A stretch of DNA of 51,702 bases from Gammaproteobacteria bacterium. GTDB lineage: Bacteria; Pseudomonadota; Gammaproteobacteria; Xanthomonadales; Marinicellaceae. Location: contig JAJRQG010000033.1 of assembly GCA_024280395.1 (NCBI GenBank), positions 1 to 51,702 on the forward strand, read 5' to 3'. Both the position numbers and the translations under genes were made by a program. The notes under the pieces are model-generated. The model did not search any database. It saw nothing but the letters and a program-made list of their open reading frames with translations, and was not told the DNA's origin. Shown in pieces: positions 1 through 51,702 of this stretch (its first letter is position 1; the number at the start of each line of letters is the position of its first letter).

Positions 1-15
1 CTTTTTTAAAAAGAA

Positions 16-384
16 TCATTCTTCAATTGATAGCTTATGTAATGCTTGTTCAATAAAATCAGCAATAACAGTTTTGTAAAAGGCTTTCTTTCTTTTTTTA
101 CTATCATCCATAACGGTTAATTGTGCAGGTGATATATCAAGAATATACGGCACATTATTATATTTACCTTGTCGTGTCATTGCAGGTAATGAACCATCAG
201 GATTCCTAAGGTTGGTTTGTTTTCAACTAAAAACATCAGGTAAAGTTTGGTACAACTCCACGCTGTTTGAATATTTTTCAGAAACAAGCATTTGTAACAA
301 ATCCAATTGAACTGGTTTTTTATCACTATTGGCTTTCGCCAAACGCATGTCTTTATCTTTGTGTAATAGGATTTCTTCAGCCAT
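16..384 (-). pseudogene. Replication-initiator-like protein, interrupted by in-frame TGA and short
   Basis: Reading the minus strand from ATG at 384 gives 53 codons (starting MAEEILLHKDKDMRLAKANS), then TGA at 225-223, then 69 more sense codons in the same frame to a second TGA at 18-16. Both halves look like one protein: the first contains LDLLQMLVSEKYSNSVELYQ and the second contains VPYILDISPAQLT. From memory this pattern resembles the N-terminal third of plasmid/ICE replication initiators, usually over 300 residues; that assignment is inference. The stop could come from a single TGG to TGA change. The frame also ends far short of a full initiator, so it is probably a decayed gene. It is divergent from the AlpA-like gene and belongs to the integrative element. 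Confidence 0.5.
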
Positions 385-446
385 AGTGGTGTGGTTAGAA
401 ATAATACATTGTTGTAATTATAAAGATTAATACAAAAATGCAAATA

Positions 447-455
447 TGCTATACT
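447..455 (+). promoter_or_regulatory. Extended -10 promoter for the AlpA-like gene
   Basis: TGCTATACT is an extended -10 element (TGn followed by TATACT at 450-455). The predicted start is near 462, leaving a leader of only about 12 nt before the TTG start codon at 474. No convincing -35 box is visible, as is usual for extended -10 promoters. It lies in the divergent gap between the rep-like gene and the AlpA-like gene. Confidence 0.4.
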
Positions 456-473
456 CGATTTTCACAATAACAA

Positions 474-914
474 TTGCCAAACTGCGTGGAATTACCTGAA
501 AATATACAAAAGTTGATACCCATAGCCGATTCAATGGGCGTGGCTTTGTATCAGAGATTTTCAGAAGATGAAGCGGTGGATTTTCTCAATATTTCAGTTC
601 AATCACTCAAACTACTAAGAGGACAAAATAAGATTTCATTTATTGGTTTGCCCGATAAAGTTGAATATTTTGGCTATCAGCTTTTAGAATATTTGATTGG
701 TGCGGTAAATTCGGCGACAACTACAAATAAGCAATCAGTAACAAATGATAGAATTGTCCGAACCAAAGAAGTGGTTGAAATGACTGGTTTGTCTCGAACC
801 ACGATTTGGAGAATGGAGAGATACAAAAGCTTTCCTTCTCGTGTATCTCTTGGTAAAAATAGTGTTGGTTGGAAATTGAGTGATATTCAAAAGTGGTTAT
901 CTACTCGAAGCTAA
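474..914 (+). CDS. AlpA-like DNA-binding regulator/excisionase of the integrative element
   Basis: 146 aa. The C-terminal part (about residues 88-146) begins DRIVRTKEVVEMTGLSRTTI and ends SDIQKWLSTRS. This is the winged-helix pattern of the AlpA/excisionase family, which activates integrase or directs excision in P4-like elements. The N-terminal 80 residues look like a second small helical module (QRFSEDEAVDFLNISVQSLK), so the protein is about twice the usual AlpA length. The start is TTG at 474, because an in-frame TAA at 468-470 blocks any extension; ATG at 534 is a shorter alternative. It lies between the broken rep-like gene and the integrase, which runs on the opposite strand. Family is fairly secure; the direction of regulation is inferred. 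Confidence 0.7.
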   Translation: MPNCVELPENIQKLIPIADSMGVALYQRFSEDEAVDFLNISVQSLKLLRGQNKISFIGLPDKVEYFGYQLLEYLIGAVNSATTTNKQSVTNDRIVRTKEVVEMTGLSRTTIWRMERYKSFPSRVSLGKNSVGWKLSDIQKWLSTRS

Positions 915-1145
915 AAAAAAGCTTAGTTTGTAAAATTTGTAATATGAAATTATTTGATTACAATTTATTTAATCAGCTTTAATAAAACTGTAGAATTCCA
1001 GACTAAATAAATTATCCTTAACTATTTATATCATGGCAATATTATATTTTATATGAAAAGTGGTATTGTGGAGTACTTTCATCTTAATTTGATTAATGAT
1101 AAATCAATGGATATCAGATAATCTTAATTAAATAACAGAATAGAA

Positions 1146-2363
1146 TTATGAATGAATAAATTCTGATTTTTTCTTATCCAAGTAATCAGCCCACCATTGC
1201 ATCATCTTGGTTCGTTCTTCCATATATCTAGCATGATGGATATAGGCAGCTCTTACGCTGTTTCGTTCCATGTGTGACAATTGTCTTTCTATTGCATCAG
1301 GATTATAGCCTTGTTCATTTAAAATTGATGAAGCATTGGCACGAAAACCGTGAGGCGTTGCTTTTGATTTTCCTTCTGTTTCTCCGTCGTAGCCCATTCT
1401 TCGCATGGCGCAACGCATGGTATTATCTGACAGGGGTCTGTTTCTATCGTTTTTCATGGGGAATAATAATTTTTCAATCCCTGAAATTTCTTGAACTTTG
1501 ACCAATACAGATAAGGCTTGTTTTGAAAGTGGTACTAAATGCTCTGTTCCCATTTTCATACGCTCGGCAGGGATTTTCCATATTGATTTTTTAAAATCGA
1601 ATTCATCCCATGTAGCACCACGAATTTCACCTGAACGGGTGAATGTATAGATTAATAACTGTAAAGCATATTGAGTTAATAAATACCCTCTATTGCCGTA
1701 TTGCTCTAACTCAGACATAAATCGACCAAGTTCTTCATTTTGCATAGATGGTTGATGTTGGCGTTTTTTTAGTTTTACGACACCAGTTAAATCTAAGGCA
1801 GGATTGAATTTTAATAAATCTCGTCTAACCGCATAAGTGAAAACCCTGCGTATATCCTGTAAAACCCGCCCTGCAATATCTAAAGCACCACGCTTTTCAA
1901 TATTTTTGATTACAATCAAAATATCTCTAGTGAGGATTTTATCCATTGGTTTGTTATCTAAATACTTGAAGGCGTTTTTTTCTAATCGGTGTAATAGCCT
2001 ATTTGCGTGATCCTCAGTCCACGTCACTTTCTCGTGTTTCCACCAATCTAAGGCAATTTTTGAGAATGTATTGGTATCATTCATAATCATACTATACATT
2101 TTTTCTTTCTTGGCTTGGCTTGGGTCAATCCCCTCTTTAAGTTGTTGCCTTGCTTCGGCTCGTGCATCTCTCGCCATCTTTAAAGATGTTTCAGGATACA
2201 CGCCAATGGCTAAAGTTTTTTGTTTACCACCAAAGCGATATTTTAAACGCCAATATTTAGCACCATTTTTCTTGATTAGTAGCCTTAATCCTTTTTCATC
2301 AGTAAGCCAAAAGTCCTTTGTTTTAGGGGTTGTACGCTTGATTTTTATATCTGTTAATGCCAT
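1146..2363 (-). CDS. P4-type tyrosine recombinase/integrase
   Basis: 405 aa from ATG at 2363 (MALTDIKIKRTTPKTKDFWL). The N-terminal arm-binding domain of the P4/DUF4102 type is recognisable from GLRLLIKKNGAKYWRLKYRF and KTLAIGVYPETSLKMARDAR. A core-binding SAM-like domain follows, then a catalytic domain with the active-site arginine region (LLIYTFTRSGEIRGATWDEF), the HxxR box (TPHGFRANASSIL) and the tyrosine region (LSHMERNSVRAAYIHHARY). All catalytic boxes look intact. An in-frame extension to 2417 exists, but the family begins at MALTD and the extension would run into the TGAAA repeats, so I chose 2363. The gene starts about 170 bp from the 3' end of tRNA-Phe and reads away from it, the standard arrangement for site-specific insertion into a tRNA gene. 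Confidence 0.92.
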   Translation of the reverse strand: MALTDIKIKRTTPKTKDFWLTDEKGLRLLIKKNGAKYWRLKYRFGGKQKTLAIGVYPETSLKMARDARAEARQQLKEGIDPSQAKKEKMYSMIMNDTNTFSKIALDWWKHEKVTWTEDHANRLLHRLEKNAFKYLDNKPMDKILTRDILIVIKNIEKRGALDIAGRVLQDIRRVFTYAVRRDLLKFNPALDLTGVVKLKKRQHQPSMQNEELGRFMSELEQYGNRGYLLTQYALQLLIYTFTRSGEIRGATWDEFDFKKSIWKIPAERMKMGTEHLVPLSKQALSVLVKVQEISGIEKLLFPMKNDRNRPLSDNTMRCAMRRMGYDGETEGKSKATPHGFRANASSILNEQGYNPDAIERQLSHMERNSVRAAYIHHARYMEERTKMMQWWADYLDKKKSEFIHS

Positions 2364-2423
2364 TTTGGTGCTACCTATATAAATTGAACTGAGTGATAGC
2401 ACCAAATATAGCACCATTTGGTA

Positions 2424-2521
2424 TGAAATTCCATGAAATAGGGTGAAACACGCTGAAACAACCTAGTGGTTGTAAGCGAGTATTTATAAGGGTTTTTGAA
2501 CTACTTTGAAACGGGTTGAAA
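2424..2521. repeat. Helically phased TGAAA motifs next to the attachment site
   Basis: TGAAA begins at 2424, 2434, 2444 and 2454, exactly 10 bp apart. A second cluster has TGAA(C) at 2497 and TGAAA at 2507 and 2517, again 10 bp apart. The two clusters are 43 bp apart. The motifs fill the gap between the integrase start and the tRNA 3' end, where arm-type integrase or excisionase sites are expected. A role as protein-binding sites or phased bends is inferred. Confidence 0.6.
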
Positions 2522-2529
2522 CCAAAAAA

Positions 2530-2549
2530 TGGTGCCCGGTCTCGGAATC
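2530..2549. other. Probable attachment-site core at the tRNA-Phe 3' end
   Basis: The integrase gene lies just beyond the 3' end of tRNA-Phe and the tRNA is intact including CCA. This is the usual result of integration by a P4-type recombinase using the tRNA 3' end as att site. The other att copy should lie left of the window, so the exact core cannot be delimited. Confidence 0.4.
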
Positions 2550-2605
2550 GAACCAAGGACACGAGGATTTTCAATCCTCTGCTCTACCGACTGAGCTAAC
2601 CGGGC
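2530..2605 (-). tRNA. tRNA-Phe (GAA)
   Basis: The minus strand from 2605 reads GCCCGGTTAGCTCAG with a complementary 3' acceptor CCGGGCACCA, so CCA is genome-encoded. The anticodon loop reads TTGAAAA, with GAA as anticodon. The T arm GGTTCGATTCC is standard. Total length is 76 nt. It is the insertion target of the integrative element on its 3' side and stays functional. Confidence 0.97.
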
Positions 2606-2707
2606 ATCTTTTTTCGCATCATTTGTAAAGAAGAAATCTTCACAACCTGAATTGAACGCGCATTATATTTAGCTTGATAGTGACTGTCAAACTTTAATTC
2701 AACAATT

Positions 2708-2974
2708 TTATGATTCTGGCGTATATCCTTCAACAGGTTCAATACCCCCGTCAAAAAAGAATTTTTGCATCGCTTCTTCTATGCGTTTTCTGTCTTTTGG
2801 ATTGATGGGTGATAATCTATTCTCATTTATAAACATCACTTGGTAGCTTAACCATTCCTGCCAAAATTTTTGTGAGACTTGTTGATGAATATTTTTACCC
2901 AGCTCTCCTGGGTAAGGAACATAGTCCATTCCTTGTTGGTTTTTGCCGTATTTGATGCAATTTATTGTTCTCAT
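2708..2974 (-). CDS. yggX: YggX, probable Fe(2+)-trafficking/oxidative damage protection protein
   Basis: 88 aa, the family's usual length. It has the conserved N-terminal Cys (MRTINCIKYGK), the YPGELGKNIHQQVS stretch, the WQEWLSYQVMFINENRL core and the C-terminal EGYTPE. YggX is a small cytosolic protein linked to iron handling and protection of Fe-S clusters from superoxide. It is a single gene with its own upstream gap and reads toward the tRNA. Beside mutY in many gammaproteobacteria; not so here. Confidence 0.93.
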   Translation of the reverse strand: MRTINCIKYGKNQQGMDYVPYPGELGKNIHQQVSQKFWQEWLSYQVMFINENRLSPINPKDRKRIEEAMQKFFFDGGIEPVEGYTPES

Positions 2975-3110
2975 AAAAATTAGTTAAAAATAATTGTACA
3001 AATTCTACCACCATTGTTGCTTATACAGATGAAAAATGATTAAAGTTTAATAATCTTAATTACATCATGTTCAGTGTCCACAAAAATAGGCATGATGATT
3101 AGTTTGTAGA

Positions 3111-3704
3111 TTAATCGGATGCAAGTTCAAAAGTGGTGCTGATGATTTGTTTGGATTTTTCCCAATCGCGCTGGGCCGTTTTTGCAGAAATATCGAAATA
3201 CTCGGCAATTTCGGCAAGCGTCAGACCGCAAAAGAATTTTAAATTAAAAACCGCTGCCATGCGTGGAGAATGTTTTTCCAACTTGCTAAGAATCAAATCA
3301 AGTTGGTAAAGCCATTCTGCTTCTTCTTGGATGCTATTGAGGCTATTCTTTTCGGTAGTGGCAACGGAAACAAAGTTTGGTCTTTTTAAACGTTGTTTAC
3401 TCTTTGCCGCATCCAATAAAATTTGTCGCATGGCAATGGCTGCGATGGACAAGAAATGGGTTTTGTTATTGTATTTAACGTCGCTACTTTTAAGTTTTAA
3501 CCAGGTTTCATTGACTAGTGCGGTAGTGTTCAAGGTTTTGTTGTCTTGAAAGGAATTTCTGCGGGAAGTGGCAATTAGCTTTAATTCATAGTAGAGAATA
3601 TCAACGAGTTTATTGAGTGCATTTTCTTCGCCTGTATTGGCTTTTTGAAAAAGGAGGGTCACTTCACTAGGATTCAGTTGAAAGGTAATGGCCTGATTAT
3701 CCAT
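3111..3704 (-). CDS. ECF-type RNA polymerase sigma factor paired with a kinase
   Basis: 197 aa from ATG at 3704 (MDNQAITFQLNPSEV); a start at 3716 would add four residues. Region 2 reads TLNTTALVNETWLKLKSSDV followed by HFLSIAAIAMRQILLDAAKS; region 4 reads FFCGLTLAEIAEYFDISAKT. This is the ECF-like family often linked to a Ser/Thr kinase. In place of the acidic DAEDLVQ stretch typical of region 2.2 it has two threonines (TTALVNE). In a studied Vibrio pair (EcfP/PknT) a threonine there is phosphorylated to activate the sigma factor; extending that to this gene is inference. The start overlaps the kinase stop by 8 nt, implying translational coupling. No anti-sigma gene is nearby. Confidence 0.85.
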   Translation of the reverse strand: MDNQAITFQLNPSEVTLLFQKANTGEENALNKLVDILYYELKLIATSRRNSFQDNKTLNTTALVNETWLKLKSSDVKYNNKTHFLSIAAIAMRQILLDAAKSKQRLKRPNFVSVATTEKNSLNSIQEEAEWLYQLDLILSKLEKHSPRMAAVFNLKFFCGLTLAEIAEYFDISAKTAQRDWEKSKQIISTTFELASD

Positions 3705-6174
3705 CGTTATTCTCAATAATTGTTAAATTATATTTCTTTATTGATTTTTGATACGATTCGTTTGGCCAGCCATCGGTATTTTTCATCCTCAATAGATAAG
3801 GCCTGGCGGAATCAAACTTTCCTTGAATCAGTAAAACATAAACATAAGTGTTCACATAGTAAATGCTCGCATTGGGAGTGGTTGCAATTTTCTTTAAAAT
3901 TTTCTCAGCTTTTTGCCAGTATTTCTTTTCTCCTTGTTGGTCGTTTTTTTTGCCTAAAAGGTTAGCGAAATTGAGCATATCAACAGCTAGGTCATTTTGT
4001 AATGAGGCGTTTTCTGGGGAAGAACGTGCGATTTTTTCAGTGATGTTTAAGCTGGCTTTAAACTTTATTTCTGCTAAATCAAACTCCTTTATTTTATTGT
4101 ATGCTTCTCCCAATATAGTATAAGAATAAGATAAAGCGCGATAATATATATGATTTTCGGGGGCACGAATGTGCAATAATTCACCATATTTAACTGCTTG
4201 TTGGGCATGTTTGATTGCATTATTGAAGTCTTTGTTTAAAACATAGGCATAAGAAATTTGATTATTGGTCTTTTGTAGATTGCTCATAAAAGGTATTGAA
4301 TTGGGGTTTGATTTTAATAACTTTTCGGAAGCATTCATGGCTTGTTTATAATACCGAATTGATGAGTCTATTTCTTTTAAGTCTATGTAATACCAGCCCA
4401 TGGCTACAAAGGATTTAAATTTTTTGGTTAGCCACTGTTTGTTGGATTCATCATTGGCAAATTCTTGGGATGCGATATTCAAGGCTTGATCCAAATATAT
4501 TTTGGCTTTTTCATATTGACTTTGCTCCATTAAATTCCAGGACAACGGATGAATGACAAACCACTTGATCTCATTTGCATTATTAGCCTTTATGTTACTT
4601 AATTTTAAGGCTTGTAACTGTGCTTTTTCGTGTTCGGAATTGGCCAGTTCTAGCAAACCCAATTTGGCATGAAGGCCAGCTAAATCGGTTAAGGTTAGCG
4701 CCAATAAACTGAATTTTTCTTGTTGATGTGATGAAGTATTGTCTAATGCTAAAAGAATGTTTCTGGCCTTAGAGTAGGCGCCAATTGATGGAGAGGTATC
4801 CTGTTGCATTTCTAATACGCTGGCAATGTTTCTGTAGGCTACAACATATTTTAGTTTTTCAATATTAGAGAGTTTGAAATTATATTTATTGAGGTGTTGT
4901 AGGTTCTTTTGCGCAACTGATTGGAGTAAATCTACTCGACCAATATCAGTGAGTTCAGCATGTAAATCTTTGAGTAAAAAATTAAACAGGTCATCGGACT
5001 CTGCTTTGGCCTGTATTGCGATTTGCCTTTCTTGGTTTATATCATAGGTGTATTTAATTATGGATAAAACACCAATAATAAAAATTGAAATAGTAAAGAC
5101 AGCAATCACTTTATTTCTTTTGATTAATCGCCAAAATGATTTTAATAACGATTCTTTTTTGGCCATGATTGGATAGCCATTAAGCCAATTTTCTAAATCC
5201 TGTTTTAAATTGAGAGCCGATTGATAACGGTCTTGGCATTTTTTATTTAAACAGGTTTGAACTATAATTTGCAAATCTTTGGGGAAAGCTGAAATTATCC
5301 TTGTCAGTTTTTCAGGGTTTTCATGCATAACTTTTTGGTGCACATCTACTGTTGATGTAGCTTTAAAAGGCTTGACACCTGAGAAAAGTTGATACAAAAC
5401 CACACCCAGACTAAAAACATCAGAACGTCTATCAATAGTTTGCAGACCTTTAATTTGTTCTGGAGACATATACCCAGGTGTACCAACCTGGTTGCCTTGA
5501 TTGGTCAGTTCGGCAGAATCATCTTGGTGAGCAATGCCAAAGTCCAAGATAATTGGATTATAATCTCCCTCTTGGTTTTCAATAAGGATATTGGCAGGCT
5601 TAATGTCTCTGTGGATAATACCCAAGGTATGAGAAAAATGGATGGCATCACATACTTTTATTAACAAATGAACAATGGATTCTGTTGAAAGTTTTCCACT
5701 CTTACAAAATTCACTGATGGTCTTGCCATCAATGTATTCCAGTACAAACCAGGGGATTCCGTCGTCTGTGGTGCCCGCATCAAGTAGCGGAACAATGTTT
5801 GGGTGACGAAGTTGTGCGAGAATTTGCTTTTCCCGTAAAAAACGATCTTTAATATTCTGGTTATTAAAGCCTTTGGTTAGAACTTTAATCGCAACAATTT
5901 TATCGAACTGTCCATCGCTGCGGTTGGCTAAGTAAACATTGCCCATGCCTCCTGAGCCAATTTGTTTGATGATTTTGTATTGATTAAAAACCACGCCATC
6001 ATAATTAGTTGCTTCCTGATTAAAAATTTCATCATATAAATTGGGCAGTAGTCTTTCTAAACCTTGATCAAATTGGGAGACATATTCAGATGAATCAGTT
6101 GTCTTAATCTCAAGATTAAGGGCCTCCTGAAAGGCTTGTTCTAATTTCAGTTTTTTATCCTTCGATAAAGGCAT
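3697..6174 (-). CDS. Transmembrane serine/threonine protein kinase with TPR-like C-terminal domain
   Basis: 825 aa from ATG at 6174 (MPLSKDKKLKLEQAF); a TTG at 6180 is possible. The Hanks-type kinase domain spans about residues 65-335. It has a glycine loop IGSGGMG (about 72-78), catalytic lysine in VAIKV (about 97), HRDIKPANIL (about 188-197), LDFGIAH (about 210-216) and GTPGYMSPEQI. One membrane segment lies at about 355-374 (VIAVFTISIFIIGVLSII). The remaining 450 residues are helical and TPR-like (YEKAKIYLDQALNIA; SSIRYYKQAMNASEKLL), probably facing the periplasm as a sensor. All kinase motifs are intact. It is the first gene of a two-gene operon with the ECF sigma gene and is divergent from tldD. 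Probable role: sense an envelope signal and phosphorylate the sigma factor. Confidence 0.88.
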   Translation of the reverse strand: MPLSKDKKLKLEQAFQEALNLEIKTTDSSEYVSQFDQGLERLLPNLYDEIFNQEATNYDGVVFNQYKIIKQIGSGGMGNVYLANRSDGQFDKIVAIKVLTKGFNNQNIKDRFLREKQILAQLRHPNIVPLLDAGTTDDGIPWFVLEYIDGKTISEFCKSGKLSTESIVHLLIKVCDAIHFSHTLGIIHRDIKPANILIENQEGDYNPIILDFGIAHQDDSAELTNQGNQVGTPGYMSPEQIKGLQTIDRRSDVFSLGVVLYQLFSGVKPFKATSTVDVHQKVMHENPEKLTRIISAFPKDLQIIVQTCLNKKCQDRYQSALNLKQDLENWLNGYPIMAKKESLLKSFWRLIKRNKVIAVFTISIFIIGVLSIIKYTYDINQERQIAIQAKAESDDLFNFLLKDLHAELTDIGRVDLLQSVAQKNLQHLNKYNFKLSNIEKLKYVVAYRNIASVLEMQQDTSPSIGAYSKARNILLALDNTSSHQQEKFSLLALTLTDLAGLHAKLGLLELANSEHEKAQLQALKLSNIKANNANEIKWFVIHPLSWNLMEQSQYEKAKIYLDQALNIASQEFANDESNKQWLTKKFKSFVAMGWYYIDLKEIDSSIRYYKQAMNASEKLLKSNPNSIPFMSNLQKTNNQISYAYVLNKDFNNAIKHAQQAVKYGELLHIRAPENHIYYRALSYSYTILGEAYNKIKEFDLAEIKFKASLNITEKIARSSPENASLQNDLAVDMLNFANLLGKKNDQQGEKKYWQKAEKILKKIATTPNASIYYVNTYVYVLLIQGKFDSARPYLLRMKNTDGWPNESYQKSIKKYNLTIIENNDG

Positions 6175-6249
6175 AAGCAAGCAATAACAATGGCAATAAT
6201 TCTATAAATACAAGATAATAGCACATCGTAATTATTAAATGTTTAATGT

Positions 6250-7686
6250 ATGCTAAATAAAGTTAAAGCCCAATTATTAGAAGCTGGTGGTTTAGATGAA
6301 TCAAAACTGGACAATGCTTTGTCCCAAAGCTTATCCAAAGGTGCTGATTTTGCCGATTTGTACTTTCAGTCTTCTCGGATAGAATCGTGGATGTTAGAAG
6401 ATAAAAAGGTTAAAAGTGGCAGTCACAGTATTGATGCTGGAGTGGGTGTGCGCATTAATAATGGCGAAAAAACGGGTTTTGCTTATTCTGATGCCATGAC
6501 CAACCAAGGAATGTCGCAAGCAGTGAAGACCGCCAGCTCGATTGCCAATACAAGCAAACAAGTCGCACCAGTCAAAATTCAAACAATTGAACGGCCAGAT
6601 ATATATACTCAGTCTGATGTGTTAACGGGCATTGAAAATACTCAGATCCTTGATTTGTTAAACCAGATGGATGTCATGGCACGCAAACAAGATCATCGTA
6701 TTTCTAAAGTCATTTGTTCATTGTCCACATCACAAGAATATGTGTTGGTTGCTGCCAGTGATGGCACATTGGCTGCGGATATTCGCCCTTTGGCCAAGCT
6801 TAGCATACAAGTGATTGCCAATGATGGAAAAGGCCGCATGGAGATTGGATTTTCAGGTGGCGGCGGTAGAATGACTTTGGCAGAATTATTTAAACAAGGC
6901 AACCAAGAATCCTATGTCAACCAAGCGGTAAAATCTGCATTGGTTAATTTGGAGGCCATTGCAGCACCAGCAGGTGTGATGCCTGTGGTACTGGGAGCGG
7001 GTTGGCCAGGTGTCTTGTTGCATGAAGCCATTGGCCATGGTTTAGAAGGTGATTTTAACCGCAAAGGGACTTCAGCTTTTGCAGGGAAAGTTGGACAGCG
7101 TGTTGCCAGTGATCAGTGTACCATTATTGATTCAGGTATTTTACCCAATCGTCGTGGCTCATTAAATATTGATGATGAAGGCACACCTGCTCAAGAAAAC
7201 GTCTTGATAGAGAATGGCATTTTAAAAGGATACATGCAAGATAAACTCAATGCTCGATTGATGGGCGTTAAATCTACTGGCAATGGTCGCCGTGAATCAT
7301 TTGCCCACTTGCCCATACCTCGTATGACCAATACTTATATGATGAATGGTAAATATGAACACGAAGAAATCATTGCATCGGTGAAGAAAGGCATTTATGC
7401 AGAAAATTTTCGTGGTGGACAAGTTGATATTACCAATGGCAAGTTTGTATTTTCTGCCAGTGATGCTTTCTTAATCGAAAACGGCAAAATTACCAAGCCT
7501 GTTAAAGGCGTAACCTTAATCGGCGATGGCCCAACGGTATTAACCAAAGTTTCCATGGTTGGTAATAACCTAGAGTTTGACCAAGGCATGGGTGTTTGTG
7601 GTAAAGATGGACAAAATTTACCTGTAGGAATTGGGCAACCGACTTTGAAAGTTGATGAGTTGACCGTTGGTGGGACAGAGTTTTAA
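6250..7686 (+). CDS. tldD: Metalloprotease subunit TldD
   Basis: 478 aa. TldD forms a heterodimeric zinc protease with PmbA/TldE that degrades or matures small peptides such as microcins and CcdA. The zinc motif HEAIGHGLEGD (HExxxH, residues 258-263) is intact, and the glycine-rich C-terminal barrel (GMGVCGKDGQNLPVGIGQPT) is typical. The partner gene pmbA is in the same window at 14478, separated by an accessory patch. The stop overlaps the next start (TAATG), so the acetyltransferase gene is probably co-transcribed. Confidence 0.95.
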   Translation: MLNKVKAQLLEAGGLDESKLDNALSQSLSKGADFADLYFQSSRIESWMLEDKKVKSGSHSIDAGVGVRINNGEKTGFAYSDAMTNQGMSQAVKTASSIANTSKQVAPVKIQTIERPDIYTQSDVLTGIENTQILDLLNQMDVMARKQDHRISKVICSLSTSQEYVLVAASDGTLAADIRPLAKLSIQVIANDGKGRMEIGFSGGGGRMTLAELFKQGNQESYVNQAVKSALVNLEAIAAPAGVMPVVLGAGWPGVLLHEAIGHGLEGDFNRKGTSAFAGKVGQRVASDQCTIIDSGILPNRRGSLNIDDEGTPAQENVLIENGILKGYMQDKLNARLMGVKSTGNGRRESFAHLPIPRMTNTYMMNGKYEHEEIIASVKKGIYAENFRGGQVDITNGKFVFSASDAFLIENGKITKPVKGVTLIGDGPTVLTKVSMVGNNLEFDQGMGVCGKDGQNLPVGIGQPTLKVDELTVGGTEF

Positions 7687-8174
7687 TGATCAGAGCGTTT
7701 CAACAAAAGGGCTTATATGCCATTGTTGATATTTTGAATTATTATGTCAAAAATGATGTCTGTATTTTTCAGGTAGAGCCTTATAGCTTTGAAGAAATTG
7801 AAGCTAAATTTAAATGCATACTTCCCACCTACCCTGTTTTCATACAAGAACACAATGACAATGTTGTTGGCTTTGCCTACGGCGCACGTTGGCGCGATAA
7901 ACCGGCTTATGCCAAATCAGTGGAAACCACTATCTATGTTCATCCTGAATATAAACATGCGGGAATTGGTGAGCCTTTGTACAGAAAACTCATAGAAACA
8001 TTAACTCAAATGGACTTTCATCTGCTGGTTGCTGGCATGACTATGCCAAATCTAGGAAGTCAACGATTGCATGAGAAACTGGGCTTTGAAAAAGTGGGCG
8101 TGTTTAAAGATGCGGGTATGAAATTTGGTCAATGGCACAGTGTGGGTTTTTGGCAGAAAATACTCAAAAATTAA
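7686..8174 (+). CDS. GNAT-family N-acetyltransferase
   Basis: 162 aa, close to the phosphinothricin/methionine-sulfoximine acetyltransferase (Pat/YncA-like) length and pattern. It has SFEEIEAKF near the N-terminus, VVGFAYGARWRDKPAYAKS, the strand ETTIYVHPEYKHAGIGEPLY with the acetyl-CoA pyrophosphate loop (usual R/Q-xxGxG/A, here KHAGIG), and SQRLHEKLGFEKVGVFKDAG. The substrate is a small amine or amino-acid analogue; exact specificity is not readable. Start and tldD stop share one base. Confidence 0.85.
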   Translation: MIRAFQQKGLYAIVDILNYYVKNDVCIFQVEPYSFEEIEAKFKCILPTYPVFIQEHNDNVVGFAYGARWRDKPAYAKSVETTIYVHPEYKHAGIGEPLYRKLIETLTQMDFHLLVAGMTMPNLGSQRLHEKLGFEKVGVFKDAGMKFGQWHSVGFWQKILKN

Positions 8175-8224
8175 TCTTTAACAACGACCTTTCTGGCATC
8201 AAGATGGGTTAACTCTCCCCCCAT

Positions 8225-8252
8225 TTTACATTTCGGTAGTATCTGCTATAAT
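8225..8252 (+). promoter_or_regulatory. Sigma-70 promoter of the secreted nuclease, with a long leader
   Basis: TTTACA (8225-8230), a 16-bp spacer and TGCTATAAT (TATAAT at 8247-8252, with TG extension). The predicted start near 8259 leaves about 244 nt of untranslated leader before ATG 8503. The 328-bp gap 8175-8502 otherwise contains no ORF I can support. A purine-rich ribosome site (AGAGAGAGA) precedes the ATG. Confidence 0.5.
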
Positions 8253-8502
8253 GATTCGTCTTTAAGGTTAAATGAAGGTTATTTAATCCAATCGACAAAC
8301 TATAAAAATAATAATAAAGCAATGGAATAATGAATGATAGTTTATTTGATTATCATAAATTGAACTGCATGGTTTTACATTACAATTTAACAATTGATGG
8401 TTATTATTTTTATCTATCTCTGCCTGTTCTCTATTTTAGGTCCTGTGTGTTTGTGTGTGAAATCGTTCTTTTCACCACATTAACTTAAAAGAGAGAGAAA
8501 CA

Positions 8503-11500
8503 ATGAACAAATCAAACACGAGTAGGCTATTATTTATTTTAGCTTATTTCATATTTGCGATTAATGTCGCATCAGCGCAAGCACCAGCAGGTTATTATTC
8601 AACAGTTGATACATCCAATCCGACTGTTTTGAAATCAACACTGCACAACATTATAAAAGACCACACAAGATTTCCTTATACGTCATCTGCAACCGACACT
8701 TGGGATATACTGGAGTTGGCAGGTGAAGATGTAGACAATACTAACAATGTTATTGCTTTGTATAAAAATGCTACTTATGCCAAGGTGACGGGTGGTAACA
8801 CCAATTATAACCGCGAACATTCTTGGCCAAAATCTTATGGTTTTCCCAATGATGGCAGTGGAAACTACCCTTATACGGATATGCACCATTTGTTTATTGC
8901 CAACAGTTCGTACAATTCTTCACGCAGCAATAAACCTTTTGATATTTGTACTGGCGGTTGTACTGAAAGAGCCACAGATGTGAATAATGGCCGAGGTGGA
9001 GCTGGGCAATCGAATTTCACAAAGACTGGGATTTGGGATGTTTGGCAAGCCCGTCAAGGAGATGTAGCTCGCGCCATGTTTTATATGGCCGTTCGTTATG
9101 AAGGCGGTACACATGGAATAACGGGCAAAACAGAACCTAATTTAGAATTAACCGATGATTTGGCGTTAATCAATGCTTCCAAAACAGGTTCAAATGAGTC
9201 ATTGGCTTATATGGGTTTGTTATCTGTATTAATCCAATGGCACAATTCTGATCCTGTAGATATTTATGAACATCAGCACAATGAAGCCGTCTATAGTGCT
9301 CAAGGCAACAGAAATCCATTTACCGATCATCCTGAATGGGTGGCTTGTGTGTTTGAATTGGTTTGTGGTGGCGGAACACCCGATACAACTCCTCCTAATG
9401 CGCCGATGACATTGACCGGCAATGGATCTGTTGTTGGACAGATTGCTTTGGACTGGTTTAACAATACTGAAGCCGATTTGGCTGGCTATAGTGTTTACCG
9501 TTCCAATACGAGTGGCGGAACATTTACTAAACTAAACACGACTTTGGTTATCAATTCTGCTTATACCGATTCAAGTGTGACCCAAGGAAGCACATATTTC
9601 TATCAAGTTTCAGCCAGTGATAATGCCGGCAATGAATCAGCATTTAGTACTGAAGTGTCTGTAACAGCAGCCACTGGCACGGTGAATATACCTCCGGTTG
9701 CTTCCTTCACTTCTAATTGTACTGATTTGACATGTAACTTTGATGGCTCAGCCAGCAGTGATAGCGATGGAAGTATTGCCAGTTACTCTTGGTCATTTGG
9801 AGCAAGTTCAGCAGTGGCTTCTAATACTTTTGCCAATGCAGGGACTTTTGCAGTGACTTTAACCGTGACAGATAACTCTGGTGCTACAAGTTCAATAAGC
9901 AATAATGTGACTGTAACAGCTCCACCTGTCAACAATGTGTTGCAAAATGGCGTGTCAGTTACAGGAATTGCAAACAATCAAGGCATTGAACAAAATTGGA
10001 CAATGGTAGTTCCCGCTGGTGCGAGCAATTTATCTTTCAACATTTCAGGCGGAACCGGTGATGCTGATTTGTATGTGAGATTTGGCAGTGCGCCAACTCA
10101 ATCGACATATGATTGCCGCCCTTGGTTAAATGGCAATGTTGAAACGTGTAATGAAACTGTGCAAGCAGGCACTTACTACATTATGTTACGTGCCTACAAT
10201 ACTTATAGCGGTGTTGATTTAGTTGGAAGTTATACTGATCCAACCAATAATGTTGCACCAACGGCTTCATTCACATCAAGTTGTTCGGATTTAATTTGTA
10301 GCTTTGATGGTTCCAGCAGTGCCGACAGTGATGGCAGCATTGCCAGTTATTCTTGGTCATTTGGAGGAGCTGGAGTCAATGCAAACAATACATTTGCCAG
10401 TGCCGGTTCGTATAATGTAACTTTAACTGTAACGGATAACAGTGGCGCAACAAATTCCACCAGTCAAACTGTAACGGTAACAGCAGCACCTGTTAATGTG
10501 GCTCCAACGGCCTCTTTTACATCAAATTGTAATAATTTAAGTTGTTCATTTGATGGGTCTGGCAGTTCAGATTCTGATGGAACCATTGCAGCATACTCGT
10601 GGTCAATTGGTGGAACAGGCTCAACTGCAAGTAAAACTTATGCCAGTGCTGGGACTTACAATGTCACGTTAACTGTGACAGACAATGGAGGAGCGACCAA
10701 TTCTGCGACCAGTTCAGTGACAGTAACCGCACCTGTCAATATTGCTCCATCGGCCTCGTTTACCTCTAACTGTACTGATTTAAGTTGTAGCTTTGATGGT
10801 GCAAATAGCTCAGACAGTGATGGCAGTATTGCTTCTTACTCCTGGTCATTTGGCGCAACAGGCGTCAGTGCATCAAATACCTATACCAGTGCTGGGACTT
10901 ATAGTGTCACATTAACAGTAACAGATAATAATGGTGCTACAAATGCAGTAACCAACAGTGTGACAGTGACTTCACCTCCTGTTAATTCATCCCCAATAGC
11001 ATCATTTACATCTAGCTGTACAGATTTAAATTGTAGTTTCGATGGTGCAAATAGCTCAGACAGTGATGGCAGTATTGCTTCTTACTCCTGGTCATTTGGC
11101 GCAACAGGTGTTAGTGCATCAAATACCTATGCCAGTGTTGGGACTTATAGTGTCACATTAACAGTAACTGATAACAATGGTGCTACAAATGCAATAACCA
11201 ATAGTGTCTCTGTGACATCACCTCCGGTAGGAAATGTACTAACAAACGGCGTATCAGTGAGTGGTTTGTCAGCTTCTAAAAACAACTCTGTAGATTACAC
11301 AATGGTTGTACCAGCAGGGGCTAGTGCTCTGAGTTTTGCTATTTCAGGTGGAACCGGTGATGCGGATATTTATGTACGATTTGGTGCAGCACCAACCACT
11401 ACAAATTATGATTGTCGCCCATATGTTGGTGGAAATAATGAAACTTGTAATATATCGGTAGCTCAAGCGGGGATTTATTATATTATGGTTCAAGCTTATT

Positions 11501-11898
11501 CAACGTTTAGTGGAGTCAGTTTAACTGGCAGTTATTCTACAGGTGGATCAACTGGACAAGTTTTTTCTAGCACAACCAGTGTTAATATCCCAGATAACAA
11601 CCCAACAGGTGCCACTAGTAATATCGCAGTAGACAGACTTGGAGTATCCAATAATTTACGTATCACCTACAATATTACCCACACGTATATTGGTGATTTG
11701 AAAATAGAACTCATTGATCCAACCGGTGCAGTGACGGTTCTTAGAAGCAACACAGGTGGCTCAGCAAATGATATCAATGAATTCAAAAACATCAACAAAG
11801 GCAGTACAAGTGCTACTGGAACTTGGGGTTTAAGGGTCATTGATGGCGCAGGAGCTGATACAGGAAATATTAACTCATGGAGCATAGAGTTTTTGTAA
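8503..11898 (+). CDS. Secreted modular endonuclease I with FN3, PKD, PPC and P domains
   Basis: 1131 aa. Signal peptide: MNKSNTSRLLFILAYFIFAI, ending AQA near residue 27. Endonuclease I (EndA/NucM) domain spans about 40-290, with the NREHSWPKSYG and DMHHLFIANSSYNSSRSN motifs that carry the catalytic His and Mg-binding residues. Then come an FN3-like domain (294-390), PKD1 (394-472), PPC1 (477-576), four more PKDs (582-660, 665-742, 745-822, 827-905), PPC2 (910-1010) and a C-terminal proprotein-convertase P-like domain (1020-1131, ending NSWSIEFL). Cysteine pairs in each PKD and PPC suggest extracellular disulfides. Probable job: digest extracellular DNA for nutrients or biofilm remodelling, with the PKD/PPC parts acting as spacers or binding modules. 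It has its own promoter and terminator. Confidence 0.9.
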   Translation: MNKSNTSRLLFILAYFIFAINVASAQAPAGYYSTVDTSNPTVLKSTLHNIIKDHTRFPYTSSATDTWDILELAGEDVDNTNNVIALYKNATYAKVTGGNTNYNREHSWPKSYGFPNDGSGNYPYTDMHHLFIANSSYNSSRSNKPFDICTGGCTERATDVNNGRGGAGQSNFTKTGIWDVWQARQGDVARAMFYMAVRYEGGTHGITGKTEPNLELTDDLALINASKTGSNESLAYMGLLSVLIQWHNSDPVDIYEHQHNEAVYSAQGNRNPFTDHPEWVACVFELVCGGGTPDTTPPNAPMTLTGNGSVVGQIALDWFNNTEADLAGYSVYRSNTSGGTFTKLNTTLVINSAYTDSSVTQGSTYFYQVSASDNAGNESAFSTEVSVTAATGTVNIPPVASFTSNCTDLTCNFDGSASSDSDGSIASYSWSFGASSAVASNTFANAGTFAVTLTVTDNSGATSSISNNVTVTAPPVNNVLQNGVSVTGIANNQGIEQNWTMVVPAGASNLSFNISGGTGDADLYVRFGSAPTQSTYDCRPWLNGNVETCNETVQAGTYYIMLRAYNTYSGVDLVGSYTDPTNNVAPTASFTSSCSDLICSFDGSSSADSDGSIASYSWSFGGAGVNANNTFASAGSYNVTLTVTDNSGATNSTSQTVTVTAAPVNVAPTASFTSNCNNLSCSFDGSGSSDSDGTIAAYSWSIGGTGSTASKTYASAGTYNVTLTVTDNGGATNSATSSVTVTAPVNIAPSASFTSNCTDLSCSFDGANSSDSDGSIASYSWSFGATGVSASNTYTSAGTYSVTLTVTDNNGATNAVTNSVTVTSPPVNSSPIASFTSSCTDLNCSFDGANSSDSDGSIASYSWSFGATGVSASNTYASVGTYSVTLTVTDNNGATNAITNSVSVTSPPVGNVLTNGVSVSGLSASKNNSVDYTMVVPAGASALSFAISGGTGDADIYVRFGAAPTTTNYDCRPYVGGNNETCNISVAQAGIYYIMVQAYSTFSGVSLTGSYSTGGSTGQVFSSTTSVNIPDNNPTGATSNIAVDRLGVSNNLRITYNITHTYIGDLKIELIDPTGAVTVLRSNTGGSANDINEFKNINKGSTSATGTWGLRVIDGAGADTGNINSWSIEFL
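10795..11225 (+). repeat. Near-identical tandem PKD-encoding repeat (246-bp period)
   Basis: The stretch starting GATGGTGCAAATAGC at 10795 recurs at 11041, so the period is 246 bp (82 codons). About 80 bp from the start is identical at DNA level and the remainder differs at few sites. The other PKD copies in the gene are much more diverged. This indicates a recent duplication or gene conversion of the PKD4/PKD5 unit. Confidence 0.75.
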
Positions 11899-11921
11899 GA
11901 GAGAGAAGGGAGTAAGGAAGA

Positions 11922-11955
11922 AGGCGGTTCATGAAAGTGAATCGCCTTTTTTATT
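11922..11955 (+). terminator. Intrinsic terminator after the secreted nuclease
   Basis: GGCGGTTCA and TGAATCGCC form a 9-bp stem with one G-U pair and a 6-nt loop, followed directly by TTTTTT. It lies about 25 bp after the nuclease stop. Confidence 0.8.
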
Positions 11956-11989
11956 GCTTTTAAATAAATGATTACACTAAGTTTTGAGA

Positions 11990-12118
11990 AAAATCCACCC
12001 CAACCCTCCTTTACAAAGGATGGAGCTATATCGAGTTTCAAAAAAACTCATTCCTCCCCCTTTGCAAAGGGGAGCCGAAGGGGGATTTTCTTCAATGCAA
12101 AGTGAAATTTGCGTAGAA
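11990..12118. repeat. Palindromic repeat element, copy A
   Basis: Two self-complementary blocks, CCTCCTTTACAAAGGATGG and CCCCCTTTGCAAAGGGG, flank an inner segment. The ends read AAATCCACCCC and GGGGGATTTT, i.e. imperfect terminal inverted repeats. The reverse complement of the core (GGAATGAG...TTGAAACT) matches copy B at 13435-13557. The flank AATGCA...CGTAGAACT also recurs in copy B, but in direct orientation. It is MITE-like, with no coding capacity of its own. With the terminator it fills the gap 11899-12178. Confidence 0.75.
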
Positions 12119-12142
12119 CTGATAATACTAAAACGTATTTTG

Positions 12143-12151
12143 TGCTATAAT
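12143..12151 (+). promoter_or_regulatory. Extended -10 promoter before the GyrB-like gene
   Basis: TGCTATAAT with TATAAT at 12146-12151 predicts a start near 12158, about 20 nt before ATG at 12179. A -35 box is not clear. Confidence 0.4.
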
Positions 12152-12178
12152 TATAAAAGTTAATTACCCTGTTTATAT

Positions 12179-13475
12179 ATGAAAAAAAAGCCCAATTACG
12201 ATGCATCAGAGATTAAAGTTCTAACAGGTTTAGATGCTTCGCATACGCCCAGGAATGTATATGGGCGATACTGAAAATTGCTCAAATTTAATCTTAATGG
12301 TGCTTGATGAGTTTAAAAGAGCAATTAAAAATAAAAATGGAAAACTTTTTTCTAAAGTGTCAATTGTAATCTTTGAGGATAATGAAGTTGAAATAGAGGT
12401 CGATGGAATTGGGTTGCCAATTGAAAATAGAAATGGAGAACCATTTATTGAGAAATTAATGACAACGATAACTCAATATGAATTTGGATTGACCATCATC
12501 AATGCTCTTTCTTCTACAGTTAAAATTACAATTGCTAAAGATGGAATTGAATGGGCACAAAAATACCGAGATGGAAAACCACAGCTTTTAAAGAAAATAG
12601 GTAAAGTAGATTATTCAGGAACAACCATACGGTTTTTACCCGATATAAAATACTTTCCAAAATCACACTACAACTCAACACAATTAACGTCTCGTTTAAA
12701 AGAGCTAAGTTATTTACACAAGGGCTTGTCCATTGATTTTGAAGACAGAAGCATTCGTAAAGAACATTTTTATAACCCCAATGGATTAGAAGATTTGGTT
12801 TCGGGACTTCTTCCTGAAAGTAATAATTGGAAAACCAAAATACCTCCTGTGCACATAAGAGGCCAAATACCTGACTTCAAACTCAATGCTATTGTTGTTT
12901 TTGCCGAAGATTTTAGTTGTGATGCGAGTTTTGTAAATGAGCAGAAAACCATTGATGGAGGAACGCATCAAAAAGGTTTAATCGCAGGAATTGCCCAAGT
13001 TTTAAAAATTGTTTCTGGTTGTAAAAAGAATGTGGCTATTTGGAAGTCAGTCATACGAAATGGAATTATATCTGCTTTAAGTATAAACATCTCTGATCCA
13101 CAATGGGTTGGTTCTACTAAGGATAAATTAATTAGTAAGTCTGCTTATATCAATACTAAATCATTGGTTGTAAGAAATTTACTTAAGTTAATGAATGAAA
13201 ATGAAAAGCTCCAGTATGAATTTAAAAAATTGTATATTGATAAGTATTTAATGATGGACTATACAAAACAACATGACAAGTATGGATTACCAACCCCGCA
13301 ATATGCCAAAGAAAAATTAGCAGAACTTTTTAATAATCCCAAGGAATTCGATTATCTTATTGATCAATATGTGGAATTTGAACGATTACATGAGGAGTGC
13401 TTAAAGTTGCAAGAAATAGATCTTAACAAACTGAGACCCCCCCCTCAGTCCCCCTTTGCAAAGGGGGAGGAATGA
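12179..13475 (+). pseudogene. Degenerate GyrB/ParE-like N-terminal fragment, frameshifted
   Basis: From ATG 12179 the frame encodes MKKKPNYDASEIKVLTGLDA, matching the GyrB N-terminus. The continuation RIRPGMYMGDT is in another frame, open from 12234 to 13475 (413 codons). Two bases seem lost near 12236-12241. The product matches the GyrB ATPase plus transducer region: VDGIGLP for DDGRGIP, FLPDIKYFPKS, DGGTHQKG, DPQWVGSTKDKL. The catalytic Glu/Asn helix and the GGLHGVG ATP-lid loop are missing. There is no TOPRIM or C-terminal half. The last 14 codons are read from repeat B, so the original 3' end is gone. Either a pseudogene or an ATPase-dead paralogue translated from ATG 12234; the long uninterrupted frame argues it decayed recently or is still used. 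Confidence 0.65.
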
Positions 13476-13557
13476 GCTGTCTTTTGAAACTGGATTTAAC
13501 TCCCTCCTTTGCAAAGGAGGGCTGGGGAGGATTTTCTACAATGCAACGTAGAACTTA
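13435..13557. repeat. Palindromic repeat element, copy B
   Basis: Contains CCCCCTTTGCAAAGGGGG and CCTCCTTTGCAAAGGAGG around an inner segment that is the inverse of copy A. The right end (GGATTTTCTACAATGCAACG) resembles the right end of copy A directly. It supplies the stop codon of the GyrB-like frame and ends about 10 bp before the DUF559 start. Confidence 0.75.
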
Positions 13558-13567
13558 AAAAACCAAT

Positions 13568-13942
13568 ATGCTAAAATACAATAAAAATAACAAACAGAAC
13601 GCCCGCAGCTTGCGCAAAAACATGACGGATGCAGAGCGGGTTGTTTGGTCAAGGATTAGGAGAAAGCAATTATTAGGAGTTCAGTTTTATCGTCAAAAAT
13701 CGATTGCTGATTATATTGTGGATTTTTATGCTTTTTCAGTTAAATTAGTTATCGAAATTGATGGTTCTCAGCATTATGAAGAAGAGCATCGACTTCGAGA
13801 TAAACAACGTGATAAATCTTTAAATAAATTAGGATTACATGTGTTACGTTATGATAATCGAATGGTTTTAACACAAACCGATGATGTTATTGAGTCTATT
13901 GTGCAAGAAATCTCAAAGATTCAAAATATTATCAATATCTAA
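13568..13942 (+). CDS. DUF559 (VSR-like) endonuclease domain protein
   Basis: 124 aa. It shows the family hallmarks: RSLRKNMTDAERVVWSRIRR, then GVQFYRQKSIADYIVDFY, then LVIEIDGSQHYEEEHRLRDK and GLHVLRYDNRMVL. The D...E-x-D pattern is the PD-(D/E)xK-type nuclease core related to Vsr mismatch endonucleases. Cellular role is unknown. Genes of this family are often seen beside short palindromic repeats, as here (general impression, not a citation). Its 3' end overlaps darP tail-to-tail by 4 bp. Confidence 0.88.
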   Translation: MLKYNKNNKQNARSLRKNMTDAERVVWSRIRRKQLLGVQFYRQKSIADYIVDFYAFSVKLVIEIDGSQHYEEEHRLRDKQRDKSLNKLGLHVLRYDNRMVLTQTDDVIESIVQEISKIQNIINI

Positions 13943-14457
13943 ACACTCGGAAAAGGTGTTTGTTTATCCATTGCACGAATAAACTCAAAGACTTTGCGCC
14001 GGTTATTTTTACTGTTGGAATTTTGTTTGCTGGCGGCTCTTACCAATTGACGTAAGGTTTGGATGTCACCATGGTCGTGGTTTTCGTACAATTGTGCTAT
14101 TATTTCTTGGTTTTCTAAGATTTTTTCTTGCCACATTTGTAGAAAAGGCGTGCGAATTAAGCCCGCCTCGTGGCTTTTTTCTTGTTCTTGTAACGCATCA
14201 ATAACAGCTTGGTGGTCAGTTTTTAGCAGTAGTTTTCCAATAAATTGAAAGTGTCGTTTGCGGGCGATATTGCTGTTAATTTTTTTAGAGACAACGATGG
14301 CATCGACTATTGACTCTGTAATTGGCAGTTCAATCATAATAGAATGCTTCATTTCTGCTAATTTATGTGCCAAATCGACCATAGAATGTGCATAATGTTT
14401 TTTTTGTGTGCGACTATCGAACTCAAGTTCGTTGTCATTATTAGATTGTTTAACCAT
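13939..14457 (-). CDS. darP: DarP (YjgA), 50S ribosome-associated assembly factor
   Basis: 172 aa, family-typical length. Recognised from KKHYAHSMVDLAHKLAEM, VVSKKINSNIARKRHFQFIG and LRQLVRAA. DarP/YjgA (DUF615) promotes late 50S maturation. It is divergent from pmbA with a 20-bp gap, the same yjgA-pmbA arrangement as in E. coli, so this is core backbone. The accessory patch ends exactly at its 3' end. Confidence 0.93.
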   Translation of the reverse strand: MVKQSNNDNELEFDSRTQKKHYAHSMVDLAHKLAEMKHSIMIELPITESIVDAIVVSKKINSNIARKRHFQFIGKLLLKTDHQAVIDALQEQEKSHEAGLIRTPFLQMWQEKILENQEIIAQLYENHDHGDIQTLRQLVRAASKQNSNSKNNRRKVFEFIRAMDKQTPFPSV

Positions 14458-14477
14458 TAGAACCGATACAATATTAT

Positions 14478-15794
14478 ATGAATAAAAATACGGAACAGAT
14501 TGTTGCAGAAATATTAGCTACAGTAAAGAAAAAGGGCGCAACTGATGCCGAAGTTGTTTATTCTCAAGGATCAGGGTTGTCCATTAGTGTGCGCAATGGC
14601 GATGTGGATACCATTGAAAACAGCAACGATAGCTCGTTGATATTGACCGTTTATAAGGGAAAAGCCAAAGGTGCAGCATCAACTGCGGTACTGGATCAAG
14701 CAAGCATAGACTTGACCATTCAAAAGGCTTTAGAAATAGCCAAACTAACCCAAGAAGATGAATTTTCAGGTATAGCTACCAAGGAACTGTTGGCAAACAC
14801 TAATGAATTTAAAGATTTATCTACCTATCATCCAAGAGATATTGCCCCTGAAACCATGATTGATATGGCTATCCAAGCCGAATCAGCCGCTTTGCAAACC
14901 AAAGGCATTGTGGTGGATGAAACTGCGGTATCAATGGGCGAGGGTTATTCTGTTTATGGTAATTCTAATGGTTTTATTGGGACCAAACAAGGCAGCAATT
15001 CATCCATGAGCGTGGTCGCTATTGCTGAACTTGACGGTCAAATGGAGCGTGATTATTGGTGGGATGCGGTGCGTGATTTCAATGATTTAGAATCACCAAA
15101 TTCTATAGGGGAAAAAGCAGCCAAACGCACCATTGCTAATATTGGCGCAAGAAAGATTAAATCAACCAAAGCACCCGTGTTGTTTGATGCAACCTTAGCG
15201 CAAGGACTTGTCGGGCACATGCTATCGGCCATTTCTGGTAGCAGTTTGTATCAAGAGGCCAGTTTTTTAAAAGACGATTTGGGCAGTCAAATATTTCCAA
15301 AGTGGTTTCAAATCAATGAAGATCCTTTTGTCAAAGGCGGCTTTGCCTCGCGCAATTATGACAGCAACGGGGTGACAACCCAACAAAGACAATTGATTGA
15401 TTCGGGAGTTCTAAATGGATTCTTGCTGTCAGTCTATTCAGCCAGAAGATTGGGTATGAAAACCACAGGTAATGCTGGAGGCGTACACAATTTATTTGTT
15501 CAATCGGGTGATTATTCATTTCAACAAGCCTTAAAAGAATTGGGTACAGGTTTATATGTCACCAGTGTGATGGGCCAAGGTATCAATACCGTTAATGGAG
15601 ATTATTCACGTGGGGCATCGGGTTTTTGGGTAGAAAATGGCGAAATTCAATACCCTGTGAGCGAATTAACCGTCGCCAGTAATTTAAAAGATATGTATAA
15701 AAATTTAGTATTGGTTGCCAGTGACATTGATCAACGCTCAAAAATCCATACGGGTTCGTGGTTGATTGATGAGATGACGATTGCTGGTGGTTAG
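14478..15794 (+). CDS. pmbA: Metalloprotease subunit PmbA/TldE
   Basis: 438 aa. PmbA (TldE) is the non-catalytic partner of TldD. Family features: TDAEVVYSQGSGLSISVRNG at the N-terminus, SNGFIGTKQGSNSSMSVVAI, and a glycine-rich end (GINTVNGDYSRGASGFWVEN). The zinc motif position reads GLVGHMLSAISG, without HExxxH, as expected for TldE. It pairs with tldD at 6250. Confidence 0.95.
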   Translation: MNKNTEQIVAEILATVKKKGATDAEVVYSQGSGLSISVRNGDVDTIENSNDSSLILTVYKGKAKGAASTAVLDQASIDLTIQKALEIAKLTQEDEFSGIATKELLANTNEFKDLSTYHPRDIAPETMIDMAIQAESAALQTKGIVVDETAVSMGEGYSVYGNSNGFIGTKQGSNSSMSVVAIAELDGQMERDYWWDAVRDFNDLESPNSIGEKAAKRTIANIGARKIKSTKAPVLFDATLAQGLVGHMLSAISGSSLYQEASFLKDDLGSQIFPKWFQINEDPFVKGGFASRNYDSNGVTTQQRQLIDSGVLNGFLLSVYSARRLGMKTTGNAGGVHNLFVQSGDYSFQQALKELGTGLYVTSVMGQGINTVNGDYSRGASGFWVENGEIQYPVSELTVASNLKDMYKNLVLVASDIDQRSKIHTGSWLIDEMTIAGG

Positions 15795-15920
15795 TCTTAT
15801 TAATACACTTTTATTCAACATGCTTTTGATGAAATTAATGAAATTATTGCTGGTTTCGTATATTATATTGCTCTAACACTATTTAACGAAAAACAAACAT
15901 ATTCAGAGGGTACTAAGAGA

Positions 15921-17486
15921 ATGATTAAAACTATATTAAAGCCAATTGTCATCGCACTAAGCACTGCAACACTTTGCTTGTCAGCAGGGAATGTTTTTGC
16001 GGGTGGGCCCACCTATAAAATGTCAATAAATGAGTTCTTTCGTGCTGGGAATTTAACTACCACTGATGAATGGATGGAGGTAGTACTACTTCAAGATCTA
16101 ACAGCAGCACAGTTGAATACATATTTTGTAGGTGATTCTACTGGATCAACAGCTTCAAAATTTTCATCCTACCAATTTACCAATATGGAGAATATTGCAC
16201 CAACATTTTGTGCGGGAACAATAATTACCGTTGGGGGTACTACTGGACCAGCGTCTGATATAACTTATGCTCCAGCCTCAAATGATTGGAATCTATCATT
16301 GCTAACTGCTAATGCAAATATTACCTCCACTACTGGTAGTGGTAATTTTGCGGGTAATGACGTGGTATACCTAGATACAGTTGCGACAGGTAATACGTTG
16401 AGTGCTGATGGATTCGCGATTAACTGGGATGGCACTCCAGGTGTATTTGGTACTAACGCTACTTTTAGTTTAACTGGAGCAAATAGACCAAACAATAACA
16501 CAGGTGCATTCCTAAACGGATCAGTAATAAGCATACCAGTTGAAGCAAATTGGACTTCTGATACCGTGATTGGAAGCTTATCACCGGGTCTAGTTAATGG
16601 TGGCGCTAATTCGACATCGATTATTGCACTTCAAGCTGCGGCATTGGGAACAGTAACTATTGCAGATACTCCAACTAACAACGAAGGCAATGCTGGAAAT
16701 ACAGCCTTTACATTTACAGTGACTAGAACAGCAAGTTGTGTAGCTGCCAGTGTTGATTATGCTGTAACAGGAACAGGTGCAAACCCTGCCGATGCTGCTG
16801 ATTTTGGTGGAGTTTTACCCTCTGGCACAGCAAATTTTGCATCGGGTGCTACAACAGCAACCATTACAATTAATGTCAGTGGTGATACTACAGTAGAAAT
16901 GGATGAAACATTTTTAGTCACGCTATCAAATCCAGCTGGAGTGGCCTTGGGAGCAACAACAACTGATACTGGTACGATTACTAATGATGATGTAACCCCG
17001 CCTTTTTTAACTGCCATTAAATCAGTTTCAGGCAATTTAAGTCCCGGTGGTTTAATTGCGTATAATATTGTGATTTCCAATAGTGGAGGAATTCAAAATG
17101 ATAACGGCACTGATGAAATGACGGATGTGTTACCTGCTTCATTGACTGTACAAAGTGTATCAGCTACATCAGGAGTTGCCACCAACGCTGGCAATACGGT
17201 TTCTTGGAATGGTTCTGTAGCATCTATGGGCACTGTCACAGTGACTATTAATGCAATGGTAGATACTGGTGCAGCAGGAAACATTGAAAATCAAGCTCAA
17301 GTATTTTTTGACAATGATAACAACGGCACCAACGAATCCACTGCATTGAGTAGTCCTCCAATGTCTATGGGTCCCGCTCCTACAGTATTCTTTATTCCCT
17401 TTCTGATTCCAAGTTTAAACATGTATGGATTAATGTTGTTGGCATTGATTATGTTGGGATTGGTCTCAAGAAGAAAATTAGGTTAA
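15921..17486 (+). CDS. Secreted protein with Calx-beta and DUF11 domains and an IPTL-CTERM-like sorting tail
   Basis: 521 aa. An N-terminal signal peptide (MIKTILKPIVIALSTATLCL) is cleaved near VFAGG. Residues 30-250 are a beta-rich region I do not recognise (INEFFRAGNLTTTDEWMEVV, possibly lamin-tail-like). A Calx-beta domain spans about 250-355 (VTIADTPTNNEGNAGNTAFT to GTITNDD). A DUF11 repeat spans about 360-465 (TAIKSVSGNLSPGGLIAYNI). The tail has IPSLNMYG, a hydrophobic helix (LMLLALIMLGLV) and a basic end SRRKLG: the tripartite plan of IPTL-CTERM signals, though the usual IPTLSEWG box is altered. It is probably anchored and then processed at the cell surface; function unknown. Confidence 0.75.
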   Translation: MIKTILKPIVIALSTATLCLSAGNVFAGGPTYKMSINEFFRAGNLTTTDEWMEVVLLQDLTAAQLNTYFVGDSTGSTASKFSSYQFTNMENIAPTFCAGTIITVGGTTGPASDITYAPASNDWNLSLLTANANITSTTGSGNFAGNDVVYLDTVATGNTLSADGFAINWDGTPGVFGTNATFSLTGANRPNNNTGAFLNGSVISIPVEANWTSDTVIGSLSPGLVNGGANSTSIIALQAAALGTVTIADTPTNNEGNAGNTAFTFTVTRTASCVAASVDYAVTGTGANPADAADFGGVLPSGTANFASGATTATITINVSGDTTVEMDETFLVTLSNPAGVALGATTTDTGTITNDDVTPPFLTAIKSVSGNLSPGGLIAYNIVISNSGGIQNDNGTDEMTDVLPASLTVQSVSATSGVATNAGNTVSWNGSVASMGTVTVTINAMVDTGAAGNIENQAQVFFDNDNNGTNESTALSSPPMSMGPAPTVFFIPFLIPSLNMYGLMLLALIMLGLVSRRKLG

Positions 17487-17511
17487 TTAATTTTCTTAAT
17501 AATTGAGTGAA

Positions 17512-17541
17512 AAGCCATGACCAGTTCATGGCTTTTTTTAT
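17512..17541 (+). terminator. Intrinsic terminator
   Basis: AAGCCATGA, loop CCAG, TCATGGCTT followed by a T run. It ends transcription of the IPTL-CTERM-like gene just before the cytochrome b561 gene. Confidence 0.85.
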
Positions 17542-17613
17542 GTCAGAGTATTTTTTACTAATCTTTGTTTTAGTGCTACAATAAAGTTTCTAAGAAATAA
17601 TAGGACAACATCC

Positions 17614-18156
17614 ATGAGCGAAAATTTAACATTAACAAAAACCACCATTGTTTTGCATTGGCTGGTTGGTCTTACCATTATCACTTTGATTGCTGTAGGT
17701 CTATACATGAGCGAATATGAAGTATGGGATTTGTATCCAATTCATAAGTCTATAGGCATGATTCTTTTTGTTTTCATTTTGTACAGGTTTATTCGCAGAA
17801 TGAAAAGAGGTTGGCCGCAACCAGTTGGTCAATATAAGGGGTATGAAATCATTCTGTCTAAAGTCGTTCATTGGGTTTTAATCATTGGTACTATCCTGTT
17901 TCCAATTTCAGGTATGATTAGCTCAGGTGCGGGAGGACATGGCCTATCTATATTTGGTTTGGAGTTATTGGCCTCTAATTATGATGCCAGTGGTGAAGCC
18001 ATTGCATTAAACAGCGCTCTTGCAGATTTGGGTCATGAAACCCATGAAATATTGGGTACAGTGATGATTGTGGTTATTTCCTTGCATATTTTGGCGGCGT
18101 TGAAACATCATTTTATTGATAAAGACAATACACTAAAAAGAATGCTCGGTAAATAA
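17614..18156 (+). CDS. Cytochrome b561 (CybB-like) di-heme membrane protein
   Basis: 180 aa with four membrane helices. Histidines expected for two b-type hemes are in VLHWLVG, IHKSIGM, VHWVLIIG and HETHEI/LHILAALKHHF. The family moves electrons across or within the inner membrane, in several cases oxidising quinol with superoxide as acceptor. It is a single gene; the CRP-linked small RNA gene follows on the same strand. Confidence 0.9.
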   Translation: MSENLTLTKTTIVLHWLVGLTIITLIAVGLYMSEYEVWDLYPIHKSIGMILFVFILYRFIRRMKRGWPQPVGQYKGYEIILSKVVHWVLIIGTILFPISGMISSGAGGHGLSIFGLELLASNYDASGEAIALNSALADLGHETHEILGTVMIVVISLHILAALKHHFIDKDNTLKRMLGK

Positions 18157-18208
18157 GGTGGAGTCAAATACATTGGTGCCTAGTGAAAGGGAGGATCAAT
18201 TGTCATAC

Positions 18209-18251
18209 ATTCAGATTGTTTAGAATGTTGCTGAAAATATCCAATCTGAAT
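18209..18251. repeat. Perfect 10-bp inverted repeat in the intergenic region
   Basis: ATTCAGATTG (18209-18218) and CAATCTGAAT (18242-18251) are perfect complements with a 23-nt loop and no T run. It lies between cybB and the small RNA promoter. Could be an operator pair or a structured 3' UTR. I see no gene in 18157-18330. Confidence 0.5.
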
Positions 18252-18338
18252 TGCTTGCCAAATATGAGTCACTCATTACACACATCGAGTAATGTCAATA
18301 TGTAAGTTAACTAAATTATTTTAGGGTTGATAGATAAT

Positions 18339-18354
18339 TGTGACCACTGTCACA
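18339..18354 (+). promoter_or_regulatory. CRP-type operator, class II position
   Basis: TGTGACCACTGTCACA is an exact TGTGA-N6-TCACA match to the CRP consensus. Its centre (18346.5) is about 41 bp upstream of the start predicted from TATAAT at 18375-18380. That is the class II spacing at which CRP activates, with no good -35 box present. Strong sequence evidence; activity is inferred. Confidence 0.75.
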
Positions 18355-18374
18355 GTTTGTTACAATTGGCTCGA

Positions 18375-18380
18375 TATAAT
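18375..18380 (+). promoter_or_regulatory. -10 box of the small RNA gene
   Basis: A consensus TATAAT, with no -35 hexamer at 16-18 bp, as expected for an activator-dependent promoter. Predicted transcript start is near 18387. Confidence 0.65.
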
Positions 18381-18386
18381 GAACTC

Positions 18387-18476
18387 AGTTGTTTTGATTG
18401 TGGTTCCCCCATTCCCTATCCAATTTCCACAATCAAAGCCATTACGAGAAGGCCGCATTTAGATGCGGCCTTTTTA
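18387..18476 (+). ncRNA. Candidate CRP-activated small RNA
   Basis: About 90 nt. Hairpin 1 is a perfect 11-bp stem, TTTGATTGTGG (18393-18403) with CCACAATCAAA (18427-18437). Its 23-nt loop is pyrimidine-rich (TTCCCCCATTCCC...). A single-stranded linker (GCCATTACGAG) follows. The terminator is a 10-bp stem, AAGGCCGCAT with ATGCGGCCTT (18449-18472), with loop TTAG and U run 18471-18475. There is no plausible ORF. The C-rich loop could pair with G-rich ribosome binding sites, as proposed for C-rich-loop small RNAs in other bacteria (inference). It does not resemble Spot 42 or CyaR as I know them. The next gene starts about 70 bp after the terminator. Confidence 0.7.
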
Positions 18477-18548
18477 CTTTCTAAGCCATCATCAATGTGC
18501 TAAAATCCGCATCCTTTAAAAGTTTCTGATTTCCAAAGGTTTTTAGCC

Positions 18549-19115
18549 ATGCAAACTCAATCAAAAAACAAGTTTTCGATTATCGCTCTCGCGGTTCTTT
18601 TTTTGGCTCCAGTTATTGTTGCCATAGTGATGAACTCCAAGCTTATCGATTATTCTCCAGATTCTTTTAAGAACCGTGGAGATTTCATTAAACCACCGAT
18701 AAAAATTACCGATAAAGAAAGTTTGAAACCCTATGAAGAGTTTTGGACTGTGGTCTACAGTCACACAGGAAATTGTGCAGATGAATGTTTAAAAATGTTG
18801 GATACACTTTATCGCATCAGATTGACCAAAGGCCATAAAATGAAACAGGTTAAATTGTTGGTATTACATCCTGAAGATAACAAGTTATCAATACCCAAGC
18901 AATACACTTCAATAGAACAGCAATCCTATTTTCAAACAGATGAAATAAATAAAGTACTCACAAACCTGTCCAATCAATCACTTGGTGGTGGAAAAGGCTT
19001 ATATCTATTGGCGCCGGAAGGTTTCTTAATGATGTCCTATCCAAAAGACTTCGAACCTCAAGATGTTATTAAAGATTTGGGCTTATTGTTGCGAGCTAGG
19101 AAAAATAACGGTTAA
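18549..19115 (+). CDS. Membrane-anchored thioredoxin-fold-like protein of the cytochrome oxidase assembly locus
   Basis: 188 aa. One N-terminal membrane helix (FSIIALAVLFLAPVIVAIVM) is followed by a periplasmic domain with WTVVYSHTGNCADECLKMLD, whose CxxxC sits where SCO-type copper chaperones place their metal-binding cysteines. It lacks clear SCO histidine motifs. Proteins of this type are found between surf1 and ctaA in many gammaproteobacterial oxidase clusters, and ctaA-ctaB follow here after one opposite-strand gene. Role in oxidase assembly is inferred from context. The 3' end overlaps the convergent amidotransferase gene by 4 bp. Confidence 0.7.
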   Translation: MQTQSKNKFSIIALAVLFLAPVIVAIVMNSKLIDYSPDSFKNRGDFIKPPIKITDKESLKPYEEFWTVVYSHTGNCADECLKMLDTLYRIRLTKGHKMKQVKLLVLHPEDNKLSIPKQYTSIEQQSYFQTDEINKVLTNLSNQSLGGGKGLYLLAPEGFLMMSYPKDFEPQDVIKDLGLLLRARKNNG

Positions 19116-19921
19116 ACAGCAATTATTTGACCTGCTTTTAAAACAATAGATTCTCCGTCTTCTAGGGGTGCCCAATTTTCTTCATTTAATGGTACACTGG
19201 AAATCAACACCACACTCTGTGCTTGTTTCTTGGCCATTTGCAACCCTTTGATGTGAGTATCAAAGATGTCGATATCACACTCACGCTTTAATACATGTAA
19301 ACCAGGAAGGATTGACTCCTGGCCGTGTTTGTCTTTGATTATTCTTTTGTCGCTGTAAATAAAAACATAGTCACTGTCCGAATAAATAAAATTGGCCAAT
19401 CCCAAAGTTTGCATTTCGTTAGCAAATTCAATAAATACCTGTTGTCTTTGAGGCAGTTTGGGAATGGATTTTTTGCCCCAAATCTCTGCCATCTTGTGCA
19501 TTAAATAACAAAAAGCCAGTTCGGAATCGGTATTTCCCATGGGTTGAAATCGGTTATTTCTGTATTTTGGGTCGTCAATAAAATTGTGTAAGTCACCGTT
19601 GTGGGAAAAGACATGTTGTCTTGCTGCCAATTCACGCGAAAAAGGTTGGGTGTTCCTGAAACTGACTTCTCCTTGAGTGGCATATCGAATATGTGACATA
19701 ATTATCTGACTTTGTATGCTGTAATTCTTTACAAAATTTAAGCAGGCGCTGTTACTGGCTTGGCTGGCTTCTTTAATTATTCTGGCTGTATTTTTCTCAT
19801 AATAGGCAATCCCCCATCCATGTCGATGATGATTGGTCAAGCCGCCATGTTTAGAAAACTCATCTAAAGAAAAAGACACTTCGGTTGGTGAAGAGCTAGA
19901 TATGGCAAATAATTCACACAT
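19112..19921 (-). CDS. Class II glutamine amidotransferase (YafJ-like)
   Basis: 269 aa. The mature N-terminus is Cys2 (MCELFAISSSSPTEV), the N-terminal nucleophile of class II amidotransferases. Further family motifs: GWGIAYYE, MSHIRYATQGEVSFRNTQPF and VFSHNGDLHNF (glutamine-binding). There is no synthase domain, so the acceptor substrate is unknown; YafJ/DUG3-type proteins have been linked to gamma-glutamyl compound hydrolysis. Convergent with the oxidase assembly gene and divergent from ctaA. Confidence 0.88.
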   Translation of the reverse strand: MCELFAISSSSPTEVSFSLDEFSKHGGLTNHHRHGWGIAYYEKNTARIIKEASQASNSACLNFVKNYSIQSQIIMSHIRYATQGEVSFRNTQPFSRELAARQHVFSHNGDLHNFIDDPKYRNNRFQPMGNTDSELAFCYLMHKMAEIWGKKSIPKLPQRQQVFIEFANEMQTLGLANFIYSDSDYVFIYSDKRIIKDKHGQESILPGLHVLKRECDIDIFDTHIKGLQMAKKQAQSVVLISSVPLNEENWAPLEDGESIVLKAGQIIAV

Positions 19922-20017
19922 AAAACACCTATTTATTATTGAGATAAAGAAATAAAAAGCCCGATGCAGTAAAATCTATGGCCTTTATTAATCATTATAC
20001 TGTTAAATTTAACCGAC

Positions 20018-20995
20018 ATGAAAAATTATTCAAAATTGGCTTGGTTTGGTGTGGCATTGGCCTTATTTGTAGTGGTGCTGGGTGCTTTTGTGCGTTTATC
20101 AGATGCAGGATTGGGCTGTCCCGACTGGCCGGGTTGTTATGGGCAAGCGGCATGGCCTACAGAAAGTCATGAAATTGCTCAAGCCAATGAGGCTTTTCCT
20201 GAGAGGTCGGTTGAACCACATAAGGCATGGAAAGAAATGGTGCACCGTTATTTTGCGGGAACACTGGGTTTAATTGTACTGGCTTTGTTTATTTGGGCAT
20301 TTGTAAAGCGTGAAGAAGAGTCTTATACCTTGCCGTTGATTTTAGGTTTTGTCATTGTTTTTCAAGCAGCTCTGGGTATGTGGACGGTCACGTTGCAACT
20401 TAAACCTGTGATTGTAATGGGCCATTTAATGGGTGGCATGTTAACACTGTCATTGTTGTGTTGGTTGGCTTTGTCACATTCACAGGGCATCAAGCCGTAT
20501 CGATACGGAGGCCACGTTAAGCAATGGATGATTGTTGTTGCCTTAATTTTGGTGGTGTTTCAGATTATGTTGGGTGGTTGGACCAGTTCCAATTATGCAG
20601 CCTTGGCTTGTACTGGATTTCCTTTGTGTAATGGCCAAGTGTGGCCTGAAATGAATTTTTCAGAAGCCTTTATCATGTGGCGAGGTTTGGGTGTGAACTA
20701 TGAATTTGGTGTGTTGGATGCACCCAGTCGCATCGCCATCCAAATGACCCATAGAATTGGCTTTGTGGTTTTGAGCTTATATTTGCTTTGGTTATCTAGC
20801 CGTTTGATGAAAAACCGTGAATTGATGCCTCTTGGTATAGCTGTGTTAACACTATTGGTTGTTCAAGTGACTTTGGGCATCTCAAATGTCATGTTTAACT
20901 TGCCATTGGTTGTGGCCACAGCCCACAATGGTGTGGCGGCATTGTTATTATTATCAATAATTGTATTACTTTATAAAACCAGAAGGCCTGCATGA
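20018..20995 (+). CDS. ctaA: Heme A synthase (COX15/CtaA)
   Basis: 325 aa, eight membrane helices. Oxidises heme O to heme A for aa3-type oxidases. Motifs: VVLGAFVRLSDAGLGCPDWP with the conserved Cys pair region (CPDWPGC), KEMVHRYFAG, VMGHLMGG, a second half repeating GGWTSSNYAALAC and QMTHRIGF, and ATAHNGVAAL. The four heme-ligand histidines appear present. The 3' end overlaps ctaB by 4 bp. Confidence 0.93.
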   Translation: MKNYSKLAWFGVALALFVVVLGAFVRLSDAGLGCPDWPGCYGQAAWPTESHEIAQANEAFPERSVEPHKAWKEMVHRYFAGTLGLIVLALFIWAFVKREEESYTLPLILGFVIVFQAALGMWTVTLQLKPVIVMGHLMGGMLTLSLLCWLALSHSQGIKPYRYGGHVKQWMIVVALILVVFQIMLGGWTSSNYAALACTGFPLCNGQVWPEMNFSEAFIMWRGLGVNYEFGVLDAPSRIAIQMTHRIGFVVLSLYLLWLSSRLMKNRELMPLGIAVLTLLVVQVTLGISNVMFNLPLVVATAHNGVAALLLLSIIVLLYKTRRPA

Positions 20996-21906
20996 GCAAT
21001 CAATCTAAATTTAATCAATATCTAGAATTAACCAAGCCCAAAGTAGTATTGCTTATTGTTTTTACCGCATTGGTTGGTATGTTGTTGTCTGTTGATGAAG
21101 GTTTGCCTCCAATGATGACTATGGTATATGGTTTAATAGGCATTGGATTTGCCGCCTCATCTGCTGCGGCTATTAATCATTGGGCAGATCAAAAGATTGA
21201 TGCCATTATGTTGCGGACACAACATCGGCCTTTGCCACAAGGCGATTTAACCGATACAAATGTGATTGTTTTTGCCTTGTTATTGTGTGCTATTTCTATG
21301 GGTGTGTTGGTGTGGAAAATCAATGTGCTCACTGCTGTTCTGACCTTCTTTTCATTGATTGGTTATGCTTTCATTTATACCTTTTATTTGAAAAGAGTTA
21401 CGCCACAAAATATTGTAATTGGTGGTGCGGCGGGTGCTGCTCCTCCTGTACTGGGTTGGACAGCAGTCACAGGCAACTTAACGGGCGATGCCTTGTTGTT
21501 ATTTGCCATTATCTATTTATGGACACCACCCCATTTTTGGGCATTGGCGATCCACCGAGTTGAGGATTATTCAAAAGCCAAGATTCCCATGTTGCCTGTT
21601 ACGCATGGCATCAAACATACATGGTTGCACATGGTTTATTACACCATCTTGCTGTTTGTTATTTCCCTGTTTCCTTATTTGGTTGGGATGAGTGGTTGGG
21701 TGTATTTAATCGGCGCTGTTGTTCTGGGTGCCAGATTTCTACAACTGGTATGGCAAATGCGCACATCAACTGATCCGATGTTGCCGTGGAAAGTTTTTAA
21801 ATTTTCAATTTGGTACTTAATGATTCTATTTGCTGTTTTATTGATTGATCATTATTTACCTGTACATGATTTCAATCAGAAGGTTTTTCAAACGCCTTTA
21901 TTGTGA
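20992..21906 (+). CDS. ctaB: Protoheme IX farnesyltransferase (CtaB/CyoE)
   Basis: 304 aa UbiA-family membrane enzyme that attaches a farnesyl group to heme B to give heme O, the step before CtaA. Motifs: ELTKPKVVLLIVFTALVGM, the prenyl-diphosphate site NHWADQKIDAIMLRTQHRPL, and the second aspartate-rich/loop region TPPHFWALAIHRVEDYSKAK. Start ATG overlaps the ctaA stop (ATGA). Confidence 0.95.
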   Translation: MSNQSKFNQYLELTKPKVVLLIVFTALVGMLLSVDEGLPPMMTMVYGLIGIGFAASSAAAINHWADQKIDAIMLRTQHRPLPQGDLTDTNVIVFALLLCAISMGVLVWKINVLTAVLTFFSLIGYAFIYTFYLKRVTPQNIVIGGAAGAAPPVLGWTAVTGNLTGDALLLFAIIYLWTPPHFWALAIHRVEDYSKAKIPMLPVTHGIKHTWLHMVYYTILLFVISLFPYLVGMSGWVYLIGAVVLGARFLQLVWQMRTSTDPMLPWKVFKFSIWYLMILFAVLLIDHYLPVHDFNQKVFQTPLL

Positions 21907-21912
21907 GAAAGC

Positions 21913-22502
21913 ATGAGTGAAAAATCTAATCTAACTTGCATAATCATAGCAGGACCCAATGGTTCTAGTAAGACAACTTTTCACTGGATTATTTGCCAAA
22001 TATTGAAGGGTTTGACAATTTTATTAATGCAGATTTGATTGCTTCGGGGCTTTCTCCTTTATCGCCTGAAAAACATTTACTTACAGCCAGTAAATTATTT
22101 CTCAAAGAGATTAACCAAGCAGTTAAAAACAAAGAAAAATTTTCTTTTGAAACAACCTTATCTGGAAAATCCTATCTGAGATTTATAAAAAATTTAAAGC
22201 TATCTGGCTGGAAGGTGGAACTGATTTATCTGTTTTTGCCTTCAATAGAAATGTCTATCAGTCGAGTTGCCGAACGCGTGAAACATGGAGGCCATAATAT
22301 TCCAAAAGAAACAATAATTCGTCGTTACCCTCGAAGTCTTGATAATTTGATCAATCATTATGCTAAACTATGTGATTCAACCATATGTATTGACAACTCC
22401 AATCAGAATCAAGAAATTATATTTACACAAAGCTTTGATAAAAGGATTGTCAAGAATGAAAACCTGTATCGGAATTTAATTAAAGGTATCAATTATGCCT
22501 AA
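21913..22502 (+). pseudogene. Zeta-toxin-family P-loop kinase, frameshifted
   Basis: From ATG 21913 the frame gives MSEKSNLTCIIIAGPNGSSK then TTF: a beta strand and Walker A (usual GPNGSGKTT; here GSSKTT). The continuation DYLPNIEGFDNFINADLIAS is one base out of register; it is open from about 21987 to 22502. Adding one T to the four-T run at 21978-21981 restores TTFSLDYLPNIEG. The second part has the family's FSFETTLSGKSYLRFIK, ERVKHGGHNIPKETIIRRYP and a C-terminal helix. Zeta/PezT toxins phosphorylate UDP-GlcNAc. The gene starts 6 bp after ctaB and overlaps a 57-aa gene downstream. Confidence 0.75.
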
Positions 22503-22668
22503 TGCAAAACAACTAGAAAAAAAGTCACATTTGATATTGTCATCACTCAAACTGAGTGTAGCAAAAGCACTGGATAAAAAAAAACGTCTGGGTCAATATG
22601 CTGTTATTTCAATAAATGGAAAAATAATCAAACTTTTCACACAAGAAGACAGCAGAAATATTGATTGA
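22495..22668 (+). CDS. 57-aa protein, candidate partner of the zeta-like kinase
   Basis: ATG 22495 overlaps the zeta stop (ATGCCTAA) and the frame ends at TGA 22668, overlapping the tatD start. The product begins MPNAKQLEKKSHLILSSLKL and is rich in Lys and Leu, with one predicted amphipathic helix and a beta hairpin (YAVISINGKIIKLFTQ). No known domain is recognised. Tight coupling suggests an antitoxin or accessory protein, although classical epsilon antitoxins are encoded upstream, so the role is inference. Confidence 0.6.
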   Translation: MPNAKQLEKKSHLILSSLKLSVAKALDKKKRLGQYAVISINGKIIKLFTQEDSRNID

Positions 22669-23425
22669 TGCCCACATACATTTAGACGATGAACGCTTTG
22701 ATGAAGACAGAGCAGAGTTAATTCGACAAGCAAAAACAGCAGGAATTAAACAATTTATCACACCAGCGGTTGCAGTTGATGGGTTTGCTAAACTTAAAAA
22801 ACTTTCAGTGAAATATCCAAGCATAACTCCAAGCTATGGGCTACATCCTTATTTTATCGAGCAACACAAAGAAGATGATATCGAGTACCTTGATCTGTGG
22901 TTTTCGGCCAATCAATCTTGTGCAGTGGGCGAATGTGGTTTGGATTTTTTTCTCAAAGATTTGGATAAGAGCAAGCAACAATATTATTTTGCAGCCCAAA
23001 TTGAATTGGCAAAAAAACACCAATTGCCTTTAATTCTCCATGCACGGGGTGCAGTTGATGCTGTTTTTAATTCACTTAAAAATGCAGATTATTTTAATGC
23101 CATGATTCATAGCTACAATGGCAGTATTGAACAAACCAAGCAGTTATTGGATAAAGGCATGAAGTTCAGTTTTGGTGGTGCCATTTGTAATCCCAAAGCG
23201 CACAAACTGCACAAACTGGTGAAATATTGTCCACTGGATTGCATTATGTTTGAAACCGATGCGCCCGATCAGAATCTTTATCCTGATTATAAGCTTAGAA
23301 ATGAACCCGTTAATTTGGTCAGGATTGTTGACTTTTATGCTAGATTAACCAACCAAGGTTTTGAATGGGTGAAATCACAAAGTTCGATTACTTGTTTAGA
23401 TTTTTTCAACTACAAAAAAAATTAA
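22661..23425 (+). CDS. TatD-family metal-dependent hydrolase
   Basis: 254 aa from TTG 22661 (MIDAHIHLDDERFDEDRAEL); no closer ATG fits. The TIM-barrel metal site is visible: HIHLD at the start, GLHPYF, GECGLDF (bridging Glu), LILHARGA, MIHSYNGS and FETDAPDQ (catalytic Asp). TatD enzymes are 3'-5' DNA exonucleases or related phosphoesterases. The first codons overlap the 57-aa gene. Confidence 0.88.
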   Translation: MIDAHIHLDDERFDEDRAELIRQAKTAGIKQFITPAVAVDGFAKLKKLSVKYPSITPSYGLHPYFIEQHKEDDIEYLDLWFSANQSCAVGECGLDFFLKDLDKSKQQYYFAAQIELAKKHQLPLILHARGAVDAVFNSLKNADYFNAMIHSYNGSIEQTKQLLDKGMKFSFGGAICNPKAHKLHKLVKYCPLDCIMFETDAPDQNLYPDYKLRNEPVNLVRIVDFYARLTNQGFEWVKSQSSITCLDFFNYKKN

Positions 23426-23521
23426 ACGGATTTATTTGTCTAGAATAAAAATCACCAGCAAGATTTTCCTATAAGACTGTCGACTGTGTTAAATTTGATA
23501 GAAGGATCAATGGTTACGGTT

Positions 23522-23647
23522 TTAGCTTTTTAGAACAAGGATAATAATTAATATCACTAATGCAAATATCACTTTTTTGATAGTAAAGAAAGTTGGCTTG
23601 TTGAATTCAATGACGGTATCATTACTGTATATTGCAGGTCTTTTCAT
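23522..23647 (-). CDS. Candidate 41-aa single-pass membrane protein
   Basis: Minus-strand ATG at 23647 to TAA at 23522. The product is MKRPAIYSNDTVIEFNKPTF then FTIKKVIFALVILIIILVLK and S. A charged cytoplasmic segment is followed by one hydrophobic helix with a Lys end. The ribosome site is weak (GGTTAG). No homologue known to me. It lies alone in the 450-bp gap between tatD and tcdA, where I see nothing else. Confidence 0.35.
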   Translation of the reverse strand: MKRPAIYSNDTVIEFNKPTFFTIKKVIFALVILIIILVLKS

Positions 23648-23878
23648 ATTTTTCTAACCAATGTGTGACTAATAAAATGCTAACTTAATTGATTGTATTC
23701 TTAGGCTACATTAGGTGGCAACACATTTCAAATGATTAAAATTTAATCTAGATGGATGGTTGTTATCAAATGCTAAATGGTCGATTGTTAAAAGTTTAAT
23801 CTAAAAGCAGCTATAGAAATTTGTGTAATCTATCTAAACAGTGGATTATAATCTCAGCTTTTATTTTCTATCCAAATA

Positions 23879-24648
23879 ATGACTCAATCTAATAATGACA
23901 GGTTCGGCGGTGTAACACGCTTACATGGCAATGATGGTTTTGCCAAGTTGCAGAAAGCACATGTTTGTGTGGTTGGCGTGGGTGGTGTTGGGTCTTGGGT
24001 TTGTGAATCTTTGGCCCGTTGTGGAATCGGTGAAATCACCTTGATAGATGCCGATGATATTTGTGTGACCAATATTAATCGGCAAGTTCATGCCTTGACC
24101 GAAACCATTGGACAAGAAAAAGTGGCAGCCATGGCAAACCGCATCGAAAGTATCAATCCTGATTGCAAAGTCCACCAAGAAACCACTTTTTTCTTGAATC
24201 CACAGCTGAAAAATTGTTAACATCAAACTATGATTTTGTGGTGGATGCGATCGATAGTATAAAACACAAGAGTTTGCTGATTGCATTGTGCAAACAGAAA
24301 GACATTAATATGATTACCATAGGTGGAGCGGGCGGCAAGGTGAATATTGCCGATATACAGGTTAAAGACTTAGGCAGAAGTTACGATGACCGCTTATTGT
24401 GTAAGCTGCGCAAAGAGTTGCGCAATAAATATGGTTTTCCCCGGTTTAAAAACAAAAAATTCCATATCCCTTGTGTGTTTTCACCCGAAATGCCAGAACT
24501 GCCTTGGTGTGAAGTCGATGGAAAAGAGCAAAAAACCAGTCTGAAATTAGACTGCAATAATGGATTTGGCACAGACATGACTGTGGTCAGTATTTTTGGA
24601 ATAACCGCCGCGCATTATGTTATTCAATGTATAATTGAAAAAGATTAA
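23879..24648 (+). pseudogene. tcdA: tRNA threonylcarbamoyladenosine dehydratase TcdA, frameshifted
   Basis: The first frame (ATG 23879 to TAA 24220) has the E1-like ATP site VCVVGVGGVGSWVCESLARC and LIDADDICVTNINRQ. The second (open to 24648) continues NYDFVVDAIDSIKHKSLLIA, GGAGGKVN and DCNNGFGTDMTVVS. The register changes in the six-T run at 24187-24192; seven Ts would restore TTFFLESTAEKLL in one 256-codon frame. TcdA dehydrates t6A37 to cyclic ct6A in ANN-decoding tRNAs. Possibly an assembly artefact, because all other motifs are intact. Confidence 0.88.
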
Positions 24649-25520
24649 TTGTCCTTTTTCAGAGTCGCTAAATAAACGCCCAGTAACACCATTGCCAATC
24701 CTAAAATATCCGAAATACTGATGGGGCGATCAAAGAAAATTACATCCCAAAGCATGGAAAGAGCGGGTTGTAATAACAATACCACACCCACAATGGAAGC
24801 AGGTAGGTTGGGCATGGATTGGGTGATCAGCACCCAACCGATGACTTGACAGACTATACCCAGTATTAATAATGAGAGTAGAGATTGAGCAGAAGGGATA
24901 GTGATGTTATAGCCAGAAAAAGTCAATTCAAGCAACAACAAACCCGCACACAACAATGACATGATTCCCAAATTGACAAAGGCAGTTAAGCTATTTTTAC
25001 TGGATTGAATATGACGCAACGACAACATAAATCCAGTGTATGCCAAAGCGGTTAATAAACCATAAATCACGCCTGTTCGATATTGTGAACTTAAGTCAGA
25101 CCAATTAATGCCCACCAACAAAAACAGTCCTGCGATGGTGATTAGCAACCCCATAATAAAGCCAAGTCCAATTCTTTCCTTAAAGAACAAATATCCAGCC
25201 AATGCCATAAAAAACACCTGAAAATTGCCCAGTACCGTTGCCAGACCAGGGCCAACATAGAAGATGCTGCGGTGCCAAAAAAATAAATCCAAAGCAAAGA
25301 AGAAGGCGGCCAGAAACAACCAAGAAAAATAACGCCATCCTCGCCACAAATCATAGCGTTTGACCAGACTCAGTAATAACAATAACGAGCCTCCAATAAA
25401 CATCCGATAAAACCCAGAAACACTGGGAGCAACTTGGGCAATTTTTACCCACGCCGAAGAAGTACTGATAATCACCGCAGCAATCAATATCTTTAATACA
25501 TTGGTAGAATAACTGGTCAT
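24645..25520 (-). CDS. EamA/DMT-superfamily transporter
   Basis: 291 aa with about ten membrane helices in two EamA repeats (TSSAWVKIAQVAPSVSGFYR; ALAYTGFMLSLRHIQSSKNS). Probable drug/metabolite exporter; substrate not readable. Its 3' end overlaps tcdA by 4 bp, tail to tail. Confidence 0.85.
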   Translation of the reverse strand: MTSYSTNVLKILIAAVIISTSSAWVKIAQVAPSVSGFYRMFIGGSLLLLLSLVKRYDLWRGWRYFSWLFLAAFFFALDLFFWHRSIFYVGPGLATVLGNFQVFFMALAGYLFFKERIGLGFIMGLLITIAGLFLLVGINWSDLSSQYRTGVIYGLLTALAYTGFMLSLRHIQSSKNSLTAFVNLGIMSLLCAGLLLLELTFSGYNITIPSAQSLLSLLILGIVCQVIGWVLITQSMPNLPASIVGVVLLLQPALSMLWDVIFFDRPISISDILGLAMVLLGVYLATLKKDN

Positions 25521-25538
25521 GAATCAACCCCAGCCGTT

Positions 25539-25558
25539 ATTCCCGCGAAGGCGGGAAT
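25539..25558. repeat. Short palindrome ATTCCCGC-GAAG-GCGGGAAT
   Basis: An 8-bp stem with GAAG loop, GC-rich against its surroundings, in the gap between the DMT gene and DUF1272. The same kind of CCCGCGAAGGCGGGAATCC unit is a common dispersed intergenic repeat in proteobacteria. Only one copy is in the window. Confidence 0.6.
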
Positions 25559-25588
25559 CCATGTGAAAAAGAATATCGATGTGAGTCA

Positions 25589-25897
25589 TTATCTAAGTTT
25601 TGCTGGTGTATTGATCAATGGTTTACAAAATTTTTGAATATCATCAGTAGAGTATTTGGTATGAATTCTTTTGTTCGATGCTGGTTGATATTGTAAAGAA
25701 GTTTTATCGCGATGGGCAATCTTTGGACGAATTGGTCGTGGTGAAAACCCACCGCCACAATTGGGACAGACATTGTGCAAAATATTATTAACACAATCTC
25801 TACAAAAGGTACATTCATAAGTGCAAATACAAGCATCTGTAGCATCGGGAAATAAATCTTTGTCGCAATATTCGCAGTTGGGGCGTATTTCAAGCAT
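25589..25897 (-). CDS. DUF1272 zinc-ribbon-like protein
   Basis: 102 aa. The first 45 residues match DUF1272: MLEIRPNCEYCDKDLFPDAT, CTYECTFCRDCVNN, CPNCGGGFSPRPIRP. Eight or more cysteines in CxxC pairs suggest two zinc sites. The remaining 50 residues are variable. Function unknown. Confidence 0.88.
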   Translation of the reverse strand: MLEIRPNCEYCDKDLFPDATDACICTYECTFCRDCVNNILHNVCPNCGGGFSPRPIRPKIAHRDKTSLQYQPASNKRIHTKYSTDDIQKFCKPLINTPAKLR

Positions 25898-25973
25898 AGG
25901 AACTGTCTATCAAGTGAAATTAACAGTATAATTATCCCATCAATATTACACAAGCAATAAAACAGGTCTCAAT

Positions 25974-27113
25974 ATGAAAAAAATTACCGTTCTTGGCTCT
26001 GGGTTTGCGGCTCTTACCGCTGTAAAGAAATTAAGAAAATTAGACAAGGATTGTGAGGTCACCTTGGTTTCGGCAAAAGATGAATTTATCTACTTACCTA
26101 GTTTGATTTGGATTCCATCTGGCAGAAGAAAATCATCGGATTTAATCGTCCCGTTAAAAAACTTTATAAGCAAATACAGTGTTAATTTTCATGCAGGTCA
26201 TGTTACGGGTCTGAAACAAGAAGGGAGAGTTGTATCAACAATCTTAAATGGTGTTGATTCTGAAGTTGAAAACGATGGCTTAATCATCGCAACAGGCGGA
26301 CGATTTATCAAAAAGCTACCTGGAATTGAACATGCAATAACGCCATGTGAGGGAATACCCGCCGCTGAAAAAATTAGAGACAATATTAATACCATGAAAT
26401 CAGGTACAATTGCCATTGGTTTTGCTTCCAATCCCAAAGAAAAGTCTGCCATGCGTGGTGGACCGATGTTTGAGTTCTTATTTGGATTAGATCAACAACT
26501 TCGAGAAGAAAAGCGCCGCGACAAATTTAAATTGGTTTTTTTCTGTCCTGCACCCAAACCAGGCATTCGCATGGGCGAAAAAGCAGTAGTAGGAATTTTA
26601 TCTCGCATGAAAAAATTGGGCATCCAAACCCACTTAGGCCAGAAGATGAAAGGTTTTGAAGCCAATAAAGTGAAAACCGAGGGCGGAGATTTTGATGCAG
26701 ATTTAATTCTATTTATGCCCGGAATGACAGGCAACAAATGGTTCAAAACATCCCAATTGCCACTGTCCGAAGGCGGTTTGTTAAAAGCCAACAAGCATTG
26801 CCAAGTCGATGGCTTGTCCAATGTCTATGTAGCAGGTGATTCAGGCAGTTTCCCTGGGCCAGGATGGATGCCCAAGCAAGCCCACATGGCTGATCTGCAA
26901 GCAGAAACGGCTGCTGAAAACCTAATAAATTCCTTAAATGATAAACCTGCTGAAGCAATATTCAAAGCCGAACTGATGTGCATAGTCGATAGCAACAACA
27001 AAGGTGTATTTACCCTAAGAACCGAAAGCCGTCAATTTGTATTGCCACCGATGCGTATTTTCCATTGGGCAAAAAGATTTTTTGAATGGTGGTATTTGCG
27101 GGGGCTTCGTTAA
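25974..27113 (+). CDS. FAD-dependent oxidoreductase of the sulfide:quinone reductase/NDH-2 superfamily
   Basis: 379 aa. An N-terminal dinucleotide fold (ITVLGSGFAALTAVKKL), GLIIATGGRF, a second FAD motif NVYVAGDSGSFPGPGWMPKQ, and a C-terminal amphipathic tail (FHWAKRFFEWWYLRGLR) suited to membrane attachment. Cysteines at 125, 191 and near the C-terminus could match the active-site cysteines of sulfide:quinone reductase, but I cannot align them with certainty. It probably passes electrons from sulfide or a related donor to quinone. Confidence 0.75.
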   Translation: MKKITVLGSGFAALTAVKKLRKLDKDCEVTLVSAKDEFIYLPSLIWIPSGRRKSSDLIVPLKNFISKYSVNFHAGHVTGLKQEGRVVSTILNGVDSEVENDGLIIATGGRFIKKLPGIEHAITPCEGIPAAEKIRDNINTMKSGTIAIGFASNPKEKSAMRGGPMFEFLFGLDQQLREEKRRDKFKLVFFCPAPKPGIRMGEKAVVGILSRMKKLGIQTHLGQKMKGFEANKVKTEGGDFDADLILFMPGMTGNKWFKTSQLPLSEGGLLKANKHCQVDGLSNVYVAGDSGSFPGPGWMPKQAHMADLQAETAAENLINSLNDKPAEAIFKAELMCIVDSNNKGVFTLRTESRQFVLPPMRIFHWAKRFFEWWYLRGLR

Positions 27114-27120
27114 GGGGTTT

Positions 27121-27142
27121 TAAGGAACGCAGAGGTGCGCGG
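27121..27142 (+). repeat. 22-bp inverted repeat, left copy
   Basis: The sequence from TAAGGAACGCAGAGG is the reverse complement of 27775-27796 with one mismatch. The pair brackets the small membrane gene and its two direct repeats. Confidence 0.6.
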
Positions 27143-27163
27143 AGATTTATTTAATATTTGATT

Positions 27164-27253
27164 ACCGTAAGGTGGGCTTGCCCACCATTTTGACATTATT
27201 TGTTTATCGAAATCACTAAAAAATTGTTGGTGGGTAAAACCCATCCTATGATA
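27164..27253 (+). repeat. Dispersed repeat with two small hairpins, copy 1
   Basis: GGTGGGCTTGCCCACC near the left end and GGTGGGTAAAACCCATCC near the right end form small hairpins. The whole unit recurs in direct orientation at 27666-27754 with a diverged middle. Confidence 0.7.
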
Positions 27254-27279
27254 TTAAACAGAAGAAAATGGTTTATTTC

Positions 27280-27612
27280 TTAATTAAAGATACTTTGGTA
27301 GCTTTTAAATATAAGCCACAATCCAATTGTTAAAAATAAAAGAATTATAAATTTAAATATTATTGGATGTGAAAAATTTGTAATTTTATTTTTGCCATAA
27401 CTAATCTCACCTGTTGCAATCAATCCTATAGCAAATCCTATCCAGCCTAAACCAATAAAGGCAGAAGCTGAATTATATGTAACCTCTTCTGAAAAATAGC
27501 CAAGTATGTTTCCAGTAACCATTACAATAAATAATATTGGCATCATAATGAATGGAATACTGATGAGTATGCTTTTAGTTTTATTTGTTTTTTTATTCAA
27601 TTTCAATTTCAC
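27280..27612 (-). CDS. Small membrane protein of unknown function
   Basis: 110 aa with three predicted membrane helices (IPFIMMPILFIVMVTGNIL; AFIGLGWIGFAIGLIATGEI; FKFIILLFLTIGLWLIF) and a Lys-rich N-terminus. Very AT-rich. No family recognised. It sits alone between two direct copies of a hairpin repeat and outer inverted repeats, which suggests it arrived as cargo of a small element. Confidence 0.55.
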   Translation of the reverse strand: MKLKLNKKTNKTKSILISIPFIMMPILFIVMVTGNILGYFSEEVTYNSASAFIGLGWIGFAIGLIATGEISYGKNKITNFSHPIIFKFIILLFLTIGLWLIFKSYQSIFN

Positions 27613-27665
27613 AAAGGTATTTGAGGATTATATAACACAGTAAATTAGTTTCAATTGTTCAGTTA

Positions 27666-27754
27666 ACCATAGGTGGGCTTGCTCACCATTTTAATACTGT
27701 TTAAGTATTGAATCTATTGAAAAACTGTTGGTGGGTAAAACCCACCCTACGATA
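27666..27754 (+). repeat. Dispersed repeat with two small hairpins, copy 2
   Basis: Direct copy of 27164-27253: AGGTGGGCTTGCTCACC, a diverged middle, then GTTGGTGGGTAAAACCCACC and CTACGATAT. Confidence 0.7.
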
Positions 27755-27774
27755 TGTTTTCCTCTGCGATACCA

Positions 27775-27796
27775 CCGCGCATCTCTGCGTTCCTTA
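27775..27796 (-). repeat. 22-bp inverted repeat, right copy
   Basis: CCGCGCATCTCTGCGTTCC plus TTA pairs with 27121-27142 at 21 of 22 positions. It lies just after the gmk 3' end. Confidence 0.6.
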
Positions 27797-27817
27797 GCTC
27801 AAGCCAGGCAAAATCAA

Positions 27818-28441
27818 CTAACTCAACAATCCCTTGATAACATCTGCATTAATAACGGCTTGCTTGGCGGTTTCTAAACGGTGCGCTCTAACAATGGTTT
27901 TTAGTCCTTTTAAAGCATCTTCGAAGTCATCATTGATGACAAGATAATCTGCCTCATAGTAGTGTGATATTTCGTTTAAGGATTTTTTCATGCGGGTATC
28001 GATGACTTCTGCTGAGTCTTGGCCACGAGTTTCTAGGCGTTCTCTTAGGGCATCAATGCTAGGAGGCAGTATAAAAATACTAATGGCATCAGCACGGCGT
28101 TTTTTAATGAGTTTGGCACCTTGCCAATCGATCTCAAGTACCACGTCGTGGCCTTCGTGAAGCATCTTGTCGACGGATTCTTGACTGGTACCGTAATGAT
28201 TGCCAAATACTTCAGCGTATTCAAGGAAGTCGCCAGCAGTAATTTTCTGTTGAAATTTATCCTCTTCAATAAAATGATAGTGATAGCCATCAATTTCGCG
28301 CGGACGAATAGGGCGAGTAGTGGACGATATGGATAATTTTAAATGATTGGTGTCGCGCACAAGGGCATTAACCAGGCTGGTTTTGCCTGTACCTGATGGG
28401 GCGGATACAATAAAAAGCGTGCCTACTAATTTACCAATCAT
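27818..28441 (-). CDS. gmk: Guanylate kinase
   Basis: 207 aa. Phosphorylates GMP to GDP. P-loop SAPSGTGKTSLVNAL, GMP-binding STTRPIRPREIDGYHYHFIE and GDFLEYAEVFGNHYGTS, lid VDKMLHEGHDVVLEIDWQGA. It is 5 bp downstream of yicC on the same strand, the conserved yicC-gmk pairing. rpoZ, which often follows gmk, is absent here. Confidence 0.96.
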   Translation of the reverse strand: MIGKLVGTLFIVSAPSGTGKTSLVNALVRDTNHLKLSISSTTRPIRPREIDGYHYHFIEEDKFQQKITAGDFLEYAEVFGNHYGTSQESVDKMLHEGHDVVLEIDWQGAKLIKKRRADAISIFILPPSIDALRERLETRGQDSAEVIDTRMKKSLNEISHYYEADYLVINDDFEDALKGLKTIVRAHRLETAKQAVINADVIKGLLS

Positions 28442-28446
28442 GTTAA

Positions 28447-29316
28447 TTACTCTATATTTTGTATTTGTTCACGCATCTGTTCAATCGCTACTTTTAAATC
28501 GATGCTAGATTGCGAGGTCAGTATGGTAGCAGATTTTGAACCTATGGTGTTAGCTTCGCGGTGCAATTCTTGTATCAAAAAGTCCAATCGGCGGCCTACG
28601 GGTTCATCCAGTTCAATGACTCTTTGGATTTCTGTGATGTGCGTATTGAGCCTGTCTGTTTCTTCTATAATGTCAGCTTTTTGTAATTGCATGGCGAGTT
28701 CTTGTTCGAAGCGTTCTTCGTTGTGTTCGACATCAATTTCTGCCAGCTTTGCCAATAATCTCTCTTTTAAACTTTTTTGAATTTCAGGTATGTGTTGTTC
28801 TACCGTTGCTTTTATGGCTACTATTGTTGCTAACTTTTCCAATAACACTGTTTTTAATGATTCGCCTTCGCGAATACGGGCTTGTAATAATTTTTGAACC
28901 ACTTGTTTGATCAAATCCAGGGTGGTTTGTTCAAGTTCTTGCGTGTCTTTGGGGGTTTGAATGACCAGTTGTGGCCATTTTAAAATGTCCATGGTATTTA
29001 AATCAGTATTTGTATCAGTAACTTTTTTAATTTCATTATTGCATTCCAGCAATTGTTGTAGCATGGGTAAGTTAATGCTTAATTCATTGATGTCAGCATC
29101 TGGATTGGGATAGTATTTGATAAAGACCTCAACTTTTCCACGGTTGATGTATTGGCTAAGTAGTTTTCTGATGTCGCCTTCTGATTTGCGCAAAAAATCG
29201 GGTTGTCTAATAGTGGTATCTAAAAATCGTTGATTGACCGAGCGCATCTCGCAGGTGAATCTTCCATTTGGGGTTTGTACATCGCCATTGGCGAATGCTG
29301 TCATGGATTTAAGCAT
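28447..29316 (-). CDS. yicC: YicC-family endoribonuclease
   Basis: 289 aa, full length. N-terminus MLKSMTAFANGDVQTPNGRF with the following CEMRSVNQRFLD, and C-terminus ending in the DUF1732 region LDFLIQELHREANTIGSKSA. YicC proteins are a family of RNases implicated in small-RNA and mRNA turnover. Co-transcribed with gmk. Confidence 0.94.
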   Translation of the reverse strand: MLKSMTAFANGDVQTPNGRFTCEMRSVNQRFLDTTIRQPDFLRKSEGDIRKLLSQYINRGKVEVFIKYYPNPDADINELSINLPMLQQLLECNNEIKKVTDTNTDLNTMDILKWPQLVIQTPKDTQELEQTTLDLIKQVVQKLLQARIREGESLKTVLLEKLATIVAIKATVEQHIPEIQKSLKERLLAKLAEIDVEHNEERFEQELAMQLQKADIIEETDRLNTHITEIQRVIELDEPVGRRLDFLIQELHREANTIGSKSATILTSQSSIDLKVAIEQMREQIQNIE

Positions 29317-29412
29317 TTAAATATTGTCATCCTTTTTAAGTGAAACACATTATACAAAAAACCCATGCAAAGGTACATGGGTTTCTATTATTGTAATGTT
29401 GAGAGGAAGGTG

Positions 29413-30138
29413 TTATTTTAGATATTCTTCTAGTTCCGTACTGCCACCAATGTGTTTTCCATCGATAAATATCTGCGGTACACCAGCGCTGCCAGCAATG
29501 GCTCGTGTAGAAATGTGTGTGGCATCTTTGCCAATAACAATTTCTTCATATGCAAGGCCTTTGGCATCTAACATTTCTTTGGATTTTTTGCAGAAAGGAC
29601 ATGAGCCCCTGCTGAAAATAGCGATTGAAGGTGGTGCTTTGGCATCGGAACTTATGTAGTTCAACATAGTATCGGCATCGGATACACCAAATGGGTCGCC
29701 AGGAGTTTCTTCTTCGATAAACATTTTTTCTATAACGCCGTCTTTAACCAGCATAGAATAACGCCAAGAGCGTTTTCCAAAACCCAATGCTTTTTTATCA
29801 ACCAATAAACCCATGCCATCGGTGAACTCACCATTGCCATCGGGTAAAAGTTTGACCGCTTGAACATTTAAATCTTCTGCCCAAGCATTCATGACGAAGG
29901 TGTCATTGACACTGACACAGTAAATTTCATCAACACCATTTTCTTTGAAAGCTGGTGCCAATTGGTCATAACGTGGCAAATGTGATGATGAGCATGTAGG
30001 TGTAAATGCACCGGGCAATGAAAAGACCACTACTGTTTTGTTGGAAAATAATTCATCAGTGCTCCATTTTTCCCATTCGAAATTATGACGAACAGGGAAT
30101 TCTACTTTAGGGACATTTTGTCCAGTTCTATCTTGCAT
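29413..30138 (-). CDS. Peroxiredoxin-glutaredoxin fusion protein
   Basis: 241 aa. The N-terminal Prx5-type domain (1-160) has peroxidatic Cys49 in PGAFTPTCSSSHLPRY. The C-terminal glutaredoxin (170-241) has C180-P-F-C183, the cis-Pro GVPQIF and GGSTEL for glutathione binding. The fusion reduces peroxides with glutathione in one polypeptide, as in Haemophilus hybrid Prx. A monocistronic gene. Confidence 0.93.
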   Translation of the reverse strand: MQDRTGQNVPKVEFPVRHNFEWEKWSTDELFSNKTVVVFSLPGAFTPTCSSSHLPRYDQLAPAFKENGVDEIYCVSVNDTFVMNAWAEDLNVQAVKLLPDGNGEFTDGMGLLVDKKALGFGKRSWRYSMLVKDGVIEKMFIEEETPGDPFGVSDADTMLNYISSDAKAPPSIAIFSRGSCPFCKKSKEMLDAKGLAYEEIVIGKDATHISTRAIAGSAGVPQIFIDGKHIGGSTELEEYLK

Positions 30139-30264
30139 TTTATTTCTCTATAAATTTGAATTGTGTGTATTATCTACTAAGTTTTGTTTTTTGTAAAATT
30201 GAATATTTAGAACACTGTGTTCCATAAAACAGAATGATAGTTGGGAGTCTAATTATAAATATTA

Positions 30265-31260
30265 TTAGACTACTTGATTTCTGCCCATGTTTTTTGCTTG
30301 GTACAGAGATTTGTCTGCTGCCTCTATCCATTCTCTCAATATTGTTTGGTTTGTGTTGAGTTCGGCTATACCGATACTGACTGTACAATTGAGTTGATGG
30401 GCAGATTTTATTTGAATTTTATTTGTTTGATGACTAATTTGTATGGCCAAAGATTTGGCTTCTGAGTGATCCAGTGGCAGTGCTATGGCAAATTCATCTC
30501 CTCCAAATCTGCCGGCAATCGCTGTATTGGGTATGGAGTCTTTTATGACTTCGGTGATGGCAAGCAGTACGTCGTCTCCAATTGAATGGCCATATTTATC
30601 ATTGATTTCTTTAAAGTAGTCTATGTCAATAAATAACATGGATGCAATAATTTCGTTTTTTTTGCACTGTTGCATTAAGTCAGTAGCTTTTTCTTGCCAG
30701 TATCTCCGAGTATAAAGAGTAGTTAATGAGTCTTGTTGACTCAGCTTGCTGAATTTGATGTTTTGAAACTGTACACGACGAACCAGCTGATAACTGCCCA
30801 TGCTAACAACCAAGGTATGGATGATAAGTATCGGCAAACACGCCAATATGACCGGCATACTTGTGTTGGGGTGAAATGCAAAGCCTGTAAAGAACGAAAA
30901 CAATATTGTACCAGCTAAAATAAAAGGCAATGAATACAACCAAAGATTTTTAATACCGCTGCCAACTTTATCAGCCAGAGTAATCGAGGGCAGTAAGACA
31001 GAAGGCAGCAGGTTGAAGTGCAACAGGGGAGCCCAACTGCCTGCGATAAAGGAATCAAAGATTAAATTATTGCGTTCTGTGATATAGGGCTGTTTGCTAT
31101 TTTTAGCTACAATAAATGCGACATGTGGCCAAAGATAACAAACGAATATCCACCATAGCCACGAATATATTGGGGCGTTTATCTCTCTTAATACAACTGC
31201 TATGGGTAGCCCACCCAAAGCCATGCCCAAAATTCTAAATTTATAAACCCTTTGAGGCAT
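30265..31260 (-). CDS. Membrane diguanylate cyclase (MASE2-GGDEF)
   Basis: 331 aa. Residues 1-160 form a MASE2-type membrane sensor (KFRILGMALGGLPIAVVLRE; TERNNLIFDSFIAGSWAPLL). Residues 170-331 are a GGDEF domain with SLTTLYTRRYW, the metal site IDIDYFKEINDKYGHSIGDD and an intact GGDEF at 253-257. The inhibitory RxxD site upstream of GGDEF reads IPNT, so product inhibition is probably lost. Makes c-di-GMP and may promote attachment or pilus use. Confidence 0.92.
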   Translation of the reverse strand: MPQRVYKFRILGMALGGLPIAVVLREINAPIYSWLWWIFVCYLWPHVAFIVAKNSKQPYITERNNLIFDSFIAGSWAPLLHFNLLPSVLLPSITLADKVGSGIKNLWLYSLPFILAGTILFSFFTGFAFHPNTSMPVILACLPILIIHTLVVSMGSYQLVRRVQFQNIKFSKLSQQDSLTTLYTRRYWQEKATDLMQQCKKNEIIASMLFIDIDYFKEINDKYGHSIGDDVLLAITEVIKDSIPNTAIAGRFGGDEFAIALPLDHSEAKSLAIQISHQTNKIQIKSAHQLNCTVSIGIAELNTNQTILREWIEAADKSLYQAKNMGRNQVV

Positions 31261-31443
31261 TAGATTTGGATGACTGAGTTTTTTTGGTGTATTTGTATCT
31301 ATTTTATGGACCTTTTTGTAATGAATTTATAATGGTATTATTGCATATTGGACAAATAAAATCTTTATAGGGTCATTTTGTAAAGATTTTAACTTCTAAA
31401 AAATATAAATTATATTCAGAGGTTCTGATAAATCCACTATAGT

Positions 31444-31471
31444 TTGACAACTTTTTACACTAAAATACTGT
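31444..31471 (+). promoter_or_regulatory. Probable sigma-70 promoter for rph-rdgB-hemW
   Basis: Consensus TTGACA (31444-31449), a 16-bp spacer and TACTGT (31466-31471). The predicted start near 31478 leaves a short leader before ATG 31491. Confidence 0.45.
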
Positions 31472-31490
31472 TTTTAATCTGAATTTGAAT

Positions 31491-32210
31491 ATGAAAAGAC
31501 CAAGCCAAAGAGAGAACAATCAGCTGAGAGACATTAAAATCACCCGAAATTTTACCATTCATGCCGAAGGTTCAGTGCTTATTGAATGCGGAAATACCAA
31601 GGTTCTATGCAATGCTTCGGTTGAAGACAGAGTGCCTGCATGGTTGCGTGGCAAAGGTAAAGGTTGGGTAACAGCAGAATATGGCATGTTGCCACGCTCG
31701 ACCAATTCTCGGATGCGTCGTGAAGCAAGTAGCGGCAAACAGGGAGGAAGGACCTTGGAAATTCAACGGTTAATTGCCCGTTCTTTGCGTGCAGTAGTTG
31801 ATTTAAAGGCATTGGGCGAAAGAATTATTACCGTAGATTGTGATGTGATTCAAGCCGATGGTGGTACCAGAACCGCTTCAATTACCGGTGCTTATGTGGC
31901 ATTGGTTGATGCGGTAAATAAAATGTTGGCCAATGGTACATTAAAAAAGAACCCTATTCATGGTGAAATTGCAGCAGTGTCTGTAGGCATTTATGAAGGA
32001 GAGCCTGTTTTAGATTTAGATTATCCCGAAGATTCTAACGCAGAAACGGATATGAATGTAGTGATGAATGGTGCGGGGCACTTTATTGAAGTACAAGGCA
32101 CGGCAGAAGGGCATGCATTTAGACGCGATGAAATGAACCAAATGCTAGACTTAGCGGAACTTGGGGTGAATCAATTATTGAAAGCACAGCAAAAGGCGCT
32201 TGATGAGTAA
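31491..32210 (+). CDS. rph: Ribonuclease PH
   Basis: 239 aa from ATG 31491 ([20 protein letters not shown]); a TTG at 31485 is less likely. Phosphorolytic 3' trimming of tRNA precursors. Motifs: [56 protein letters not shown] and the phosphate-binding/catalytic [20 protein letters not shown]. First gene of the rph-rdgB-hemW operon. Confidence 0.96.
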
Positions 32211-32215
32211 AGTTG

Positions 32216-32821
32216 ATGAATAAAGTTATCTTGGCTAGTGGAAATGTTGGGAAATTGCGTGAGTTGCAAGAAATTCTTATTGGTTTACCTTTCGAGCTTG
32301 TGCCACAACCGAAAACTGTTGAATACGAAGTGGAGGAAACAGGAACGACTTTTATAGAAAATGCCATTATCAAAGCGCGCCATGCCAGTGCGTTAAGTGG
32401 ATTGCCTGTCATAGCCGATGATTCAGGTTTGGTGATTGAATCATTAAATGGTGAGCCAGGCATTAAAACAGCCCGATATGCAGGAGTAGGTTGTTCTCCA
32501 CAAGACAATATGGACTTAATTTTAAAAAAACTTAAGCCTTTTGATGAAAAAGAACAACGCAAAGCCACCTTTGTTTGTGCATTGGTTTATATGCGTAATG
32601 CGGATGATCCATTGCCTGTTGTTGCCGTAGGGCAATGGCATGGAGCAATAACACGAGAAAAACATGGCGATGAGGGATTTGGTTATGATCCTGTGTTTTG
32701 GGACTTCGAACACAATATGACAGCCGCGCAAATGCCCAAAGACTTAAAAACCAAACTTTCTCACCGGGGTAAGGCTTGTAGAAAGTTAGAAAAAAAATTA
32801 AGTCGGTTATGGGACAAATAA
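32216..32821 (+). CDS. rdgB: dITP/XTP pyrophosphatase (RdgB/HAM1)
   Basis: 201 aa from ATG 32216 (MNKVILASGNVGKLRELQEI). Removes non-canonical purine triphosphates. The SGNxxK motif, the E..ETGTTFIENAIIKARHAS segment, PVIADDSGLVIESLNGEPGI, GDEGFGYDPVF and a final SHRGKA are all present. It starts 5 bp after rph and overlaps hemW by 13 bp. Confidence 0.95.
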   Translation: MNKVILASGNVGKLRELQEILIGLPFELVPQPKTVEYEVEETGTTFIENAIIKARHASALSGLPVIADDSGLVIESLNGEPGIKTARYAGVGCSPQDNMDLILKKLKPFDEKEQRKATFVCALVYMRNADDPLPVVAVGQWHGAITREKHGDEGFGYDPVFWDFEHNMTAAQMPKDLKTKLSHRGKACRKLEKKLSRLWDK

Positions 32822-33957
32822 TCCCACCGCCATTGAGCCTTTACATTCACTTCCCTTGGTGTGTTAAGAAATGTCCTTATTGCGATTTTAATTCACATAA
32901 ACTCAAAGGTGAGTTAAATGAAGAACAATACATTGATGCTTTGATTGCTGATTTGGAGCAAGATGTACCTTTGGTTTGGGGCCGGACGGTCAATTCAATC
33001 TTTATGGGAGGAGGTACGCCAAGTTTGTTTTCGGCTAAAAGTATAGAACGGCTGTTGAATGCGGTACGTGCTTTGTTGAATTGTAAGCCAGATATGGAGG
33101 TCACCATGGAAGTTAATCCTGGTACTGGTGAGTACGATAATTTTATTGGTTATAAAAAAGCAGGTGTCAACCGTTTATCAATAGGTGTTCAAAGTTTAAA
33201 AGATGAAAATTTAAAAGTTTTAGGGCGTATTCATTCCTCTGCACAAGCCATTGATGTTTATCACAAGGCAAGAGAAGCTGGATTTGATAATATCAATTTA
33301 GACATGATGTTTGCTTTACCTGATCAATCTATTGGAGAAGCCAAAGAAGATTTATTGAGTTTGATTGAATTAAATCCCAATCATATTTCTTATTATCAAT
33401 TGACGATTGAAGCCAATACATTGTTCGCAGTCAAAACACCAAAAAACTTGCCCAACAATGAAAACCTAGAGGAAATGTATTTACAAGGCAACAAGCTGTT
33501 AGAAGAAAAAGGTTATCAACAGTACGAGGTTTCTGCTTATGGAAAAGAAAAACGATTTTGCCTACACAATATCAATTATTGGCAATTCGGTGATTATTTA
33601 GGAATAGGAGCAGGAGCTCATTCTAAAATTTCTTTTGGTGCCAGCAATGAAGTAAAAAGATATGTGAAATATAAATTGCCAAGAATTTATCAAACTGCAA
33701 ATCAAGATTTCAGGCTGGAAACCAAGACATTAGGTCAGTCGGATTTGTTGTTTGAATACATGTTAAACGGTGTAAGATTAAAAAAATCGATTAATTTAAA
33801 GTCATTTGCTCAGTCTACAGGAATAGAACCACAGATATTGCTCGATAAATTGGAAGGTGCTGAGCGTTCAAAGTGGATTAAAGTCAACAAGAAAAGGATT
33901 GAATTAACTGATGCAGGCTATCTATTAAGCGATGAAATTGTTAAATTATTGTTATAA
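32809..33957 (+). CDS. hemW: Radical SAM heme chaperone HemW
   Basis: 382 aa. Radical-SAM cluster CVKKCPYCDFNSHKLKG (CxxxCxxC), the SAM-binding FMGGGTPS, EVNPG and RLSIGVQSL, and a C-terminal HemN-like domain. HemW lacks the extra residues of coproporphyrinogen dehydrogenase HemN and acts as a heme-trafficking chaperone. The usual downstream neighbour of rdgB. Start overlaps rdgB. Confidence 0.93.
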   Translation: MGQIIPPPLSLYIHFPWCVKKCPYCDFNSHKLKGELNEEQYIDALIADLEQDVPLVWGRTVNSIFMGGGTPSLFSAKSIERLLNAVRALLNCKPDMEVTMEVNPGTGEYDNFIGYKKAGVNRLSIGVQSLKDENLKVLGRIHSSAQAIDVYHKAREAGFDNINLDMMFALPDQSIGEAKEDLLSLIELNPNHISYYQLTIEANTLFAVKTPKNLPNNENLEEMYLQGNKLLEEKGYQQYEVSAYGKEKRFCLHNINYWQFGDYLGIGAGAHSKISFGASNEVKRYVKYKLPRIYQTANQDFRLETKTLGQSDLLFEYMLNGVRLKKSINLKSFAQSTGIEPQILLDKLEGAERSKWIKVNKKRIELTDAGYLLSDEIVKLLL

Positions 33958-34208
33958 ACAGCCTTTTTTTAAGTATATGTCAGCAGCAACTTATATATAT
34001 ATAGAATAATAAAACCTAAAATAAATTTAATTAATTCTTGCTTTTTCAATGCTTTAAGGGTTATTCTTACGACAAGTTCTTAAAAGAGATAGGGTAATAT
34101 GCAAAACTGTGAGGTACAACACAAAAAATTATGCCTTTATTTGTTTTTATAGGAACCCTAAGTTTTTAAGTAAAAAATGAATTATTAATTATCTAATGTG
34201 AGAAGTTT

Positions 34209-35267
34209 GTGGGGTTGTTTTCAAATAATAAGTTACAGCTATTCGGGGTCGATGTTAGTTCTTCGGCTGTTAAGGTTGTTCAATTAAGTAAATCGGGCGA
34301 TAAGTACAAGGTCGAGTATTATGGTGTCGATGCACTACCAGCAAATGCTGTTGTAGAAAAAAACATCACTGAAGTTGATCGTGTTTCTGCTGCAATCAGT
34401 AATGCTGTAAAACGTGCTGGCATTAAAAGAAAGAATGCGGCTATTGCGGTATCTGGGTCAGCAGTAATTACTAAGACTATTAATATGCCTTCAGATTTAT
34501 CGGAAGATGAGCTTGAAGAGCAGTTGTCATTGGATGCTAATCAATATATTCCTTATCCTATTGAAGAAGTAAGTTTAGATTTCAATGTATTGGGGCCGGT
34601 GGAAAACAATCCAGAGATGTCACATGTTCTAATTGCATGTTCTCGATCCGAAAATGTAGACGTTTGTATTGAGGCGCTAGAAGGTGCAGGTTTGATAGCA
34701 TCAATCATTGATGTTGAGTCATTTGCTATAGAAGCAACGTATCAACAAATGAAAGATGGTTTGGAATTATCGGATGATGAGATTGTTGCCCTGTTTGATA
34801 TAGGAGCCACAACCACCACCTTACATGTTATGTACCAAGGACGCAGCATTTATACCAGAGACCAAACTTTTGGTGGGAAACAATTAACAGATGAAATAAT
34901 GCAAAGATACGGATTATCTATGGCAGAAGCTGGATTGGCTAAAAGACAAGGTGGTTTGCCTGAGAGTTATGAAACGGAAGTATTACAAAGTTTCAACGAT
35001 TCTTTAATCCAACAATTGAGTAGAGCTTTGCAATTTTTCTTTTCAGCCACTGAATTTAACAACGTGGATAAAATTGTGTTGGCGGGTGGAACAGCGTCAA
35101 TAGAAGGGTTAGGTGAATTGACTGAAGAACAAATTGGGGTTCCTGTTCAAATCGCCAATCCAATTGACGGTTTTGAAACGGCGTCAAGAATAGATGATAT
35201 AGCTATTAAAACAGATTCACCAGCATTGATGACTGTTATTGGCTTAGCAATGAGGACTTTCGATTAA
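34209..35267 (+). CDS. pilM: Type IV pilus inner-membrane platform protein PilM
   Basis: 352 aa from GTG 34209 (MGLFSNNKLQLFGVDVSSSA), with GAGAAG 7 nt upstream as ribosome site. Actin-like fold: FGVDVSSSAVKVVQLS, FDIGATTTTLHV, LAGGTASIEGL. It binds the PilN N-terminus and links pilus motors to the alignment complex. First gene of pilMNOPQ. The 251-bp gap upstream (33958-34208) contains no ORF I can support. Confidence 0.95.
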   Translation: MGLFSNNKLQLFGVDVSSSAVKVVQLSKSGDKYKVEYYGVDALPANAVVEKNITEVDRVSAAISNAVKRAGIKRKNAAIAVSGSAVITKTINMPSDLSEDELEEQLSLDANQYIPYPIEEVSLDFNVLGPVENNPEMSHVLIACSRSENVDVCIEALEGAGLIASIIDVESFAIEATYQQMKDGLELSDDEIVALFDIGATTTTLHVMYQGRSIYTRDQTFGGKQLTDEIMQRYGLSMAEAGLAKRQGGLPESYETEVLQSFNDSLIQQLSRALQFFFSATEFNNVDKIVLAGGTASIEGLGELTEEQIGVPVQIANPIDGFETASRIDDIAIKTDSPALMTVIGLAMRTFD

Positions 35268-35851
35268 TGGTTAAGATTAATTTATTACCTTGGCGTGAAG
35301 AAAGACGCCAACAATTAACAAAAGAATTTTATATTTTGTTAGGGATAGGAGGAACCATTGCACTGGCTATTGTCGCAGCAGTTTTTTGGATGTACTCTCA
35401 AAACATTGAATTTCAACAAGCAAGAAATCAAAGAATCAAAAGTGAAATTGCTAAAGTAGAAAATGAGATTAAAGAGATTAAAGGCCTTGAGAAAAAAAGA
35501 AATGATTTACTGGCCCGTAAAAAAGTTATTGAAGAGTTACAAGCCAATCGCACACAAATGGTTCACCTCTTTGATGAAATGGTGAAAACCATTCCCAATG
35601 GAGTTTTCTTGCAAAACATAAAACAGAATGGAAATACGTTGCTATTTGAAGGTTATGCGCAATCCTATTCAAGAGTGGCTGGTTATATCCGTCAAATTGA
35701 AGCTTCACCGTGGTTTAAGGCTCCTGTAGATATTGAACACATTAATGCAGATGACACTTATGACACACATGAACAACAATTTAAGTTAAGTGTGAAATTA
35801 ATCAACCCATTGACAAAGAACAACCAGAAGGACCAAGGGGAAGTCGAATGA
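35267..35851 (+). CDS. pilN: Type IV pilus alignment protein PilN
   Basis: 194 aa. Starts MVKINLLPWREERRQQLTKE, the INLLPWR motif that binds PilM. One membrane helix follows (IGGTIALAIVAAVFWMYS), then a coiled coil and a ferredoxin-like periplasmic domain. The start overlaps the pilM stop by one base. Confidence 0.95.
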   Translation: MVKINLLPWREERRQQLTKEFYILLGIGGTIALAIVAAVFWMYSQNIEFQQARNQRIKSEIAKVENEIKEIKGLEKKRNDLLARKKVIEELQANRTQMVHLFDEMVKTIPNGVFLQNIKQNGNTLLFEGYAQSYSRVAGYIRQIEASPWFKAPVDIEHINADDTYDTHEQQFKLSVKLINPLTKNNQKDQGEVE

Positions 35852-36483
35852 ATTTTATAGATGAGTTGCAAAATTTAGACTATTCTAATCCCGGTGGATT
35901 ACCATCTTGGGTAAAATTGGCTGCGGTTATATCTTTGATGGTTGTAATTGGCGGAGTTGGCTATGGATTTCAAATCAAGGATCAAATAGTAAATCTAAAG
36001 AAAGAAGAGGCTACCGAAGAGTCAGAAAAATTAGTATTTAAAATCAAACAAAAAAAGGCTTCACAACTGCCAGCATATAAAGCACAACTTGAAGAAATGG
36101 AAGTAATATTGAATTCAATGTTAAAGCAATTGCCCAGTAAAAATGAAATGTCAGATTTAATTGTTGATGTTTCACAAACTGCGTTAGCCAGTGGCATAGA
36201 CAGTCAGTTGTTTAGACCGGGGACTGAAGTTATTAAAGAGTTTTATGCCGAAAAGCCAATATCGTTACGAATGATAGGTACTTATCATGATTTTGGCAAA
36301 TTTGTCAGTGGTGTGGCTTCGTTACCAAGAGTTGTAATCTTAACCATGCATGATATTTCTCTTAAACCGATTAATAATGGTAAAAGTGGCGTATTATTAT
36401 TGGAAGGTACAGCTAGGACATACAGGTATTTAGATGATGATGAGCAAGCTGAAGTTGATAGTCAAAATGAGGCTGAGAAATAG
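35848..36483 (+). CDS. pilO: Type IV pilus alignment protein PilO
   Basis: 211 aa. Single membrane helix (LAAVISLMVVIGGVGYGF), a coiled coil (LKKEEATEESEKLVFKIKQK) and a periplasmic fold with SVSLRMIGTYHDFGKFV-like pattern (here PISLRMIGTYHDFGKFVSGV). Pairs with PilN. Overlaps pilN by 4 bp. Confidence 0.94.
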   Translation: MNFIDELQNLDYSNPGGLPSWVKLAAVISLMVVIGGVGYGFQIKDQIVNLKKEEATEESEKLVFKIKQKKASQLPAYKAQLEEMEVILNSMLKQLPSKNEMSDLIVDVSQTALASGIDSQLFRPGTEVIKEFYAEKPISLRMIGTYHDFGKFVSGVASLPRVVILTMHDISLKPINNGKSGVLLLEGTARTYRYLDDDEQAEVDSQNEAEK

Positions 36484-36484
36484 A

Positions 36485-37018
36485 ATGATGAAATTGACTA
36501 AATTTTTATACATATTCTCAATAGCATTAATGCTTGTATCTTGTAAAAAAGATATGACTGATTTGGATAAATACTTTGCAGATTCAAAATTAATTCCAGC
36601 TCAGCAAATTGAGCCATTGCCTGAAATCAATTCTCCTGAGATATTTGTCTATGAAGCTGATGATTTACGAGATCCTTTTTCAAATGACTTGCAACTTTTA
36701 GAAGATCAAATAAATGAAACAAGAAAGGTTGTAGAGGGTGAAGGGCCAGATTTAAATAGAAGAAAAGAAGCACTAGAAAATTATCCGCTAGATGGATTGT
36801 ACATGGCAGGAACCTACCTTAAAGACAGTAGTTTTTGGGGTTTAATAGAAGATCCTGAAGGTGTTATTCACAGAGTTTCAATAGGTGAATATATGGGACA
36901 AAATTACGGTGAAATTGTAAGCATTGATGAGAGCCAAGTAGAAGTGTCTGAATGGATTTCTGATGGTTTAGGTGGATGGACTGAGAGAAAAGCAACTATT
37001 GCTTTACGAGAAGAATAA
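36485..37018 (+). CDS. pilP: Type IV pilus lipoprotein PilP
   Basis: 177 aa from ATG 36485 (MMKLTKFLYIFSIALMLVSC), with lipobox LVSC at Cys20. The upstream in-frame extension overlaps pilO and lacks a signal. The domain contains DPFSNDL, NYPLDGLYMAGTYLKDSSFW and YMGQNYGEIVSI. PilP bridges PilNO and the secretin PilQ. The start lies 2 bp after the pilO stop. Confidence 0.94.
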   Translation: MMKLTKFLYIFSIALMLVSCKKDMTDLDKYFADSKLIPAQQIEPLPEINSPEIFVYEADDLRDPFSNDLQLLEDQINETRKVVEGEGPDLNRRKEALENYPLDGLYMAGTYLKDSSFWGLIEDPEGVIHRVSIGEYMGQNYGEIVSIDESQVEVSEWISDGLGGWTERKATIALREE

Positions 37019-39264
37019 TGAAAAAAAGTATAGCTAGAAGAACAATACATAATGAAAAAACAACGATTAATAAATGGCTTAGAACTATGATGAAATCACA
37101 ACTTTATAAACAAAAAATATTTTCTAATATCATGTTTGCGTTAATTATGATGGGTTTGTCAACATCTGGACTTGCGCAGTTGAATTTAGAATCAGTGGAT
37201 CACAAAAGAAAATCAAACGGAAGTGTGGAGTTTGTATTTAAGTTTGATGGCAACATTACTAAACCTAATGTATTCATGACTTCGAATCCAGCAAGGTTGG
37301 CCATTGATATGGATGGCGTTGTTAATAATTCTAATGTCAAATTGTTGTCGATTTCTCAAGGAAACACAAAAAGTATTCGCATTGTTTCAACCAATAAAAA
37401 AACACGTGCTGTAATAGATTTATTTCAACCAGCTCACCATGAGTTGGAAGTTGACGGGAATGAGTTGTTAGTTACCATTTTTGGCAGTGAGAATAAGTCG
37501 GAAAAATCTAATCTTATTGACAATAGATTTAGTATTGAGAATGTCGATTTTAGAAGAGGAGAGAAAGGTCAAGGGAAAATAATAATTACCTTTAATAAAC
37601 CAGGCGCAATAGTTAATCTTAGAGAGGCAGCAAATAGCCTGAAACTAGAAATAAATGCCACAGATTTGCCTGAGGAATTAGATAATAAATTAGATGTTGT
37701 AGATTTTGCAACTCCTGTTTCATACATAGATGTTAAATCTAGAAATGGAAACGTTAAGATAGATGTCAGTGCAAATGGAAACTTTGAACATTTTACATAC
37801 CAAACGGGTAGTCAATATGTTATTGAAGTTATGGAAATCAGCCAAGAAGTTCAAACTGCTGCTCAGTCTTTGGATACAGAAATTATATATGATGGTGATA
37901 AGGTGTCTTTTAACTTTCAAGACATTCCAGTTAGGTCGGTATTACAATTGATCGCTGATATATCAGAATTTAATATAGTTGTGTCAAGTTCTGTTGAGGG
38001 AAGTGTAACATTACGATTAAATGATGTGCCTTGGGATCAAGCCTTGGATGTTGTACTAGATAGTATGCAATTGGGTAAGCGTCAAAAAGGCAATGTTATT
38101 ACAATTTCTCCAGCTTCAGAAATTGAAGCACGTAATAAAGCCGTACTTGAAGCTTTTAAAGACAAAGAAGAATTTGAGCCTTTAAAGACTATTTATATTC
38201 AAATCAACTATTCGAAAGCCGGAGAACTGGCTGCATTATTGTCTGGTGAAGGAGATGCCGGTTCTGGAGAAGATGGTGGGTTGTTAACTGATAGAGGGTC
38301 GGTTACTTTTGATGAAAGAACAAATACCTTGTTGGTAACAGATATTCCAAGTAAATTATTGGTAGTAGAAGATTTGGTTCGTCAATTGGATATTTCTGTA
38401 AGACAAGTGCAAATTGAGTCTAGAATAGTTGTAGCAACTGATAAATTTGGGGACGAACTGGGTGTAAGATTTGGTGTAAATGGATCACGAGAAGATAGTT
38501 ATGGCAATATTATTAGTACTGGTGGATCTTTGACCGGCCTAGATCAATTGAATTCGGCAGCAATAAACAATAGGATAAATAGTGCAAGTGGGTCTGGTTT
38601 ACCAAACTTTACACCTGGAACCAGGGGTTCACCAATTATAGGTCCGAGCTTGGGCGAAAGGTTGAATGTAAATTTACCTTCTGCGAGTTCTACTGCATCG
38701 AAATGGGCTTTCAGTGTTTTGGCGGCAGATTACTTGTTGGATTTAGAGTTGTCAGCTTTAGAAACAGAAGGCAGAGGGGAAGTGATATCGAAACCCAGAG
38801 TAATTGCAACTAATCAAACGAAGGCAGTAATAAAGCAAGGTGTTGAAATACCATTTCAAACAATATCAGGCGGTGGAGCAGGTGGTACTCAAACTATTAC
38901 AACTACCTTTAAAGAAGCTGTATTATCATTAGAGGTGACTCCTTTGATTACGCCTGATGATAAAGTAGATTTAACGCTGAAAATCAATAAAGATTCTATC
39001 GGAGAGTTTGTTCCATCTTCTAATGGTGGCACTGTTCCTTCAATTGATACACGTTCGATTGAGACTCGTGTTTTAGTCAGCAATGGACAAACTATTGTGT
39101 TGGGTGGTATTTACGAAGAAGTCAAAAGAACAGATAGGTCAAAAGTGCCTGTATTGGGAGACATTCCTGGTCTAGGAGTTTTCTTCAGAAATAAAAGCAT
39201 ACAAAATGATAAAGCAGAGTTACTAATCTTTGTGACTCCAACAATAATAAAAGAGAGTTTATAA
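37018..39264 (+). CDS. pilQ: Type IV pilus outer-membrane secretin PilQ
   Basis: 748 aa from ATG 37018 (TAATG overlap with pilP). The signal helix is only at about 36-53 (IMFALIMMGLSTSGLAQ), so ATG 37087/37090 could be the real start. Two AMIN domains (FVFKFDGNITKPNVF; QGKIIITFNKPGAIVNLR), an STN/N0 domain (SFNFQDIPVRSVLQLIADIS), NolW/N1, and a secretin domain with VQIESRIVVA, VISKPRVIATNQTKAVIKQG and VLGGIYEEV. Ends in the beta-lip TPTIIKESL. Complete. Confidence 0.95.
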   Translation: MKKSIARRTIHNEKTTINKWLRTMMKSQLYKQKIFSNIMFALIMMGLSTSGLAQLNLESVDHKRKSNGSVEFVFKFDGNITKPNVFMTSNPARLAIDMDGVVNNSNVKLLSISQGNTKSIRIVSTNKKTRAVIDLFQPAHHELEVDGNELLVTIFGSENKSEKSNLIDNRFSIENVDFRRGEKGQGKIIITFNKPGAIVNLREAANSLKLEINATDLPEELDNKLDVVDFATPVSYIDVKSRNGNVKIDVSANGNFEHFTYQTGSQYVIEVMEISQEVQTAAQSLDTEIIYDGDKVSFNFQDIPVRSVLQLIADISEFNIVVSSSVEGSVTLRLNDVPWDQALDVVLDSMQLGKRQKGNVITISPASEIEARNKAVLEAFKDKEEFEPLKTIYIQINYSKAGELAALLSGEGDAGSGEDGGLLTDRGSVTFDERTNTLLVTDIPSKLLVVEDLVRQLDISVRQVQIESRIVVATDKFGDELGVRFGVNGSREDSYGNIISTGGSLTGLDQLNSAAINNRINSASGSGLPNFTPGTRGSPIIGPSLGERLNVNLPSASSTASKWAFSVLAADYLLDLELSALETEGRGEVISKPRVIATNQTKAVIKQGVEIPFQTISGGGAGGTQTITTTFKEAVLSLEVTPLITPDDKVDLTLKINKDSIGEFVPSSNGGTVPSIDTRSIETRVLVSNGQTIVLGGIYEEVKRTDRSKVPVLGDIPGLGVFFRNKSIQNDKAELLIFVTPTIIKESL

Positions 39265-39298
39265 AGTGATATTAAATAATATTGAAGGTATGAATACA

Positions 39299-42049
39299 AT
39301 GACAAAAAGAATATTAACATTTTTATTAATTGCAATGACTATAACTTTGACTTCGTGCGGCGGCGGCGGCGGTGGTGCTGCTGGTGGAAATATTGGTGGT
39401 AGTCAAGGTGATAGCCTTACAATTGTAGCCACGCCTGGCGTATTAAGTTTGCCCTCTAATACATTGGGTTATCCCATTTTTTCAGGGTCTCCTTTTGAAA
39501 CTCAAGTTGATGTAAGGGTAACTTTTGGAAATGGACAAGGAGTTGCAACTGGAACTATTGTTCATATGCAAACTAACAATACAGCAGTTGCTGTAGTTGG
39601 AACGCCTGATGACCCTGCAACTGATGAAAACGAACGTATTATTGATTATGTGGGTGCAAACCAAGAAACAATTGGTTCAACCGCATCTTATTTTATTAGG
39701 TCAAATGGTGTAGGAACTGCAATATTTACGGTAAATGCAACCCATCCAACAAATGGGCGAAATTTTTCTACGACTTTCAACTTTACTGTGACAGAAGGCC
39801 CTGATCCAACAGTTCAACAATTAGAGGCCATTACTCCTCGAAACTCTTTACCTGTTAACAATCAAGCCATTGCTTACTTTAATGGAACACCATTCATGAT
39901 GGAGGCCGATATTCAATTTAAAGATGTGTTTGGAAACCTAACCAATCCGGCGGTTGATGGTAATGGAGACTCGGCTGTGAGTGTATCAATTAGCCCAGCT
40001 AGCCTTTTATACTTTACTACAAATGATGATCCCGCAACAGGAAACATTGATGAGTTTATAGCTCCTGAATTGACTCAGGGCTCAATATTGATGAACTCTG
40101 GACATGGTAATTTGTTTTTGTGGTCAAAAAACATTCCTGGAACAGCAACAGTTACCTTGAGTGCCGTTGAAGCTGGTTCAGGATTTGCATTGTCGACATC
40201 TTTCAATATTGATGTTGTTGATGACGGATCGAATCCAGGCCAACCCTCTTCTATTGTACTAACCAACAATGGATCGGCCTTGTACGTAAATGGTTCAGGT
40301 GGGTCCACCAGTCAAAATTTAAATATTACCGTAAATAGTGGAAGCCTGCCAGTATTGGATCCCCAAGTAAACAACGTTAAACTGTCTTTGATTACAGATG
40401 GTGCCAACAGTGGTGAGAAACTAACGGGTACCAACGTATCAGGATCGTCTGTTCAAGGGTCAAATGTTAATATTGCAACAGTAAACGGCATTGCAAATAT
40501 TTTGGTGAACAGTGGAACCAATCCAAACACTATTATTGTGACTGCGACAGTAGATCGCGCTGATAACAATGTTGACAATGGTATTCAAGATGGAATTACA
40601 TCTACCAGAAGTTACATTGTGAGTGATGGTGTTTTGTGGGCATTGGAGTTGACTAGTCCTGCATTGGATGCATTGACTGTCAATGCAGAAACAGGAACTG
40701 ATGGAACCATTGATTTTCAAGATGGGACGTACAGTCTAGTAATAAGTGCCATTGCTACGGACAAAGGTGGCAACCCAGCACTTCCTCAAACCTTGCAATT
40801 TGGCATGATAAACAGCCCAATAACAGGGTACCCAAATAATGGCCCTGGTAGTTTTGTAATCTCTGGTGTTGATGGTAACCCACAAGAAGGGGGTAAAACA
40901 TTTACCTCGACTAGTGGTGCTTTCTTAACAGCAGCTGGTGGTGCACAACCGAATGATATATTGGTGGTCTTTGGTGAAGAATCATTGGGCAATGAAGATC
41001 TTGAAAGTGCAGTAACAGTAGCATCAGTGTCTTCTCAAACTAGTTTATCAATCGTTGAAAAATTCAATCGCAATGATGAAACAGGAACTATTAACAATGA
41101 TTTTGGAATATTGCCTTATGCTATAGGTCGTGCAATTGATGGAAATATAACAGCAACAGCCGTTATTAATGAAAATGGTGTAGCTACAACTAGATTAAAC
41201 TACCCTGTATCACAGTTAGGAAGATTGGCTGCAGTTTTTGTTAAAGGTCAAGGTTCAGTGAGTAATGGTGTGATTAGGACGGTAACTGATGTTGAAGTAA
41301 CTGCATTTCCGGGCGTAGAAGGATTTAATGATCAATCTAGTACGCTGACAGTATCTCCAAATATTATCCCCGGTAATATTAATAATATAGGGTTTACAGT
41401 TTGTGTAGCTGATTCTGCCAGAAACCCATTGCCTGGAAGATCAGTTTCTTTCTCTTATGTTGGAGGTAATGGACAAGGAATAATTGATGGTCAAACAGGT
41501 TCTGGTGTTATGACACAAAAAACAGGGACTGATGGCTGCTCATTTGGAATTGTTTCAACAAATGGATTGATTCCTGGTTCTAGTTCAGGCGATACTGGTT
41601 TTAACTTTTTCGCAGGAACCGTAACATGTGATTTAGGTAATTCATCTGGAACAACATGTATGGAAGTAGTTCCACCATCAAATGGTGTGTTGAATGCCAA
41701 TCCTTCATCTTTCATAGGACGGGGAACAGTTGCCATTACTTTGACTTTGTATGATGGAGCGGGTCAACCAATTTCTGGAGCATCAATTTCTGGAACTTGC
41801 GATCAAGTTAACGGAGGTTCTCTTAATATTGTTTCGGGGCCTACTGTTACAAATGCGAGTGGTCAATCAAGTGCCAATGTTTCTGTTTCACTTGATGGAA
41901 TAGGTGCAGCCTTGAATGGATCATGTACATTTGCAACAGCTAGTGGTGACCCTACTGTCGATGTTCATTTTACAGGCGGAGATGCATGTGCTTTAGGAGG
42001 CGGTGTGCTTCCAAGCCCTGTTCCTCCAGTAGGATCTTGTCCTCCTTAG
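39299..42049 (+). CDS. Large surface lipoprotein with bacterial Ig-like repeats
   Basis: 916 aa from ATG 39299 (MTKRILTFLLIAMTITLTSC), lipobox LTSC then a Gly-rich linker; GAAGG lies 9 nt upstream, so I prefer it to 39290 or GTG 39266. About six beta-sandwich repeats are visible, e.g. ITPRNSLPVNNQAIAYFNGT, PSSIVLTNNGSALYVNGSGG, and a Big-1-like NPSSFIGRGTVAITLTLYDG with GQPISGASISGTCDQVN near the end. It starts 34 bp after pilQ, on the same strand, where aroKB usually sits. Possibly an adhesin or pilus-associated surface protein (inference). Ends with a terminator. Confidence 0.75.
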   Translation: MTKRILTFLLIAMTITLTSCGGGGGGAAGGNIGGSQGDSLTIVATPGVLSLPSNTLGYPIFSGSPFETQVDVRVTFGNGQGVATGTIVHMQTNNTAVAVVGTPDDPATDENERIIDYVGANQETIGSTASYFIRSNGVGTAIFTVNATHPTNGRNFSTTFNFTVTEGPDPTVQQLEAITPRNSLPVNNQAIAYFNGTPFMMEADIQFKDVFGNLTNPAVDGNGDSAVSVSISPASLLYFTTNDDPATGNIDEFIAPELTQGSILMNSGHGNLFLWSKNIPGTATVTLSAVEAGSGFALSTSFNIDVVDDGSNPGQPSSIVLTNNGSALYVNGSGGSTSQNLNITVNSGSLPVLDPQVNNVKLSLITDGANSGEKLTGTNVSGSSVQGSNVNIATVNGIANILVNSGTNPNTIIVTATVDRADNNVDNGIQDGITSTRSYIVSDGVLWALELTSPALDALTVNAETGTDGTIDFQDGTYSLVISAIATDKGGNPALPQTLQFGMINSPITGYPNNGPGSFVISGVDGNPQEGGKTFTSTSGAFLTAAGGAQPNDILVVFGEESLGNEDLESAVTVASVSSQTSLSIVEKFNRNDETGTINNDFGILPYAIGRAIDGNITATAVINENGVATTRLNYPVSQLGRLAAVFVKGQGSVSNGVIRTVTDVEVTAFPGVEGFNDQSSTLTVSPNIIPGNINNIGFTVCVADSARNPLPGRSVSFSYVGGNGQGIIDGQTGSGVMTQKTGTDGCSFGIVSTNGLIPGSSSGDTGFNFFAGTVTCDLGNSSGTTCMEVVPPSNGVLNANPSSFIGRGTVAITLTLYDGAGQPISGASISGTCDQVNGGSLNIVSGPTVTNASGQSSANVSVSLDGIGAALNGSCTFATASGDPTVDVHFTGGDACALGGGVLPSPVPPVGSCPP

Positions 42050-42066
42050 TTTTGAGTTATAAATTA

Positions 42067-42099
42067 AAAAAATGCAAACTTGTTAGTTTGCATTTTTTT
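42067..42099 (+). terminator. Intrinsic terminator after the pil/lipoprotein operon
   Basis: AAAAAATGCAAAC, a 6-nt loop and GTTTGCATTTTTTT form a long stem ending in a T run, just after the lipoprotein stop. Confidence 0.85.
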
Positions 42100-42145
42100 T
42101 GTCTTAAATTTGGGGTTAAGATTTTAAAATGCTAATATCTTAAGT

Positions 42146-43036
42146 ATGAATTACCCAACTATTAAGCAACTGAAATATTTTATCGCATTGGCTGAACACA
42201 GCCACTTTGGAAAGGCTGCTGAGTCTTGCTTTGTTTCACAATCAGCATTTTCTGTTGCCATTAAAGAATTGGAAAATATTTTAAATGGTCGATTAGTTGA
42301 TAGGACAAATAAATCTGTAACTATCACAAATCTTGGTAAGGATGTTTATCAACAAACAATAATTGTGTTTAAAGAATTGTCAAACTTAATAGATATAACA
42401 GAGGGAAGTAAATCACCCTTTTCAGGTAAATTGGCACTTGGAATCATTCCAACCATCGCTCCATTTCTTCTGCCATTGTTTGTTTCAGGATTACAAGAGA
42501 AATACAGGCAACTTGAATTGTATCTGCATGAAGACATGACATTGCTTTTATATGACAAGTTAATGAAAGGGGACTTAGATGTAATACTTGTTGCCTTGCC
42601 TTACGCACTAAAAAATATTGAGAAAGAAATTCTCTTTCGAGACAATTTTCATTTGGCATACCAAAAAGATAGCAAGTGGATAAGAAAGAAAGGTGGAAAA
42701 TTTACTCCCAACAATGAAAGTGTTTTATTGTTGGAAGATGGTCATTGTATGAGAGAGCATGCTTTGAGCGCTTGTAAGATAAAAAGTTACGATGCAATAA
42801 GTAGGTATTCTGCTAGCAGCATTTTAACATTAGTTGAAATGGTAAAAAGCGATATTGGTGTCACTTACTTGCCTGAGATTTCATTGACTTCTCATTTAAT
42901 CAAACAATCAGGTCTAGATATTCAAGCATTGGAAAAAGATAGTTATAGAGAGATTGGTTTGGTTTGGCGAAAAGGCAGTTTGAAAGCTGATGAATTTCAT
43001 CTTCTTGGTAAATTTATAAAAAATTGTATTTTATAA
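42146..43036 (+). CDS. oxyR: LysR-family regulator, OxyR-like
   Basis: 296 aa. The N-terminal winged helix reads TIKQLKYFIALAEHSHFGKA; the effector domain has the OxyR redox pair, Cys201 in LLLEDGHCMREHALSAC and Cys210 nine residues later, the spacing of E. coli C199/C208. Probably a peroxide sensor activating antioxidant genes. Its stop directly abuts the DMT gene, so they are co-transcribed. LysR family certain; OxyR function likely. Confidence 0.8.
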   Translation: MNYPTIKQLKYFIALAEHSHFGKAAESCFVSQSAFSVAIKELENILNGRLVDRTNKSVTITNLGKDVYQQTIIVFKELSNLIDITEGSKSPFSGKLALGIIPTIAPFLLPLFVSGLQEKYRQLELYLHEDMTLLLYDKLMKGDLDVILVALPYALKNIEKEILFRDNFHLAYQKDSKWIRKKGGKFTPNNESVLLLEDGHCMREHALSACKIKSYDAISRYSASSILTLVEMVKSDIGVTYLPEISLTSHLIKQSGLDIQALEKDSYREIGLVWRKGSLKADEFHLLGKFIKNCIL

Positions 43037-43918
43037 ATGTTAGGAGAATTTCTATCTCTCTTGTGTGCGGTTCTTTGGGCCTTCGCTGTTATATATTATA
43101 AAAAAGCGGGAGATCATTTCAATGCCTATGAAATGAATTTGTTTAAATCAGCATTCGTATTAGTACTAATGATTCCTACCGTAATATTCACAAGTGGTTT
43201 CGATGTGCCGCAATTTTCTATTGGTGAATTGTCAATAGTATTGCTAAGTGGTTTCGTCGGAATAATGCTAGCTGATATGTTTTATTTAAGGGCATTACAA
43301 TTAATAGGAGCCAGTTTAACAGGAATAACTGGTAGTTTGTATAGCCCTTTTGTTGTGGGGTTATCCTTGCTGTTTTTAGGAGAATATTTGCAGTTTTGGC
43401 AATATATAGGAATGGTGTTGGTCCTCATGGGTGTAGTTCTTGTTGGATATAGAAGAAAATCAAATGTCATTGAACACCCTCCTGTTAGAGGATTCGTTTA
43501 TGCTACTTTAGCGGTGTTTTTTACTGCTTTAGGAATAGTTATTATTAAGCCAATTAGCCAAGAGCAACCATTCTTTTGGATTATATTGATAAGATCATTT
43601 GGCGGTTTCATTACAATGATGTTGTATGGAATAATACTAAAAAAATCATTGTCTATATTGCATGTGATAAAAGCAAAAGGTGGGAATTGGTTAATTTTAG
43701 GGACATTTATTGGTCAATATATTTCAATGATGGTTTGGGTGGCTGGATATAAATATACTTCTGCTTCGGTCGCATCTATTTTAAATGAAACAGCATCAAT
43801 TTTCATATTAATTTTGTCTTGGTTGATGTTGGGGGAACACCTAACAAAAAGAAAAATAGTAGGGGTGTTAATTACCATTACAGGGGTGGTGATGGTATTG
43901 ATGCTTAACAATCAATAA
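43037..43918 (+). CDS. EamA/DMT-superfamily transporter
   Basis: 293 aa with ten membrane helices. EamA repeats: LCAVLWAFAVIYYKKAGDHF and LSWLMLGEHLTKRKIVGVLI. ATG abuts the oxyR-like stop with no gap. Substrate unknown. Its sequence is not close to the other DMT gene at 24645. Confidence 0.85.
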   Translation: MLGEFLSLLCAVLWAFAVIYYKKAGDHFNAYEMNLFKSAFVLVLMIPTVIFTSGFDVPQFSIGELSIVLLSGFVGIMLADMFYLRALQLIGASLTGITGSLYSPFVVGLSLLFLGEYLQFWQYIGMVLVLMGVVLVGYRRKSNVIEHPPVRGFVYATLAVFFTALGIVIIKPISQEQPFFWIILIRSFGGFITMMLYGIILKKSLSILHVIKAKGGNWLILGTFIGQYISMMVWVAGYKYTSASVASILNETASIFILILSWLMLGEHLTKRKIVGVLITITGVVMVLMLNNQ

Positions 43919-43938
43919 ACAAATGAATAGCATTTAAA

Positions 43939-44676
43939 TTAGTGTTCAATAATTTCTGACAATTCAGATTTATCTAAGATTGTTAGAATATGCTTACTGT
44001 ATTTAACCACTTCTTGTTTTTGTAATTTTTTAAAAATTCTACTTAATGTTTCTTCAGCCATACCTAAATAACTGGCTATGTCTCTTTGTGAAATTGGTAA
44101 GAAAAACTCTTCATCTGAATACCCTCTGGCTTTAAACCTTCTTGAGATGTTTTTGATAAATAATGCCAATTTTGCCTTACTGCCAAGATCTAAATGGTTC
44201 TTTTTACAATTAAAAATTTCTTTGCTCATAACTTTTAATAAGTTTCTCTGGATAACAGGATAATCTTCGGCAATATCAAGTAATCCATTGTACGGTATTT
44301 TACAAAAAGAGCTCATGGCTAGAGCTGTCGAAGTTGATTGGTAAACATTAGAGTGTATGCCATCTAAGCCCATAATCTCTCCAGGCAGGTGAAAACTAAT
44401 GATTCTTTCTTTGCCACTTTCATCTACTACAGTTGTTTTAAACATTCCTGAGTGAACAACAAACAGAGATGTAAATGCTTCACCTAAAGTAAATACAGTT
44501 TGATTTTTATTGGTGATTTTAGATGAAGTGATAACAGATTCAAGTTCTGCTAATTCATCATCGTTTAATCCTGAAGGTAAACACAGTGAATTAACAGCAC
44601 ATTTTTGACAACGAGACTTTGTATTCAACAATTTTTTATTAAAATGTGCGATTTGTTGTTGCTCTGAATTTAACAA
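43939..44676 (-). CDS. fnr: Fnr/Anr-type oxygen-sensing regulator
   Basis: 245 aa from TTG 44676 (MLNSEQQQIAHFNKKLLNTK); AAGAGG sits 6 nt upstream and no ATG is available. The [4Fe-4S] ligands are Cys23, 26, 32 (SRCQKCAVNSLC) and 125 (SSFCKIP). A cyclic-nucleotide-type barrel and HTH follow; recognition helix AEETLSRIFKKL keeps the E..SR residues that read TTGAT. Divergent from ccoN, whose promoter carries an FNR box. Under low oxygen it should activate the cbb3 operon. Confidence 0.93.
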   Translation of the reverse strand: MLNSEQQQIAHFNKKLLNTKSRCQKCAVNSLCLPSGLNDDELAELESVITSSKITNKNQTVFTLGEAFTSLFVVHSGMFKTTVVDESGKERIISFHLPGEIMGLDGIHSNVYQSTSTALAMSSFCKIPYNGLLDIAEDYPVIQRNLLKVMSKEIFNCKKNHLDLGSKAKLALFIKNISRRFKARGYSDEEFFLPISQRDIASYLGMAEETLSRIFKKLQKQEVVKYSKHILTILDKSELSEIIEH

Positions 44677-44770
44677 ATGATGCCTCTTAGTGTTGTAAAT
44701 AATACAATTATCACATAAATAGCATCAAAATCATTAAATATCTCAATAAAATATTCGAAAATCTTAAAAG

Positions 44771-44784
44771 TTGACCAATATCAA
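44771..44784 (+). promoter_or_regulatory. FNR box of the cco operon
   Basis: TTGACCAATATCAA matches TTGAT-N4-ATCAA with one mismatch. Its centre (44777.5) is 41.5 bp before the start predicted at 44819 from TATAAT at 44807-44812. This is the class II activation position. No -35 box is needed. Confidence 0.85.
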
Positions 44785-44803
44785 TTTCCTTATATTAGCA
44801 AAT

Positions 44804-44812
44804 GCTTATAAT
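44804..44812 (+). promoter_or_regulatory. -10 box of the ccoN promoter
   Basis: TATAAT at 44807-44812, preceded by TGCT (near-extended form). The predicted start 44819 gives a 26-nt leader with GAGGGTAA as ribosome site before ATG 44845. Confidence 0.7.
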
Positions 44813-44844
44813 GGACGTTTGAACTATTCAAATGAGGGTAATAA

Positions 44845-46263
44845 ATGAAAACTAACTTTAATGACGAAATTGTCAAAAAGTTTGCCATAGCAACCGTTTT
44901 ATGGGGAATTGTTGGCATGCTAGTTGGCGTATTCATCGCTGCAGAAATGGCTTGGCCGCTATTAAATATGGACGTTCCTTGGTTAACTTTTAGTCGATTA
45001 AGACCACTTCATACGAATGCAGTAATCTTTGCTTTTGGTGGAAATGCCCTGATTGGTACATCTCTGTATGTGGCGTACCGCACCTGTAAAGCCGATTTAT
45101 ATATGCCGAAATTGGCCAGTTTTGTATTTTGGGGTTATCAATTAGTTATACTGTTGGCAGTGTTAACTTTGCCATTTGGATATACACAATCTAGGGAATA
45201 TGCTGAGTTGATTTGGCCAATTGATATATTGTTGACTGTCGTTTGGGTATCCTATGCTGTAGTGTTCTTTGGAACATTAACTAAGCGCAAAGAAAAGCAT
45301 ATCTTCGTAGCCAATTGGTTTTATGCGGCATTTATTATTACCATAGCTTTATTGCATATCGTTAACAACTTACAAATCCCAGTTAACTGGCATTTATCCT
45401 ACTCTATTTATCCAGGTGCAGTTGATGCCATAGTTCAATGGTGGTATGGACACAATGCGGTAGGGTTCTTCTTAACAGCTGGCTTCTTGGGAATGATGTA
45501 TTACTTTATTCCATTGCAAGCTGGCCGTCCTGTTTATTCATATAGATTATCCATCGTTCATTTTTGGGCTTTGATTTCTTCTTATATGTGGGCAGGTCCT
45601 CATCATTTGCATTACACTTCATTGCCTGATTGGACCCAATCTTTGGGCATGGTATTTTCATTGATTTTATTGGCACCGTCTTGGGGTGGTATGATTAATG
45701 GCATCATGACACTATCTGGGGCATGGCATAAATTGCGTGATGATCCAATCATTAAATTCTTAATTGTTTCCTTATCTTTCTATGGCATGTCCACGTTCGA
45801 AGGACCCATGATGGCCATTAAGACAGTTAATGCATTGTCTCATTATACCGATTGGACAATTGGTCATGTACATTCTGGTGCTCTTGGTTGGGTAGCTTTG
45901 ATTACGATTGGTTCACTGTATGTGTTGATTCCAAGGTTGTGGAACAAAAAGGCCATGTATTCTACTAAACTCATTAATACTCACTTTTGGATAGCGACTT
46001 TGGGTATTGTTTTGTATATCGCATCCATGTGGATTGCTGGGGTTATGCAAGGTTTGATGTGGCGTGATATCAATGCTGATGGTACTGTTGTATATTCCTT
46101 TGCTGAAACTGTAAAAGCAACCTACCCATACTACATAGCACGTTTCTTGGGTGGTACATTGTTTTTAGCAGGTATGTGTATTATGTTGTATAACTTTATT
46201 ATGACAGTTAAATCAAGAGGCGATGCAGTCGCACTTGATAAACTAGAAGGAGCAGTAGCATGA
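44845..46263 (+). CDS. ccoN: cbb3-type cytochrome c oxidase subunit I
   Basis: 472 aa. Twelve-helix heme-copper subunit that reduces oxygen with high affinity. Heme/CuB histidines appear in [47 protein letters not shown] and [10 protein letters not shown]. First gene of ccoNOQP. Stop overlaps ccoO (ATGA). Confidence 0.97.
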
Positions 46264-46877
46264 GCAAACATGAGAAAATAGAAAAAAATATTGGCCTTAT
46301 GGGCGTCTTGATTGCAATTGTTGTCAGTATGGGTGGTTTGGTAGAAATTGTTCCATTGATGTATCAGACTAGTGTGATTGAACCGCACCCAAATTTAAAG
46401 CCGTATACTGCCATGGAGCTGGCTGGGCGAGATATTTATATCGCTGAAGGCTGCTATAATTGTCATTCCCAACAAATTCGTCCATTTGTAGACGAAACAT
46501 TAAGATATGGCCATTATTCACAAGCCAATGAATTTGTTTACGATAGACCTTTTCAGTGGGGTTCGAAAAGAACAGGACCTGATTTACATCGTGTAGGTGG
46601 AAAATATTCCAATGAATGGCATGAATATCATTTAATGGATCCACGTTCAGTTGTACCGGAGTCTAATATGCCAGGGTATCCTTGGCTTGCAGAAGATATG
46701 GTCGATGCTGAACAAACCGCTGCTGGCATGAAGGTGCTGTACGAGTGGTTTGACCACCCATATACCCAAGAGCAGCTGGACAATGCGCAAGCTGATGTGG
46801 ATGGTAAAACAAAAATGGAAGCTCTAATTGCCTATTTACAAGTACTGGGAACTGCAATTCCAAGGAGCTACAAATGA
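46260..46877 (+). CDS. ccoO: cbb3-type cytochrome c oxidase subunit II (mono-heme c)
   Basis: 205 aa. One N-terminal membrane helix ([20 protein letters not shown]) and a periplasmic heme c bound by Cys65-xx-Cys68-His69 ([14 protein letters not shown]). The axial-ligand region is [10 protein letters not shown]. Overlaps ccoN and ccoQ by ATGA. Confidence 0.97.
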
Positions 46878-47050
46878 TCAGTGGACTTTTTATAATTGTA
46901 ATGATGATTGCCTTTTTTGGTATTATTTTTTGGGCTTATAGTGATAAGCAGAAGGCCAATTTTGAGTACATGTCTAACTTGCCGTTAGATGATAACACTG
47001 AAACTGGCGCAACTAACAAAACTAAAGGTGACGAAAATGGTAATGACTAG
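46874..47050 (+). CDS. ccoQ: cbb3 oxidase small subunit CcoQ
   Basis: 58 aa: [20 protein letters not shown] then AYSDKQKANFEYMSNLPLDD. One membrane helix followed by a short cytoplasmic tail, the standard CcoQ/FixQ plan. It stabilises the complex. Starts at the ccoO stop and overlaps ccoP by 14 bp. Confidence 0.88.
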   Translation: MISGLFIIVMMIAFFGIIFWAYSDKQKANFEYMSNLPLDDNTETGATNKTKGDENGND

Positions 47051-47930
47051 CGGTTGGAGTATTTTTATAATTATCATAGTGGTTGCTCATATCATTGGGT
47101 ATTCTTATCTATTGTGGTCAACATCAAAAATGAAAGCCAAAGACTACAAAGAAGGTGAAACAACGGGCCATGAATGGGATGGCATCCAAGAGTACAATAA
47201 TCCACTTCCCAGATGGTGGTTGTACATGTTTATCCTGACTATTATTTTTGCTATCGGATATTTGGTGTTATATCCAGGTATGGGTAATTACAAGGGAACT
47301 TTGGGTTGGACGCAAGAAAATGAATGGGCCAAAGAAAACCAAGATGTTTTAGCCAAGCGTGCAGAATTGTTCAGTACCTTTATTGATAAGCCTATTCCTG
47401 AAATGATTAAAGATGAAAAAGCCATAGCTATTGGTGAACGCTTGTTCGCCAATCACTGTAGTACTTGTCATGGATCGGATGCTCAAGGCGCTGTTGGGTT
47501 TCCCAACTTAACAGATGATGACTGGTTATATGGTAGTCAGCCCGATACTTTGGTTCAAACCATTACTAATGGTCGCAATGGCGTGATGCCTGCTTGGGGT
47601 GCTGCATTGGGAGATGAAGGTGTTAAGCAAGTTGCAGCTTATGTTCGAGAATTTAGTGAGCAAGGTCAAGATGAGAAATTAGTGGCTGAAGGCCAAAAGA
47701 AATTTGCCATGTTCTGTGTAGCTTGTCATGGAGCCGATGCCAAAGGCAATCATATGTTGGGTGCACCTAATCTAACGGACACTACGTGGTTACACTCATT
47801 TGATTCAGGTTTAGTTGAAACCATTTTGATAGAAGGTATTTCAGGAAAAATGCCTGCTCATGGTGAGTTGTTAGATGAGGGCAGTATTAAGGTTTTGGCA
47901 GCTTATGTCTATTCTTTAACCCATGAATAA
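47037..47930 (+). CDS. ccoP: cbb3-type cytochrome c oxidase subunit III (di-heme c)
   Basis: 297 aa from ATG 47037 (MVMTSGWSIFIIIIVVAHII) with AAGGTG 6 nt upstream. Two N-terminal helices and two CxxCH hemes (CSTCHGSDAQG and CVACHGADAKG), with Met-ligand regions GVMPAWG and GKMPAHG. Delivers electrons to CcoO/CcoN. Overlaps the next small gene by 8 bp. Confidence 0.97.
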   Translation: MVMTSGWSIFIIIIVVAHIIGYSYLLWSTSKMKAKDYKEGETTGHEWDGIQEYNNPLPRWWLYMFILTIIFAIGYLVLYPGMGNYKGTLGWTQENEWAKENQDVLAKRAELFSTFIDKPIPEMIKDEKAIAIGERLFANHCSTCHGSDAQGAVGFPNLTDDDWLYGSQPDTLVQTITNGRNGVMPAWGAALGDEGVKQVAAYVREFSEQGQDEKLVAEGQKKFAMFCVACHGADAKGNHMLGAPNLTDTTWLHSFDSGLVETILIEGISGKMPAHGELLDEGSIKVLAAYVYSLTHE

Positions 47931-48237
47931 TAGTATCCACGATATAAACTTCAATCAAAGACAGCTCAAGCGGATATTTTATAGACGCTTGGCTGTTGTT
48001 GTTTGGGTGTCGTTTTTAGTAGCTGCGATACAGACAATGGGTTTTTTTGCAGCTTTTGATCCGGTTTTAATGGGCCAACTGGCGACCTTTAGCGTAAATC
48101 TGACAGCATTAGAAGGTTATGCTTTTGGTTTTTGTTTTTTCTGGATTTTCAATTTAATTACGGCAGTTTTGGTGGGTTTAGTTATGGTTCTACCGCGTAC
48201 AAAATTGGCCCAAAGAACGCGTCAGAAACAAGATTAG
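47923..48237 (+). CDS. Small membrane protein encoded in the cco operon
   Basis: 104 aa with two predicted helices (LAVVVWVSFLVAAIQTMGFF; EGYAFGFCFFWIFNLITAVL), a Lys/Arg-rich N-terminus and a basic tail. No family recognised. ATG overlaps the ccoP stop, and ccoG follows 31 bp later, so it is part of the operon and possibly an assembly or anchoring factor (inference). Confidence 0.75.
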   Translation: MNNSIHDINFNQRQLKRIFYRRLAVVVWVSFLVAAIQTMGFFAAFDPVLMGQLATFSVNLTALEGYAFGFCFFWIFNLITAVLVGLVMVLPRTKLAQRTRQKQD

Positions 48238-48268
48238 AATTACACCTCTATCTTAAAAGAGAAACAAA

Positions 48269-49660
48269 ATGAGCGATGACCAACAACCGCTAGAGATTCA
48301 ACTTTACGAAAAAAGGAAAAAAATACACCCAAGAAATGTTAAGGGGTTTTTCCAAACGTTAAGAAAGCTATCATTGTATTTGCTATTGGGTATATTTTAC
48401 TTATTGCCTTGGTTAAATTTTGATGGGCATCAAGCAGTGCTGTTTGACCTACCGGAAAGAAAATTCCATATCTTTGCCGTCACATTTTGGCCGCAAGATT
48501 TTATCTTTTTATCGTGGGCATTAATTATTGCTGCGTTCACTTTGTTTTTTGTCACAGCATTGGCTGGGCGTGTTTGGTGTGGATTTGCCTGCCCGCAAAC
48601 GGTTTGGACAGAACTGTTTGTTAGAATAGAATATTGGTTGGAAGGGGATAGGAATAAAAGAATAAAATTAGACAAAGCCCCTTGGAATTTTGCGAAAATT
48701 AAGACACGTGGTCTAAAAATACTGTTGTGGGCGGCTTTGTCCTTATGGACAGGTTTTACCTTTGTGGGATTTTTCTCGCCCATTAGAGAGTTATTGTTCT
48801 ACGTATGGGAATGGACTTTGGGTCCGTGGGAAACCTTTTGGATATTTTTTTATGCATTAGCAACCTATGGGAACGCTGGATTTTTGCGTGAGCAAGTGTG
48901 TATGCACATGTGTCCATATGCCCGTTTTCAAAGTGCCATGTTTGATAGGGATACTTTAGTTATTTCCTATGATGTAGAACGTGGAGAACCCCGTGTCGGA
49001 GGAAAGAAAAATCGAGCAGAAGTTGAGAACCCAGGAGATTGTATTGAATGCCAAGCCTGTGTCCAAGTGTGCCCAACTGGTATCGACATTCGAGATGGTT
49101 TGCAATACGAGTGTATAGCTTGTGCTGCTTGTATTGATGCTTGTGATGATGTAATGATTAGGATTGGTAAAGAGCCAGGTTTGATTAAATACACGACAGA
49201 AAATCAATTAGAAGGCAAAACGACAAAAATATTTAGACCAAGAATTATTCTTTATATGGTTGCCCTTAGTATTTTTATTGGTTTATTTTCTTATACTTTA
49301 TTGAACCGCAAAGATATTGCGGTTGATGTATTAAGAGATAGAAATAGTTTCTATCGCCAAGTAGACAGTAAGACCATTGAGAATGTTTATAAATTAAAAA
49401 TCATGAATAAAGGAAAATCGACCCAGCAATATACAATCACGGCCAAAGGGTTTGGGAAAATTTTAGAAGTTATTATTGATGATAAATTCAAACAACGTGC
49501 ATCCTTGTCAGGTGAGGTGCTAAACTTACCCATCAAAGTAAGAGCAGCAAAAAGTGATGTTAAACACCGTATACAAAACATAGAACTGACCATTAAAGTG
49601 GTTGGTGAAAATGGTGCTACTATAATTGAGGAGACCAAGTATTTTGGACCAAAAAAATAA
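48269..49660 (+). CDS. ccoG: Cytochrome c oxidase accessory protein CcoG (FixG-like)
   Basis: 463 aa. Four-plus helices, the NapH-like RVWCGFACPQTVWTELF and CMHMCPYARFQSAMFDRDT, and two ferredoxin-type clusters (CIECQACVQVCPTG; CIACAACIDACDD). A C-terminal Ig-like periplasmic domain ends in EETKYFGPKK. CcoG reduces Cu(II) for CuB insertion. Full length. Confidence 0.95.
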   Translation: MSDDQQPLEIQLYEKRKKIHPRNVKGFFQTLRKLSLYLLLGIFYLLPWLNFDGHQAVLFDLPERKFHIFAVTFWPQDFIFLSWALIIAAFTLFFVTALAGRVWCGFACPQTVWTELFVRIEYWLEGDRNKRIKLDKAPWNFAKIKTRGLKILLWAALSLWTGFTFVGFFSPIRELLFYVWEWTLGPWETFWIFFYALATYGNAGFLREQVCMHMCPYARFQSAMFDRDTLVISYDVERGEPRVGGKKNRAEVENPGDCIECQACVQVCPTGIDIRDGLQYECIACAACIDACDDVMIRIGKEPGLIKYTTENQLEGKTTKIFRPRIILYMVALSIFIGLFSYTLLNRKDIAVDVLRDRNSFYRQVDSKTIENVYKLKIMNKGKSTQQYTITAKGFGKILEVIIDDKFKQRASLSGEVLNLPIKVRAAKSDVKHRIQNIELTIKVVGENGATIIEETKYFGPKK

Positions 49661-49838
49661 ATCACCTATAAATAAACCTTGGTATAAATATCCAATGGTT
49701 TGGTTCGTTATTGGTTTGCCGTTAATTGCAGTTGTGGCATCCATTGCAACGCTTGTTATTGCTGTGAAACACTCTCCAGTAGTGCTTGAGCACAATGTGT
49801 CATATCAATCAGAAGAAAAACAAAGCCAAGACCAATAA
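49644..49838 (+). CDS. ccoH: Short FixH/CcoH-like protein
   Basis: 64 aa from TTG 49644, with GAGGAG upstream inside ccoG. It has the family N-terminus: KPWYKYPMVWFVIGLPLIAV helix then VASIATLVIAVKHSP. Normal FixH is about 150 aa; here the periplasmic domain is missing. The stop shares one base with the ccoI start. Confidence 0.65.
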   Translation: MDQKNKSPINKPWYKYPMVWFVIGLPLIAVVASIATLVIAVKHSPVVLEHNVSYQSEEKQSQDQ

Positions 49839-51702
49839 TGTCTAAACAGTGTTTTCATTGTCATGAGGACATTGCCAAAGGCGTTAATATTCTGGCACAA
49901 ATAGATGGCAGCCAACAACCCATGTGTTGCCATGGTTGCAAGTGCGTGGCCGAATTTATCAATGAACAAGGCTACTGTGAATTCTATGATTATCGAGGAG
50001 AAGCAAAACCCCAAAGTCAAGCCAAATTAGCCGATAAGAAATGGCAATCTTATGATGAATCATCAGTTCTTAAATCTCTTACTCAGTCTGATTCGAATAA
50101 TACGTTTACTGTAAGAATAAGACTAGAAGGTATTTATTGTAGTGCTTGTGGTTGGTTAATAGATAAACATTTACGCGGTTTGCAGGGCATAACCGATGTT
50201 AAACTCAATACCATCAGTAAGATTATTAAAGTTGAATTTGATTTAACACAGATAAAATTGAGCCAAATTTTGGCCGCCATCAATGATTTGGGTTATCAAC
50301 CTATTGTTAATGCTAGCAAAGACAACCAACAAGAAGAAAGCACGGAAAGAAAAAGTGCTTTAAAACGTTTGATGGTTGCTGGATTTGGCATGATGTTTAT
50401 TATGACTTTGTCGGTTCCGCTGTACAGTGGCGAGTCTCAAGGCATGGATCCCAATATTCAACGTTTCTTCTTGCTGGTTAGTCTATTGGTTGCCACAGCT
50501 GTCTATTTTTATTCGGGCAGAACTTTTTTGAGAAATGCTTTTCGGGATTTAAGCAACAAACACTTGGGTATGGATGTGCCAGTGGCTCTTTCAATCTCAT
50601 TGGCCTATGTTGCCAGTACTTGGAATGTGCTTTCAAAAAACGGAGAAACTACTTATTTTGACTCCATGGTGATGTTTGTATTCTTTCTATTGGCAGGTCG
50701 ATATGTAGAAATGACCGTGCGGCACCGCGGCATGAGTGCCAATGACGCATTGGGCAATATGATTCCAACAAGTGTCACTTTGATTAAGGGTGACCAAGAA
50801 ACAACCATTCCATATGACAGAATTGTAAAAGGTGATATTCTAAGAATCAAAGAAGGAGAGGTTGTTGCAACCGATGGGAAATTACTCAAAGGAAACATCC
50901 AAGTTGATGAATCCTTGATTACAGGTGAATCCCAATTGGTGGCAAAAAGTCCTGATGATACCATTATAGCAGGCAGTGCTGTTGTCAGTGGAACTGCGCA
51001 AATACAGTCCACAGCCATAGGCGATGACACCGTATTGGCCAATTTATCTCAGTTGCTTGAAAACGCACAGCTTCAAAAGCCCAAGACATTGCAGTTAGTT
51101 GATACAGTCGCCAGTTGGTTTGTTGCAATTGTGTTGTTCTTGGCTGCCATAACAGCGGTATATTATTCGATTACCCAACCCGATAAAGCCATGATAACAG
51201 TCTTAGCTGTATTGGTAGCCACTTGCCCATGTGCATTATCTTTGGCAACTCCAGCTGCGTTAACTGCTGCCAGCGTTAGTTTAATGAAAAATGGTGTATT
51301 GGTGAATAATCTTGATGCAATTACTTCAATCAATAAGATAAAAAATTGGTTCTTCGATAAAACAGGCACATTAACAGAGCCATCAATGTCAGTGTTAAAA
51401 ACAACTTTATTGGCAAATATCACAGAACAACAAGCACTGCGCACAATGGCAGCATTAGAACACAATAGCTCTCATCCGATTGCATCAGCTTTTAATATTT
51501 ATTACGATGAAAAGATGACAATATCAGATTTTCAACAGAAAACAAATTCAGGAATTGCAGTCAATATTGGCAAAGATCAATACAAAGCCGGAACACAACA
51601 ATGGTGTGATAAACATTCAGAATTTCAAATAGAATCGGAACATATACTAATTTTTTTGAGTCAGAACAATCAATTACAAGCAGTATTTGAATTGGAAAAC
51701 AA
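49838..51702 (+). CDS. ccoI: Copper-transporting P-type ATPase CcoI (FixI-like), partial
   Basis: Cut by the window end (621 codons present). An N-terminal Cys-rich region (CFHCHEDI; PMCCHGCKCVAEFI) and a heavy-metal-associated domain with GIYCSACGWL precede the ATPase core. Core features: TGES actuator (LITGES), CPC metal site (ATCPCALSLATPAALT) and phosphorylation motif DKTGTLT. It exports Cu to the periplasm side for cbb3 CuB maturation. It is the last visible gene of the cco operon; ccoS may follow. Confidence 0.95.
   Translation, partial: MSKQCFHCHEDIAKGVNILAQIDGSQQPMCCHGCKCVAEFINEQGYCEFYDYRGEAKPQSQAKLADKKWQSYDESSVLKSLTQSDSNNTFTVRIRLEGIYCSACGWLIDKHLRGLQGITDVKLNTISKIIKVEFDLTQIKLSQILAAINDLGYQPIVNASKDNQQEESTERKSALKRLMVAGFGMMFIMTLSVPLYSGESQGMDPNIQRFFLLVSLLVATAVYFYSGRTFLRNAFRDLSNKHLGMDVPVALSISLAYVASTWNVLSKNGETTYFDSMVMFVFFLLAGRYVEMTVRHRGMSANDALGNMIPTSVTLIKGDQETTIPYDRIVKGDILRIKEGEVVATDGKLLKGNIQVDESLITGESQLVAKSPDDTIIAGSAVVSGTAQIQSTAIGDDTVLANLSQLLENAQLQKPKTLQLVDTVASWFVAIVLFLAAITAVYYSITQPDKAMITVLAVLVATCPCALSLATPAALTAASVSLMKNGVLVNNLDAITSINKIKNWFFDKTGTLTEPSMSVLKTTLLANITEQQALRTMAALEHNSSHPIASAFNIYYDEKMTISDFQQKTNSGIAVNIGKDQYKAGTQQWCDKHSEFQIESEHILIFLSQNNQLQAVFELEN

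Follow-up and report, generated by a model that had tools for sequence, protein, structure and literature searches.

A small RNA with a C-rich loop and a class II CRP/Clp-type promoter is conserved in three genera of one gammaproteobacterial family

Results

An sRNA gene with its own promoter and terminator

The window, by which we mean the whole 51.7-kb stretch of DNA that was analyzed (51,702 nucleotides), contains a predicted small RNA (sRNA) gene laid out as an operator, a -10 box, a long stem carrying a C-rich loop, and an intrinsic terminator (Table 1). An earlier note made from the sequence alone had described an exact TGTGA-N6-TCACA site followed 20 bp later by TATAAT, class II spacing of about -41 without a -35, and a 10-bp terminator stem with a U run. 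Each of these elements is present: the operator is centered at ~ -40.5 if transcription starts at 18387, which is a class II position, no separate conserved -35 accompanies it, and the terminator stem has 10 Watson-Crick pairs (13 when the U run pairs too). The perfect 11-bp hairpin that the note had placed before the terminator required correction, as the C-rich loop is there but the stem that carries it is 13 bp long with one G.U pair.

Table 1 Features of the sRNA locus (positions in the window)
Feature	Position	Strand	Basis or remark
CRP/Clp-type operator TGTGACCACTGTCACA	18339..18354	+	exact; TGTGA-N6-TCAC at the sRNA in 28/28 family copies (10 window genus, 16 sister genus, 2 third genus)
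-10 box TATAAT of class II promoter, without separate conserved -35	18375..18380	+	20 bp 3' of operator
Small RNA, ~89 nt, predicted start	18387..18475	+	fold and covariation
Stem 1, 5' arm (13 bp including one G.U)	18391..18403	+	predicted fold; covariation
Loop UUCCCCCAUUCCCUAUCCAAUUU, 23 nt, C-rich, G-free, presumed pairing element	18404..18426	+	predicted fold
Invariant loop core CCCCATTCCCTAT	18407..18419	+	13 consecutive columns identical in 10/10 genus members
Stem 1, 3' arm	18427..18439	+	predicted fold; covariation
Intrinsic terminator hairpin and U run	18446..18475	+	predicted fold; covariation
Possible extended -10 (TGCTAAAAT) of next gene, 3' of terminator	18501..18506	+	read in sequence; no entry in promoter scan

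The operator is the sole exact copy of its pattern in the window, where ~0.06 would be expected by base composition; when up to one mismatch is allowed, the window holds 2 sites vs 2.09 expected, which is chance level. Across 653 kb of sampled sequence (the window and 40 further stretches), the exact pattern occurs 6 times, compared with 0, 1, 1, and 1 occurrences of four control palindromes matched in composition. A promoter scan listed one other weak pair overlapping the operator (TTGTGA-17-TACAAT, 18338-18366), whose TACAAT is not conserved in relatives. Folding of positions 18387-18475 gave -35.9 kcal/mol (z = -8.35), and 0/200 shuffled sequences folded equally well. The terminator of the sRNA was not picked up by a simple terminator scan of the window. 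The statement that the locus has no ORF was right in substance: the only plus-strand frames across the sRNA are short ones with TTG or GTG starts (58, 40, and 28 aa), and none is conserved because the length of the loop differs by a few nucleotides among relatives. A coding RNA was thus ruled out.

Both stems covary within the genus

When 61 genomes (60 relatives plus the genome that contains the window) were searched at the DNA level, four clear matches lay outside the window genome, all in the same genus, and three weaker ones proved on inspection to be the same locus. In a MAFFT alignment of these eight sequences, the stem varies, but both CRP half-sites, the -10, the terminator, and the 13 loop bases CCCCATTCCCTAT are conserved. 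Double changes occur in 12 of 25 pairs, a number reached by 0/500 shuffles, and slid versions of the structure reached at most 4; this alignment was not fitted to the structure, which was itself taken from one of its rows.

A covariance model, R1, matched 10/11 genus genomes (E <= 2.3e-20), two of them independently, as R1 had been trained on 8 of these 10 loci. The sole genus genome without a match is 74% complete. Among the ten genus sequences, 11/25 pairs are doubly changed (0/500 shuffles), namely 8/14 pairs of helix 1 and 3/11 pairs of helix 2, in an alignment fitted to the structure, which favors its pair count. The first C of the loop core CCCCATTCCCTAT is paired in the predicted fold of one genus copy (L060). 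Conservation of the CRP site and of both stems in relatives was one point on which the earlier note had staked its reading, and the outcome is favorable: the operator is kept and both stems covary.

Searched over 398 genomes of the order with stricter filters that lose weak matches, R1 matched 12, all within the family: the ten genus members, an sRNA of a sister genus (G020), and a terminator-only match (G024, L075). A broader R1 tally of 24/33 genomes includes weak matches of this terminator type. Inspection of the weak matches L066-L072, L075, and L076 led us to reject them as copies of the sRNA, as they are terminators without a CRP site or C-rich loop.

The same architecture with other C-rich loops in sister genera

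The weak R1 matches in a sister genus that did contain an sRNA share the same plan with another C-rich loop, CACACACCCTTT(T)CCCCC. A second covariance model, R2, built from five sister-genus sequences, matched 16/18 sister-genus genomes (E <= 2.3e-18), 11 of which were new to the model, as well as 2/3 genomes of a third genus. The covariance search of relatives that the earlier note had proposed thus found the RNA in 10/11 genomes of the window genus with R1 and in 16/18 of the sister genus with R2. The 16 sister-genus sequences have 8/24 pairs doubly changed, a count reached by 8/500 shuffles; their covariation score was reached by 0/500.

R2 also recovered the R1 locus in 6/11 window-genus genomes, the window's own genome being unmatched at E <= 0.01, and 10/10 supplied genus loci, that of the window included, were matched when the search space was smaller. 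Its matches in G006 and G008 lie at positions other than their sRNA. Across the class, R2 matched 0/274 genomes under stricter filters, a null that says little because the window's own genome was also missed under the same filters. Homology across genera is not proven by the models alone, because the promoter and terminator carry much of the R2 score and because, in a joint 28-row alignment, the stems and loops of the window genus were not consistently lined up; this alignment was not used for pair counts.

The 28 copies (10 from the window genus, 16 from the sister genus, and 2 from the third) can also be compared by their parts. A TANA(A/C)T box begins 36 nt from the start of the operator in 27/28 copies and 37 nt from it in the remaining one. 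The largest predicted loop is C-rich in 28/28 copies and 14-26 nt long; it is G-free in 27 and has one G in the other. Third-genus loops contain CCCCCATTCCCT or CCCCATTCCCT, which is most of the window-genus core, and so add to the case for homology across genera, as does a groEL neighborhood shared with part of the sister genus. By genus, the loop types are CCCCCAUUCCCUAU, CACACACCCUUUUCCCCCUUU, and a third in which a further C-rich block is joined to most of the first core. An architecture pattern (site, 20-22 bp, TANNNT, 20-50 nt, CCCC) was found in 28/33 family genomes (by genus 10/11, 16/18, 2/3, and 0/1) vs 8/266 genomes outside the family, and a reversed control in 4/299. A scan of an 84,980-species collection for AGTTGT-N12-24-CCCCATTCCCTAT yielded 19 stretches, 8 with the CRP site and stems and 11 without the CRP site.

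Sequence comparison thus makes it nearly certain that the sRNA gene is real and that a conserved promoter stands in front of it. It further shows that three genera of one family have retained, at differing places in the chromosome, the combination of a predicted class II promoter, a covarying stem with a C-rich and nearly G-free loop, and a terminator.

Neighboring genes differ between genera

The next gene, at 18549 on the same strand and 73 bp downstream, is PA0111-like by a weak match below the cut-off. In the window it lies within a cytochrome-oxidase assembly cluster, where the recognized neighbors are cytochrome b561, the PA0111-like gene (weak), GATase, COX15, and UbiA/CtaB. A TTG-start ORF at 21993-22502 (+), flanked by ctaB and a TatD-type DNase gene, has a weak Zeta-toxin-type kinase match. 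A homologue of the 18549 gene adjoins the sRNA in 8/10 genus members; in the other 2/10 the next gene is convergent (in G002, it encodes a DUF4412 protein). In the sister genus, tusA (TusA) follows the sRNA in 15/16 loci, and the upstream genes that were recognized encode Cpn60/GroEL in 7/16 loci and an RpoH-like sigma-70-type factor in 4. The third-genus sRNA likewise sits after groEL, and Adk is among the neighbors of the sRNA in the sister genera. The differing neighbors and the convergent gene in 2/10 genus members indicate that the RNA is a unit of its own.

A Clp-like protein is the probable activator

TGTGA-N6-TCACA is the classical CRP site. A Crp-domain search of the genome found two proteins. 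One, encoded in the window at 43939-44676 on the minus strand, is FNR-like, with three Cys near its N-terminus and an FNR subfamily score of 192 bits, short of the 228 bits that NCBIfam sets as cut-off. The other, encoded elsewhere (L100:919-1659), has Xanthomonas Clp as its best PDB match (3iwz, E 3.3e-76; Vfr and E. coli CRP rank lower), is identical to Clp at 118/210 residues, and has the identical recognition stretch SREMAGRVLK. Because this non-FNR-like protein carries the Clp recognition helix and the operator is in an activating position, the sequences argue strongly that the Clp/CRP protein activates the sRNA. As in the Clp regulon, the operator is near -41 with the -10 at a fixed spacing, and residues that would contact c-di-GMP are kept in the regulator.

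According to PMC6637768, D70, R154, R166, and D170 of Clp are c-di-GMP sites, E99 is further important, and D162, V165, and R195 are among five promoter-binding residues. Set against these, the CRP homologue keeps D70, E99, R150, R154, R166, and D170 of Clp, and differs at 3/5 of the residues termed promoter-binding there (D162G, V165S, and R195K). At positions 99 and 154 it has the residues of Clp (E and R), in contrast to S and D in Vfr. Clp binds DNA without an effector and c-di-GMP inhibits this binding, as the excerpt of PMC3528676 describes; by analogy with Xanthomonas Clp, the sRNA would be made when c-di-GMP is low. The earlier note had proposed a carbon-state regulator. That input has become doubtful because the CRP homologue most resembles Xanthomonas Clp and retains the c-di-GMP residues; a low level of c-di-GMP is no less likely an input than carbon state. 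Room is left for cAMP or cGMP because NCBIfam assigns the homologue to a cAMP-type CRP equivalog (305.6 bits vs a cut-off of 266) and the genome encodes a protein that combines an FHA domain with an intact class III nucleotide cyclase domain (L215:1504-2382, G000:C40). GGDEF proteins are also present in the genome, one of them inside the window.

The loop and its candidate targets

The genome contains hfq. Duplex energies of the loop were computed against 530 start regions from 653 kb, which is ~17% of one genome and includes the window, with start codons chosen mechanically, and in this sample they were no better than those of shuffled loops. At <= -14 kcal/mol there were 26 real duplexes vs a shuffled mean of 22.8 (6/20 shuffles equaled or exceeded the real count), and at <= -10 there were 80 vs 103, that is, fewer. 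Of 60 shuffles, 25% reached the level of the best duplex and 8% that of the third-best. The many targets that had been suggested for the loop are thus not borne out as any excess of complementary start regions among these 530 genes.

The exact complement GGGAATGGGG occurs at 24 sites in the 11 genus genomes, 10 of which are the sRNA's own antisense strand. The other 14 sites, in 7/11 genomes, compare with 4 for a reversed control; 13 of the 14 overlap an ORF of at least 60 aa on either strand and one lies outside. Across the 11 genomes, no GGGAATGGGG site fell within -45 to +30 of a clear gene and no start-site target recurred. These tests, though negative, are weak because start codons were assigned mechanically in a duplex sample from ~17% of a single genome, and a single target site shared across genera is not to be expected because the loop differs between them.

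Comparison with known small RNAs

At the gathering cut-off, Rfam 15 matched only one tRNA in the whole window, a tRNA-Phe (GAA) at 2530-2605 (-). At E <= 10, the region 18300-18500 gave 26 matches, all below cut-off, such as GcvB (20.8 of 42 bits), RsaE (20.8 of 79), and BjrC1505 (20.4 of 50). Membership in a known Rfam family was thus rejected, in keeping with the view that no RNA of this layout had been described: this is a well-supported sRNA family that is absent from Rfam 15. In the full-text literature searched, outside which most subscription journals lie, we found no small RNAs of Marinicella or noncoding RNA of Lysobacterales, no Clp-regulated sRNA in Xanthomonas campestris, and no report of a C-rich loop with CRP.

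One of the nearest known RNAs is sX13. As far as the excerpt of PMC3771888 describes it, sX13 comprises three stems and as many C-rich loops, lies beside polA, and is expressed constitutively with modulation by stress, and through its loops it represses mRNAs that carry G-rich (4G) motifs close to the start. Both RNAs are strongly structured with a C-rich apical loop, and Xanthomonas, the host of sX13, apparently belongs to the same order (Lysobacterales). Unlike sX13 as described in that excerpt, our sRNA folds into one C-rich stem-loop plus a terminator (in the window, seven genus relatives, and three further loci), has neighbors other than polA in the window and the sister genera, and has a CRP/Clp-type promoter. 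Down to E = 10, cmscan of the region returned no sX13 match, if the library includes an sX13 model.

CyaR, an enterobacterial CRP-dependent small RNA that pairs with the Shine-Dalgarno region according to the excerpt of PMC11795201, resembles our sRNA in having a CRP-type site in what would be an activating position; here the site, spacing, and -10 recur in 28/28 copies. CyaR differs in its loop, the regulator here is likely Clp-like, and no CyaR match appeared among the Rfam matches for the window or for 18300-18500 (E <= 10). Spot 42, which the excerpt of PMC3771888 names beside sX13, and HPnc5490 and RNAIII, cited there for C-rich loops aimed at G-rich mRNA sites, were also considered. HPnc5490 and RNAIII come from distant bacteria and share no demonstrated sequence with our sRNA, and Spot 42 lies at polA and is absent from the Rfam matches here. 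As a small RNA, Spot 42 is tied to CRP and carbon metabolism, a likeness to our sRNA, yet CRP represses it. RNAs of the HPnc5490 and RNAIII type are under other control. We assign the RNA to neither sX13 nor CyaR, whose defining features it lacks, and regard it as a new sRNA family whose general type of regulator is already known.

Discussion

What the earlier reading proposed survives as an independent sRNA gene with a class II CRP-type promoter and a C-rich loop; its carbon-state input is doubtful, and its many targets found no support among the 530 genes. The explanation that we favor, and consider probable when taken as a whole, is a Clp/CRP-driven, trans-acting antisense sRNA. A stand-alone RNA of ~89 nt would be switched on by the Clp/CRP protein at the operator and, by analogy with Xanthomonas Clp, would be produced as c-di-GMP falls. 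Its long stem would hold open the C-rich loop, which may pair with runs rich in G at ribosome-binding sites or in their vicinity and so block translation, much as sX13 does with its C-rich loops and CyaR, itself CRP-driven, does at the Shine-Dalgarno sequence. These analogies suggest that the loop acts as an antisense element on ribosome sites rich in G, and silencing of mRNAs with such sites is probable because the RNA presents a C-rich loop.

Two accounts would deny the locus a free RNA. The elements might have come together by chance, and taken singly they are unremarkable, as the chance-level number of one-mismatch sites illustrates; their joint conservation and covariation refute this account, to which we assign a negligible probability. 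The RNA might instead be the 5' leader or attenuator of the PA0111-like gene at 18549, a reading suggested by the shared strand, the 73-bp distance, and the recurrence of that gene beside the sRNA in most of the genus. A strong terminator closes the RNA before the gene is reached, and tusA takes the place of the 18549 homologue in 15/16 sister-genus loci; in the two genus members with a convergent downstream gene, a leader role is excluded. We therefore rejected a leader role as very improbable, since the RNA occurs with other neighbors.

The remaining alternatives accept the RNA and differ over its input or its loop. Driven by cAMP-bound CRP, the same RNA would report carbon or energy state, in a manner compatible with the antisense mode. 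The classical form of the operator, the CRP equivalog score, and the cyclase-FHA protein all speak for this input, whereas the ranking of Clp before Vfr and E. coli CRP as nearest solved relative, the Clp-type residues at 99 and 154, and the GGDEF proteins speak against it, and we regard cAMP as plausible rather than probable. The C-rich loop could also be a decoy that titrates an RNA-binding protein instead of an antisense element. From genus to genus the loop changes in length and sequence but remains C-rich and without G, as would be expected if a protein read its composition, and the target tests were negative. Yet the run of 13 bases that never vary within the genus resembles a fixed pairing seed. 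Known protein decoys usually repeat their motif, and here there is a single such loop per RNA; nor does the loop contain GGA, the CsrA/RsmA motif. A decoy is thus unlikely, and the antisense sRNA remains our preferred reading.

A bolder version of the antisense reading is a family-wide translational switch gated by c-di-GMP, in which Clp, freed at low c-di-GMP, would induce a single RNA with a C-rich loop in each genome. This RNA would silence a set of mRNAs whose ribosome sites are G-rich, and its loop would have been re-tuned between genera. We put this forward tentatively, as a possibility that is doubtful in its full extent. If true, it would be a natural experiment in which the seed of an sRNA shifts and its signal, promoter, spacing, and stem do not, the loop remaining C-rich and G-free. 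Because the loop changes between genera and the promoter, stem, and terminator are kept, the family offers a clean comparative test of seed and target co-evolution, and the sRNA would directly connect post-transcriptional control with the Clp/CRP regulator.

Several minor observations touch on the same regulator. The window encodes a MASE2-GGDEF protein at 30265-31260 (-), a likely diguanylate cyclase ~12 kb from the sRNA, which is relevant if Clp senses c-di-GMP. A second recurring CRP site with a -10 at the same spacing precedes a similar protein of ~480-500 aa in three genus members, at G010:C59 (L115), G008:C436 (L127), and G003:C64 (L120), and may mark a further Clp target; the L115 protein is a DUF1631 protein. 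At G000:C72:7967 (L123, L221), a CRP-type site with a -10-like box lies before a gene for a di-haem cytochrome c peroxidase.
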